Origin: Candidatus Avelusimicrobium bubulum
GTDB lineage: Bacteria > Elusimicrobiota > Elusimicrobia > Elusimicrobiales > Elusimicrobiaceae
Reading direction: 5' to 3'
Length of the DNA stretch: 41,838 bases
NCBI GenBank assembly: GCA_902798835.1
Contig: CADBYN010000011.1
Location: 1-41,838 of the forward strand
Numbering within the stretch: position 1 is the stretch's first letter; each line of letters opens with the position of its first letter. The notes below the pieces were generated by a model. The model saw nothing but the letters and a program-made list of their open reading frames with translations, had not been told where the DNA came from and searched no databases. Positions 1 through 41,838 of the stretch are shown in pieces. The position numbers and the translations under genes are program-made.

Positions 1-1688
1 ATGAGAATGCGGAGGCGAATTTTGTGGCACTCAAGATTATTGGGATGCAGAGGGATTATCCGAGTTATAGTGATTTTGCGGTGCTGTATCGGACGAATGC
101 GCAGTCGTATGCGTTTGAGAAGGCGTTTATGGAAATGCACATACCGTATAAAATCGTGGGTGGGGTGAGATTCTATGACCGCAAGGAGGTGAAAGATGCG
201 CTGGCGCTATTGAGGCTTACGGTAAATCAGCGGGATAAGGTGAGTCTGACGCGGGTGGTGTCGAATGTGTTGTCGGGGGTGGGGGAGGCGAGCCTCGCTA
301 AGATTATAATGGCGGTGGATGCGATGGAGGGCACAGAGCCGTTATGTGATCCGGATTTACCAGAGGTGCTGAAGGCGGGGAAGGCGCGAAATGGGTTAAT
401 GCGGTTGGTGAATTTCTTGAAGGGGGTCGAGATGGGTGATAATCCTGGTGAAGTTGTGAAGCGTGCTGTGGAATTTTTTGACTTTCGGGTATTAACTGAT
501 GATGGGACACCGAGTGGGGAGGAGCGAATGGGGAACCTTGAGGTGTTGGCGGCGCAGGCGTCGGAGTATGAGACGCTGGATGAGTTCTTGGCGGATGCTT
601 CGTTGATGTCTTCGGCTGATGAGGTGAATTCGGGGAATGCGGTGACGCTGATGACGATGCATGCGGCGAAGGGGTTGGAATTTCCGGTAGTTATCTTGGC
701 GGATTTATCACGCAAAGAAACGGGCGCTTCCGGCACGCTTCCGGCGCACTTATTTTCGTGGCAGTACAACATGTATGGACTACGCGCGGGAGCTTTGTGT
801 GATGTAAATTTGGCATTTTTAGAGGAAGAACAAAAAAAACACAGCCGGTGTGAAGAAGTGCGTATCTTATATGTGGCACTCACGCGCGCCCGCGAAAAAC
901 TCATACTGGTAGCTGATAATCGTGAAGGGGCAGCTAAAGCAGCTCGTGCTTTTATATCGGCGGGAATTTTTCCGGATGGGCAAAGCCAATCGATGAGTGA
1001 GTTGGCTATACCGGTGCACTATTTCCCGTATCAGGATCCGCGTACGTTTATATATCAACAGGAAACCTCTCAACACGCCGTGGATACAATTGCCTCTTTG
1101 GAACAATGGAAACCTGCGTATGAAAAACGCCTAAAAGAGTATCACGCTTTGCTGGCTGCTTCACACCAACAAACCCCTAGCGAATTGGAGGGAGCTGATT
1201 TATTTACGGAAGAACAATATCGTGGGGCGGAATTAGGAACCGTGTGCCACTATGCGCTAGAAGCATTATTTACGCAAACAGGAATATCGGTAGGGCAAGC
1301 TTGTGAAAGAGGGGCTAAACGCGCCGGAGTTCCTGCCCGCCGTGAAGAAGCCGTAGCCGTGCTTACCCCGTTCGTTTCATCTGGGGTATATAATGTACTC
1401 AAGTCTTGCAAACTTTTAGCGGCCGAAATGCCCTTTGCGCTGACACTTGCGGATCAAACCGTGCAAAACGGAATTATGGATGCCGTATTTGAACGGCCTG
1501 ATGGGACATTGTGGGTAGTCGATTATAAGACAGACCACGTTGCTGCGGGTGAAGAAGTGGAATTATTTTCCCGGAAATACCGGGCACAACTTGCCGTGTA
1601 CAAACAGGCTGCAAAACAAATTTTTACCGGCAAAACCGTGCGCGCCAGCGTGATTTTTGTGCGTACGTTTGCGGTAGTGGATTTATAA
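1..1688 (+). CDS. UvrD/PcrA-like helicase fused to RecB-type nuclease, 3' part
   Basis: The frame is open from the window edge: codons from base 3 read ENAEANFVALK, the usual run-in to the second RecA-like lobe, so the start and the Walker A half lie upstream. Superfamily 1 motifs are visible: VLYRTNAQS near base 80, motif V (TMHAAKGLEFPVV) near base 655 and motif VI (LYVALTRARE) near base 870. The last ~150 residues look like a PD-(D/E)XK nuclease: a GTVCHYALE segment near 1235, an Asp in GIMDAVF near 1475, the DYKT core near 1520 and a YRAQLAVYK motif near 1580. The family unwinds DNA with ATP and degrades the product during repair or recombination. A helicase-nuclease polypeptide resembles AddA/AdnA-type enzymes, but the helicase core reads more like PcrA. 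The exact subfamily is uncertain. Codon use changes sharply near base 715 (see findings). Confidence 0.88.
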   Translation, partial: ENAEANFVALKIIGMQRDYPSYSDFAVLYRTNAQSYAFEKAFMEMHIPYKIVGGVRFYDRKEVKDALALLRLTVNQRDKVSLTRVVSNVLSGVGEASLAKIIMAVDAMEGTEPLCDPDLPEVLKAGKARNGLMRLVNFLKGVEMGDNPGEVVKRAVEFFDFRVLTDDGTPSGEERMGNLEVLAAQASEYETLDEFLADASLMSSADEVNSGNAVTLMTMHAAKGLEFPVVILADLSRKETGASGTLPAHLFSWQYNMYGLRAGALCDVNLAFLEEEQKKHSRCEEVRILYVALTRAREKLILVADNREGAAKAARAFISAGIFPDGQSQSMSELAIPVHYFPYQDPRTFIYQQETSQHAVDTIASLEQWKPAYEKRLKEYHALLAASHQQTPSELEGADLFTEEQYRGAELGTVCHYALEALFTQTGISVGQACERGAKRAGVPARREEAVAVLTPFVSSGVYNVLKSCKLLAAEMPFALTLADQTVQNGIMDAVFERPDGTLWVVDYKTDHVAAGEEVELFSRKYRAQLAVYKQAAKQIFTGKTVRASVIFVRTFAVVDL

Positions 1689-1721
1689 AAGTTACAATAT
1701 AAAAATACAAGAGGAGAAATT

Positions 1722-2018
1722 ATGTTTGACAAATTAGGACAGCTCAAAGATTTGTGGAAACTCAAAGGGCAAATGGAAGAAATGAAAAAACGTCTTGACG
1801 CCATGGTGATCAAGGCAGATAGCCCAAAACATTTAATAGAAATTACGCTTAACGGTTCCATGGAGATAAAAGAAGTCAAAGTGGATCCGTTGGTTAAAAA
1901 CGTAAGCGAAGCCGAACTAGGTGAAGAAATAAAAGCCGCTTTCAATAAAGGAATTCGCGACTGCCAAGTAATGGCTGCACAAGCCATGGGCAGCAATTTT
2001 GGGATTCCCAACGCTTGA
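1722..2018 (+). CDS. YbaB/EbfC family nucleoid-associated protein
   Basis: 98 residues, the usual length for the family. The N-terminal helix (LKGQMEEMKKRLD) is followed by the family beta-sheet segment (ITLNGSMEIKEVKVDP) and a C-terminal helix. Members form small dimeric tweezers that bind DNA and are often encoded next to recombination genes such as recR or dnaX. Here the gene follows a helicase-nuclease gene by 33 nt. A strong Shine-Dalgarno (AAGAGGAG) precedes the ATG. A DNA-binding role is inferred from the family; no catalytic residues are expected. Confidence 0.9.
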   Translation: MFDKLGQLKDLWKLKGQMEEMKKRLDAMVIKADSPKHLIEITLNGSMEIKEVKVDPLVKNVSEAELGEEIKAAFNKGIRDCQVMAAQAMGSNFGIPNA

Positions 2019-2039
2019 GCGTTGCCGGCCTTGCGTGTT

Positions 2040-2957
2040 ATGCAATACCGCCGCTTAGGGAAAACAAATCTAACCGTTTCTGAGGTTGGCTTGGGCGCTT
2101 GGGCGCTGGGCGGCGGGTACGATTGGGGGAAAACGTCCCTGCAGGCTGTACAAGAAACCGTAAACACAGCTTTGGAAGCGGGAATTAATTTAATCGATAC
2201 AGCCCCTATCTACGGCAATAGCGAAGAATTACTCGGCCGCGCTTTGATAGGACAACGACAAAAAGTTTTTCTATCCACCAAATGCGGGCTTGTAAAAAAC
2301 GGTTCTTGGACCGATCACGATTTGCGCGCCTCAACGATAGTTACCCAATTGGAAAATTCCCTTCGTTTTCTGCGTACCGATTATATAGACATTTATCTTA
2401 TTCATTATTTAGATCCGCATGTGCCGTGGCAGGAAGTTTTCAATACACTTAGCAAGCTGCAAATGCAAGGAAAAATCCGCCACGTTGGGGCTTGTAATAT
2501 CCCTGCCGAGGTACTGCAAAAAATGGCGGATACGGGCATGTTGGGTTGCGTACAAGACGAATTATCGTTGTTGCACCCACAGAAAGCAAAACACGTTTTG
2601 GAAATTTGCCGCGCGCATGATTTGGGCTTTATGGCCTATGGGCCGTTGTGCGGCGGAATTTTAAGCGGGAAATATCAACGCGAGCCGAATTTTCGCCGTG
2701 CGGATGCGCGTAACTATTTTTATAAATGTTACCGCAAAGAAGCCTTTGAAAAAGCGCAAGGGTTGGTAAAGCGGGTGCGGTGCGTAGCTGAGCAAAAGCA
2801 AGCCAAGCCCGCGCAAATTGCCCTCGCTTGGGTGTTAGCGCAAACAGGAGTAACTTGCGCGTTGGCAGGAGCGCGCAGCAGCGAACAAGCCCGGCAAAAT
2901 GCGGGCGGATGTGAGGTGCAACTAGATACGGAGGAAATATGCAGCTTGCAGAAATAG
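2040..2957 (+). CDS. Aldo/keto reductase
   Basis: 305 residues from the ATG at 2040. A TTG at 2022 would add six residues, but the family normally begins MQYRRLGKTNLTVSEVG, so the ATG is preferred although neither start has a clear Shine-Dalgarno. The (beta/alpha)8 reductase fold is marked by GLGAWALGGG, the catalytic Asp and Tyr (LIDTAPIYGNSE), the Lys (FLSTKCG) and the His (IYLIHYLDPH). The C-terminal GARSSEQARQNAGG segment is the NADPH phosphate-binding loop. The enzyme reduces carbonyls with NADPH; the substrate cannot be told from sequence. Its last 19 nt overlap the next gene, which suggests translational coupling. Confidence 0.92.
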   Translation: MQYRRLGKTNLTVSEVGLGAWALGGGYDWGKTSLQAVQETVNTALEAGINLIDTAPIYGNSEELLGRALIGQRQKVFLSTKCGLVKNGSWTDHDLRASTIVTQLENSLRFLRTDYIDIYLIHYLDPHVPWQEVFNTLSKLQMQGKIRHVGACNIPAEVLQKMADTGMLGCVQDELSLLHPQKAKHVLEICRAHDLGFMAYGPLCGGILSGKYQREPNFRRADARNYFYKCYRKEAFEKAQGLVKRVRCVAEQKQAKPAQIALAWVLAQTGVTCALAGARSSEQARQNAGGCEVQLDTEEICSLQK

Positions 2958-4234
2958 AAAATTACGTTACCAAGTTGCTGCCCAAAGTAGGGGTCAATAA
3001 ATTGCGCGAGCTGGTGCGTCTTCTTTACGAAATTAATAAGCGCGATCATGCCCCGCTGAGTGAAATTTTACCTGCCGATAAAAATTTAACTTTTGAACGT
3101 GCTAAAAAAATTCTATTGCAAAAGCGTTATCCCGTTAATTTTAAAACCGCGCGTAAAGATCAATTCTATTTACCTAAATTGGAATTAGACTCTGTCCAGC
3201 AGGCCGATTTAACCCCGCGTCCGTTTTCGCCTAAAACAATTTACCTGGAAACTTCTGTGAAAGATACGCCGCTGGCTCAGCGTGTGCGCGCGGCTTTTCC
3301 GCAGGCCGATTTTCACCAGACGGATGGTAAGACACAGGTGGGCAGCCCCTATTTTTCACGCCGGTTAGATACCTTGTTTATTCATCGCGAGAAGTATGAT
3401 TTTTTAAAACCTTGTCCGTGCAGTTGCGGCTCGGCCGGATGTGGGTACAATTTGGTAAACTTAGGGTTTGGTTGCCGCTTCGAGTGTGAGTATTGCTTTT
3501 TGCAGCAATACCAAAATTTGCACGCGGTGCTATTGCCGGCCAATGTGGATGAGTTTTTAGCAAAAATAGACGAGGGGAAATTTCGTAAGGGGTTATTTGA
3601 CCGTCCGCGTATCGGCAGCGGAGAATTTACGGATTCTTTAGTATTTGATGACCTTACGCAATATAGTGCGCAGATCGTACCGTTTTTCCGCGCGCGTGCG
3701 CACTTGCAGTTTGAGTTCAAAACAAAAAGCACAAACATCGGCGGACTTTTACGAGCCGGCGGCGCGGAAAATGTGATAGTTTCCTGGTCGGTCAACGCCG
3801 CACCGATTACCGATCGTGCCGAGCATTTTACACCCAACTTGTCGGCGCGTTTAAAAGCCGCGTGCGAAGTGGCGCGTGCCGGATACCGATTGGGGTTTCA
3901 CTTCGATCCGGTAGTAATTTACAACGGGTATCAGCAAGATTATGCACGTACCGTGCAAGAAATGGCAGATACGCTGCCCCATGATAAAATTGCGTGGATT
4001 AGTGTAGGTACGTTGCGTTTTAGCCGCGAGCTCAAAAAACAAATTGAAACCCGTTTCCCGCACAATACAATTTTAGATGGTGAATTTTTACTCGATTTTG
4101 ACGGCAAAATGCGCTATAGCGTAGCGCAACGCTTGGAAGCCTATCAATTTTTAGTGCCGCTACTTCGTAAAACTTTTCCCAAAGCCGTTGTCTATTTGTG
4201 CATGGAAGATCCGCAAGTGACGGGCCAATTTTAA
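2939..4234 (+). CDS. SPL-like radical SAM protein
   Basis: 431 residues. The radical-SAM CxxxCxxC cluster motif is at Cys179, Cys183 and Cys186 (GCRFECEYCFLQQY). It is preceded by a second Cys-rich stretch (CPCSCGSAGCGYN). This layout is that of the spore photoproduct lyase-like family. In true spore photoproduct lyase, which repairs UV-induced spore photoproduct in DNA, the residue after the third cluster Cys is a Tyr implicated in radical transfer; here it is Phe187, so a different substrate is likely. Start at the ATG 2939 with a good GGAGG just upstream, inside the end of the aldo/keto reductase gene. The assignment to the family is firm; the reaction is unknown. Confidence 0.85.
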   Translation: MQLAEIENYVTKLLPKVGVNKLRELVRLLYEINKRDHAPLSEILPADKNLTFERAKKILLQKRYPVNFKTARKDQFYLPKLELDSVQQADLTPRPFSPKTIYLETSVKDTPLAQRVRAAFPQADFHQTDGKTQVGSPYFSRRLDTLFIHREKYDFLKPCPCSCGSAGCGYNLVNLGFGCRFECEYCFLQQYQNLHAVLLPANVDEFLAKIDEGKFRKGLFDRPRIGSGEFTDSLVFDDLTQYSAQIVPFFRARAHLQFEFKTKSTNIGGLLRAGGAENVIVSWSVNAAPITDRAEHFTPNLSARLKAACEVARAGYRLGFHFDPVVIYNGYQQDYARTVQEMADTLPHDKIAWISVGTLRFSRELKKQIETRFPHNTILDGEFLLDFDGKMRYSVAQRLEAYQFLVPLLRKTFPKAVVYLCMEDPQVTGQF

Positions 4235-4434
4235 GCGGATGGGTTACAAACCTTTTCCGATTCTTTATTGACCATCGTGGATACATATCCCTCCTCATAA
4301 TCAATTGACATTTCCTCCATGTTTTCAGTGTAAAACGGCAGAATAATCCCATTACTGGTAATTTCGGCTGAAAACCAAGATGGTATAATCGTCAAGGTCA
4401 AATTTTCAAAAGGACTTGAAATTTCTGCAAAAAG
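4231..4434 (-). pseudogene. Remnant of an unknown gene (3' end only)
   Basis: On the minus strand 67 sense codons run from an in-frame TAA at 4435-4437 down to a TAA at 4231-4233. The product reads as a normal protein tail (for example TIIPSWFSAEITSNGII and FYTENMEEMSIDYEEGY) with ordinary codon choice. No ATG with a Shine-Dalgarno sits near its beginning: the first ATG would leave 39 residues, and the upstream part is interrupted. Its stop overlaps the stop of the radical SAM gene tail to tail. I read it as the leftover 3' end of a gene whose 5' part was lost when the neighbouring pilin region was rearranged. A TTG-started small protein is the alternative. Confidence 0.4.
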
Positions 4435-4443
4435 TTATATACT
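4381..4443 (+). promoter_or_regulatory. Two candidate promoters for the stub pilin
   Basis: An extended -10 (TGGTATAAT) lies at 4381-4389. A second sigma70-like promoter has TTGAAA at 4416-4421, a 16-nt spacer and TATACT at 4438-4443. A transcript from the second would begin near 4450, exactly at a small hairpin (GAAAGC/GCTTTC, 4451-4467) placed at the 5' end of the mRNA. Confidence 0.5.
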
Positions 4444-4493
4444 ATCAGTAGAAAGCGAAGAGCTTTCTTTATTTGCATGAAGGGAGCTAACTT

Positions 4494-4721
4494 ATGGATA
4501 AAGGTTTTACGTTAATTGAACTGCTGGTTGTTGTAATTATTATTGCCGTTTTAGCCGCCATTGCGCTTCCGCAATACCAAAAAGCGGTGTGGCGTTCTCG
4601 CGCAACGGAAGTAAAAGTGTTTGCTAAAAACATGGCCGATGCACAAATGATTTACCGCTTGCATAACGGTACATATGCGCAAGATTTTTCCGAATTAGAT
4701 ATTAAATTTAAGGAGAACTAA
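4494..4721 (+). CDS. Stub type IV pilin (N-terminal half only)
   Basis: 75 residues. A four-residue leader (MDKG) precedes the cleavage site before Phe (FTLIELLVVV) with the conserved Glu5, then ALPQYQKAV and the amphipathic alpha1 helix up to a YRLHNGTYAQDFSELDI segment, which in related pilins leads into the globular domain. The protein ends there with KFKEN, whereas the larger pilins in this window run to 160-200 residues. The last codons (AAGGAGAAC) double as the Shine-Dalgarno of the next gene, which starts 1 nt after the stop. The start has a good AGGGAG. It can still be cleaved by PilD and inserted in the membrane, but it lacks a head domain. It is either a truncated pilin or a minor pilin whose head is supplied elsewhere. 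Confidence 0.75.
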   Translation: MDKGFTLIELLVVVIIIAVLAAIALPQYQKAVWRSRATEVKVFAKNMADAQMIYRLHNGTYAQDFSELDIKFKEN

Positions 4722-4722
4722 T

Positions 4723-5397
4723 ATGAAGAAATTTCTAACGGGTATTTTAGCTCTTTCACTTTTAAGCATCGCGTCTGTAGCATTTGCTCAAAAGGTTGGG
4801 ATATGTGAACAAGCCGGGTATACATGGTCTGTGGAACAAGGGAAATGTGTTCCTTCCAGTGCTGAACACCCATGTAATAAAGATTGTGTTTATAGTGAGG
4901 AAGAGGGTAAGTGTGTCTGTAAGCAAACAAACAAGATGTGCAAAGGTAATTATGTATGGAATGAAACATTGGGAGAATGTGTTGCTCTAACGTGTAAAAC
5001 TCCTGCCGTTTGGAGTGACATACAACAAGCTTGCGTTATCCCGTCAGTACAAGATAAATGTAAAAATTCTCAAGTATGGGACGCAGAACTAGGACAATGC
5101 GTAAACCCTGACGAGCAGGAAGAATCGGAGCGAGAAGAACTTGTTAATGTTCCTGAATTGAAAAATTTTATACTTGAGCAGACAACGTATTTGCCAAATG
5201 AAATTTATTTTGAGTTTGTTCCAAAAGGTAGGGACGATTTTAATTTGCTTATTAGGTTAAGCAGCCAAGGAGGACGGGATATTTTGGAAGGATGGTGTAA
5301 AGGGGACGAAGCAATGTGTAAAGCCGTAGGCAACGGAAGAACGTGTAGCGATGAAAACTATACAGGAGACGCTATGTGGTGTTTCAAATGGAAGTAA
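4723..5397 (+). CDS. Secreted Cys-rich repeat protein with pilin-like tail
   Basis: 224 residues. Residues 1-22 are a Sec signal peptide ending AFA before QK; there is no lipobox. Residues ~25-130 hold about five degenerate units of the form Cys-x4/5-(Y/V)W-x5/6-G-x-C-V (for example YTWSVEQGKCV, YVWNETLGECV, QVWDAELGQCV), consistent with small disulfide-locked modules. An acidic linker (DEQEESEREE) follows. Residues ~145-224 (LKNFILEQTTY through WCKGDEAMCKAVG to WCFKWK) resemble the beta-sheet head and C-terminal disulfide region of pilins. It lies 1 nt after the stub pilin and looks co-expressed. The gene appears more A+T-rich than its neighbours. No named family recognised; an exported adhesin-like or pilus-associated role is inferred. 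Confidence 0.7.
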   Translation: MKKFLTGILALSLLSIASVAFAQKVGICEQAGYTWSVEQGKCVPSSAEHPCNKDCVYSEEEGKCVCKQTNKMCKGNYVWNETLGECVALTCKTPAVWSDIQQACVIPSVQDKCKNSQVWDAELGQCVNPDEQEESEREELVNVPELKNFILEQTTYLPNEIYFEFVPKGRDDFNLLIRLSSQGGRDILEGWCKGDEAMCKAVGNGRTCSDENYTGDAMWCFKWK

Positions 5398-5421
5398 TCT
5401 AGCGGTTGGTTTGTATATTAG

Positions 5422-5455
5422 TAAATATTCCCCGGCTCAAACCGGGGATATTTAT
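5422..5455 (+). terminator. Hairpin terminator after the Cys-rich gene
   Basis: The arms TAAATATTCCCCGG and CCGGGGATATTTA pair over 13 bp with one bulged T and a loop of six bases. There is no long T run, but the flanks are A/T-rich. It sits 25 nt beyond the stop at 5397. Confidence 0.6.
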
Positions 5456-5555
5456 TGGGGCAGTATTTTTCAAATGTCCATAATCAGGAGCCTTTTTCAC
5501 CATAAGCAGTACAATTGAGAAGCGTTGTTAGCCCCTATGGATGGTCGATTTGAGG

Positions 5556-5561
5556 TATAAT
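5556..5561 (+). promoter_or_regulatory. -10 element for the sulfatase-LemA-M48 operon
   Basis: TATAAT at 5556-5561 lies about 65 nt before the ATG at 5628. No convincing -35 is seen at 16-18 nt. The rest of 5456-5627 holds nothing else I can name. Confidence 0.45.
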
Positions 5562-5627
5562 ATAGCACTTAATTCAGGGCAGGTGTTTTTTTGTAAAATA
5601 TAAGTATCTTATGTTTGAAGGATTTTT

Positions 5628-7652
5628 ATGAAAAAATTAGCAATTCCCGGTTGGATTAAATCTTACTTTACCTTTTTTCTGGTCAATTGGTTTATTTTTG
5701 GCGTTTTTCGCGTGATATTTCTAGGGGTGTATCATGCTGCTTTGCCCGCTAATCCGTGGCGCGAACTCTGGACCACGTTCTATATTGGGGCCAAGTTTGA
5801 TTTTCGCCTGGCGGCCTTTTTGTCTGCTCTGCTGGGGATTTACCTGACCGTTTGCGCATTTTGGAAAGGCGCGCGTCGTATTCACAAAGTGATGTCAGCT
5901 CTCTACGGTGTGTTGGAAGCGGCCGTTATGCTGGTTTATTTTGCTGACTTTGGACACTACGCCTACATCTCTATGCGTATCAATTCTTCCTTTATCAAAT
6001 ATTTTGAAAATCCGTTGATCTCGCTGCAAATGGCGTGGGAGACGTATCCCGTAATTTGGGGAACGCTGGCGCTTTTGCTTTGCGGATTTATTGGCTATTT
6101 CTTTGTATTGCGTTTACTCAAAAAAGCATTTGAAAAAGAAGGAAATTATCGTTGGAAAGGAAAATTGGCCTGGTTTTTGGTGGGGTTTGCTATTACCGCA
6201 GCGCTTGGTTTTGGGCAGATCAGCCAATACCCGCTTCGCTGGAGTAACGCCTATCACTCCACCAATCAGTTTATTTGCAACTTAACCTTAAACCCCATTT
6301 TGAATATTTTTGATACGGCCCGTTTCGTAAAAGCAGATAGTTTTGATGAAACCAAAACGCGGGAATATTATGATGAAGTTTCTAAATTTTTACAGGTGCA
6401 AAATCCAGACAAAGAAAAACTCTCATTTGCGCGCGAAATCAAAGATCAACCGTCTGAAAATCAACATGATTATAACATCGTAATTATCTTTATGGAATCG
6501 TTGGCGTGGAATAAGATTTCCATGACCAACCCGGATTTGGACCCCACCCCCTTTGTGCGGGAACTGGCGGAAAAATCAATCTTATTTACCAATTTCTTTT
6601 CGCCCACTTCCGCTACGGCGCGTGCCGTATTTGCCACGGTAACTAATATCCCGGATGTGTCCTCGTTTAAAACCAGTTCGCGCAATCCGCTTGTGGTAGA
6701 TCAGCACGTAATTATAAATGCGCTAAAAGACTACGAAAAATATTATTTTATCGGTGGAAGTGCCAACTGGGGCAACATCCGCGGTGTGTTGGAACATAAT
6801 ATCAATAATATCCACATGTACGAAGAAGGACAGTTTAAAAATGAACATCGCAACGATGTGTGGGGGATTTCGGACCTGGATCTATTCCGCGAGGCTAACC
6901 GTGTACTCACCGAAGAACAAGCCAGCGCTAAACCGTTCTTTGCCATTATTCAAACCGCAGGGTATCACCGCCCTTACACAATTCCCGATGATAACGCCGG
7001 GTTTAAAAGTATCGACATCGGCGAAGATTTGGCGCACAAGCGCAGTTTTGTGAGTGTGGCAGAATATAATTCACTACGCTTTTCGGATCATGCGTTGCGG
7101 GAGTTTTTTAAATTGGCCGAAAAATCACCCTACTATAAAAACACAATTTTCTTTATTTTTGGCGATCATGGTCTGTCTGCTCCCCAATCGGAAAATATGC
7201 CGCGCGGAACGGTGGAATGGAACTTGATTAATCATCAAATCCCGCTGATTATCGCAGGCGCGCCGATTAAAAAACCCCAGGTCATCAGCAAAACGGCCAG
7301 CCAGGTAGATATTTTCCCGATTGCGATGGGGCTTTTGGGGCGTGGTTATAAAACGCGCGCGATAGGCCGCGATGTACTTACCACGAATGCGGATGCCGAG
7401 CCAGGCGCACTTATTTATGCCTGGGCGCATGCACCGTATGTGATTGGTTTTGTGCAAGGGGAATATTATTATCATAGCCGGGGCGATCAGGAAGGCCTTT
7501 ATAAGTATGCAGCGCAGAATTTTAAAGAAGATTTATCCGCCAAAGAGCCGGAACGCTTTGAACATATGAAAAAACTCGCACGTGGGCTTTATGAAACGTC
7601 GAAGTATTCATATTATCATAATCAAAAAGATCAAACGGAGGGAACAAAATGA
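5628..7652 (+). CDS. LTA synthase family sulfatase/phosphoglycerol transferase
   Basis: 674 residues. Five predicted membrane helices occupy the first ~196 residues (around 16-37, 53-77, 88-110, 140-163 and 178-196). An extracytoplasmic alkaline-phosphatase-superfamily domain follows. Visible metal-site elements are the Glu in IIFMESLAWNK (~289), the TSATARA segment where LTA synthases carry the catalytic Thr (~327-332), and FIFGDHG (~511). Relatives transfer phosphoglycerol or phosphoethanolamine from phospholipids to an envelope glycan. In a diderm the acceptor could be a periplasmic glucan or a lipid, but this cannot be told from sequence. It is first in an apparent operon: lemA starts within the last four bases (ATGA overlap). 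Confidence 0.85.
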   Translation: MKKLAIPGWIKSYFTFFLVNWFIFGVFRVIFLGVYHAALPANPWRELWTTFYIGAKFDFRLAAFLSALLGIYLTVCAFWKGARRIHKVMSALYGVLEAAVMLVYFADFGHYAYISMRINSSFIKYFENPLISLQMAWETYPVIWGTLALLLCGFIGYFFVLRLLKKAFEKEGNYRWKGKLAWFLVGFAITAALGFGQISQYPLRWSNAYHSTNQFICNLTLNPILNIFDTARFVKADSFDETKTREYYDEVSKFLQVQNPDKEKLSFAREIKDQPSENQHDYNIVIIFMESLAWNKISMTNPDLDPTPFVRELAEKSILFTNFFSPTSATARAVFATVTNIPDVSSFKTSSRNPLVVDQHVIINALKDYEKYYFIGGSANWGNIRGVLEHNINNIHMYEEGQFKNEHRNDVWGISDLDLFREANRVLTEEQASAKPFFAIIQTAGYHRPYTIPDDNAGFKSIDIGEDLAHKRSFVSVAEYNSLRFSDHALREFFKLAEKSPYYKNTIFFIFGDHGLSAPQSENMPRGTVEWNLINHQIPLIIAGAPIKKPQVISKTASQVDIFPIAMGLLGRGYKTRAIGRDVLTTNADAEPGALIYAWAHAPYVIGFVQGEYYYHSRGDQEGLYKYAAQNFKEDLSAKEPERFEHMKKLARGLYETSKYSYYHNQKDQTEGTK

Positions 7653-8212
7653 GTGTACTGGTTGTACTAGTCATAGTAGCGGTTGTAATTGGGTTGTACG
7701 TAATGGGATTGTATAACACGCTGGTGCGTATGCGCAATAGTGTCAAAGAAGCGTGGAGTGATATTGAGGTACAGCTCAAACGTCGTTTTGATTTAATCCC
7801 CAACGTGTTGGCTACTGTTAAAGGATATGCAAAACACGAAAGCGAAACCTTGCAGAAAATTGTCGATGCCCGCAATGCTGCTTTCGGCCATCCGCAAAGC
7901 ATGCAAGAGATTGCCAAAGCTGAAGGGGAATTGTCCGGTGCTTTAAAATCGCTTTTCGCACTTAGCGAAAGTTACCCTGACCTTAAAGCAAATACCAATT
8001 TCTTGGAATTGCAGCGTGAATTGCGTGACACAGAAGATAAAATCCAAGCAGCCCGCCGTTTTTACAACGGGAATGTGTTGGCGTTCAACACTAAAATCCA
8101 GCAGTTTCCGGCTAATATGATTGCGGGGCATTTTAATTTTACCGAACAACCCTTGTTTGAATTGGCTGCAGAAGAACAAGCAGCGCGCCAACCGGTAAAA
8201 GTAGAGTTCTAA
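7649..8212 (+). CDS. lemA: LemA family membrane protein
   Basis: 187 residues, the normal length. One N-terminal membrane helix (~3-24) is followed by the family signature [33 protein letters not shown]-like stretch at ~24-58, then a helical bundle with [13 protein letters not shown]-type conserved residues near 128-140. LemA proteins are inner-membrane proteins of unclear biochemical role, commonly encoded beside an M48 (HtpX-like) protease, as here. ATG overlaps the sulfatase stop by 4 nt and has a GGAGGG Shine-Dalgarno. The downstream protease starts 1 nt after its stop, so the three genes are probably co-translated. Confidence 0.93.
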   Translation: [187 protein letters not shown]

Positions 8213-8213
8213 T

Positions 8214-9167
8214 ATGGCTACCACCTACGATCATATTGCACAAAACAAACGACGCACCTGGTTGTTGGTGCTGTTGTTTCCGGCGGTGTTTGCATTGCTG
8301 ACGTGGGGGGTATTTTTTCTTTTAACACAAGTATTTGGATGGGATGTGGCAAACGATCCGACAATGAATTCTTGGCTATACATGGTGCCGGTCATTTGTT
8401 GGATCGTGGCCATGATTTGGATAGCCGTTTCTTATTTTACGGGGGATAAATTGTTGCTCAATAGCGCTGATGCAATCCCTGTTACCCAAAAGGATCAGCC
8501 GGAAATTTACCGCTTGGTGGAAAACCTTTGTATCAGCCGCCGTCTTCCGTTGCCGCGCATTTATATTATGGATGACGAGTCACTCAATGCCTTCGCTACC
8601 GGAAGAGACCCCGAGCATGCTTCCTTGGCGCTGACCAAGGGAATTGTGAAAAAATTAGATCGTATGGAATTGGAAGGGGTTATTTCGCACGAGCTTTCCC
8701 ACATAGAAAACCGCGATATTCGTTTAATGCTTATTACAGTAGCCGGAATTTCGTTTTTTACGTTTGCGGGAGAGATTTGTTTTCGTGTGGGGCTTTCCTC
8801 CCGGGGGCGCAATAGCAAAAACAGCGGGGCAGGTATATTCTTGGTTTTAGGAATCATTTGTTCTCTCTATGGGCTCGTATTTGCCCCTCTTATCCGTTTG
8901 GCGGTTTCCCGCCAGCGGGAATATTTGGCGGATGCTACCGGTGCGTTAATGACCCGCAATCCTAAAGCATTAGCCAACGCACTTCGTAAAATTTCTACCG
9001 ATAGCCGTGTGGAGGCATTGGACAAACGTGCCAGTATGGCCGCTATGTGCATTGAAAATCCGCTGGCAAAGCAAAATTTATTTTCTTGGATGACAGGGCT
9101 AATGGCCACCCATCCGCCCATCCAAAAAAGGATTGCCGCGTTAGAGGAAATGGACCGTGGCTACTAG
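8214..9167 (+). CDS. M48 family membrane metalloprotease (HtpX-like)
   Basis: 317 residues. Two membrane helices lie near residues 16-40 and 58-82. The zinc motif HELSH is at 159-163, with the third ligand Glu236 in REYLADATGA. Further hydrophobic segments (~175-225) lie between the zinc motif and the third ligand, as in HtpX. A conserved THPPIQKRI tail is near the C-terminus. The family degrades or clips misfolded inner-membrane proteins. The LemA-M48 pairing is common in bacteria and supports the assignment. I avoid the name htpX because LemA-linked M48 proteins form a somewhat separate branch. Confidence 0.92.
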   Translation: MATTYDHIAQNKRRTWLLVLLFPAVFALLTWGVFFLLTQVFGWDVANDPTMNSWLYMVPVICWIVAMIWIAVSYFTGDKLLLNSADAIPVTQKDQPEIYRLVENLCISRRLPLPRIYIMDDESLNAFATGRDPEHASLALTKGIVKKLDRMELEGVISHELSHIENRDIRLMLITVAGISFFTFAGEICFRVGLSSRGRNSKNSGAGIFLVLGIICSLYGLVFAPLIRLAVSRQREYLADATGALMTRNPKALANALRKISTDSRVEALDKRASMAAMCIENPLAKQNLFSWMTGLMATHPPIQKRIAALEEMDRGY

Positions 9168-9176
9168 GCAAAAACT

Positions 9177-9185
9177 TGTTATAAT
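9177..9185 (+). promoter_or_regulatory. Extended -10 for the RDD gene
   Basis: TGTTATAAT (TGn-TATAAT) lies 17 nt before the ATG at 9203, with an ACGGAGA Shine-Dalgarno in between. No -35 match is seen. Confidence 0.45.
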
Positions 9186-9202
9186 AAAGTAACGGAGATT
9201 TT

Positions 9203-9955
9203 ATGACCGAAGAACACCGCATTAATATCATGGAAGATACCCCGGCTGTTATCTCAACGGATGATAAGTCATCCCCGCAAACTACCCTTCAATACGCTTC
9301 GATTACGGAACGTTTTGTGGCGTTGCTGATTGACTACGGAATTATTTTCTTTCCGTTACAGTTTGTAGCCTGGCTGATTTGTAAAATGGTGGGGCAATAT
9401 TTAGAAGTATGGCAATTGATTGCCATGATTGTGGGGATGAACCTGGTATTTGTGTTGTATGTGGGGTATTATGTAAGCGCTATCCTGTTTTTGGGCGGAT
9501 TTGTTTTTGCTTTTGTGGATGATCGCAAACGTGCCCTGCATGATTTCTTCGGAGGAAGCGTGGTGGTGCAGCTGCGTGAGCGCAATTGGTGGGAAGTATG
9601 GGCTGTGCGTGGCTTAGGGGTCTTACTGTTGGTTTTGTTTGTATTGGGGATTTACCGCTCTTTGGGCGGACGCGATTGGCAGGAACAATATAAAGTACGA
9701 CAAGCACGTGATTTCTTAGAAAAAGTTGCCTTGTTGGAAGAAGGGCATTACTTGCGTTATGGATACTATACCAATGATTTATTACGTCTTACGCTTTTAT
9801 CCGGGGATCCGGTGCAATTCCAGCGTGATTTGAAGAAAGTAATTTCCACCGGCCGCGGAAGCATAAAAATCGGTGTCAACGAAAAGCATTATAAAATATC
9901 GGCCACGGCCAAAGATAAGAATAAGACGCCTGTATATTTTACCAATAAAATCTAA
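9203..9955 (+). CDS. RDD-family membrane protein with C-terminal pilin-like domain
   Basis: 250 residues. Residues ~30-120 match the RDD family: RFVALLIDYGIIFF, two membrane helices, then DDRKRALHDFFGGSVVV. A third helix (~134-152) leads into an extracytoplasmic tail. The tail reads RQARDFLEKVALLEEGHYL then YGYYTNDLLRL, followed by a beta-rich end (KIGVNEKHYKISATAKDKNK). This order (membrane helix, amphipathic helix, G-x-Y-T-x-D-L-x-x-L, beta-sheet) is that of a type II/IV pilin head without a prepilin cleavage site. The function is unknown; RDD proteins are sometimes linked to transport. It sits downstream of the M48 gene with its own promoter and a strong terminator. Confidence 0.7.
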   Translation: MTEEHRINIMEDTPAVISTDDKSSPQTTLQYASITERFVALLIDYGIIFFPLQFVAWLICKMVGQYLEVWQLIAMIVGMNLVFVLYVGYYVSAILFLGGFVFAFVDDRKRALHDFFGGSVVVQLRERNWWEVWAVRGLGVLLLVLFVLGIYRSLGGRDWQEQYKVRQARDFLEKVALLEEGHYLRYGYYTNDLLRLTLLSGDPVQFQRDLKKVISTGRGSIKIGVNEKHYKISATAKDKNKTPVYFTNKI

Positions 9956-9971
9956 ATGTACTGACAAATAT

Positions 9972-10003
9972 AAAACACTCCCTTGGGTAAGGGAGTGTTT
10001 TTT
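9972..10003 (+). terminator. Intrinsic terminator
   Basis: A perfect 13-bp stem (AAAACACTCCCTT / AAGGGAGTGTTTT) with loop GGGT and a T run. The A-rich left side makes it able to act also for the convergent dksA gene. Confidence 0.9.
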
Positions 10004-10015
10004 GTGTATTGCAAA

Positions 10016-10393
10016 TTATCGGCTATGATGCTCGTTGGTGTGTTGGCAATTGATGCAATAACGTGCAAACGGCAGGGCTTTCATGCGTTTTTTACCAATG
10101 GGTTTGCGACAATATTCGCAGGTGCCATAGATGCCTTTATCAATTTTGCGTAACGCCGCTTCAATTTGCTCAATGGTATTATGGGCATTGCTGGAAAGCT
10201 CAAATAAAATTTCTTTGTCTAAACTTTTGCTGGCATCATCAATAGGGTCGCCTACTTCCACTTCGGGCATATCCATTTGTTTGGTATTTTGCAGGCGTTT
10301 AGTAGCATCTTCTTTTAACGCTAGTAAATGCTTTTTGATTTCTTTAATTTCTGCTGCCGAGAGCATGTCTTTATTGTCTTTCTTAGCTACCAT
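10016..10393 (-). CDS. DksA/TraR-type zinc-finger regulator
   Basis: 125 residues from the ATG at 10393 (MVAKKDNKD). That start has an AGAGG Shine-Dalgarno and gives the usual DksA-like length; the frame stays open upstream, but nothing there looks like coding sequence. An N-terminal coiled coil (~10-80) contains an acidic turn (EVEVGDPIDDASKS). The zinc finger CEYC-x17-CINC follows. Such proteins enter the RNA polymerase secondary channel and adjust initiation with ppGpp, or act as related general regulators. The short coiled coil is typical of the general DksA/YocK-like group rather than E. coli DksA, so no symbol is given. Confidence 0.88.
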   Translation of the reverse strand: MVAKKDNKDMLSAAEIKEIKKHLLALKEDATKRLQNTKQMDMPEVEVGDPIDDASKSLDKEILFELSSNAHNTIEQIEAALRKIDKGIYGTCEYCRKPIGKKRMKALPFARYCINCQHTNEHHSR

Positions 10394-10454
10394 AACAACC
10401 TCTTGCCTAAAAAAAATGAAGTGCCGGCCCGGGGGTCTTAACACTATGTTCTTT

Positions 10455-10483
10455 AGTTTAGCAAAGTAATTAATTTTTTGCAA
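10455..10483 (-). promoter_or_regulatory. Sigma70-type promoter of the dksA-like gene
   Basis: On the minus strand TTGCAA (10483-10478), a 17-nt spacer and TAAACT (10460-10455). The transcript would start near 10448 and carry a ~55-nt leader with a GC-rich block. Confidence 0.55.
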
Positions 10484-10505
10484 GTATACAGAAAAATAGA
10501 TTTTG

Positions 10506-10511
10506 TACACT
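10506..10511 (+). promoter_or_regulatory. -10 box abutting queH (leaderless start)
   Basis: TACACT ends 6 nt before the ATG at 10518. No Shine-Dalgarno is present, so the mRNA probably starts at or near the start codon. Confidence 0.45.
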
Positions 10512-10517
10512 ATATAT

Positions 10518-11066
10518 ATGAAGCTATTGGTACTATCTTGCTGTGCACCTTGTTCGTGTGGGGCTATTAAACACCTAATCCAAAAGGGAGTTGAGGTCAC
10601 CGTACTATTTTATAACCCTAATATCTTCCCGCAAGAAGAATATGAAAAACGCCGTGATGAACAGGCGCGTCTTTGTCGCGCATTAGGCGCCCATTTTATA
10701 GATCTTCCTTACGAGCACGAAGTCTGGCTGCAGCAGGTACGCGGATTAGAGAACGAACCGGAACGAGGCAGGCGCTGCAGCGTTTGCTTTTACATGCGCC
10801 TCAAGCAGGCGGCTCGTTATGCCCGGCAGCACCATTTTGATTTATTTACGTCCGTATTAGGGGTTTCCCGTTACAAAGATATTAACCAGGTAAATGCGCA
10901 AGCGCAGCAAGCTTGGCGTGAGGAAGGAACGCCCTACTGGGCTAATTCGTGGCGCAAGGGGGGGCTGAGTGAGCTTCGCCAAGCGCTTATTAAAGAATTT
11001 AACTTATATCAACAAGATTATTGCGGGTGCGAATATAGCCAAAGAATGTATGAAAAAAAGAGCTAG
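10518..11066 (+). CDS. queH: Epoxyqueuosine reductase QueH
   Basis: 182 residues from the ATG at 10518 (MKLLVLSCCAPCSC); an in-frame TTG at 10503 is less likely. The family signature is clear: adjacent cysteines in SCCAPCSCGAI near the N-terminus, FYNPNIFPQEEYEKR, RGRRCSVCFYMRL in the middle and YCGCEYS near the C-terminus, which together supply the Fe-S and metal ligands. QueH replaces the unrelated QueG in the last step of queuosine synthesis, reducing epoxyqueuosine to queuosine at tRNA position 34. Tgt, an earlier step of the same pathway, lies 2.2 kb away. The gene overlaps the next one by 17 nt. Confidence 0.92.
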   Translation: MKLLVLSCCAPCSCGAIKHLIQKGVEVTVLFYNPNIFPQEEYEKRRDEQARLCRALGAHFIDLPYEHEVWLQQVRGLENEPERGRRCSVCFYMRLKQAARYARQHHFDLFTSVLGVSRYKDINQVNAQAQQAWREEGTPYWANSWRKGGLSELRQALIKEFNLYQQDYCGCEYSQRMYEKKS

Positions 11067-13278
11067 ATGGATTATTTACGGACTATTAGGCCTGGCCCTT
11101 GGGGCGCTGCTTGTAGACCAGGGGTTATACCTGCTTTCCCGCACGCGTTGGTTTAACGAGCGCGTGGATAATGCGTTAGAGAGCGCCATCGGGCGGGAAC
11201 TTCAATTGGGCCATATGGGTGCTAATTTGCGGGGCATTTTTGTGGAAGACGTCAAAATTGCCGAGGCGGGGGGACTTTCGGAAGGAACTTTTGCACAAAT
11301 TGGACGCTTGCGGATCCGGTTTTCTCTATTACACTTATTGTGGGGGCGTTTTAAGATACGCGGAATTGTTTTGTCTGACACGCATGTAAAATTAGTTGTG
11401 CATGCTGACGGTACCATGAACTGGCAAGACTGGGTAAGCAGTTCGCAAGCCGAAGAGGAAAAGAATTCGCCTCAGGGGCCTACTTCTTGGCCTGTTACAG
11501 CTCGGAGGTTGCGCATAGAAAATTTACAACTATCTTATATCAATCAGCAAACCGCGCGCACACTTGAAGCCCAGGGCCTAAATTTGGAAGTCAAAAACTT
11601 CAGTTTCCAACATGAATTTGCTCTTTCGTTATGGGGGAATTTTTACCACAAAGAGCCGAAATTCGAGCGCGTGATTCCAATAGTATTCCAAGGCAAGGTA
11701 AACTTAAATCAGTTGGATTTGTCAGGCGCTTATGTATACGTACAAAAGCTCAAAGCCATGTATCAAAAATCTTCTGTAATATTACAGGGGAAAGTATTTA
11801 ATTGGGTATCCCCGCAGTTGGATATACAACTCTTGGTACATAATTTGTCCTCTGATTTGTTTAAGGGGGTAAGTACTCTTCCCGCATTTGATGTGAAGGA
11901 AATTTCCGGCCGCATACAAGCTGCTTTTGATACCGAAAAACAAAATTTTACTCTCACGCGTGCATTTTTAAAGGCTCCGGGTTTTGACATAAATGCAAAG
12001 GGAAAGATGAAGTATGGGAATAAGCCTCAATATGAGTTTTCCGGTGAAACTACGGGGATATTTGGAGAAATGGGGCATTGGTTTGCCGCGTTGGCAGAGC
12101 CTTACCGTTTGGTAGGTACTACGAAATTAACTTATACACTTACGCAGGATAAAATTACTGCACAGTTTGATTTGCAAGATATGGGCGCGCGCCTGCCACA
12201 AGCGGGGCAACTTTCCAATGTGACCGGGAAATTGTCCGGCTGGGAAAGTACCGATTGGAAAACAGGCCATATTAAGACGGATTTAACCGGAAAATTTGAA
12301 GGGAACCCGTTTGTACTGACGTTAGAGGAAGACCAAACTGCGCAAAAAATTGTGGCACAGATCAAAGCCTCCGCCAAAGAGTTTGTGTGGCGGGCTTCTG
12401 CAACGGATAATGAAGGCGCTTCCCAAAAAGAGGAAGCATCTGCTCGAGGCACGTGGCCGTTGCCACCGATAGATTTAAAGGCCGACCTAGATGTAGAGGA
12501 ATTGGATGTTCCTTATTTTTACGGAACGAAAGTTGCGTTGGATATAGATGTGAAAGAACTTACCCCTTATCTGCAGCAAACGCAGGGAATATTTCACCTG
12601 CGTACCAGCGACGGAGAAATTCAAGATATATACAAATTGACCAGTGCCAATGCGCTGACGAAAGTATTGTTTACATCATTAAACCTAACGGGGAAAGTAT
12701 TTAATTCTTTAAACGTCTTGGGCGTGCTTAAAAGCTTGGGTGGGGGATTGGTATCGGCTATATCCGGCAGAAAAGAAGAAAAGCAAGACGCTGAGGTAAA
12801 AACACAAACCATCTTGGGGCCTGATGGAGAGCCTTTAGAAGTTCCCGTTGAACAAACAGAACAAAAATTAGAAGGGGAAATGGCGTATGACAAATTCGAT
12901 ACGCTGGTCAATTTTAAAGATGGCGTGGCGGCTATCAAAGAAGGAATATTTGTATCAACTACCATGTCTTTGCGTTTAGATGGAACCACCGATTTTAATA
13001 CAGGTAAAGTAAATTTGACCGTGCATGCGGCTCCCGGCCGGCACGAAGTGGATGGGATGCTCCCCTTGACGCTTAAAATTGGGGGCACGGTGGAAAACCC
13101 GGAAGGAAATATGCAATTTTTAGGCAGTGTGGCTTCGTTGGTAACGCAAAGCGTTACAAATAACGCGGTTTCGCGTAATGTAAAAAAAGGCGTTAAGGGC
13201 TTATTTGGATTATTCAAGAAGAAAGAAGAAACCCCGGAAGAACAAACTCCCTTGGAAAAGCAGTCTGCTGAACAATAA
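11050..13278 (+). CDS. AsmA-like envelope protein
   Basis: 742 residues from the ATG at 11050 (MKKRARWIIYGLLG), inside the end of queH. The frame is open further upstream, but that region is queH coding sequence. One N-terminal membrane helix (~6-24) anchors a large periplasmic beta-rich region. The first part (LQLGHMGANLRGIFVEDVKIAE...) matches the AsmA/TamB N-terminal repeat, and the last third (MSLRLDGTTDFNTGKVNLT, MLPLTLKIGGTVENPE) matches the AsmA C-terminal domain. A Lys/Glu-rich tail ends the protein. AsmA-like proteins are thought to bridge the periplasm and move phospholipid to the outer membrane, which fits the diderm envelope. Its stop abuts the stop of tgt with no gap. Confidence 0.85.
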   Translation: MKKRARWIIYGLLGLALGALLVDQGLYLLSRTRWFNERVDNALESAIGRELQLGHMGANLRGIFVEDVKIAEAGGLSEGTFAQIGRLRIRFSLLHLLWGRFKIRGIVLSDTHVKLVVHADGTMNWQDWVSSSQAEEEKNSPQGPTSWPVTARRLRIENLQLSYINQQTARTLEAQGLNLEVKNFSFQHEFALSLWGNFYHKEPKFERVIPIVFQGKVNLNQLDLSGAYVYVQKLKAMYQKSSVILQGKVFNWVSPQLDIQLLVHNLSSDLFKGVSTLPAFDVKEISGRIQAAFDTEKQNFTLTRAFLKAPGFDINAKGKMKYGNKPQYEFSGETTGIFGEMGHWFAALAEPYRLVGTTKLTYTLTQDKITAQFDLQDMGARLPQAGQLSNVTGKLSGWESTDWKTGHIKTDLTGKFEGNPFVLTLEEDQTAQKIVAQIKASAKEFVWRASATDNEGASQKEEASARGTWPLPPIDLKADLDVEELDVPYFYGTKVALDIDVKELTPYLQQTQGIFHLRTSDGEIQDIYKLTSANALTKVLFTSLNLTGKVFNSLNVLGVLKSLGGGLVSAISGRKEEKQDAEVKTQTILGPDGEPLEVPVEQTEQKLEGEMAYDKFDTLVNFKDGVAAIKEGIFVSTTMSLRLDGTTDFNTGKVNLTVHAAPGRHEVDGMLPLTLKIGGTVENPEGNMQFLGSVASLVTQSVTNNAVSRNVKKGVKGLFGLFKKKEETPEEQTPLEKQSAEQ

Positions 13279-14448
13279 TTAGCCTTGTTGGGAATACTGT
13301 TGGATGATGTCCTCTTTAAAAGAGAGAAACGTTCCGCTCTTAATGGCCGTGCGCGCCTGTTCCATCAGGTGAATTAAAAAGCGGATGTTGTGGATAGAGA
13401 GCAAGCGATGACTGGTCAATTCTTGCGCACGGAATAAATGACATAAATACGCCCGGGAATAGTGGCGGCAGGTAAAACAATCGCATTGATCATCTAAGGG
13501 AATATCTTGTGTGCGGTAGGCTGCGTTTTTGATATTCATACGTCCTTGCGAGGTCATTACCATCCCGTTACGTGCCACGCGTGTGGGCCATACGCAGTCA
13601 AACATATCCACTCCGCGCTCAATACTGTTTAGCATTTCTACAGGGGTGCCAAGGCCCATAAAATAGCGCGGTTTAGCTTCGGGCAAATTTTCGGTAACGG
13701 CGGATACAGCCTCGTTCATTTGCTCTAAGGTTTCTCCCAGGGAAAGCCCACCAATACAATATCCGTGCGTAGGCAAACCGGCCATGTGCAGGGCCGCTTC
13801 TTTGCGCAAATCCGGGAAAATAGAACCCTGAATAATGCCAAACAAAAGAGAATTGTTTACCGTAAAACTGCCATCGGTATTTTGAACAATATTTTGTACG
13901 GGAACGATTTTTTCATAAGCGCGCTCGGCGCGTTGTGCCCAGCGTTTGGTAATATCCAGTGCTTCGCGTGCGTCGTGCTTAGTAGGATTTTTGGCATGGA
14001 TACACACGTCTAACATTGTCCAAATATCCGAGCCGATTTCACTTTCAAATTGGATGACATTTTCGGGGGTAAACAAATGTTTGCTGCCATCGTGGTGCGA
14101 TTGAAATGTTACCCCTTCCTCCTTAATTTTGCGAAATTTCGGCAAGCTATATACTTGAAATCCGCCCGAATCGGTTAAAATGCTTCCGTCCCAATGCATA
14201 AATTTATGCAACCCGCCCAGCTGTTGTAACAGTTTAGTGGTCGGGCGCAAATATAAGTGATAGGTATTGGAAAGTAAACATTCTGCGCCGGCGTTTTTTA
14301 GGTCTTCATCCGTAAGTGCTTTTACGCTACCCTGCGTGGCTACCGGCATAAACACAGGCGTATGTACCGCTCCGTGGCGGGTATATAAAATGCCGGTGCG
14401 TGCTTGGCAATTAGGGTCTTTGGAAAGAATTTTAAACGGAGAAAGCAT
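13279..14448 (-). CDS. tgt: Queuine/preQ1 tRNA-guanine transglycosylase
   Basis: 389 residues. Diagnostic segments: TPVFMPVATQGSVKALT, SNTYHLYLRP, ILTDSGGFQVYSL with the catalytic-site Asp, FGIIQGS, GYCIGGLSLGE, and MFDCVWPTRVARNG with the nucleophilic Asp. The zinc site is CDCFTC followed by a His in LTSHRLLSIHN. The enzyme swaps guanine 34 of GUN-anticodon tRNAs for preQ1; QueA then QueH/QueG complete queuosine. QueH is encoded nearby on the other strand. It is downstream of the amidase gene but has its own -10 box placed 5 nt before the ATG, with no Shine-Dalgarno. Confidence 0.97.
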   Translation of the reverse strand: MLSPFKILSKDPNCQARTGILYTRHGAVHTPVFMPVATQGSVKALTDEDLKNAGAECLLSNTYHLYLRPTTKLLQQLGGLHKFMHWDGSILTDSGGFQVYSLPKFRKIKEEGVTFQSHHDGSKHLFTPENVIQFESEIGSDIWTMLDVCIHAKNPTKHDAREALDITKRWAQRAERAYEKIVPVQNIVQNTDGSFTVNNSLLFGIIQGSIFPDLRKEAALHMAGLPTHGYCIGGLSLGETLEQMNEAVSAVTENLPEAKPRYFMGLGTPVEMLNSIERGVDMFDCVWPTRVARNGMVMTSQGRMNIKNAAYRTQDIPLDDQCDCFTCRHYSRAYLCHLFRAQELTSHRLLSIHNIRFLIHLMEQARTAIKSGTFLSFKEDIIQQYSQQG

Positions 14449-14453
14449 ACTCT

Positions 14454-14462
14454 ATTTTATCA
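14454..14462 (-). promoter_or_regulatory. Extended -10 abutting tgt (leaderless start)
   Basis: On the minus strand TGATAAAAT, then 5 nt (AGAGT), then the ATG of tgt. It is nearly identical to the arrangement in front of the DedA gene. Confidence 0.5.
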
Positions 14463-14492
14463 TTTTTAGGTTGTTGGACGGGAAGAGTCCTT

Positions 14493-16334
14493 TTATTTTG
14501 TTTTATAGAAATTTACGATGCCTTCGTATAATGCTTTAACAAAGGGAGCGCGGCCCTCTTTAGTTTTAGCCATTTCCTCTTGTTCGGGTAAAATAAGAAA
14601 TGCGTTTTCCACTAAAATGCTGGGGTAGTCCGGCATGCGCGGAATGAATAATACGTCGTTAGCCAAGAGTCCATTATCGGCTAGTGGCACGTGTTTTACA
14701 AAAGATTTGTACACTTTGTCCGCCAACGCGAGGCTATGCGGATAGGCATAGTAAACTGTAAAACCGCGCGGTTTAGCTAGCGGATCTTGCGTTTCCGATA
14801 GCGCGTTGTAGTGCAAACTGATGAAAATGTGGGCTTGCTGATTTTTAGCGTAATCGTAGCGGTCCTGCAGGGACATTTTATTGTCTCCCTCGCGTGTGAG
14901 CAACACAGTAGCCCCTGCTTGTTCAAGCAGTGGTTTAAGGTCCTCTGCCAGGGCCATAGTGGCTTCATATTCCAAATAGCCTGTAGGACCAACGGCGCCA
15001 TCGTAAGGTGGGGTGCGTTTTGGACTATGTCCGGCGTCTAATACAATGCGTGCCCCGGCCAGCGGTTTGCCGGCTTGCTTTTTGCGGGCGGGTTCATGCA
15101 TTAGATCCAACACCAACTGATTTTCTTCAAAACGGTAAGAGTAGCCCCACAGTTTGGCTTTTTTGCGCAGCAAAATGCGGAAAGCGATTGTTTTTTCGCC
15201 GCGTTCGACCCATTGAATATTAGATACAAGAGGGCTGGTATCGTCTAAACTGAAGTTCTGCTCAAATTCATCTACATAGTGCAGCGTGAGTTCCACACGG
15301 TCCTTGTCCTCATGAATTTGGAGGGGTACAGGTTGAGTTAACGTAAACGCAAAACGGGTGCGGTCATCCGAAGTTTCTGTGCGGATAAACGAGAGAACGT
15401 TTGGCACTTCTTCATAATTTTTCAGGGGCGTAAGGTGTTTGTTTTCCAACCATGCAATTTGCTTTCCGTCAATCCATAAGCGCGATTGATCAGCCATTTT
15501 ACCGTTTGTGCGCACTACGCCATAGGCGCGGTAATCGGAATATAAGTTGCCCGAAGCTGTGGGGCGTTTGCGCAATTTCACACCGGGGGAATTCACTTGT
15601 GCATAGGTAAACGGATCCTCTCCGTCTCGCACCGTAATTTTGGCGGGAGCTGTAATTTTATCTTTACTATTATCGGGCCCGTCTTTCATTTTATAGACTA
15701 CTTTACTGGTTTTGGGTTTTTGATCTTTTTCAATGATAAATGTTCCGCGGTAAGTTCCCGGTACGGATCGTTCTTCTTTGAGTTCAATATCTTTGCCGTT
15801 TTTGAAAGCAGGAAGTTGTGCTGTTACTTCGGCTCCCGGTGTGCCGCGCACGTAAAGGTTAATCGTATCGCCGGGTAATAGTTCCACCGCACGTTGCGGG
15901 AATACTTGGCTTTGGTCAAAGGAGGCTTCTTGTGAAAAATCTTTAATATCCGTGCCCCGCACTTTTACGTGGCGTACTGCCTGGGCAGTTGTATCTCCAT
16001 TTTTGGCAGTAAGTGTAAGTGTAAAATCTCCCGTCTCTACCGGTACGAACGCCACAAAAGCGCCGTTGTGATGGAGTTTAACTTCTTGGCCGTTAATATC
16101 CAACGTGGCGGGCAATTCTAAATTCACTTGCCCAAAGATAAAAATTTGAGTGGCTCCGCGCGGCAAAGTTAGATTTTCGTACGGATATTGTACAGTAATT
16201 GGTGCATTTTGTTCGGTGGCTTGTTGGGATTGGGCCGGCAAATAGGGAGCAACAGAGAGTGAGCCTAATTCGTCGGCAAAAGAAGAAATATGCAACAAAA
16301 ATAGGGAAAAAACAAAAAAAAGTATTCTTTTCAT
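14493..16334 (-). CDS. N-acetylmuramoyl-L-alanine amidase (Amidase_3) with SH3-like and AMIN-like domains
   Basis: 613 residues. A Sec signal peptide covers ~1-20 (cut after SFA). Residues ~40-240 are Ig-like beta domains rich in PVETGDFTLTLTAKNGD-type sequence. An SH3b-like segment (VKLRKRPTASGNLYSDY) is near 250-305 and an AMIN-like region near 310-415. The C-terminal Amidase_3 domain (~426-613) has the zinc ligands His in VLDAGH, Glu in YLEYEA and His in ISLHYNA, and the catalytic Glu in ILVENAF. It cleaves the amide bond between MurNAc and the stem peptide in the periplasm, for cell separation or wall turnover. It starts 26 bp from the divergent nif3 gene and lacks a Shine-Dalgarno. Confidence 0.92.
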   Translation of the reverse strand: MKRILFFVFSLFLLHISSFADELGSLSVAPYLPAQSQQATEQNAPITVQYPYENLTLPRGATQIFIFGQVNLELPATLDINGQEVKLHHNGAFVAFVPVETGDFTLTLTAKNGDTTAQAVRHVKVRGTDIKDFSQEASFDQSQVFPQRAVELLPGDTINLYVRGTPGAEVTAQLPAFKNGKDIELKEERSVPGTYRGTFIIEKDQKPKTSKVVYKMKDGPDNSKDKITAPAKITVRDGEDPFTYAQVNSPGVKLRKRPTASGNLYSDYRAYGVVRTNGKMADQSRLWIDGKQIAWLENKHLTPLKNYEEVPNVLSFIRTETSDDRTRFAFTLTQPVPLQIHEDKDRVELTLHYVDEFEQNFSLDDTSPLVSNIQWVERGEKTIAFRILLRKKAKLWGYSYRFEENQLVLDLMHEPARKKQAGKPLAGARIVLDAGHSPKRTPPYDGAVGPTGYLEYEATMALAEDLKPLLEQAGATVLLTREGDNKMSLQDRYDYAKNQQAHIFISLHYNALSETQDPLAKPRGFTVYYAYPHSLALADKVYKSFVKHVPLADNGLLANDVLFIPRMPDYPSILVENAFLILPEQEEMAKTKEGRAPFVKALYEGIVNFYKTK

Positions 16335-16344
16335 AGGTATAAAA

Positions 16345-16354
16345 ATGATATCAT
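16345..16354. promoter_or_regulatory. Palindromic bidirectional -10 (amidase / nif3)
   Basis: ATGATATCAT is a perfect palindrome in the 26-bp gap. Each strand reads TGATATCAT, an extended -10. Towards nif3 it ends 6 nt before the ATG; towards the amidase about 10 nt before. Confidence 0.45.
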
Positions 16355-16360
16355 AATTTT

Positions 16361-17113
16361 ATGGTCAAATGCGACGATGTTTTACATTTTTGGAATACAT
16401 ACCTGGAAAGCGCTTCCATTCCCGATGCCAGCCGTAATGGTTTGCAGGTGGCGGGAGCGGCTCAGCTGCGCAAGATTGTATTTGGCGTGTCGGCCTCACT
16501 AGAGCTGTTTAAAAAAGCGCAGGCGGTCGGGGCTGACTTAATTTGCGTGCACCACGGTTTGTTGTGGGGACACGAGCAACCCCTTACCGGGATGTTTGGA
16601 GAGCGCGTTCGTTTTCTCATGCAGCATAACATCGGGTTGGCCGCGTATCATCTGCCATTGGATAAACATCCTAAAATTGGGCATAACGCGTGTTTGATTC
16701 GTGCGTTGCGTGCCACGCACGTAAAACCTTTCGCCGCATACCACGACGTAACTATCGGCTACGAGGGGAATTTGCCTTCGACTCCGCTTGAAAAAATTGT
16801 GGATACGCTGGAAAAATTCTGCGGTGCTCCCGCGAATGTGTTAGCATTTGGCCCGCAAAAAATTAAACGAGTGGGCGTTGTAAGCGGCGGGGCATATAGC
16901 ATGTTGCCGCAAGCCATTGACCAAAAATTGGACTTATATGTAACCGGCATCTTGGATGAGCCGGCCTACGAATGGTGCCGCGAAGGCAAGATTAATTGCA
17001 TTGCGCTGGGGCATTATCATTCGGAAAAATGTGGAGTAGAAGCGTTGATGAAATTGACCGCACAAAAATTTCACGTGAAAACTCAATTTATAGATATTAA
17101 AAACCCATTGTAA
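16361..17113 (+). CDS. Nif3-like dinuclear metal protein
   Basis: 250 residues, the short form of the family without the inserted PII-like domain. Metal ligands are recognisable: His-His in ICVHHGLLWG, Asp in LPLDKHP, and His and Glu in ALGHYHSEKCGVEAL. Relatives form hexameric toroids with a two-metal site and are annotated as GTP cyclohydrolase I type 2 or as accessory proteins, but the physiological role is unsettled. No Shine-Dalgarno precedes the ATG; the -10 in the shared palindrome suggests a leaderless mRNA. The downstream M20 gene begins 13 nt after the stop, so the two are probably co-transcribed. Confidence 0.9.
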   Translation: MVKCDDVLHFWNTYLESASIPDASRNGLQVAGAAQLRKIVFGVSASLELFKKAQAVGADLICVHHGLLWGHEQPLTGMFGERVRFLMQHNIGLAAYHLPLDKHPKIGHNACLIRALRATHVKPFAAYHDVTIGYEGNLPSTPLEKIVDTLEKFCGAPANVLAFGPQKIKRVGVVSGGAYSMLPQAIDQKLDLYVTGILDEPAYEWCREGKINCIALGHYHSEKCGVEALMKLTAQKFHVKTQFIDIKNPL

Positions 17114-17126
17114 CAGAGAGGAAAAC

Positions 17127-18356
17127 ATGGAAAAAGCCTTATTTAAAAAAATAGATACATACAAACAAACGGTTATCGATTTGCAAACGCATATGATTGC
17201 TTGTCCGGCGGTATCCCCACACGAAGGAGGCGAAGGCGAACACGCGAAAGCCGAGTATTTGTTAGGGGTTCTTAAAGCCATGAAATTTGATGAAGTGATG
17301 CTCATTAAAGTCAAAGATACTAAAGCCAAAGGCGGATACCGCCCGAATATAGTGGCTAAGTACTACGGACAAAACAAAAACAAGACGTTTTGGGTAATGG
17401 CGCACATGGATGTAGTGCCGCCCGGTGATTTGAGTTTGTGGAAAACCGACCCGTTCAAAGCGGTGGTAAAGGGGGATAAGATTTACGGTCGCGGTTCGGA
17501 AGACAACCAACAAGGGTTGGTGTCTGGTTTGTTAACCGCCAAGGCCATGATGGACTTGGGAATTCGCCCGCCGTGCAACTACGCACTTTTACTTAATGCA
17601 GACGAAGAAATTGGTAGTCAATACGGTATTGTGCAAGTGCTTAAAAAACACGGGAAACTCTTTGGAAAACAAGATGTGTTTATGGTGCCCGACGGTGGAA
17701 ACCCGCAAGGTACGATGGTGGAAATTGCAGAGAAGAATATGATGTGGCTCAAATTTACCGTCCTGGGCAAACAAACCCATGGTTCTACGCCGCATAATGG
17801 GATCAACGCTCACCGCGTGGGTGCTCAACTGGTGGTAAAACTGTGCGATTTGGATAAAAAATTCAACAAGAAAAATCCACTTTTCGCTCCGGAAGTGGGC
17901 AGTACATTCGAACCTACCAAAAAAGAAGCAAATGTTCCCAACGTTAATACTATTCCGGGTACGGATGTGTTCTATTTTGATTGTCGTATCTTGCCGTGCT
18001 ATAAAAATGAAGACGTGCTAAAAGAAGTCCGCAAAATTACAAGCAAAGTAGAAAAGCAGTTTAAGGTGAAAGTAAAAATAGATATCGAGCAAACACACGC
18101 TTCGTTGCCTACGGACAAAGGAGCCTCGATTGTTGCACTCACCACGGCTGCAGCCAAAGCAGTTTACAAAAATAATCCGCGCCCGATGGGTGTAGGTGGC
18201 GGTACGGTGGGGGCTTATTTACGTAATGTGGGCTATCCCACGGTAGTGTTTTCTAAGTTGGATGATTTGGCCCACCAACCTAACGAGTATAGCAGCATTA
18301 AAAACACATTAGGAGACGCCAAAGTATTCGCGCATATTGCTATGCATTTTAAATAG
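17127..18356 (+). CDS. M20 family metallopeptidase/hydrolase
   Basis: 409 residues. The dinuclear zinc site of the ArgE/DapE/PepV family is present: FWVMAHMDVVPPGD, GRGSEDNQQG, LLNADEEIGS with the catalytic Glu, VPDGG, and a C-terminal His in LDDLAHQPNEYS. The dimerisation (lid) domain is the middle stretch around TVLGKQTHGSTPHNG. Likely cytoplasmic, as there is no signal peptide. Members with this EDNQQG/HMDVVPPGD pattern are annotated as M20 metallo-hydrolases or dipeptidases; the substrate is not determined. Start has GAGAGGA. It lies between nif3 and a pilin gene, with 8 nt to the latter. Confidence 0.9.
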   Translation: MEKALFKKIDTYKQTVIDLQTHMIACPAVSPHEGGEGEHAKAEYLLGVLKAMKFDEVMLIKVKDTKAKGGYRPNIVAKYYGQNKNKTFWVMAHMDVVPPGDLSLWKTDPFKAVVKGDKIYGRGSEDNQQGLVSGLLTAKAMMDLGIRPPCNYALLLNADEEIGSQYGIVQVLKKHGKLFGKQDVFMVPDGGNPQGTMVEIAEKNMMWLKFTVLGKQTHGSTPHNGINAHRVGAQLVVKLCDLDKKFNKKNPLFAPEVGSTFEPTKKEANVPNVNTIPGTDVFYFDCRILPCYKNEDVLKEVRKITSKVEKQFKVKVKIDIEQTHASLPTDKGASIVALTTAAAKAVYKNNPRPMGVGGGTVGAYLRNVGYPTVVFSKLDDLAHQPNEYSSIKNTLGDAKVFAHIAMHFK

Positions 18357-18364
18357 GAGAGACT

Positions 18365-18781
18365 ATGAAAAAAGGCTTTACTATTACAGAGATTGCTGTA
18401 GTAATTGTAGTATTGGCCCTTTTGCTAGGGTTTACAATACCTAAGTTTATGACCTTGTTGCACAAAGCACAAGAAGGCAGCACAAAACATAAACTGGTGC
18501 AAGTACGTAGTGCCATTGCCGCTTATTATGGGGAACATCAAGGAGTATATCCTACGGATGATTTGTCCAGCTTGGTGCCGGCTTATATTGAAAAAATTCC
18601 TCAAGTGCGTGTGCCGGGCTATCCGCCTTCTTCACACGTATCCACCGGTACTTATGAAGAGAGTTTTACCAAAACCGGCGGTTGGGCATATGTGAATAAT
18701 CCCAACGACCCGCGCTTTGGTGATTTTTTTGTCAACGTAGACGATTTGGATAGCTACGGCAAACATTGGGCTTCGTTGTAA
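18365..18781 (+). CDS. GspG-like pseudopilin
   Basis: 138 residues. The leader MKKG is followed by FTITEIAVVIVVLALLLGF, with the Glu5 needed for assembly. The hydrophobic helix ends IPKFMTLLHKAQ, and a short head follows with YPTDDLSSLVPAYIEKIPQ and GGWAYVNNP, the pattern of GspG/type II pseudopilins. Such proteins are processed by PilD and polymerise below an assembly ATPase. The pilD gene follows by 1 nt, and the M20 gene ends 8 nt upstream. A strong AGGAGAG precedes the ATG. It lacks the Cys pairs of the large pilins in this window. Confidence 0.87.
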   Translation: MKKGFTITEIAVVIVVLALLLGFTIPKFMTLLHKAQEGSTKHKLVQVRSAIAAYYGEHQGVYPTDDLSSLVPAYIEKIPQVRVPGYPPSSHVSTGTYEESFTKTGGWAYVNNPNDPRFGDFFVNVDDLDSYGKHWASL

Positions 18782-18782
18782 T

Positions 18783-19565
18783 ATGCAAACATTAATTCTT
18801 GTTTTTTCAGGGATTTTTGGCCTTATTTTAGGCAGTTTTTTCAACGTGTGTATTTATCGTATTCCAAATGGAAAATCTATTGTATGGCCGGGCTCGTTCT
18901 GCCCCAAGTGCAATAAGCCCATTAAATGGTACGATAATATTCCCGTGCTTAGCTATCTGTTCTTATTGGGAAAATGCCGCCAATGTAAAGCGCCCATTTC
19001 TATTCAATATCCGCTGGTGGAACTCTTGACCGGTTTGCTTACGGTGTTGTTTGTGTGGCACAATGGGCTTGCGTTATGGACTTTTGTGTTATTAACGGCA
19101 GTATATTTCTTAATCATTCTTTCCGTGATTGACTTGGAACTCATGATCATTCCGGACCGCTTTTCCCTGGGGCTTATTGTATTGGGTGTTGCGTTTGCCT
19201 GGTGCAACCCGAACTTCACCGGAGTATGGTGGCAGAAAGAGCTGGCCTCGCTTTTAGGCGCCGGTGTGGGTCTGTTTGGCGTGCTCGCAATTGCACTGAT
19301 CGGCACCTGGATTTTTAAGAAAGAAGCCATGGGAGGCGGAGACGTGAAACTCATGGCAGGCATTGGTGCGTTTATCGGTTGGAAAGGCGTGATTACTACC
19401 GTAATTATGGGTTCATTTTTTGGGTTGGTATACGCGCTCATTCTGATGATTTTTAAAGGCAAAAAAGGAAGCGATGCTATCCCTTTTGGCCCATTTTTGA
19501 GCTTAGGTGCATTGGTAAATTTTTTCTACTTAATTACGCCCGCTATGCTAGTTATTGAATTGTAA
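18783..19565 (+). CDS. pilD: Prepilin leader peptidase / N-methyltransferase PilD
   Basis: 260 residues. The N-terminal domain has GSFFNVCIYRIPNGKSIV and the two zinc-type Cys pairs CPKC and CRQC (~42-70). The A24 aspartyl protease domain has the catalytic Asp in VIDLELMIIPDR and in GGGDVKLMAG. About eight membrane helices are predicted. It cuts the positively charged leader after Gly and N-methylates the new Phe of pilins, so it should process the four pilin-like proteins encoded in this window. It starts 1 nt after the pseudopilin stop, so the two are co-translated; a terminator closes the operon. Confidence 0.96.
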   Translation: MQTLILVFSGIFGLILGSFFNVCIYRIPNGKSIVWPGSFCPKCNKPIKWYDNIPVLSYLFLLGKCRQCKAPISIQYPLVELLTGLLTVLFVWHNGLALWTFVLLTAVYFLIILSVIDLELMIIPDRFSLGLIVLGVAFAWCNPNFTGVWWQKELASLLGAGVGLFGVLAIALIGTWIFKKEAMGGGDVKLMAGIGAFIGWKGVITTVIMGSFFGLVYALILMIFKGKKGSDAIPFGPFLSLGALVNFFYLITPAMLVIEL

Positions 19566-19585
19566 AATAAAATTCAGTAAAGCTA

Positions 19586-19622
19586 AAGCGCCCATCCACT
19601 AAAGATGGGCGCTTTTCTTTTG
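19586..19622 (+). terminator. Intrinsic terminator after pilD
   Basis: 11-bp perfect stem AAGCGCCCATC / GATGGGCGCTT with a 7-nt loop, followed by TTTTCTTTT. Confidence 0.93.
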
Positions 19623-19651
19623 TTGTTTATTTGTTATAAAAAAGAAAACGC

Positions 19652-19679
19652 TTGAATCGTTTTTTTTTTTTCTTATAAT
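19652..19679 (+). promoter_or_regulatory. Pilin promoter with T12 tract in the spacer
   Basis: TTGAAT (19652-19657), a 16-nt spacer of which twelve consecutive bases are T (19660-19671), then TATAAT (19674-19679). Slippage in the T run would change the -35/-10 spacing. Confidence 0.65.
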
Positions 19680-19725
19680 GGACTATATGCGATATTATTT
19701 TTGTATAAATGGGGGGGTACCCGGT

Positions 19726-20214
19726 ATGAAAAAGAGTTGTTTTAAAGGCCGTATAAAAGGTTTTACGCTTATAGAGTTGTTAGTAGTAGTGCTTATTATT
19801 GGGATATTGGCGGCAATTGCGTTACCGCAATACCAAAAAGCAGTAGAAAAAAGCCGTACAGCGGAAGCTTTGCAAAATGCCAGGCTCATTCAACAATGTA
19901 TTGATTGGTATAGGTTAGAACATGACATCCCAGCGGCGTATAGTTCTGTTTCGTTATCTGATATGAACTGTCCGATAGAACTTAATTTGGGAAGATTGAA
20001 TGAAAATGGTGTTTATGAAACTCAAGATTTTGAAACAGCCGTCGATTGTTATCATTCGCATTGTGTAGTAGAAATTTGGCGTTTGCCGAACTTATATACT
20101 TTAGTAATGAATCAAGGTGGAAATTGGTGTATTACACAAGAAACAAGTATGGGGCGCTACATTTGTGACAGCCTTAGGAATCAAGGTTGGCAATATGGAG
20201 ATTATGAATATTAA
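19726..20214 (+). CDS. Type IV pilin, six-cysteine type
   Basis: 162 residues from the ATG at 19726 (MKKSCFKGRIKG); an earlier in-frame ATG at 19678 lies in the -10 box, so cannot be used from this promoter. The 12-residue leader is cut before FTLIELLVVVLIIGILAA. The alpha1 helix ends KAVEKSRTAEALQNARLIQ. The head carries Cys in QQCIDWY, MNCPIEL, VDCYHSHC, NWCITQE and YICDSL. The pilin encoded at 40004-40609 on the minus strand is a clear paralogue with most of these Cys in place (CFDWY, MNCPIEI, YICDSL). Seven G's precede ACCCGGT before the ATG and may act as the ribosome site. It stands alone between terminators, next to the convergent pilT. Confidence 0.92.
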   Translation: MKKSCFKGRIKGFTLIELLVVVLIIGILAAIALPQYQKAVEKSRTAEALQNARLIQQCIDWYRLEHDIPAAYSSVSLSDMNCPIELNLGRLNENGVYETQDFETAVDCYHSHCVVEIWRLPNLYTLVMNQGGNWCITQETSMGRYICDSLRNQGWQYGDYEY

Positions 20215-20228
20215 TGATTACCTCTAAC

Positions 20229-20258
20229 AAAACCCCCGGCGAAGTGCCGGGGGTTTTT
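20229..20258. terminator. Bidirectional terminator between pilin and pilT
   Basis: 12-bp stem AAAACCCCCGGC / GCCGGGGGTTTT with loop GAAGT. A-run on the left and T-run on the right allow it to act on both strands. Confidence 0.93.
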
Positions 20259-20274
20259 ACATATAATCAAGTTA

Positions 20275-21354
20275 TTATTTGAAGTTGGACGTACCGAGTT
20301 TCTGTTGCAAATACGTCTTGAGACCGCCTTGATCGCTGGAATGTGCCAGGGCAGTTTCGTAGCTGATTTTCTTTTCCATGTAGAGTTGACCAAGCGCTTC
20401 GTTCATCGTACGCATACCGATGCTGGCATTAGTCTGCATGGTGGAGATGATTTGCTCGGCTTTTCCGTCACGGATTAAACTGCGTACAGCGGAGTTAGCA
20501 ATTAACACTTCGCACGCCATGGCGCGTCCGCCGTTGAGGGCAGGGATTAATTGCTGTGACAAAATCGCCTCTAAGACGAAGGACAACTGCGTGCGGATTT
20601 GCGGTTGCTGGTTAGGCGGGAAGACGTCAATGATACGGTTGATAGATTGTACCGCGTCGTTGGTGTGCAACGTGGCAAACACCAAGTGACCGGTTTCAGC
20701 CAGCGTCAAGCACGCTTCCATGGTTTCACGGTCGCGCAACTCACCGACCAGGATGATATCCGGGTCCTGACGCAAAAAGTGTTTCAAGGCTGCCGCGAAC
20801 GAGTGTGTATCACAGCCTACTTCACGTTGGTTGACGATACTGCGTTTATGCGGGTGCACGAATTCGATAGGATCTTCTACCGTCATGATGTGGTTGCTTT
20901 CATTCATGTTGAGGTAGTTGATCATGCTGGCTAGAGAGGTAGATTTACCGGATCCGGTAGCACCGGTTACCAGCACGAGCCCTTTGTTTAGTTTCATGAT
21001 ATTGTAGACGACTTGGGGTAAATTGAGTTCTTCAAAGGTCTGGAATTCGTTTGGAATAGAACGCAAGGCAGCGGCAATGCAACCTTTCTCGCGGTAGATG
21101 TTTACACGCAAGCGGCCCAAGGCTTTCAGCCCGAAGGAGAAATCTAATTCCAAATCTTCTTCAAAGCGCTGGCGCTGTTCATCGGTCATAATGGAATAAA
21201 TAAGCGTTTGGGCGCTTTCTTTGGTAAGTGTCTCGAATTGGGTTGCGTATAATTTCCCTTGGATACGAAGTACCGGCGGCACGCCTACTGCCAAGTGAAT
21301 ATCAGAGGCGTTTTTGGCTTTCATGAGTGAAAACAAATCATCCATCAATATCAT
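20275..21354 (-). CDS. pilT: Type IV pilus retraction ATPase PilT
   Basis: 359 residues. N-terminal PAS-like domain (NASDIHLAVGVPPVLRIQG), Walker A GATGSGKST, Asp box (HIMTVEDPIEFVH), Walker B (DIILVGELRD), His box (ETGHLVFATLHTNDA) and the PilT-type AIRNLIRE-like motif (AVRSLIRDGK) near the C-terminus. The protein is a hexameric cytoplasmic motor that depolymerises pili. Start at MILMDD, with AAGGGG 7 nt upstream; Met4 is a possible alternative. It is last in an apparent gltX-GYF_2-pilT operon (17-nt gap). No assembly ATPase (PilB) or platform protein (PilC) is in the window. Confidence 0.96.
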   Translation of the reverse strand: MILMDDLFSLMKAKNASDIHLAVGVPPVLRIQGKLYATQFETLTKESAQTLIYSIMTDEQRQRFEEDLELDFSFGLKALGRLRVNIYREKGCIAAALRSIPNEFQTFEELNLPQVVYNIMKLNKGLVLVTGATGSGKSTSLASMINYLNMNESNHIMTVEDPIEFVHPHKRSIVNQREVGCDTHSFAAALKHFLRQDPDIILVGELRDRETMEACLTLAETGHLVFATLHTNDAVQSINRIIDVFPPNQQPQIRTQLSFVLEAILSQQLIPALNGGRAMACEVLIANSAVRSLIRDGKAEQIISTMQTNASIGMRTMNEALGQLYMEKKISYETALAHSSDQGGLKTYLQQKLGTSNFK

Positions 21355-21371
21355 AATTAGACCCCTTGAAA

Positions 21372-22805
21372 CTAAATTTTTCCTACTAAATCGAGTGAAA
21401 TATTATTAAGTGCTCCGGTTAATTTATTGGCATCTACATCAACCTGGAATACATATATGATAGGTTCTTTTCGCGTTTTGGTCAACCGGTATTTTACGAT
21501 ATATGTATTTTTGTACAAGGGCTCAACCCCCCAAGCGGCGGTATATCCCTGCGTTAACTGATCCTGATAAATGTGGTTTAAATAGCTGGCGATAGTGCCC
21601 CGGTTTCCCGAGAGTAGGTGATTTTGAGCAATGGACAAGGCCTTTTGCTTAGAGTCCTGCTCTTCGTTTTCCGCTTCGGTGTTCACGGCCGGAACGACAG
21701 CCGGAAGAGGAGAAGGGGGCTCGTTAAGTAATTCTTGCGTGTACGCACTATTGGAACTGGCAGACGTAGTTTGCGGCGTGGTAACTCGTTGAAATTTTTT
21801 CAATTGCATCATACATACCAAGGCTACCATAATAGCTAGCGCGGCCAAAAGCATAATAAGAATTCTGCGTTGCGCCTTATATTGTTTTTTTAAGTGAGAA
21901 TTTTGTGTTTCATTCAGAAAGTCTTTCATTTCCTTGGTTTGTTTCAAGCGGGCACGCACGCTATTGACTTCCACTTTCTCGGCGCGTAGCAAGGCGGGAT
22001 TGGGGATGATCCCCTGTGATTCTTCTTTAGGAGTGTCTTGTGCCTTGGCTGCTTGCTTGGGTTGAGCGGCAAAATCGGTGGAAGGGACAGTTGCTGTCTG
22101 CGGTTGCGTGACTAGTTCCTCGGGTACATCGGTAGGCTGCGCAGCGGCAGTCGGTTCTTTTACCTGTTCACTTTCTAATACGGGTAAGGTAGAAGAAGGT
22201 AAGGGCGGCAACGTGGGCGGTTCATCCTTGGAAAGGGGCGCTTTCGTGGCAAAAACCTCGGTGGCAGTAGCTACGTGGTGGGTGGCTTCTATCGGATCGG
22301 CCGGGCTTTCTTGCGCGGCCTTTTCTTCTTCGAGTTGTTTGCGGCGCGTAGAAGAAGTTTTAGCCAGTTGCTTTTCCAACGCGTGTGCCAAATCCATATC
22401 CGAATCATCATTTGGATCCGGGATGCCGAGGATATCCCCCAGGTCTTCCTCTTTAATATTATTAAAATAATCTTCAATGGGCCCGGGTTTGGAGGGCTTT
22501 TTGGGAATTTCCAAATTGGGGCCCTCGGTGGGGGCTTCATCAAACGAAAGCGGCGAGCGCTCTTTTAAGAGGGAATCCATCTCCTCTTCAAAGGTAGCGG
22601 CGCTGCTTTCTTGCGGTTCGGGAGCATTTTTAATCAGCCAAGTTTTTACGTCGGAAAATAACGCCGCCGGTTGCCAATGGTCACCATCATCACTGAATTC
22701 TTCAGGACAAATCAAACTGGTGGCGCCAAAGCTCTTGTTTGCGACCAAATCTTTGATAGCAAATGGACCAATCACGTCATTTCCGTCGAAAAACCAATAT
22801 TTCAT
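21372..22805 (-). CDS. GYF_2-domain single-pass membrane protein next to pilT
   Basis: 477 residues from the ATG at 22805 (MKYWFFDGNDVIGPF), which has AAAGGG upstream; nine residues of upstream open frame are discarded. Residues 1-60 match the GYF_2/DUF4339 fold (WFFDGN...GPF...L...DHWQPA). A long Pro/Glu/Ala-rich, probably disordered region (~70-280) follows, then a basic helix, a membrane helix (~313-335), a Ser/Pro linker and a C-terminal domain of ~90 residues (IYQDQLTQGYTAAWGVEP ... FQVDVDANKLTGALNNIS). The topology suggests a cytosolic GYF_2 domain and a periplasmic C-terminus. No named function. Its place between gltX and pilT, 17 nt from each, suggests a link to pili or motility. Confidence 0.75.
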   Translation of the reverse strand: MKYWFFDGNDVIGPFAIKDLVANKSFGATSLICPEEFSDDGDHWQPAALFSDVKTWLIKNAPEPQESSAATFEEEMDSLLKERSPLSFDEAPTEGPNLEIPKKPSKPGPIEDYFNNIKEEDLGDILGIPDPNDDSDMDLAHALEKQLAKTSSTRRKQLEEEKAAQESPADPIEATHHVATATEVFATKAPLSKDEPPTLPPLPSSTLPVLESEQVKEPTAAAQPTDVPEELVTQPQTATVPSTDFAAQPKQAAKAQDTPKEESQGIIPNPALLRAEKVEVNSVRARLKQTKEMKDFLNETQNSHLKKQYKAQRRILIMLLAALAIMVALVCMMQLKKFQRVTTPQTTSASSNSAYTQELLNEPPSPLPAVVPAVNTEAENEEQDSKQKALSIAQNHLLSGNRGTIASYLNHIYQDQLTQGYTAAWGVEPLYKNTYIVKYRLTKTRKEPIIYVFQVDVDANKLTGALNNISLDLVGKI

Positions 22806-22822
22806 GCAAACCCTTTTGTGAT

Positions 22823-24286
22823 TTATTTGCAATACGTAACTGCTTTTTTCAAACGATTAAGTACCGTTTCTTTCCCCATACACTCCAGCATTTTAAACAG
22901 CGTTGGCCCATGGGTGCGACCGGAAACAGCTACGCGCACCGGGTGGAAAATTTGCCCGGCTTTATAGCCATTTTCTTTGGCATAGGCACGTGCGGCGGCT
23001 TCCAAATTTACATCGGTAAAATCGGTAATATCCCCGTATACTTTTATCATCCCTTCCAATACGGCCTTGGCTTCGGGTTTGGCAAATACTTTATCAAGGG
23101 CTTCCTGTTCCATGACGGGCTCTTCAAAGAAAAAGCGGATTAGATCCGGGATTTCGGTTAGAAGTTTGTATTTTTCTTGTTCTAGCCCGATGATATTTTC
23201 CAAGCGTTTGCGGTCTACCCCGGCCACGTTAATGCCGGCTTTCTCGATAAACGGCAAGGCCAAGTCGGTTAAGCGGGCAATCGGCGTTTGGCGGATATAT
23301 TCCCCATTCATCCAGTTGAGTTTTTCCGGGTCCATGACGGCCGGGCTGGGTTGGCAGCCGGAGATATCAAATTTTTCTTCCAGCTCGCCGGGAGCAAAAA
23401 TCTGTTGAGAATCCGACGTGGCCCATCCCAAAAGTGCCAAATAGTTTTTCAGGGCTTCGGGCAAATATCCCATGTTGCGAAACTCCACCACGTTGGTAGC
23501 ACCGTGACGTTTGGAAAGCTTTTTGCCGTCCGGGCCGTGGATCATAGACAAGTGCGCAAACATCGGTTCTTTCCATCCCAGGGCGCGATAAATTTGAATT
23601 TGCGCCGGGGTATTGGAGATATGGTCATCCCCGCGGATGACGTGCGTCATACGCATGAGGTGGTCATCTACTACGACGGCAAAGTTATAGGTGGGGTAGC
23701 CGCTGGTTTTTTGGATGACCAGGTCATACAAATCTTTGCTGGCAAATTTTACATGTCCGCGGATGAGGTCATCCCACTCTACGTCCCCTTCGGTTGGCAT
23801 GCGGAAACGGATGACGTATTTGCGGCCTTGCGCTTCTAGAGCAGCCTGTTCTTCTTTAGTTAGGTGCGCGCACTTGCCGGAGTATTTCGGCGGGCGGTGT
23901 TCGGCCAAGCATTTTTGGCGGTTGGCTTCCAATTCTTCTTCGGTGCAGTAGCACTTGTAGGCTTTGCCTTCAGCGATGAGCTGGTCGATATATTTTTTGT
24001 AAATTCCCTGGTCGGCACGGATGGCTTGATAATACGGAGCGTCGGGCCCTTTGTTGGTACCGTCGGGCATGGGGCCTTCGTCCCAGTTTAGTTGCATCCA
24101 TTGCATACCTTCAAAAATGGCATCGGTAGAGGCTTGGGTGGAGCGTTCTTCGTCGGTATCTTCAATGCGTAAGAGAAACGTTCCTTTGTTTTTCTTGGCG
24201 AATAAATAGTTAAATAACGCGGTACGTACGCCGCCAATGTGTAAAAATCCCGTCGGGGAGGGTGCAAAACGAACACGAACTGTCAT
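22823..24286 (-). CDS. gltX: Glutamyl-tRNA synthetase
   Basis: 487 residues. Class I signature PSPTGFLHIGGVRTALF near the N-terminus, the KLSKRHGA (KMSKS-type) loop in the middle, the zinc-like CYC...C segment (KCYCTEEELEANRQKC) and the anticodon-binding helical C-terminus. It charges tRNA-Glu; whether it also charges tRNA-Gln (non-discriminating) is not decidable here. The ATG has a GAGGAAG Shine-Dalgarno. First gene of the apparent gltX-GYF_2-pilT operon. Confidence 0.97.
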   Translation of the reverse strand: MTVRVRFAPSPTGFLHIGGVRTALFNYLFAKKNKGTFLLRIEDTDEERSTQASTDAIFEGMQWMQLNWDEGPMPDGTNKGPDAPYYQAIRADQGIYKKYIDQLIAEGKAYKCYCTEEELEANRQKCLAEHRPPKYSGKCAHLTKEEQAALEAQGRKYVIRFRMPTEGDVEWDDLIRGHVKFASKDLYDLVIQKTSGYPTYNFAVVVDDHLMRMTHVIRGDDHISNTPAQIQIYRALGWKEPMFAHLSMIHGPDGKKLSKRHGATNVVEFRNMGYLPEALKNYLALLGWATSDSQQIFAPGELEEKFDISGCQPSPAVMDPEKLNWMNGEYIRQTPIARLTDLALPFIEKAGINVAGVDRKRLENIIGLEQEKYKLLTEIPDLIRFFFEEPVMEQEALDKVFAKPEAKAVLEGMIKVYGDITDFTDVNLEAAARAYAKENGYKAGQIFHPVRVAVSGRTHGPTLFKMLECMGKETVLNRLKKAVTYCK

Positions 24287-24319
24287 AATAATTCTTCCTC
24301 AAAATAATAAGATACATAT

Positions 24320-24325
24320 ATTATA
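24320..24325 (-). promoter_or_regulatory. -10 element of the gltX operon
   Basis: TATAAT on the minus strand, 33 nt before the gltX ATG. No good -35 is visible. Confidence 0.45.
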
Positions 24326-24370
24326 CTTTTTTTGACGAGCGTTGGGGGGCTCGGGTTGACTCGTGATACA

Positions 24371-24405
24371 GTACCCGGTCCTTTTCTCTTGTCCGGGGTA
24401 TTTTT
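24371..24405 (+). terminator. Possible orphan hairpin terminator
   Basis: ACCCGG / CCGGGGT (one bulge, 14-nt loop) followed by ATTTTT, in a divergent intergenic region where no plus-strand gene lies upstream. It may end a short divergent transcript, or be chance. Confidence 0.3.
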
Positions 24406-24426
24406 GCCCTTACACCGTAAATTTTT

Positions 24427-24432
24427 TAAAAT
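24427..24432 (+). promoter_or_regulatory. -10 box abutting the metallophosphoesterase gene
   Basis: TAAAAT ends 6 nt before the ATG at 24439. There is no Shine-Dalgarno, so a leaderless mRNA is likely. Confidence 0.45.
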
Positions 24433-24438
24433 ATACCT

Positions 24439-25515
24439 ATGGGCATTTTTTATTTCATTTTTTGTGCAGTCGCATTTTTAATGCAGCTTACCATCGGCGC
24501 GTGGTTGCTTCGGTGTTATCCAGGAATTGGGGCCAAAGGGCCGCTGCTGGTTTGCTTTCTTTGTACGGCGGTAATGCTGGCCGGATTTACGTTTACGCGC
24601 ACCCACCAGACCGGATTGTTTTGGAGTGCGCTTTACTATTTTTCGTACATTTATTTTGGGTTGGTATTCTTGGCGTTTTGTTTTTGTGTTGCTTTTGCTG
24701 TACTGAGCAAAATTTTAACGTGGTGCCATGTGCCTACGGGTTGGATGGGTCTGGCCACACTTCTTACGTTAGCGGTTGTATTTGTGTGTGCGTTTGTGGG
24801 GGGATTTACCGCCCCTAAATTAAAACATATTGCTGTAAAAATTCCCGGCGCGCCCCATATGAAATTAGCGCTTTTGGCCGATACACACTTGGGGATGGGG
24901 GTATCCCTTTCCCGTTTTGACAAAGTCCTTCAAAAAATTGAGGCTGAAAAGCCGGATGCATTACTGGTACTGGGAGATATTTTTGAATATGGCCCCAACC
25001 GCGATATGTACGCGGCACGCTTGGCACAACTAAAAACTCCTTTGGGGGCATATGGTGTGCTGGGTAATCACGAATATTATGTGGGCTACGGGGATAGCAA
25101 AGAATTTTTTGAAAAATCCAGCGTAAAACTTTTGGAAAATGCAACTGCGACAATGCCTAACGGCGTACAAATAGCGGGGCTTAAAGACATTAAAACCGCG
25201 GGTGTTCGCGCACAAGACGTGGCAAATGTACTCGCTCCCTTGGACAAAAACAAACCGACGATCCTGCTTAGTCACACCCCTCTTTATGCCGAAGAAGCGG
25301 CTGCTAATGGAGCGAACTTGATGTTAAGCGGGCACACGCATAACGGGCAGTTGTGGCCCTTTACCTATTTAGTCAAAATGCAATTTCCGCGTATTTACGG
25401 AATGTATGATGTGGACGGAATGCCTTTCTATATTACCTCGGGCGTTTTTTATTGGGGAATTCCGCTACGCTTTTTAGCCCCGGCGGAAATTGTGATTTTA
25501 GAGGTTAATGCCTAA
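24439..25515 (+). CDS. Membrane-anchored calcineurin-like metallophosphoesterase
   Basis: 358 residues. Four hydrophobic helices fill the first ~130 residues. The phosphoesterase domain then has the full two-metal set: ALLADTHLG (DxH), LVLGDIFEYG (GD), VLGNHEYY (GNHE), LLSHTPLY (H) and LSGHTHNGQ (GHxH). This is the YkuE-like branch of membrane phosphoesterases, related to UDP-diacylglucosamine or phospholipid headgroup hydrolases; the substrate is unknown. The active site should face the periplasm if the helix count is right. The stop and the ATG of the GH3 gene share a base (TAATG), so translation is coupled. Confidence 0.88.
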   Translation: MGIFYFIFCAVAFLMQLTIGAWLLRCYPGIGAKGPLLVCFLCTAVMLAGFTFTRTHQTGLFWSALYYFSYIYFGLVFLAFCFCVAFAVLSKILTWCHVPTGWMGLATLLTLAVVFVCAFVGGFTAPKLKHIAVKIPGAPHMKLALLADTHLGMGVSLSRFDKVLQKIEAEKPDALLVLGDIFEYGPNRDMYAARLAQLKTPLGAYGVLGNHEYYVGYGDSKEFFEKSSVKLLENATATMPNGVQIAGLKDIKTAGVRAQDVANVLAPLDKNKPTILLSHTPLYAEEAAANGANLMLSGHTHNGQLWPFTYLVKMQFPRIYGMYDVDGMPFYITSGVFYWGIPLRFLAPAEIVILEVNA

Positions 25516-27191
25516 TGAAGAAGATACTGCTTGGCTTGCTCTGTATGATAACAGGCCCGGCGTGGGGCGCCGTTTCATTTGACGAACTTTCCCCGCAAGA
25601 ACAATTGGGGCAAACGCTGGTGGCCTTTGTGGATATTGACAGTGCTGAATTGGTCCGCCCGGCTATCGAACAAGGTAAAATCGGTGGCGTGCTTATTCAA
25701 TGGGGTAATTATTCCATGCGCGAAACGCGCCGATTAGTAAATAAACTGCAGGGATGGGCTGCTAAAAGTCCACACAAAATTCCGTTGTTGATTGCCATTG
25801 ATTATGAAGGGGGAACGGTTTACACGCCCATCACATTGGGATTGGAATATTTGCCCACGAATATGATGTTGGCTGCCAGCCAAGACGAAGAAAAAGCCGC
25901 CACGTTGGCGTACCTGGCCGGACAGCAATTGCGCAGCATGGGAGTGCATGTTAATTTTTCCCCCGTGCTGGATGTAAATAGCAATCCGCGCAATCCCATT
26001 ATTGGCGTACGCAGTTTCGGGGGAGATGTGTCTACCGTTACTAAAATGGGGATGGCGCTTATGAACGGGTTTAAAGCGGCAGGCATTATTTCCATTGTAA
26101 AGCATTTCCCGGGTCACGGAGATACGGAAATCGATTCCCACTACGCCGTTCCCGTAGTAACAGCGAATCGAGCCGAACTCAACCGAACCCATTTGGCCCC
26201 CTTTGCCGAGGCCGTCAAACAAGGGGTTTCTGGGGTGATGACGGGCCATGTGTTTTACCCAGCACTCGATAAAGAAAATATAGCTTCGTTTTCTAAACCT
26301 ATTTTGCAGGATGTTTTGCGTAAACGGATGGGTTTTAAAGGGCTGATTGTAACGGACAGTTTGGATATGAAGGGCGCTACTTCTTTTTGCACGATTGCCG
26401 GTTGTGCGGCGCGTTCCTTAGAGGCCGGAGCCGATTGGATTTTACTGGGACGATACATCAAACCCCTTACGTTGTTCACACAAATTGAAACATTAGTGGA
26501 AAAGAAAAAGCTGCAATCTCGTGTAGCAGATGCTGCTCGACGGGTTTTTTCCCTAAAAGAGCAATTAGGGCTCTTAAGCGACCAAGCACCTGTTTTGCCC
26601 CAGCCACTTGAAAAGGTTTACAAATCTACCGTGGAAGATTTAAGCAAAGAATCTGTCACGCTGGTGCGTGATTATAATGGCTTAATTCCGTTTTCTTCTC
26701 ATAGAGAACGTCCCACAGTATGTGCTGTATTTTTTGCGCCTTCGCGTTTTGCGGATCAACTTATGCACGTCAGCAAGCCCTTCCTGGCACGCAATTACCA
26801 TGTGCGCACGTATAATGCGCCACTCACACCGCGGGAAAAAGATGTAACCCGTGCACTTAAATGCGCGGCCGGGGCTGACTTGGTAATAGTGGCTAGTTTG
26901 CAGTGGGCCGATAAAGTAAATTTAAGCCAGAAATATACGATTGAAAAGCTTAATGAACAGAGCGAAAATTTGATACTGCTTTCTGTCATGAGTCCGTACG
27001 ATATTCCACATTATCCAACCGTGGGTACCGTCTTGGCAACGTATGGGCTTAATTCGTTTGCGCTTCAAACGGCGGCGGATGTTATTGTGGGAAATGCACA
27101 AGCTAGCGGAATTATGCCGGTGGAATTGCCCGATAACTTTCAACGTGCCAAAACAATGCAGAGCCGTTCCGCGTCGACACGGTTGCGTTGA
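25515..27191 (+). CDS. GH3 beta-N-acetylglucosaminidase (NagZ-like), exported
   Basis: 558 residues. Signal peptide 1-18 (ending AWG-A). The GH3 catalytic barrel has IPLLIAIDYEGG, NFSPVLDVN, SFGGD, the KHFPGHGDTEIDSH motif of the N-acetylglucosaminidase branch, and the nucleophile Asp in GLIVTDSLDMKGA. A C-terminal domain of ~200 residues (from ~365) extends it beyond the ~340-residue cytosolic NagZ, as in secreted Gram-positive-type enzymes. It would release GlcNAc from muropeptides in the periplasm, complementing the amidase encoded at 14493-16334. Translationally coupled to the upstream phosphoesterase. Confidence 0.9.
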   Translation: MKKILLGLLCMITGPAWGAVSFDELSPQEQLGQTLVAFVDIDSAELVRPAIEQGKIGGVLIQWGNYSMRETRRLVNKLQGWAAKSPHKIPLLIAIDYEGGTVYTPITLGLEYLPTNMMLAASQDEEKAATLAYLAGQQLRSMGVHVNFSPVLDVNSNPRNPIIGVRSFGGDVSTVTKMGMALMNGFKAAGIISIVKHFPGHGDTEIDSHYAVPVVTANRAELNRTHLAPFAEAVKQGVSGVMTGHVFYPALDKENIASFSKPILQDVLRKRMGFKGLIVTDSLDMKGATSFCTIAGCAARSLEAGADWILLGRYIKPLTLFTQIETLVEKKKLQSRVADAARRVFSLKEQLGLLSDQAPVLPQPLEKVYKSTVEDLSKESVTLVRDYNGLIPFSSHRERPTVCAVFFAPSRFADQLMHVSKPFLARNYHVRTYNAPLTPREKDVTRALKCAAGADLVIVASLQWADKVNLSQKYTIEKLNEQSENLILLSVMSPYDIPHYPTVGTVLATYGLNSFALQTAADVIVGNAQASGIMPVELPDNFQRAKTMQSRSASTRLR

Positions 27192-27206
27192 CTTCTTTTC
27201 GTATGA

Positions 27207-27854
27207 TTAGTGTTGTTTGGCGCGCTCGCGCCAATATTCAATGACAGCCGGTAAACAAGAGATGATGATGATGGCCACAATCACTAAGTGAAAATGTGTT
27301 TTGACGACCGGTAAATCTGCAAAATAATAACCGCCTAACACAAATAATAGCACCCACGCGGCAGCCCCGATCAAATTATAAGATGCAAAATGCCAATACG
27401 TCATTTTACCGATACCTGCCACAAACGGTGCAAACGTGCGGATGATGGGGATAAAACGCGCTAATATGATAGTTTTTCCGCCGTGTTTTTCATAAAATGC
27501 GTGCGCTTTTAACAAGTGATTTTTATTAAGAAAGCGGCTATGTTCTTGTGTAAAAACTTTGGGGCCTATCCATTTACCGATTTCATAATTGCAAAAGTCC
27601 CCGAGCGCGGCCGCCAAGAAAACAATAGGAATAAACAAGGCAAGACTAATGCCGCTTTGGTCGCTGGCCGCTAGGGCTCCACAGGCAAACAAGAGCGAGT
27701 CCCCCGGCAGGAAGGGCGTTACCACTAGTCCGGTTTCGCAAAAAATAACCGCAAAAATCCCCACATACAACCAAGGACCAGCGCTAGCAGCCCAAGCGTT
27801 TAAATAAACATCCAGATGAAGAAAAATATCTACAAGTTGTGACAATAATTCCAT
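27207..27854 (-). CDS. DedA/VTT-domain membrane protein
   Basis: 215 residues. The family motif is complete: CETGLVVTPFLPGDSLLFACGAL near 40-62, and GARFIPIIRTFAPFVAGIGKM-like sequence near 135-155, plus four to five membrane helices and a basic C-terminus. DedA proteins are lipid scramblases; several flip undecaprenyl phosphate or phosphatidylethanolamine carriers. The ATG has no Shine-Dalgarno but a -10 box ends 5 nt upstream. It is convergent with the GH3 gene (15-nt gap) and divergent from the outer-membrane protein gene. Confidence 0.93.
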   Translation of the reverse strand: MELLSQLVDIFLHLDVYLNAWAASAGPWLYVGIFAVIFCETGLVVTPFLPGDSLLFACGALAASDQSGISLALFIPIVFLAAALGDFCNYEIGKWIGPKVFTQEHSRFLNKNHLLKAHAFYEKHGGKTIILARFIPIIRTFAPFVAGIGKMTYWHFASYNLIGAAAWVLLFVLGGYYFADLPVVKTHFHLVIVAIIIISCLPAVIEYWRERAKQH

Positions 27855-27859
27855 ACTTT

Positions 27860-27881
27860 ATTTTAGCAAATCTGCTAGAAT
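27860..27881. promoter_or_regulatory. Symmetric divergent -10 boxes (dedA / outer-membrane protein)
   Basis: Minus strand TGCTAAAAT (27868-27860) and plus strand TGCTAGAAT (27873-27881) lie back to back, 4 bp apart, forming an inverted repeat with 8 of 9 matches. Confidence 0.5.
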
Positions 27882-27901
27882 ATAGGGGATTAGGAGGGTG
27901 T

Positions 27902-28546
27902 ATGCGTAGAATTTTTTTACTTCTAGGATTATGTATTTGTGCCTTGAACCTGCAAGCCTATCAAGCGGGAGATTTTTCAGCCGGATTAGCCGCGGTATAT
28001 TCGCCGCTTTCTTTGGGAACGGATTTTGGAGAGATGAATGTAGATGATCAACAAGCGGCTATTTCCCACGATGCAAAACTGGGTAAACCAGGCATGGGGG
28101 CAGAACTACAAGCCCTTTATTTTATAAATTCGCATGTAGGCGTAGGATTATCTTTTCAAGATCAATATTTTTCGTCGGATTTGTCGAGCGGCTGGCGGCT
28201 TAATACCCGTACCCGTATGCAAAATTATATGGCAGTTGGCCATGTGTTTTTAACACCGCAAAGCACGTATAAGATGTATATTCCGTTGGGCATCGGTGCG
28301 GGGCATACGGATTTTTCCGTAAATTTCCCCGATGGGAAAAAACATTTTACCTACACGGGTTTTTCTTATTATGTAGGGCTGGGCGTTGAGCGGGAACTTG
28401 GCGAACGTTTTAGCTTGGGATTAGAAGCCCGCTACAACGGCAATAAATTTCACGACTCGGCCACACGCAACAACGGAGATCACGTAACGGTTTATCCCCG
28501 CGCGAATTTTCTTTCTGTGTTGCTGCGCATCATTTACAAAATATAG
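27902..28546 (+). CDS. Outer-membrane beta-barrel protein
   Basis: 214 residues from the ATG at 27902 (MRRIFLLLG), preceded by AGGAGG; the upstream open frame is not used. A signal peptide of ~18 residues ends LQA before YQAGDF. The rest alternates polar and hydrophobic residues with aromatic ends (for example YFINSHVGVGLSFQ, YMAVGHVFL, FSYYVGLGVEREL, FSLGLEARYNG), the pattern of an eight-stranded OmpA/OmpW-like barrel. It ends LLRIIYKI rather than with a terminal Phe. The family cannot be named more closely. Confidence 0.8.
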   Translation: MRRIFLLLGLCICALNLQAYQAGDFSAGLAAVYSPLSLGTDFGEMNVDDQQAAISHDAKLGKPGMGAELQALYFINSHVGVGLSFQDQYFSSDLSSGWRLNTRTRMQNYMAVGHVFLTPQSTYKMYIPLGIGAGHTDFSVNFPDGKKHFTYTGFSYYVGLGVERELGERFSLGLEARYNGNKFHDSATRNNGDHVTVYPRANFLSVLLRIIYKI

Positions 28547-28547
28547 A

Positions 28548-29648
28548 CTACTGGATGTTTTCGCACACGCGGGCGAGGTACTTGCCCGCGTGTTTTTTTG
28601 CGTGTGTGAGTGAGGGGGCAAAGTCGATTAGTTCGGCTATGCGTACGTGAAGAAGTTTATATTTAACAAGCACTTTTTCATCTGCTTGGCCGCAAATAAA
28701 CAAGACGGGTTTTTTGTGTTTTTGGGCTAGTTTTAATACGGCCAGCGGTGCTTTGCCATAAAAGGTTTGTTCATCAAATTTACCTTCGCTGGTGATGAGT
28801 AAATCCGCCCATTTTACGTGCTTATCTAACGGTAATTTTTGTAGCAAAAAGTCAGCCCCCAGCAGCAGTTTCCCTTCCAAGCAGCCGTAGATCCCCGCGG
28901 CAATCGCCCCGGCTGCTGCGGTTGAAGGCGTGCGTGCGGTTTGTCGCCCGTTGGTTTGTTTGATGACGCGCGCCCAGCGTGCCATCGCTTTGTCTAAAAG
29001 TTTTACTTGTGCGGGGGTGGCACCCTTTTGCGGGCCGAACACTTTGGCGGAACTTTTAGGCCCTAAAAGTGGGTTTGTGACGTCCGCACATCCGATGATT
29101 TGTACGTTTTTCAAATTTTTTTGAAGAGGGGCAAAGTCGGCCTTAGCCAGCTTTAAAAGAGGGGCCGCTCCCAGGGGAAGTTCTTGCCCATTTTTATCTA
29201 GCAGTTTGGCGCCACACGCAACGGCCATGCCGGCGCCACCGTCGTTACATGCCACGCCGCCGAGCCCAATATAAATGCGCTTGGCCCCGTGCTTAATCGC
29301 TTGCAAAATCACTTGTCCCACTCCAAAGGAGGACGCGCCCAATGGGTCTAATTGTTTGGCAGAGCCTAACCCGCAAATGCGGGCTGTTTCCAATACGGCG
29401 GTTTTGCCGTCACCAAGCAATAAGAAAGAAGTGCGTTTGGTATGTAAAAAAGCATCTTTAGCACGGGTTTGAATCAACCTTGCGTGCGGGTCAATCAGGC
29501 GCCAGCAGTCAATAAATCCATCCCCTCCATCGGCAATCGGAAAGAAGCGGATGGTATGTTTATGAGATAAATTTTTAGATAAAATCTGCCCGGCTTGCAA
29601 GGCGCTAAGCGAGCCTTTGAACGCACCGGGCAGTAATAGAATTTTCAT
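28548..29648 (-). CDS. Glycerate kinase (GarK/GlxK family)
   Basis: 366 residues. Family segments: PGAFKGSLSALQAG at the N-terminus, PIADGGDGF, VLETARICGL, GLGGVACNDGGAGMAVACGA, DVTNPLLGP, AAAGAIAAG and ITSEGKFDEQTFYGKAP near the C-terminus. The enzyme phosphorylates D-glycerate to 2-phosphoglycerate (or the 3-phosphate in some members), feeding lower glycolysis. Its ATG overlaps the stop of the upstream outer-membrane protein gene by one base (TAATG). Its last codons also encode, on the other strand, the terminator of the convergent gene. Confidence 0.95.
   Translation of the reverse strand: MKILLLPGAFKGSLSALQAGQILSKNLSHKHTIRFFPIADGGDGFIDCWRLIDPHARLIQTRAKDAFLHTKRTSFLLLGDGKTAVLETARICGLGSAKQLDPLGASSFGVGQVILQAIKHGAKRIYIGLGGVACNDGGAGMAVACGAKLLDKNGQELPLGAAPLLKLAKADFAPLQKNLKNVQIIGCADVTNPLLGPKSSAKVFGPQKGATPAQVKLLDKAMARWARVIKQTNGRQTARTPSTAAAGAIAAGIYGCLEGKLLLGADFLLQKLPLDKHVKWADLLITSEGKFDEQTFYGKAPLAVLKLAQKHKKPVLFICGQADEKVLVKYKLLHVRIAELIDFAPSLTHAKKHAGKYLARVCENIQ
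28565..28599 (+). terminator. Terminator embedded in the glycerate kinase coding end
   Basis: 10-bp stem ACACGCGGGC / GCCCGCGTGT with a 9-nt loop and seven T's, 18 nt beyond the stop of the outer-membrane barrel gene and inside the opposing coding sequence. Confidence 0.85.
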
Positions 29649-30988
29649 TAAAACTTCCAGCTAAGCTGCAGTTGGATAAGGGTATTCATGTTGGCGGAGG
29701 GTTTTAATTCTTTTTGACGTTGCGCGAATACTTCGCGTACCTCTAAGCCAATCATCAAATCACTCACCCAGGTTTCTACCCCTATTCCGGCAGCCCCTGC
29801 AAAGCCGTTGGAGGAAATTTTGGTGCTGTTAGTTTCCCCACGGTAGTTGACGTGCAGCATTTCATACATGGCACTGCCGGTGAGGTAAAAAGAAAAGCGG
29901 CTGCGGGGATTGATGTAATAGTGAGCCGTAAGTCCGCCGCGGAGAATTTGTCCGCTGGTTTTGACTTCTGGATCCGGGAACGGAAGCTCTTTGCCCGCGG
30001 CGGCTGCGTCGGCGTTGCGTTTTGATACTTCGGGGTCTTTATCGTCAAAGGTGTTGTTGGGGACACTGCCGATGCCTATCTCCGGCCCGAGCCATAAGTT
30101 GCTTTCTTTGAGGCGCCATAAAAATTTGCTGGAAACAGCGATACTGGTGCCACCGACATCAAACTCATCGTCTTTTGTATAACCGGCGCGCTTGGAATTA
30201 TCCAGTTTTAAATCAAGCGGCATTACCCCGGCTTGCACGGAAAAATATTTGTTGTAATCGGCTTCGTTATGTTGAATTTTTGGTTTTTTGGTCGTTTTTT
30301 GCTTGCCCGTTTCTTGCTTAGTAGCGAGTTGTTCTTTTGCGGCAGAGGCATATTCTTGCTGGGAAACACTCCCCGTTTTGACGCCTTTTAAAAAGGCTTC
30401 TTCGTCACTCATAGGGCGTTGGGGCGCTGCAGCAGCTTGCGGTGCGTTGGAAGAAACTACTTGCCCGTTGACCACCGTGGCTTTTTGTGTGTCGAACACA
30501 TGGTCAATGTCATTGTCAAACGTCAGTCCGCCCGCTGCGGCCACCCCGGCTGAAGTTGTTCCCGCGGCTATTGCGGCAGCGCGTGCTTCGCGTGCGGCAG
30601 CGGCTTCTTGGGTTTTTTCTACGTATTCTTTTTGTGCATTTTCGCCGCGGTCGTAATCGTACGTTTCCACGGAAATGATCTGCGGCATATCAATGTTTAC
30701 CACGGCGCCGTCGTCCGTTTTTAGTTTTAAGTTAAATTCGTCTAAATCTAAGATTTGCCCTACCAGCTGGGAGCCTCCCTTTAAAATAATGCGGTGTTTA
30801 TCGGGAAGGATTTGATCAATTTCCCGTTGATTGAGTGTAATGGTACCGTAGGAAGTGGCTAAATTTAAGGTGTATTCGGTTTGTGCTACGATGGAACCCG
30901 TAATTAAATTACCGTCTTTCATTTTGATGGTTTCGGCAAAAGCATTTGTGGCACCCAATAATAAAATAGCTAAAACGATTCGTTTCAT
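29648..30988 (-). CDS. Outer-membrane protein with N-terminal Sm-like repeats
   Basis: 446 residues. Signal peptide 1-18 (ending AFA-E). Residues ~19-110 contain two small beta-barrel-like repeats with the pattern MKDGNLITGSIV and LKGGSQLVGQILDLDEF. A helical, Ala-rich stretch (AAAREARAAAIAAG) and a Lys/Gln-rich linker follow. From ~250 an outer-membrane beta-barrel is suggested by alternating strands and the terminal LQLSWKF, with a final Phe as recognised by the BAM machinery. The family is unknown to me. A GAGGG precedes the ATG. It is translationally coupled to glycerate kinase, an unexpected partner. Confidence 0.75.
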   Translation of the reverse strand: MKRIVLAILLLGATNAFAETIKMKDGNLITGSIVAQTEYTLNLATSYGTITLNQREIDQILPDKHRIILKGGSQLVGQILDLDEFNLKLKTDDGAVVNIDMPQIISVETYDYDRGENAQKEYVEKTQEAAAAREARAAAIAAGTTSAGVAAAGGLTFDNDIDHVFDTQKATVVNGQVVSSNAPQAAAAPQRPMSDEEAFLKGVKTGSVSQQEYASAAKEQLATKQETGKQKTTKKPKIQHNEADYNKYFSVQAGVMPLDLKLDNSKRAGYTKDDEFDVGGTSIAVSSKFLWRLKESNLWLGPEIGIGSVPNNTFDDKDPEVSKRNADAAAAGKELPFPDPEVKTSGQILRGGLTAHYYINPRSRFSFYLTGSAMYEMLHVNYRGETNSTKISSNGFAGAAGIGVETWVSDLMIGLEVREVFAQRQKELKPSANMNTLIQLQLSWKF

Positions 30989-31006
30989 AAACCCTCACTA
31001 CAAAAT

Positions 31007-31036
31007 AAAAAGCGGTGCGCAGTGCGCGCACCGCTT
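31007..31036 (-). terminator. Intrinsic terminator of the small membrane-protein gene
   Basis: 11-bp perfect stem (AAGCGGTGCGC / GCGCACCGCTT) with a 5-nt loop. On the minus strand it is followed by TTTTTATTTT. Confidence 0.85.
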
Positions 31037-31040
31037 GAGA

Positions 31041-31394
31041 TTATTTGGCTTTTTCTTCTTTCTTTACTTCTTTTTTCTTTTCTTCTTTGGCTTTTTCTTC
31101 GGTGCAGCAGCACGGAGCTACGGCATGTTTAATTTTGGCCAACACCTTTAACACTTTGGAAATAGTCAAAAGGACAAGTGCCGTACCCAATACCTGTGCT
31201 TCCACAATACCCAACGCCATCCACATTTCTTTTCCGGAAATCATGGGGAAAGTAAGGATTTGTATAGCCATGTAAATGGCGAACACTAAGGCAATGTAAA
31301 AAAGAGTTACAAACACAAAGTAAAGCCCTTTTAAGCATAGCCAGTTATGTGGCAGGAATTTGATCCAGCATTTACCTTTACAGCAGTTAGACAT
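31041..31394 (-). CDS. Small Cys-containing two-helix membrane protein
   Basis: 117 residues. The N-terminus is Cys-rich (MSNCCKGKCW), two hydrophobic helices span ~22-48 and ~60-82, a CCC triplet follows (~95), and the last 20 residues are almost only Lys, Glu and Ala. Good AAGGAGAG Shine-Dalgarno, its own promoter and its own terminator support it as a real gene. No family recognised. The Cys clusters on either side of the membrane segment could bind metal or form disulfides; this is only an inference. Confidence 0.7.
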   Translation of the reverse strand: MSNCCKGKCWIKFLPHNWLCLKGLYFVFVTLFYIALVFAIYMAIQILTFPMISGKEMWMALGIVEAQVLGTALVLLTISKVLKVLAKIKHAVAPCCCTEEKAKEEKKKEVKKEEKAK

Positions 31395-31430
31395 AGTTTC
31401 TCTCCTTAATTTAAGATTTACTATACACTT

Positions 31431-31439
31431 ATTGTATCA
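31431..31439 (-). promoter_or_regulatory. Extended -10 for the small membrane-protein gene
   Basis: TGATACAAT on the minus strand, 36 nt before the ATG. Confidence 0.4.
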
Positions 31440-31465
31440 AAACTAAGCCCTAATGGGGCAACTTT

Positions 31466-33127
31466 TTAAGAATTTTTGCGTTTGGCTTTATCAAGCAGCT
31501 CTTGCGCGTGGGAGTAAGCGGCCGATTTTTCGTTGCCGCCGCCTAACATACGGGCAATTTCGGCGGTTAATTTCTTGTCGGTTAGCGCGCTTATGGTGAC
31601 GTGTGTTGTGTTTTTGTGGGCTTGTTTGTCCACGTGAAAATTTTGATTTGCCTGGGCAGCCACTTGCGCTAAGTGTGTCACACAAAGTACTTGTCGCCCT
31701 TGGGCGCAAGCACGTAATTTTTCACCCACCAGCCATCCGGTTTCCCCGCCGATGCCGGCATCCACTTCATCAAATACCATCACAGGAATCGTAGAAGCAA
31801 GTACCGTTTTGAGCCCCAACATCACACGGGAAATTTCCCCGCCGGAGGCAATATTTTTTAGAGGCCGTAGGGCTTGACCGGGGTTGGGGGAAAAAAGGAA
31901 TTCTACTTTATCGGCTCCGTTTGCGCCGATGTTTTCCTCATCCATTTCTACTGCTACAGCAAAACGTACCTGATTAAATCCAAGCGGTTTAATTTGTGCG
32001 GTAATTTGCGCGGCCAATTTGTCTGCGGCGTTGAGTCTTTTGTCGTGTAAATTTTGCGCCAGTTTTAAAAGTCCTTTTTGGGCGTTGGCCAGTTCATGGA
32101 GTAAATCATGCGCATGTTCGTCGGCGTGTTTGAGGTTGTCAATTTGGACGCGCAACGCTTCGGCTGTTTTTAAAATGTCGCTGATTTCCGGCCCGTATTT
32201 TAGTTTTAAGCGTTTGATTTTTTCGTGCCGCTCGAGCATTTTATCCAGGGCCGTTTCGTCTACATCCAACCCGTCCTTGTAATCCGCAAGCGTGTTGGCC
32301 GCATCTTCCACAGAGACGAGAGCTTCGTTCACGTTTTGTGCTAATTCGGCTAAATTTTCGTCGAGCTGTGCCATAGCGTTTAAAGCGCGGGCGGCTTTGC
32401 CTACACGTGAAACGGCGGATGAGTCCGCACTATATAAATGGTCATACGCTTCGGCGGCCAGTTCTAAAAGTTTGCCTGCGTGTTTTAGTTTGGGCAACGT
32501 CTGCTCCAGTTCCATATCTTCCCCGTCTTTAGGTGACACGCGTTCAATTTCATCAAGCTGATACTGGCTCATATCCAACAGCCGCTCTTTCTCTTGTGCG
32601 GAAAGGCGGACGGCCTCTAATTTAGCCTTAATAGTTTGCACGGTTTTCCAAGCGGCGGCTACTTGATTGACCAGTTTTTCGTGTTTGGCAAATTGGTCTA
32701 GCAACGTTAAATGTACGTTGGCATGCAGCAAACTTTGATGATCATGCTGCCCGTGAAAATCAACGAGTGCTTGTCCAATTTGTGCTAATGCGTTTACCGT
32801 TACGGGGTGGCCTTCCACAAACGCTTTGTTTTTGCCTTTATTGTCCAGTTCGCGCCGCAAGGTAAATTGATCAGCTGTTAATCCATATTGCTTGCGTAAA
32901 TCAGCAGGTAACACATTAGAAAAAAAAGAGGCCTGCACGCTCATTTTGGTGGCGCCGTCTTTAATTAAACTAACATCTCCGCGCGCACCCAATACAAAAC
33001 CAAGGGCTTCAATAATAATTGATTTGCCGGCTCCTGTTTCGCCGGAGAATACGTTAAGGCCGGGGGCAAAGTGTAAGGTCAAATCGTCAATAATGGCAAA
33101 GTGTTGCACGCGCAGTTCGCTTAGCAT
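31466..33127 (-). CDS. recN: DNA repair protein RecN
   Basis: 553 residues. Walker A GETGAGKS is near residue 30, a long coiled-coil region fills the middle, the ABC signature IASGGEISRVMLGLK is near 425 and Walker B (VMVFDEVDAGIGG) near 450. RecN is an SMC-like ATPase that tethers DNA ends in double-strand-break repair. Its ATG lies inside the last codons of nadK (7-nt overlap), a widely conserved gene order. The helicase-nuclease at the start of the window would act in the same repair pathway. Confidence 0.97.
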   Translation of the reverse strand: MLSELRVQHFAIIDDLTLHFAPGLNVFSGETGAGKSIIIEALGFVLGARGDVSLIKDGATKMSVQASFFSNVLPADLRKQYGLTADQFTLRRELDNKGKNKAFVEGHPVTVNALAQIGQALVDFHGQHDHQSLLHANVHLTLLDQFAKHEKLVNQVAAAWKTVQTIKAKLEAVRLSAQEKERLLDMSQYQLDEIERVSPKDGEDMELEQTLPKLKHAGKLLELAAEAYDHLYSADSSAVSRVGKAARALNAMAQLDENLAELAQNVNEALVSVEDAANTLADYKDGLDVDETALDKMLERHEKIKRLKLKYGPEISDILKTAEALRVQIDNLKHADEHAHDLLHELANAQKGLLKLAQNLHDKRLNAADKLAAQITAQIKPLGFNQVRFAVAVEMDEENIGANGADKVEFLFSPNPGQALRPLKNIASGGEISRVMLGLKTVLASTIPVMVFDEVDAGIGGETGWLVGEKLRACAQGRQVLCVTHLAQVAAQANQNFHVDKQAHKNTTHVTISALTDKKLTAEIARMLGGGNEKSAAYSHAQELLDKAKRKNS

Positions 33128-33948
33128 TCTTCTTTCCCCCAGCTGAGTTTTTTATGTAGCACATCAAAAAAACCGCGTTGCGGCAACGTAAGCAATTCGA
33201 TTGCGCGGGGGGCACGGGAAAGTTCTAAAACAGCTCCCGGCTCAAGCGGCAGATTAAGTTGTCCGTCAAAACTTACAATGGCACCATCTTCTTTGTTCTT
33301 AAAAGAAGGGGATAATTGCAGTAGTCCGGTTGCAGGCAAGACCATGGGGCGTTGGTGCAGGGAGTGAGGGCAGATAGGGGTAATAACGATTACCTCCACG
33401 TTGGGCTCTACAATCGGCCCGCCCGCCGCCAATGAATAAGCCGTAGAGCCGGTGGGTGTGGAAACGATGACTCCGTCGCCAAAATAAGAAGGCATTTTAG
33501 TCCCGTTAAATGTTGCATTTACGTAGAACGTCCGCAAGTTGGCAGAATGTAATACTACATCATTAAAGGCAGTAAAAATTTTTGTGTTTTGACTGGTTTT
33601 TACAACGGCCTGTAATAAAAGCCGCTTGTGCGAAATATATTTTCCGGCAAGTAAAGCATCCAGCGCAGCCGTTAATTCTTCTTTTTCTGCAGCTGCCAAA
33701 AATCCAAGCGTGCCACAGTTAATCCCAAAAATAGGGATTTGCTTGGGCGCACACTCGCGGGCGCAGCGCAGCATGGTGCCATCACCGCCCATGCTGATAA
33801 CTAAGTCGATATCTTCCAAGTGATCAAGGGAAGTAAGCATTGTGGCTTTGATATGCTTGGCACGCAAAAAATCCACCGCTTGCTGGGCAAGGGGCTGATT
33901 TTGTGCTTTGTGCTGATTATAGAATACGCCTATGTGCTTTAGTTGCAT
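33121..33948 (-). CDS. nadK: NAD kinase
   Basis: 275 residues. GGDGT at 54-58, INCGTLGFLA, FNDVVLH, GDGVIVSTPTGSTAYSLAAGGP and VSFDGQ are the family motifs. It makes NADP from NAD and ATP (or polyphosphate). No Shine-Dalgarno precedes the ATG; an extended -10 ends 6 nt upstream, so the message is probably leaderless. nadK-recN is a common operon. Confidence 0.97.
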   Translation of the reverse strand: MQLKHIGVFYNQHKAQNQPLAQQAVDFLRAKHIKATMLTSLDHLEDIDLVISMGGDGTMLRCARECAPKQIPIFGINCGTLGFLAAAEKEELTAALDALLAGKYISHKRLLLQAVVKTSQNTKIFTAFNDVVLHSANLRTFYVNATFNGTKMPSYFGDGVIVSTPTGSTAYSLAAGGPIVEPNVEVIVITPICPHSLHQRPMVLPATGLLQLSPSFKNKEDGAIVSFDGQLNLPLEPGAVLELSRAPRAIELLTLPQRGFFDVLHKKLSWGKEEC

Positions 33949-33954
33949 ACAGTT

Positions 33955-33963
33955 ATTGTAGCA
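33955..33963 (-). promoter_or_regulatory. Extended -10 abutting nadK (leaderless start)
   Basis: TGCTACAAT on the minus strand, then 6 nt, then the nadK ATG. Confidence 0.5.
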
Positions 33964-34014
33964 AATAATACCTGCCGCAAGACATAGAGGCGTTGCCTTG
34001 TCATTAAGTCAAAA

Positions 34015-34023
34015 TGGTATAAT
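34015..34023 (+). promoter_or_regulatory. Extended -10 of the nifU-nifS operon
   Basis: TGGTATAAT lies 26 nt before the ATG at 34050. TTGTCA at 33998-34003 is only 14 nt upstream of the hexamer. AGGAG at 34040-34044 is the ribosome site. Confidence 0.55.
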
Positions 34024-34049
34024 ATAAATAACAATTCATAGGAGCTTTT

Positions 34050-34898
34050 ATGTGGGATTATACCGATAAAGTCATGGATCATTTTAAACATCCGCGCAAT
34101 GTGGGAAGCATTCCCAATGCGGATGGTACCGGCCAAGTAGGCAGCCTTGTCTGCGGGGATGCCTTGCGCCTGACCATTAAGGTTAATAAAGAAACCGACG
34201 TTATTGAAGACGCCAAATTTGAAACCTTTGGTTGCGCCAGTGCGATTGCTTCTTCTTCCATTTTGACCGAAATGGTCAAAGGCAAAACCATCGAAGAAGC
34301 TTCCAAAATTACCAACCAAGATATTGCCGACGCGCTAGGTAGTTTGCCCGCTGAAAAAATGCACTGCTCGGTGATGGGCATGGAAGCATTAGACGCGGCA
34401 GTAAAAAGTTACCGTCAAGGCGGCAAGCCGGTTGTATTTGAACAACAAGCCGAAAAAATTGTCTGCAAATGTTTTAATGTATCCGAAGAAGCCATTATCA
34501 AGGCCATCCGCACCAATCATCTCACGACAGTAGAAGATGTTACGCATTTTACCAAAGCCGGCGGCGCGTGTGGCCAGTGCAAAGGCGAAATTCAAAAAAT
34601 TCTAGATAAAGTAAACGGCGCGTGTGAAATTCCGCAGCCAGCTCCCAAAACTTACGAACAAATGACGCTGGTGGAAAAAATCAAAGCCATTGAAAAAGTG
34701 TTGGAAGAAGACGTGCGCCCTAAACTCAATATGGATGGCGGATCGGTGGAGTTGGTGGATTTGGCGGGAAACGTTGTCAAAGTTCGCCTGATTGGCATGT
34801 GCAGCGGATGTGCCGGTGCGCAGGGAACGCTCAAAAACTTTATCGAGAAAGTTCTTCAAGAAAAAGTTTCTAATACATTAACCGTGGAGCAGGCGTAA
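34050..34898 (+). CDS. nifU: Three-domain Fe-S scaffold NifU
   Basis: 282 residues with the complete NifU layout. The IscU-like domain has Cys35, Asp37, Cys62 and Cys106. The central ferredoxin-like domain has Cys139, Cys141, Cys174 and Cys177 for a permanent [2Fe-2S] cluster. The C-terminal Nfu domain has CSGC at 251-254. It builds clusters from sulfur delivered by the cysteine desulfurase encoded next door (1-nt gap) and passes them to target proteins. No nitrogenase gene is in the window, so a general housekeeping role is likely here. Confidence 0.95.
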   Translation: MWDYTDKVMDHFKHPRNVGSIPNADGTGQVGSLVCGDALRLTIKVNKETDVIEDAKFETFGCASAIASSSILTEMVKGKTIEEASKITNQDIADALGSLPAEKMHCSVMGMEALDAAVKSYRQGGKPVVFEQQAEKIVCKCFNVSEEAIIKAIRTNHLTTVEDVTHFTKAGGACGQCKGEIQKILDKVNGACEIPQPAPKTYEQMTLVEKIKAIEKVLEEDVRPKLNMDGGSVELVDLAGNVVKVRLIGMCSGCAGAQGTLKNFIEKVLQEKVSNTLTVEQA

Positions 34899-34899
34899 T

Positions 34900-36069
34900 A
34901 TGAAAAAAGTGGTTTATTTAGATAATAACGCCACAACCCAATGCGTTCCGGCTGTAGTGGAGGCGATGTTACCGTACTTTACAGAAAAATATGGCAACCC
35001 TTCCAGCATGCATACCTTCGGCGGTGAAAACCGCCACGTCATTGACCAAGCGCGCCACACGGTAGCCGATTTTATTAATGCGCCGTACGATGATGAAATT
35101 ATTTTTACTTCGTGTGCTTCGGAAAGTGACAACACGGCTATTTTCTCGGCGGTGCGCGCGAATCGCAATAAAAAACATATCATTACTTCAGCCGTGGAAC
35201 ATCCGGCAGTTATGGAGCCGTTTCGCTATTTGCAAACGCAAGGGTATCGCGTCGATTACATCGGCGTAGATGAACAGGGCCGCTTTAATATGGAACAATT
35301 CAAAAGCGTGCTGGATGAAGATACGGCACTAGTTTCCATTATGTGGGCCAATAGCGAAACAGGAACGATTTTCCCAATTGCGCAAATTGCTAAACTTGCG
35401 CACGAAAAAGGCGCGTTGTTTCACACCGACGCGGTGCAAGCAGTAGGGAAAATTCCGGTAGATGTTCAGGCAGCGGGTGTGGATATGCTTTCGCTTTCGG
35501 CGCATAAATTTCACGGTCCCAAAGGCATTGGCGTTTTGTATGTCAAACGCGGTACGCGCTTTTTGCCGTATTTGATGGGCGGCCATCAGGAAAAACATCG
35601 TCGTGCCGGTACGGAAAATGTGCCGTACATTGTAGGAATTGCCAAAGCTGCGGAACTTGCCAAAAAACGTGTTACCGACGGCACAATGGATAAAGTAGCC
35701 GCGCTGCGCGACCGGTTGGAGCAAGGCATTTTGAAAACTATTCCCGACGTAAAAGTAAATGGAGACCCGCAACACCGCGTGCCCAATACTACCAATATCA
35801 GTTTTGGCTATATTGAGGGGGAATCAATTTTGATGTACTTAAATGACTTTGGCATTTGTGCTTCATCCGGCTCGGCGTGTACGTCCGGCTCTTTAGAGCC
35901 GTCACATGTACTGCGCGCGATGAAAGTGCCTTTTCAATTTGCGCATGGATCTATTCGGTTTTCACTTTCGGACCAGACCACGCAGCAGGATATCGATTTG
36001 GTGCTTAAAGAATTGCCCGCTATTATTAAGCGGTTGCGTGAAATCTCACCGTTTTCGCGCCTAGCGTAA
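34900..36069 (+). CDS. nifS: Cysteine desulfurase NifS/IscS
   Basis: 389 residues. The PLP lysine is Lys203 in LSAHKFHGPKG, and the persulfide Cys is Cys327 in SSGSACTSGSLEPSHV. Other class V motifs: YLDNNATTQ, YGNPSSMH, SAVEHPAV, HTDAVQA and RAGTENV. It takes sulfur from cysteine and passes it to NifU. It starts 1 nt after the nifU stop and probably shares its promoter. The pairing with full NifU supports the name nifS over iscS. Confidence 0.95.
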   Translation: MKKVVYLDNNATTQCVPAVVEAMLPYFTEKYGNPSSMHTFGGENRHVIDQARHTVADFINAPYDDEIIFTSCASESDNTAIFSAVRANRNKKHIITSAVEHPAVMEPFRYLQTQGYRVDYIGVDEQGRFNMEQFKSVLDEDTALVSIMWANSETGTIFPIAQIAKLAHEKGALFHTDAVQAVGKIPVDVQAAGVDMLSLSAHKFHGPKGIGVLYVKRGTRFLPYLMGGHQEKHRRAGTENVPYIVGIAKAAELAKKRVTDGTMDKVAALRDRLEQGILKTIPDVKVNGDPQHRVPNTTNISFGYIEGESILMYLNDFGICASSGSACTSGSLEPSHVLRAMKVPFQFAHGSIRFSLSDQTTQQDIDLVLKELPAIIKRLREISPFSRLA

Positions 36070-36085
36070 TACTTCAGGAGAATAC

Positions 36086-37549
36086 ATGAAAAAACTAACG
36101 CTCTTAGCAGTTGTTTTATTAGCTCCGTTGTTTTTACTTGCCAAAACAACGGTTGTTTATCACACTAGTGATACACATGGGTTTTTCTTCCCCAAAGACG
36201 GACGGGGCGGTTTTGCCGCACTAGCTAGCGTAATTAAACAGGGGCCGAAGAATTACTTGTTAGTAGATAGTGGGGACTTTGCCAACGGCACGGTAGAAAC
36301 GCGCAACTCCAAAGGCCTAAAAGCCGTTCAAATTATGAATAAAATGGGGTATGACGCTACCACGCTGGGCAACCATGAATTTGATTTCAAAGAGGCCAAT
36401 TTCCCGGCCATTGTAGAAGCGCTCGAATTTCCGATGTTGGCGGCCAATTTTTTTGAGAAGGAAACGCAAACCTATCCGCCGCACATCACACCTTATTTGA
36501 TTACCACTAAGAACGGAGTAAAGTTTGCAGTAATCGGGTTAGGAAACCGCGAGCCGACCAATCCGGCTACGGGGTACACATTTTCAAAGCCGATGGTAGC
36601 GTTGGACAACGCGTTGGAACAAGTAGAAAAAGAAAATCCGGACGTAGTGATTGTGATTGTGCACGATTCCATTGCGGACGATAAACACGGCACGCAGTCT
36701 TACGTGACGGATATTGCCAAGCAATTTGGCGGGCGTGTACACGTGGTATTTGGCGGACACGCGCACAAAATTGTGCAAAATCACGTAGAAAACGGGGTGT
36801 TGTTTGTGGAAAGCGGCTGCTACGTGCAAAACGTAAGCAAAGTGACCGTCACTACGGATGACAAAACCGGGAAATTTGTTTCCGCCAAAAGCGAGCTTAT
36901 CCCGCTTATTGTGGCCAAAACCGGCGAGGATAAAGAGATTAAAAAATACCTGGACACCTTGCGCGAGCCCGGTGTAGACGAAGTGGTTGGAAAAACCACC
37001 GAAGTATTGGCCAAAGACCCGCAAGCGGGCCGCTTGGATTCCCCGCTTAATGATTGGGTGGCCGATTTAATGAAAGAATACAGCGGTGCGCAAATTTCCA
37101 TTCACAATAACGGAGGCGTTCGGGTGGATTTGCCGCAAGGAACTATTACAAAACGCGATTTAATAGAAGCGCATCCTTTTGATAATCAAGTCACGCTGGT
37201 CACGGTAAGCGGGAAGTTCTTAAAGAAATTTATCAAAACCGGGTTTGCCCCGCGCAGCTTATTTACGTACTCCGGTTTGCAGATTACCTACAAAACAAAT
37301 AAAAAAGGCAAAATCAAAAAGATCAAAATTTTGTTTAACGGTAAACCGCTTAAGAATAATACTATGTATACGATTGTTACCAATGCTTATATCGCAGGCG
37401 GTGGTAGCGAAGGATATTTATTCAAAAAAATTCCGGCCAGTGCCAAAAAGCAAGTGGGCGAAAAAAGTATTCGCGATCTGATGGAAGATGCCTTCAAGAA
37501 AGGCCCGGTGTCAGCTCCCGCTACCGGACGTATTTTAGAAATTAAATAA
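36086..37549 (+). CDS. Exported 5'-nucleotidase/UDP-sugar hydrolase (UshA-like)
   Basis: 487 residues. Signal peptide 1-19 (ending LLA-K). The two-metal phosphoesterase set is intact: TSDTHG, LLVDSGDFANG, TTLGNHEFDF, VIVHDS and FGGHAHK. The C-terminal substrate domain contains SIHNNGGVRVDLPQG and AHPFDNQVTLV, with the base-stacking region near the end (AYIAGGGSEGYLF). It would release nucleosides and phosphate from periplasmic nucleotides. Shine-Dalgarno CAGGAGA. It is followed after 3 nt by a degenerate paralogue. Confidence 0.93.
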   Translation: MKKLTLLAVVLLAPLFLLAKTTVVYHTSDTHGFFFPKDGRGGFAALASVIKQGPKNYLLVDSGDFANGTVETRNSKGLKAVQIMNKMGYDATTLGNHEFDFKEANFPAIVEALEFPMLAANFFEKETQTYPPHITPYLITTKNGVKFAVIGLGNREPTNPATGYTFSKPMVALDNALEQVEKENPDVVIVIVHDSIADDKHGTQSYVTDIAKQFGGRVHVVFGGHAHKIVQNHVENGVLFVESGCYVQNVSKVTVTTDDKTGKFVSAKSELIPLIVAKTGEDKEIKKYLDTLREPGVDEVVGKTTEVLAKDPQAGRLDSPLNDWVADLMKEYSGAQISIHNNGGVRVDLPQGTITKRDLIEAHPFDNQVTLVTVSGKFLKKFIKTGFAPRSLFTYSGLQITYKTNKKGKIKKIKILFNGKPLKNNTMYTIVTNAYIAGGGSEGYLFKKIPASAKKQVGEKSIRDLMEDAFKKGPVSAPATGRILEIK

Positions 37550-37552
37550 GAT

Positions 37553-39037
37553 ATGCGTCGGTTTGGGTGGGTTTTTTTAATTAGCATATTAGCCCTGGGA
37601 TGTGCCCGGGAAGAACGCGTCAATTTAGATGTGTTCTTCACGGCGGACACGCAGGGATTTTATTTTTCTCGCCCGGAACCGCACCTGGATAATCAAGAAG
37701 CCGGTGGCTATGGTATTTTGAAAAATTTCTTGCAAGGGCGCACCACGCCGTATTTGCTTTTTGACGGAGGAAACTGGTTTGGTTCTAGTGCGGAAGGAAC
37801 GTTATCCAAGGGCTCCTATGTGCCGCTTCTTACCAAAGATATTGCTTTTACCGCGGGCACGCTTACCGATAAAGATTTAATCTACGGCTGGCCGGTTGCG
37901 CGCAATATTGTTAAAGAGTTGAATTACCCGTTGGTCGTGGCCAATTTGCGGCTTGAAAATCAAATTCCCTGGCCATTGCATGATTATCAAATCCGTACCG
38001 TGGAAGGGATCAAAATAGGTATTTTTGGGATCATGGCCGCATTGGAGCAGGACCGCTCGCGTTTGCCCGGTTTAAGCACGTTGGACCCTATCGAAACGGC
38101 TAAACAAATGGCTGCCATGCTGCAAGAAAAAGGCGTGGATTATATTATCGTTTTGAGTACGTTGGGGCTTTCAAGCTCGACGGGGCATACCAACGCGGCT
38201 CTGGCTGCGGAAGTGGAAGGGATTGACCTGATTTTAAGTTCCAATCAGGACAATGACGCCCCGGAAACAGAGCAAATAAATAATACCTGGATTGTGTATC
38301 CCGGCTCCAAACTGGATAGTGTTGGGAAAATTGCCTTGCAATTTGATGCCAAAACCCACCAACTCAAAGATTTTACCTTTACCGATGAGCCGCTCCTCAA
38401 GAGCACATACGGGGAAGATGCGGATATTGCCCAGCAAGCGGAAGAATTGCTAAGCCAAACGCGCCGCAACATGAAACGTTTTATTGCCAATGTTCCGCAA
38501 GAAATTACTACCGATTTAAAAGCCCAATCAGCGTTGGGTACCCTGTTGAGCCAATGTCTGCATAGCTGGGCAAAACTTGACGGGGCTATCTTAAATGCCG
38601 CCTCTATCCGCAGTTCGCTTCCGCAGGGGGATTTGACGGAATTCGATTTATACAAAAGTTACCCATACGCAGATAACATCACGTATATTACCCTGAAAGG
38701 ATCGGCGTTTATAAAGGCGGTGCAAGCTTCACTTAACGCAGAGGATAACTTTCCGCAAATTGCGGGATTCTTTGTGTTGTATGCAGATACTCCTTCCGGC
38801 AAAAAAGTGATTCGTATTACGCTGGATAACGGGCGCATTGTACGTCCGCAAGATACATATCGTATTGCGGTAACTGACCACATTCTAGCGGGCGGTTTTG
38901 ACCACGATGAATTTATTAATGCGCTGGAATTTAAAAGCACCTTTGTGGAAGCACGGCAAATTATGCGCTCTTGTCTGGTACGCAAAAAAACGATTACCGT
39001 TCCGGATTTCCATACGCGTTGGAAAGTTGTCAAATGA
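37553..39037 (+). CDS. Lipoprotein paralogue of 5'-nucleotidase lacking the metal site
   Basis: 494 residues. The N-terminus has a lipobox (ILALGC), so it is probably a lipoprotein. Its whole length aligns with the upstream nucleotidase: TADTQGFYF, LLFDGGNWFG, then a C-terminal AILNAASIRSSLPQG and SYPYADNITYI. The ligands are gone: DxH is DTQ, the GD motif is GN, the GNHE motif reads GTLTDKD, the VHDS His region reads LSTLGLS, and the GHxH motif reads SNQDND. Only the first Asp remains. Catalysis by the usual mechanism is therefore unlikely; a binding or scaffolding role is inferred. Its stop overlaps the dus start (ATGA). Confidence 0.85.
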   Translation: MRRFGWVFLISILALGCAREERVNLDVFFTADTQGFYFSRPEPHLDNQEAGGYGILKNFLQGRTTPYLLFDGGNWFGSSAEGTLSKGSYVPLLTKDIAFTAGTLTDKDLIYGWPVARNIVKELNYPLVVANLRLENQIPWPLHDYQIRTVEGIKIGIFGIMAALEQDRSRLPGLSTLDPIETAKQMAAMLQEKGVDYIIVLSTLGLSSSTGHTNAALAAEVEGIDLILSSNQDNDAPETEQINNTWIVYPGSKLDSVGKIALQFDAKTHQLKDFTFTDEPLLKSTYGEDADIAQQAEELLSQTRRNMKRFIANVPQEITTDLKAQSALGTLLSQCLHSWAKLDGAILNAASIRSSLPQGDLTEFDLYKSYPYADNITYITLKGSAFIKAVQASLNAEDNFPQIAGFFVLYADTPSGKKVIRITLDNGRIVRPQDTYRIAVTDHILAGGFDHDEFINALEFKSTFVEARQIMRSCLVRKKTITVPDFHTRWKVVK

Positions 39038-40047
39038 CTTTAATTAAACCCCTTACCATTGGCTCGTTTACCGCGCCGAATAATTTGCTCTTGGCCCCGA
39101 TGGCGGGCATTACCGATACGCCCTTTCGCATTTTATGTCTAAAGGGGGGGGCGGGCATTGTGTGCGCGGAAATGGTTTCGGCGCATGCTTTGCACTACGG
39201 CAATCCCAAAAGCGGGCGGATGTTGCAAGTTGCCAAACAGGAACATCCGATTTCTATGCAAATTTTCGGCTCGGACGAGCAAACTATTACAGAAGCCGCT
39301 AAACAAGCGCAAGCGTGCGGGGCGGATATTATTGATCTTAATGCCGGTTGCCCGGTCAAAAAAATCAATAAAGCCGGGGCCGGGTGTGTGCTGATGAAAG
39401 ACGAGGCCAAGTTGGGGCGTCTAGTTGAGGCGGCTGTTAAAGCGGTCAAAATTCCCGTTACGCTTAAAACGCGTATTGCACTTACTCACAAAGAAATGCT
39501 GGCCGTGCGTATGGCTAAACTCGCGCAAAATGCCGGGGCAAGTGCCATTGTCTTGCACGCCCGCGCCGCGGTAGATGTGCACACAGGCGCGCCTAACATT
39601 GCTGCGGTGGGGGAAGCGTGCGCGGCGGTCAAAATTCCTGTCATTGGCAACGGCGGGGTGGTAAATGCGCAAGTTGCCAAGCAATTTTTAGAGGCAGGTT
39701 GCGCGGGCGTGATGATTGGCCGCGGCGCGGTGGGAAACCCGTTTATTTTTGCCGATATCCAAACGGAGCTGGCAGGGGGGACGACGTCGCCCATGACGGC
39801 TCAAAAACGTCTGGAAATTTACCTGGCGCTTATTCGCGAAAACGTGGCTTATTACGGCGAGCGCATTGGTGTAAACCGTAGCCGCAAAACGGCTGGATAT
39901 TGGATCAACAATTTCCCCAATGCCGCCGAGGTGCGCGGGCAATTTGTCCGCCTGGATAGTTTGGCCGAAATAGAAAAGTTGTTTAATCAAGTGATGAAAA
40001 AACTTACCAAGTTTCCCAATCTTGATAGTTCCATCCTTGACTTCTAA
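39034..40047 (+). CDS. tRNA-dihydrouridine synthase
   Basis: 337 residues from the ATG at 39034, which overlaps the previous stop by four bases; the upstream open frame is shadow. FMN barrel motifs: LAPMAGITDTPFR, AEMVSAHAL, QIFGSDEQ, DLNAGCPVKKI with the catalytic Cys, LKTRIAL, VLHARA, VIGNGGV and MIGRGAVGNP. This is the DusB-like group, which reduces uridines of tRNA with NADPH. The final ~14 residues (from KFPNLDSSILDF back) are encoded antisense to the 3' end of the pilin gene; the family does not need this tail. Confidence 0.93.
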   Translation: MTLIKPLTIGSFTAPNNLLLAPMAGITDTPFRILCLKGGAGIVCAEMVSAHALHYGNPKSGRMLQVAKQEHPISMQIFGSDEQTITEAAKQAQACGADIIDLNAGCPVKKINKAGAGCVLMKDEAKLGRLVEAAVKAVKIPVTLKTRIALTHKEMLAVRMAKLAQNAGASAIVLHARAAVDVHTGAPNIAAVGEACAAVKIPVIGNGGVVNAQVAKQFLEAGCAGVMIGRGAVGNPFIFADIQTELAGGTTSPMTAQKRLEIYLALIRENVAYYGERIGVNRSRKTAGYWINNFPNAAEVRGQFVRLDSLAEIEKLFNQVMKKLTKFPNLDSSILDF

Positions 40048-40609
40048 GGCTATCACAAATATAGCGCCCCATGGTTGTATTTTGTGTAGAGCAATTTTTT
40101 TCTCCTCCCGCAACATATAAATCATACACTACTGCCGGCCATCGAACTATCTCTACACTACAACCGTTAGCCAGGCATACGGGGTAAAAATATAGGAAGT
40201 TATCGCTTACATATTCGCTTTCATTTTCATCCCACAGGCCTAGATTAATTTCAATAGGGCAATTCATCTCTTGTAGAAATACAGGTTGATTCCCCGTAGG
40301 CAATCCGTGTTCCATTTGATACCAGTCAAAACATTCTTGGATGAGTTTGGCGTTTTGCAAGGCCTCGGCTAAGCGGCTTTTTTCTACCGCTCTTTGATAC
40401 TGCGGAAGTGCGATCGCCGCTAAAATGCCAATAATAAGCACCACAACTAACAATTCAATGAGTGTAAAGCCGTGTGTGTTTTTATTGGATAATCCCTGAA
40501 CTTGTTTCAGGGCCTTCGACGCTTGTTGTTGAGTAACGGCATGCGTGGAGGATCCCGAACTAAATTCGGGAATTATACTTTGTGGATTTTTTTCATTTTT
40601 CATTTTCAT
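40004..40609 (-). CDS. Type IV pilin with a 47-residue leader containing a repeat insertion
   Basis: 201 residues. The start at 40609 is supported by AAGGAGA eight bases upstream. The leader runs to Gly47, followed by FTLIELLVVVLIIGILAA. Residues ~12-41 of the leader are encoded by an 88-bp palindromic repeat. The mature part (~154 residues) is clearly paralogous to the pilin encoded at 19726-20214: KAVEKSRLAEALQNAKLIQ, MNCPIEINLG, MGRYICDSLRSQGW, with Cys at CFDWY, MNC, PVCLANGC, KNC and YIC. PilD should still cut before the Phe, leaving the repeat in the discarded leader. The 3' end overlaps dus by 44 nt. A long structured leader RNA precedes it. Confidence 0.9.
   Translation of the reverse strand: MKMKNEKNPQSIIPEFSSGSSTHAVTQQQASKALKQVQGLSNKNTHGFTLIELLVVVLIIGILAAIALPQYQRAVEKSRLAEALQNAKLIQECFDWYQMEHGLPTGNQPVFLQEMNCPIEINLGLWDENESEYVSDNFLYFYPVCLANGCSVEIVRWPAVVYDLYVAGGEKNCSTQNTTMGRYICDSLRSQGWNYQDWETW
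40489..40576 (-). repeat. Bipartite palindromic repeat element read in frame
   Basis: On the minus strand the element begins ATAATTCCC and ends GGGATTAT (terminal inverted repeats, one bulge). It contains two 6-7-bp hairpins: CCCGAA/TTCGGG (40554-40570, loop of 5) and CCCTGAA/TTCAGGG (40494-40512, loop of 5). The translation (PEF-SG-S ... LKQVQG) is the sort produced by dispersed palindromic elements of other bacteria. No second copy was seen in this window. Confidence 0.65.
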
Positions 40610-40841
40610 ATACTCTCCTTAGTTGCGTGTTCAACTTATCTGCCGGGAAAGTATTGTAAAAACGGCTGCCATAAAGAGTCTGTACTAGAGAACCCGATAT
40701 AACAGCCGTAACCCCAAAGGGGTGTTCGGCAATAAACAAAACGCGTTTTGTCTATCACCTGATACGACTGTTAGTGGACTAGTACAATGCCTGTTAGGCA
40801 CTCCGTATTCTGTATACGGTTCCAAGAACAGATAAAATTGT
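40610..40841 (-). ncRNA. Structured leader RNA of the pilin gene, candidate attenuator
   Basis: Read on the minus strand. A closing stem TTATCTG/CAGATAA (40835-40829 with 40642-40636) encloses everything. Inside are hairpins CCGTAT/ATACGG (40819-40803) and TGCCT/AGGCA (40800-40788), a long-range 8-bp helix TGTACTAG/CTAGTACA (40786-40779 with 40688-40681), a nested TAACAG/CTGTTA helix (40773-40768 with 40705-40700), the palindrome 40736-40751 and a GCCG-ACCCC/GGGGT-CGGC hairpin (40730-40705). The right-hand strands of the last two helices are also needed for a terminator (next entry). A small AGTTG/CAACT hairpin (40636-40621) sits just before the Shine-Dalgarno. No known riboswitch class was recognised. 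Confidence 0.55.
40658..40708 (-). terminator. Candidate attenuator terminator in the pilin leader
   Basis: On the minus strand CGGCTGTTATA (40708-40698) pairs with TATGGCAGCCG (40673-40663) over 11 bp including two G-U pairs, followed by TTTTT (40662-40658). It is about 50 nt before the pilin start codon and competes with the upstream helices. Confidence 0.5.
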
Positions 40842-40847
40842 ATTTTC

Positions 40848-40868
40848 ATTATAGCATAAAAATGCTAT
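40848..40868 (-). promoter_or_regulatory. Pilin-leader promoter overlapped by an operator-like inverted repeat
   Basis: On the minus strand TGCTATAAT (40856-40848) is an extended -10; the transcript should begin near 40841, a few bases before the closing stem of the leader. The perfect repeat ATAGCAT-AAAA-ATGCTAT (40851-40868) overlaps the -10 and covers the -35 side, where a repressor could bind. Confidence 0.5.
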
Positions 40869-40928
40869 CATAAAGGGCACCTTATTGCCTTGCTGAAAAT
40901 TACCTTCCACAAACCCTGTAATTTTTTA

Positions 40929-40989
40929 TATAATATATACACACCACGAGTCATTAAATACAGTGGCCACCACTCCACTGTGCATTAAT
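40929..40989 (+). promoter_or_regulatory. rplM promoter and leader hairpin
   Basis: TATAAT at 40929-40934 would give a ~72-nt leader. In it ATTAA-ACAGTGG (40953-40966) pairs with CCACTGT-TTAAT (40975-40989), with an 8-nt loop and a small internal loop. Ribosomal protein L13 is known to regulate its own operon through the mRNA leader in other bacteria. The ribosome site (AAAGG) is weak. Confidence 0.45.
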
Positions 40990-41012
40990 TACAAAAGGTA
41001 GAAATAGAAATT

Positions 41013-41438
41013 ATGACAAAAACATTCTTACCTTCCGTCAAGGAAGTAGAAACCAGCCGCAAATGGCATCACATTGACGCCAACGGCCAAACCCTGGGAA
41101 GATTGGCTACTCAAATTGCCGTTCTTTTGATGGGTAAACACAAAAAAACCTATACGCCCAATATGGATTGTGGGGATTTTGTAGTTGTTACTAACGCCGC
41201 TAAAGTAAAACTCACCGGCAAAAAATTGGAACAAAAAGTATATTTCTCCCACTCCGGCTATGCCAAGGGTGGTAAAGAAACCCCGGTCAAACGCGTGTTA
41301 GAAAACAACCCGACCCGCGTGTTGGAATTAGCGGTAAAACGCATGTTAGATGAAAACAAATTGCGTGCTCCGCGCATGAAACGCTTACGCTTGTTTGCCG
41401 GCGAAGCGCACGAATTTACCGAACGCTTTGGCAAATAA
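41013..41438 (+). CDS. rplM: 50S ribosomal protein L13
   Basis: 141 residues, the normal length. Conserved L13 segments: WHHIDANGQTLGRLATQIAVLLMGKHK, GDFVVVTNAAKVKLTGKKL, YFSHSGYAKGG and AVKRMLDENKLRAPRMKRLRLFAGEAH. It is an early-assembling protein of the large subunit that binds 23S rRNA. rpsI follows after 12 nt, the standard rplM-rpsI operon. Confidence 0.98.
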   Translation: MTKTFLPSVKEVETSRKWHHIDANGQTLGRLATQIAVLLMGKHKKTYTPNMDCGDFVVVTNAAKVKLTGKKLEQKVYFSHSGYAKGGKETPVKRVLENNPTRVLELAVKRMLDENKLRAPRMKRLRLFAGEAHEFTERFGK

Positions 41439-41450
41439 GAGGACTAGAAA

Positions 41451-41838
41451 ATGAACACGAAAGATTTAAAAACCGGAAGACGCAAAACCTCCGTTGCCCA
41501 AGTAGAACTTTCAAAAGGTAAAGGCAACATCACCGTAAACACCAAATCTTTGGATGAGTACTTTGGTAATCACGCCCGCTGCAAAGCTGCTGTAAAAGCT
41601 CCGTTAACCGTAACGGGTTTGGATAAAACCTATGACGTAAACGCTAAAGTAGTTGGCGGGGGTGTATCCAGCCAAGCCGGTGCGTTGCGCCACGCGATTG
41701 CCCGCTCTATCGCCGAACTGGGCGAAGACCTTAAAAAGGCTGTTAAAAAAGCCGGTTATTTAACGCGCGATCCCCGTATGGTGGAACGCAAAAAACCGGG
41801 TCAGCCGGGTGCTCGCAAACGCTTCCAGTTCTCCAAAC
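41451..41838 (+). CDS. rpsI: 30S ribosomal protein S9, 3' end cut by window edge
   Basis: 129 codons are visible, from MNTKDLKTGRRKTSVAQVEL to the conserved C-terminal ARKRFQFSK; only the last residue (normally Arg) and the stop are missing. Conserved GGGVSSQAGALRHAIARSI and LTRDPRMVERKKPGQPGAR segments are present. The C-terminal Lys/Arg tail reaches the P-site tRNA in the small subunit. AAGAGGA precedes the ATG. Confidence 0.98.
   Translation, partial: MNTKDLKTGRRKTSVAQVELSKGKGNITVNTKSLDEYFGNHARCKAAVKAPLTVTGLDKTYDVNAKVVGGGVSSQAGALRHAIARSIAELGEDLKKAVKKAGYLTRDPRMVERKKPGQPGARKRFQFSK

Follow-up and report, generated by a model that had tools for sequence, protein, structure and literature searches.

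The window, i.e. the whole stretch of 41,838 nucleotides from Candidatus Avelusimicrobium bubulum that was analysed, belongs to a genome of 1.35 Mb (G000) and contains a leader at 40841-40610 of the minus strand, 5' of a pilin gene. The gene (40004-40609, minus strand, ATG at 40609) encodes a type IV pilin-like protein of 201 aa with the N-methylation motif PF07963 (E 1.8e-9). Two ORFs, presumably those of the ribosomal proteins L13 and S9, lie divergent from the leader. Inspection of the sequence found the extended -10 promoter element TGCTATAAT (40848-40856, minus strand) and the pilin ATG where the original prediction had placed them, and a -10-like sequence is also present upstream of many other copies of the RNA family described below. 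The leader folds with a z of -5.06 for 40841-40610 and -6.05 for 40836-40632; in each case 0 of 200 dinucleotide shuffles were as stable. A search for tRNA or tmRNA identity gave none.

All parts of the leader are on the minus strand and are given in the order 5' to 3'. S1, the 5' strand of helix P1 (CTGTTCTTGGA, 40821-40831; family consensus CTGTTTTTGGA), is followed by hairpin P2 (CCGTAT..ATACGG, 40803-40819; supported by covariation), the hairpin region P3 (GTGCCTAACAGGCAT, 40787-40801), the 5' strand of helix K (TTGTACTAG, 40779-40787) and S1', the 3' strand of P1 (TCCACTAACAG, 40768-40778), which overlaps the 5' strand of helix AT (AACAGTCG, 40765-40772). P1 of the window copy is imperfect. 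Next come the hairpins hpA (40728-40759, with the tip palindrome AAAACGCGTTTT at 40749-40738) and hpB (CCCCTTTGGGG, 40712-40722), and a shared strand (40698-40708) that serves as 3' strand of AT and doubles as 5' arm of an intrinsic terminator. The 3' strand of K (CTAGTACA, 40681-40688) lies inside the terminator loop, followed by the terminator 3' arm with a U5 tract (40658-40673). Between terminator and gene, a hairpin of ATACTTTCC (40654-40646) and GGAGAGTAT (40618-40610), together 40610-40654, masks the Shine-Dalgarno sequence (SD).

These strands combine into two folds. The OFF fold consists of P1 and the intrinsic terminator, with the K 5' strand single-stranded; the ON fold consists of K and AT, for which P1 and the terminator each give up one strand, with the K 5' strand paired to 40688-40681. 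The helices on which the original prediction had built its two states are all present, namely TGTACTAG/CTAGTACA (helix K), TAACAG/CTGTTA (helix AT) and the 11-bp helix 40708-40698/40673-40663 followed by five U (the terminator), and the folds do exclude each other, as AT/K and the terminator have 40708-40698 in common. A GCCG...CGGC hairpin had been listed with them; it corresponds to no helix of the family, and its bases fall in hpA (40759-40728) and hpB (40722-40712), within the AT helix. The proposed outer stem of TTATCTG (40835-40829) with CAGATAA (40642-40636) exists as a pairing, but CAGATAA lies 3' of the terminator, so that this stem can form in read-through RNA only.

The leader is one member of a larger family. 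BLASTN detected copies in 19 of 61 genomes, and a first alignment of 30 copies yielded a consensus fold of 54 pairs; for 32 of these, one or more sequences differ on both sides without loss of pairing. A covariance model matched in 62 of the 66 genomes of the window's genus, in two of the six genera of its family and in 95 of 341 genomes of the phylum Elusimicrobiota, belonging to two families. In this 341-genome scan no match was reported for family f2 of the same order, and the model found no copy in genome G029. The GTDB genome collection, scanned with the genus-type 5' sequence, delivered 93 stretches; the matches listed with an organism are Elusimicrobia, and a few are named 'uncultured bacterium'. 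Many contigs with the genus-type sequence were obtained from rumen or faeces, and Candidatus Avelusimicrobium excrementipullorum is among the organisms named. Neither the window leader nor 20 relatives scored above the gathering score of any Rfam 15 model, including the c-di-GMP and T-box classes, and a permissive Rfam search of 40560-41000 gave chance matches only. IMG/VR, phages and plasmids contained no match to the leader, and a search of the open-licence literature on Elusimicrobia riboswitches, pilins or structured RNAs brought up no account of the element. This is apparently an RNA family of about 200 nt that was undescribed until now and has no entry in Rfam. Since the helices of both folds covary across homologous leaders in two families of the phylum and no Rfam class matches, the earlier reading as a two-state leader of no known class stands.

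A fuller search of whole genomes gave 133 matches in genome G069, 94 in G026, 75 in G101, 55 in G109, 54 in G070 and five in the window's own genome. These are upper limits, as some of the matches are antisense echoes of genuine copies. The 737 kb examined of G069 contain 78 sense copies, about one per 9 kb. Roughly, a genome carries up to about a hundred copies.

Evidence for the two folds comes from the comparison of copies. In 30 sequences the OFF helices are 91.9% paired, 41 of 65 pairs are changed on both sides, and covariation is 0.371 as compared to 0.200 in shuffled alignments, with slid controls at 38-48% paired. In 111 copies the values rise to 95.7% paired and 45 of 54 pairs changed on both sides, in an alignment fitted to the model and thereby biased towards it. 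For the ON helices, pairing in the 30 sequences amounts to 91.4% and covariation to 0.500 versus 0.158 shuffled, with slid controls at 26-43%; nearly all of this signal comes from K, AT being changed on one side only. AT taken alone varies little within the genus; compensatory changes in it are seen in a few copies and in the distant relatives. In diverged copies P1, AT and the terminator change together, e.g. in L170 (TATTTGTTGGA/TCCAACAGATA, TAATCGCT/GGCGATTA), in L180 and in the genus variants with CGGCTAT or CGGTTGT. The two states lie close together in energy: constrained folding put ON 4.5 +/- 4.0 kcal/mol above OFF, and ON was the lower of the two in 12 of 97 copies.

The strands of K are free in sequence and matched within each copy. 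Across 97 copies the K duplex has a mean of -15.76 kcal/mol with its own partner and -6.03 kcal/mol with swapped partners, and in 96 of the 97 the own partner is among the best five of 97 loops. The 78 copies of G069 gave -15.66 and -6.01 kcal/mol, respectively, although all 78 K strands differ. In the distant family the values are -12.41 and -5.09 kcal/mol, a conservative mean because automatic parsing misplaced some strands. K could also form a pseudoknot in the OFF state instead of belonging to ON solely.

A pilin gene follows the leader in the window as originally described, but the gene set of the family is wider than pilins. A recognisable pilin motif follows 65 of 97 copies, a minimum since a few more pilin genes are cut by contig ends or frames, and 75 of the 78 copies in G069. 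Other genes behind the leader encode a sulfatase-type membrane protein, a polysaccharide pyruvyl transferase, a DUF4823 lipoprotein, an outer-membrane barrel, RgpF, an EcoRI-type adenine methylase and an N6/N4 methylase. In the distant family, read by eye, a minority of the genes encode pilins, and genes for methylase-like and surface proteins are found repeatedly. The EcoRI-type methylase lies 3' of the leader at locus L079 of the window's family (Pfam E 1.4e-138), and by eye a protein resembling it follows the leader at L167 of the distant family. Pilin N-methylation motifs number at least 150 in G069 (1.7 Mb) and 66 in G000, compared with 8 and 11 in two genomes of family f2.

Pilin copies have a second point of control. 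Their start codon lies a median of 40 nt behind the terminator, and in 50 of 62 the core of the P1 3' strand (AAACAG and variants) is repeated after the terminator. In most pilin copies the repeat stands beside or inside a hairpin that pairs this stretch with the SD or the AUG, e.g. GGTTTCATAAACAG...TTTATGAAAC. Against shuffles, such a mask ranks among the best 5% for 39 of the 62 pilin copies and is not significant for 23, and a complement to S1 ranks among the best 5% for 45 of 62 (chance about 3). The mask counts are taken from a stricter duplex test, used instead of a loose SD/AUG pairing test that did not discriminate, being positive in 63 of 85 copies with a shuffled control of 0.66. The loop of the window's mask holds the CAGATAA mentioned above, and freed S1 would thus open the SD in read-through RNA. 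Together this suggests control at both transcription and translation. Several lipoprotein and sulfatase copies lack an S1 complement after the terminator. Lipoprotein and sulfatase loci (L101, L123, L066, L074 and L099) have in common ATAAGCC..GGCTTAT, an inverted repeat placed around the -10 position that may be an operator; where examined, copies with this repeat have no P1 complement after the terminator.

From these comparisons the leader is very probably a two-state transcription attenuator that acts in cis and carries a second gate at the level of translation, a confidence that applies to the two-state attenuator and not to its input. As in known attenuators, a G+C-rich hairpin and a U run precede the gene, and an alternative helix that uses a terminator strand is kept by covariation. 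The direction of action we infer as follows. By default, in most copies, S1 and S1' would pair as P1 around P2 and P3 and the downstream strand would form the intrinsic terminator. In the ON state AT would form between the P1 3' strand region and the terminator 5' arm, and K between the unpaired strand beside P1 and the terminator loop; hpA and hpB would be enclosed, the terminator blocked, and RNA polymerase would continue into the gene. In the read-through RNA, freed S1 would pair with the second copy of its partner just past the terminator and open the SD/AUG hairpin.

The hpA loop is self-complementary. A palindrome of at least 4 nt is present in 28 of 31 distinct loops across genomes, compared to a mean of 10.5 and a maximum of 17 in 300 shuffles, and one of at least 6 nt in 16 of 31 (shuffled 1.3), with the qualification that these shuffle tests count related copies and loops as independent. 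Most copies in the test come from loci chosen by their S1-P2 pattern, independently of hpA. The control loops of hpB, P2 and P3 show palindromy near the shuffled level. An hpA palindrome occurs in 75 of 78 copies of G069 and in 22 of the 25 distant-family copies that have two hairpins. Recurrent loops are ACTAATTAC, CTGATCC, AACTTATAATC, ACCTTCGAAAC, AAGTCATGAG and TCTCGAGC, and several identical loops occur in both families, on different stems. Within a single genome the hpA loops form a small common set, and K is private to each copy.

Kissing homodimers require a self-complementary loop, and such an apical loop is what hpA offers; its palindrome looks like a putative kissing-loop dimer contact, and it could also have another role. 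Our best guess for the input, tentative as it is and placed before a ligand and then a protein, is that palindromic hpA loops kiss between leader RNAs, e.g. a terminated leader touching a nascent one. Kissing is favoured because, among the strongly selected features, hpA palindromy alone is not needed for the switch itself. Kissing, ligand and protein could also act in combination. An extension of this proposal, which we regard as rather unlikely, is a concentration-sensing network made of RNA only, in which terminated and nascent leaders of the same loop type would pair, private K would keep switches apart, and the outcome would set which pilin groups are made.

A metabolite riboswitch is possible but somewhat doubtful. 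Here a small molecule would bind P1/P2/P3 and favour OFF, or bind the AT/hpA/hpB three-way junction, which exists in ON only, and favour ON, the palindromes being secondary. The layout is that of a typical expression platform, S1 and P2 are strongly conserved in sequence within the genus, and adenines recur at three corners of the junction in both families, which would suit a folded ON core. However, P2 is short and has a GAAA loop in many distant-family copies, J3/1 varies freely provided its partner matches, most of the strong conservation is accounted for by the alternative pairing, and no Rfam riboswitch class matches. As to the ligand, GGDEF proteins in all eight genomes examined make c-di-GMP a candidate signal, but they also occur in G029, where no copy was found; c-di-GMP is a possible but unsupported input.

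It is less probable that a protein binds the leader and selects its fold, as an antiterminator or repressor, e.g. a pilin-assembly or surface-sensing factor. The conserved junction and the reuse before many genes fit a trans-acting regulator, but the hpA tips vary widely in sequence and stay palindromic, and a protein that reads sequence needs no palindromy. The well-known leader-binding regulator CsrA is excluded, since none of the eight genomes examined encodes it (0 of 8, controls positive).

An independent small RNA of about 180 nt that ends at the terminator and acts in trans, with the gene reached by chance read-through, has in its favour the strong and conserved terminator, but is very unlikely: an SD and a start codon lie behind the copies (median 40 nt for pilins), and masking is often coupled to S1. 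The related alternative of the original prediction, in which the outer stem closes a stand-alone RNA, has less support than the switch because the closing partner follows the conserved terminator and adjoins the SD. Action of a terminated leader in trans is in itself compatible with the attenuator and not opposed to it. High copy number, varied cargo including methylases and similar loops in distant families might point to a mobile or recombining DNA cassette with the hpA palindrome as recombination or restriction site and incidental RNA structure, but covariation of alternative helices, the U tract and SD/AUG masking are properties of an RNA, palindromes are confined to the hpA loop (as opposed to hpB, P2 or P3), and phages, plasmids and IMG/VR gave no match, which makes this the most improbable reading.

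Leaders of c-di-GMP class I and II precede pilin genes in other phyla. With these the present family shares the position 5' of the gene, the choice between terminator and antiterminator and the pilin cargo; it differs by the lack of a sequence or Rfam match, another architecture, the palindromic hpA, dozens to about 100 copies per genome and a wider cargo. T-box leaders are likewise long and choose between terminator and antiterminator, but are set apart by the lack of an Rfam match here. For retroviral leaders, two papers describe a dimerisation initiation site and two leader conformations (PMC5874298, PMC2494553); a palindromic loop able to kiss a second copy and a two-conformation leader are the common traits, whereas the present leaders are bacterial, have a transcription terminator and many palindromes per genome, and their dimer is putative, from the loop sequence. 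ROOL, GOLLD and OLE are structured bacterial RNAs that are tied to homo-oligomer formation (PMC12286853); they share this theme, but are large and ornate, compared with about 200 nt, a cis-regulatory position and a terminator here.

In some rumen species the switch precedes a large part of a pilin repertoire of unusual size, and it couples the termination of transcription to the masking of translation within a single fold. Pili, surface polysaccharide, outer-membrane proteins and DNA methylases are often phase-varied in other bacteria, so the switch may represent another way in which uncultured gut bacteria vary their surface. The self-complementary loops offer a direct way to test whether regulatory RNAs sense each other; if the network proposed above were true, dozens of pilin genes within a cell would communicate through their leaders, and surface genes would be chosen by RNA alone.

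At L167 of the distant family (1268-1693) two leaders stand in tandem at one locus. The prepilin leader peptide of the window contains an in-frame palindromic repeat at 40547-40573 of the minus strand (ATTCCCGAATTTAGTTCGGGATCCTCC), and the relatives L003, L086, L114, L122 and L139 carry, 3' of the leader, the in-frame palindromic repeat CATCCTGAACTTGATTCAGGATCTTC. To judge from its sequence, the prepilin repeat resembles a small mobile palindrome between start codon and N-methylation motif.
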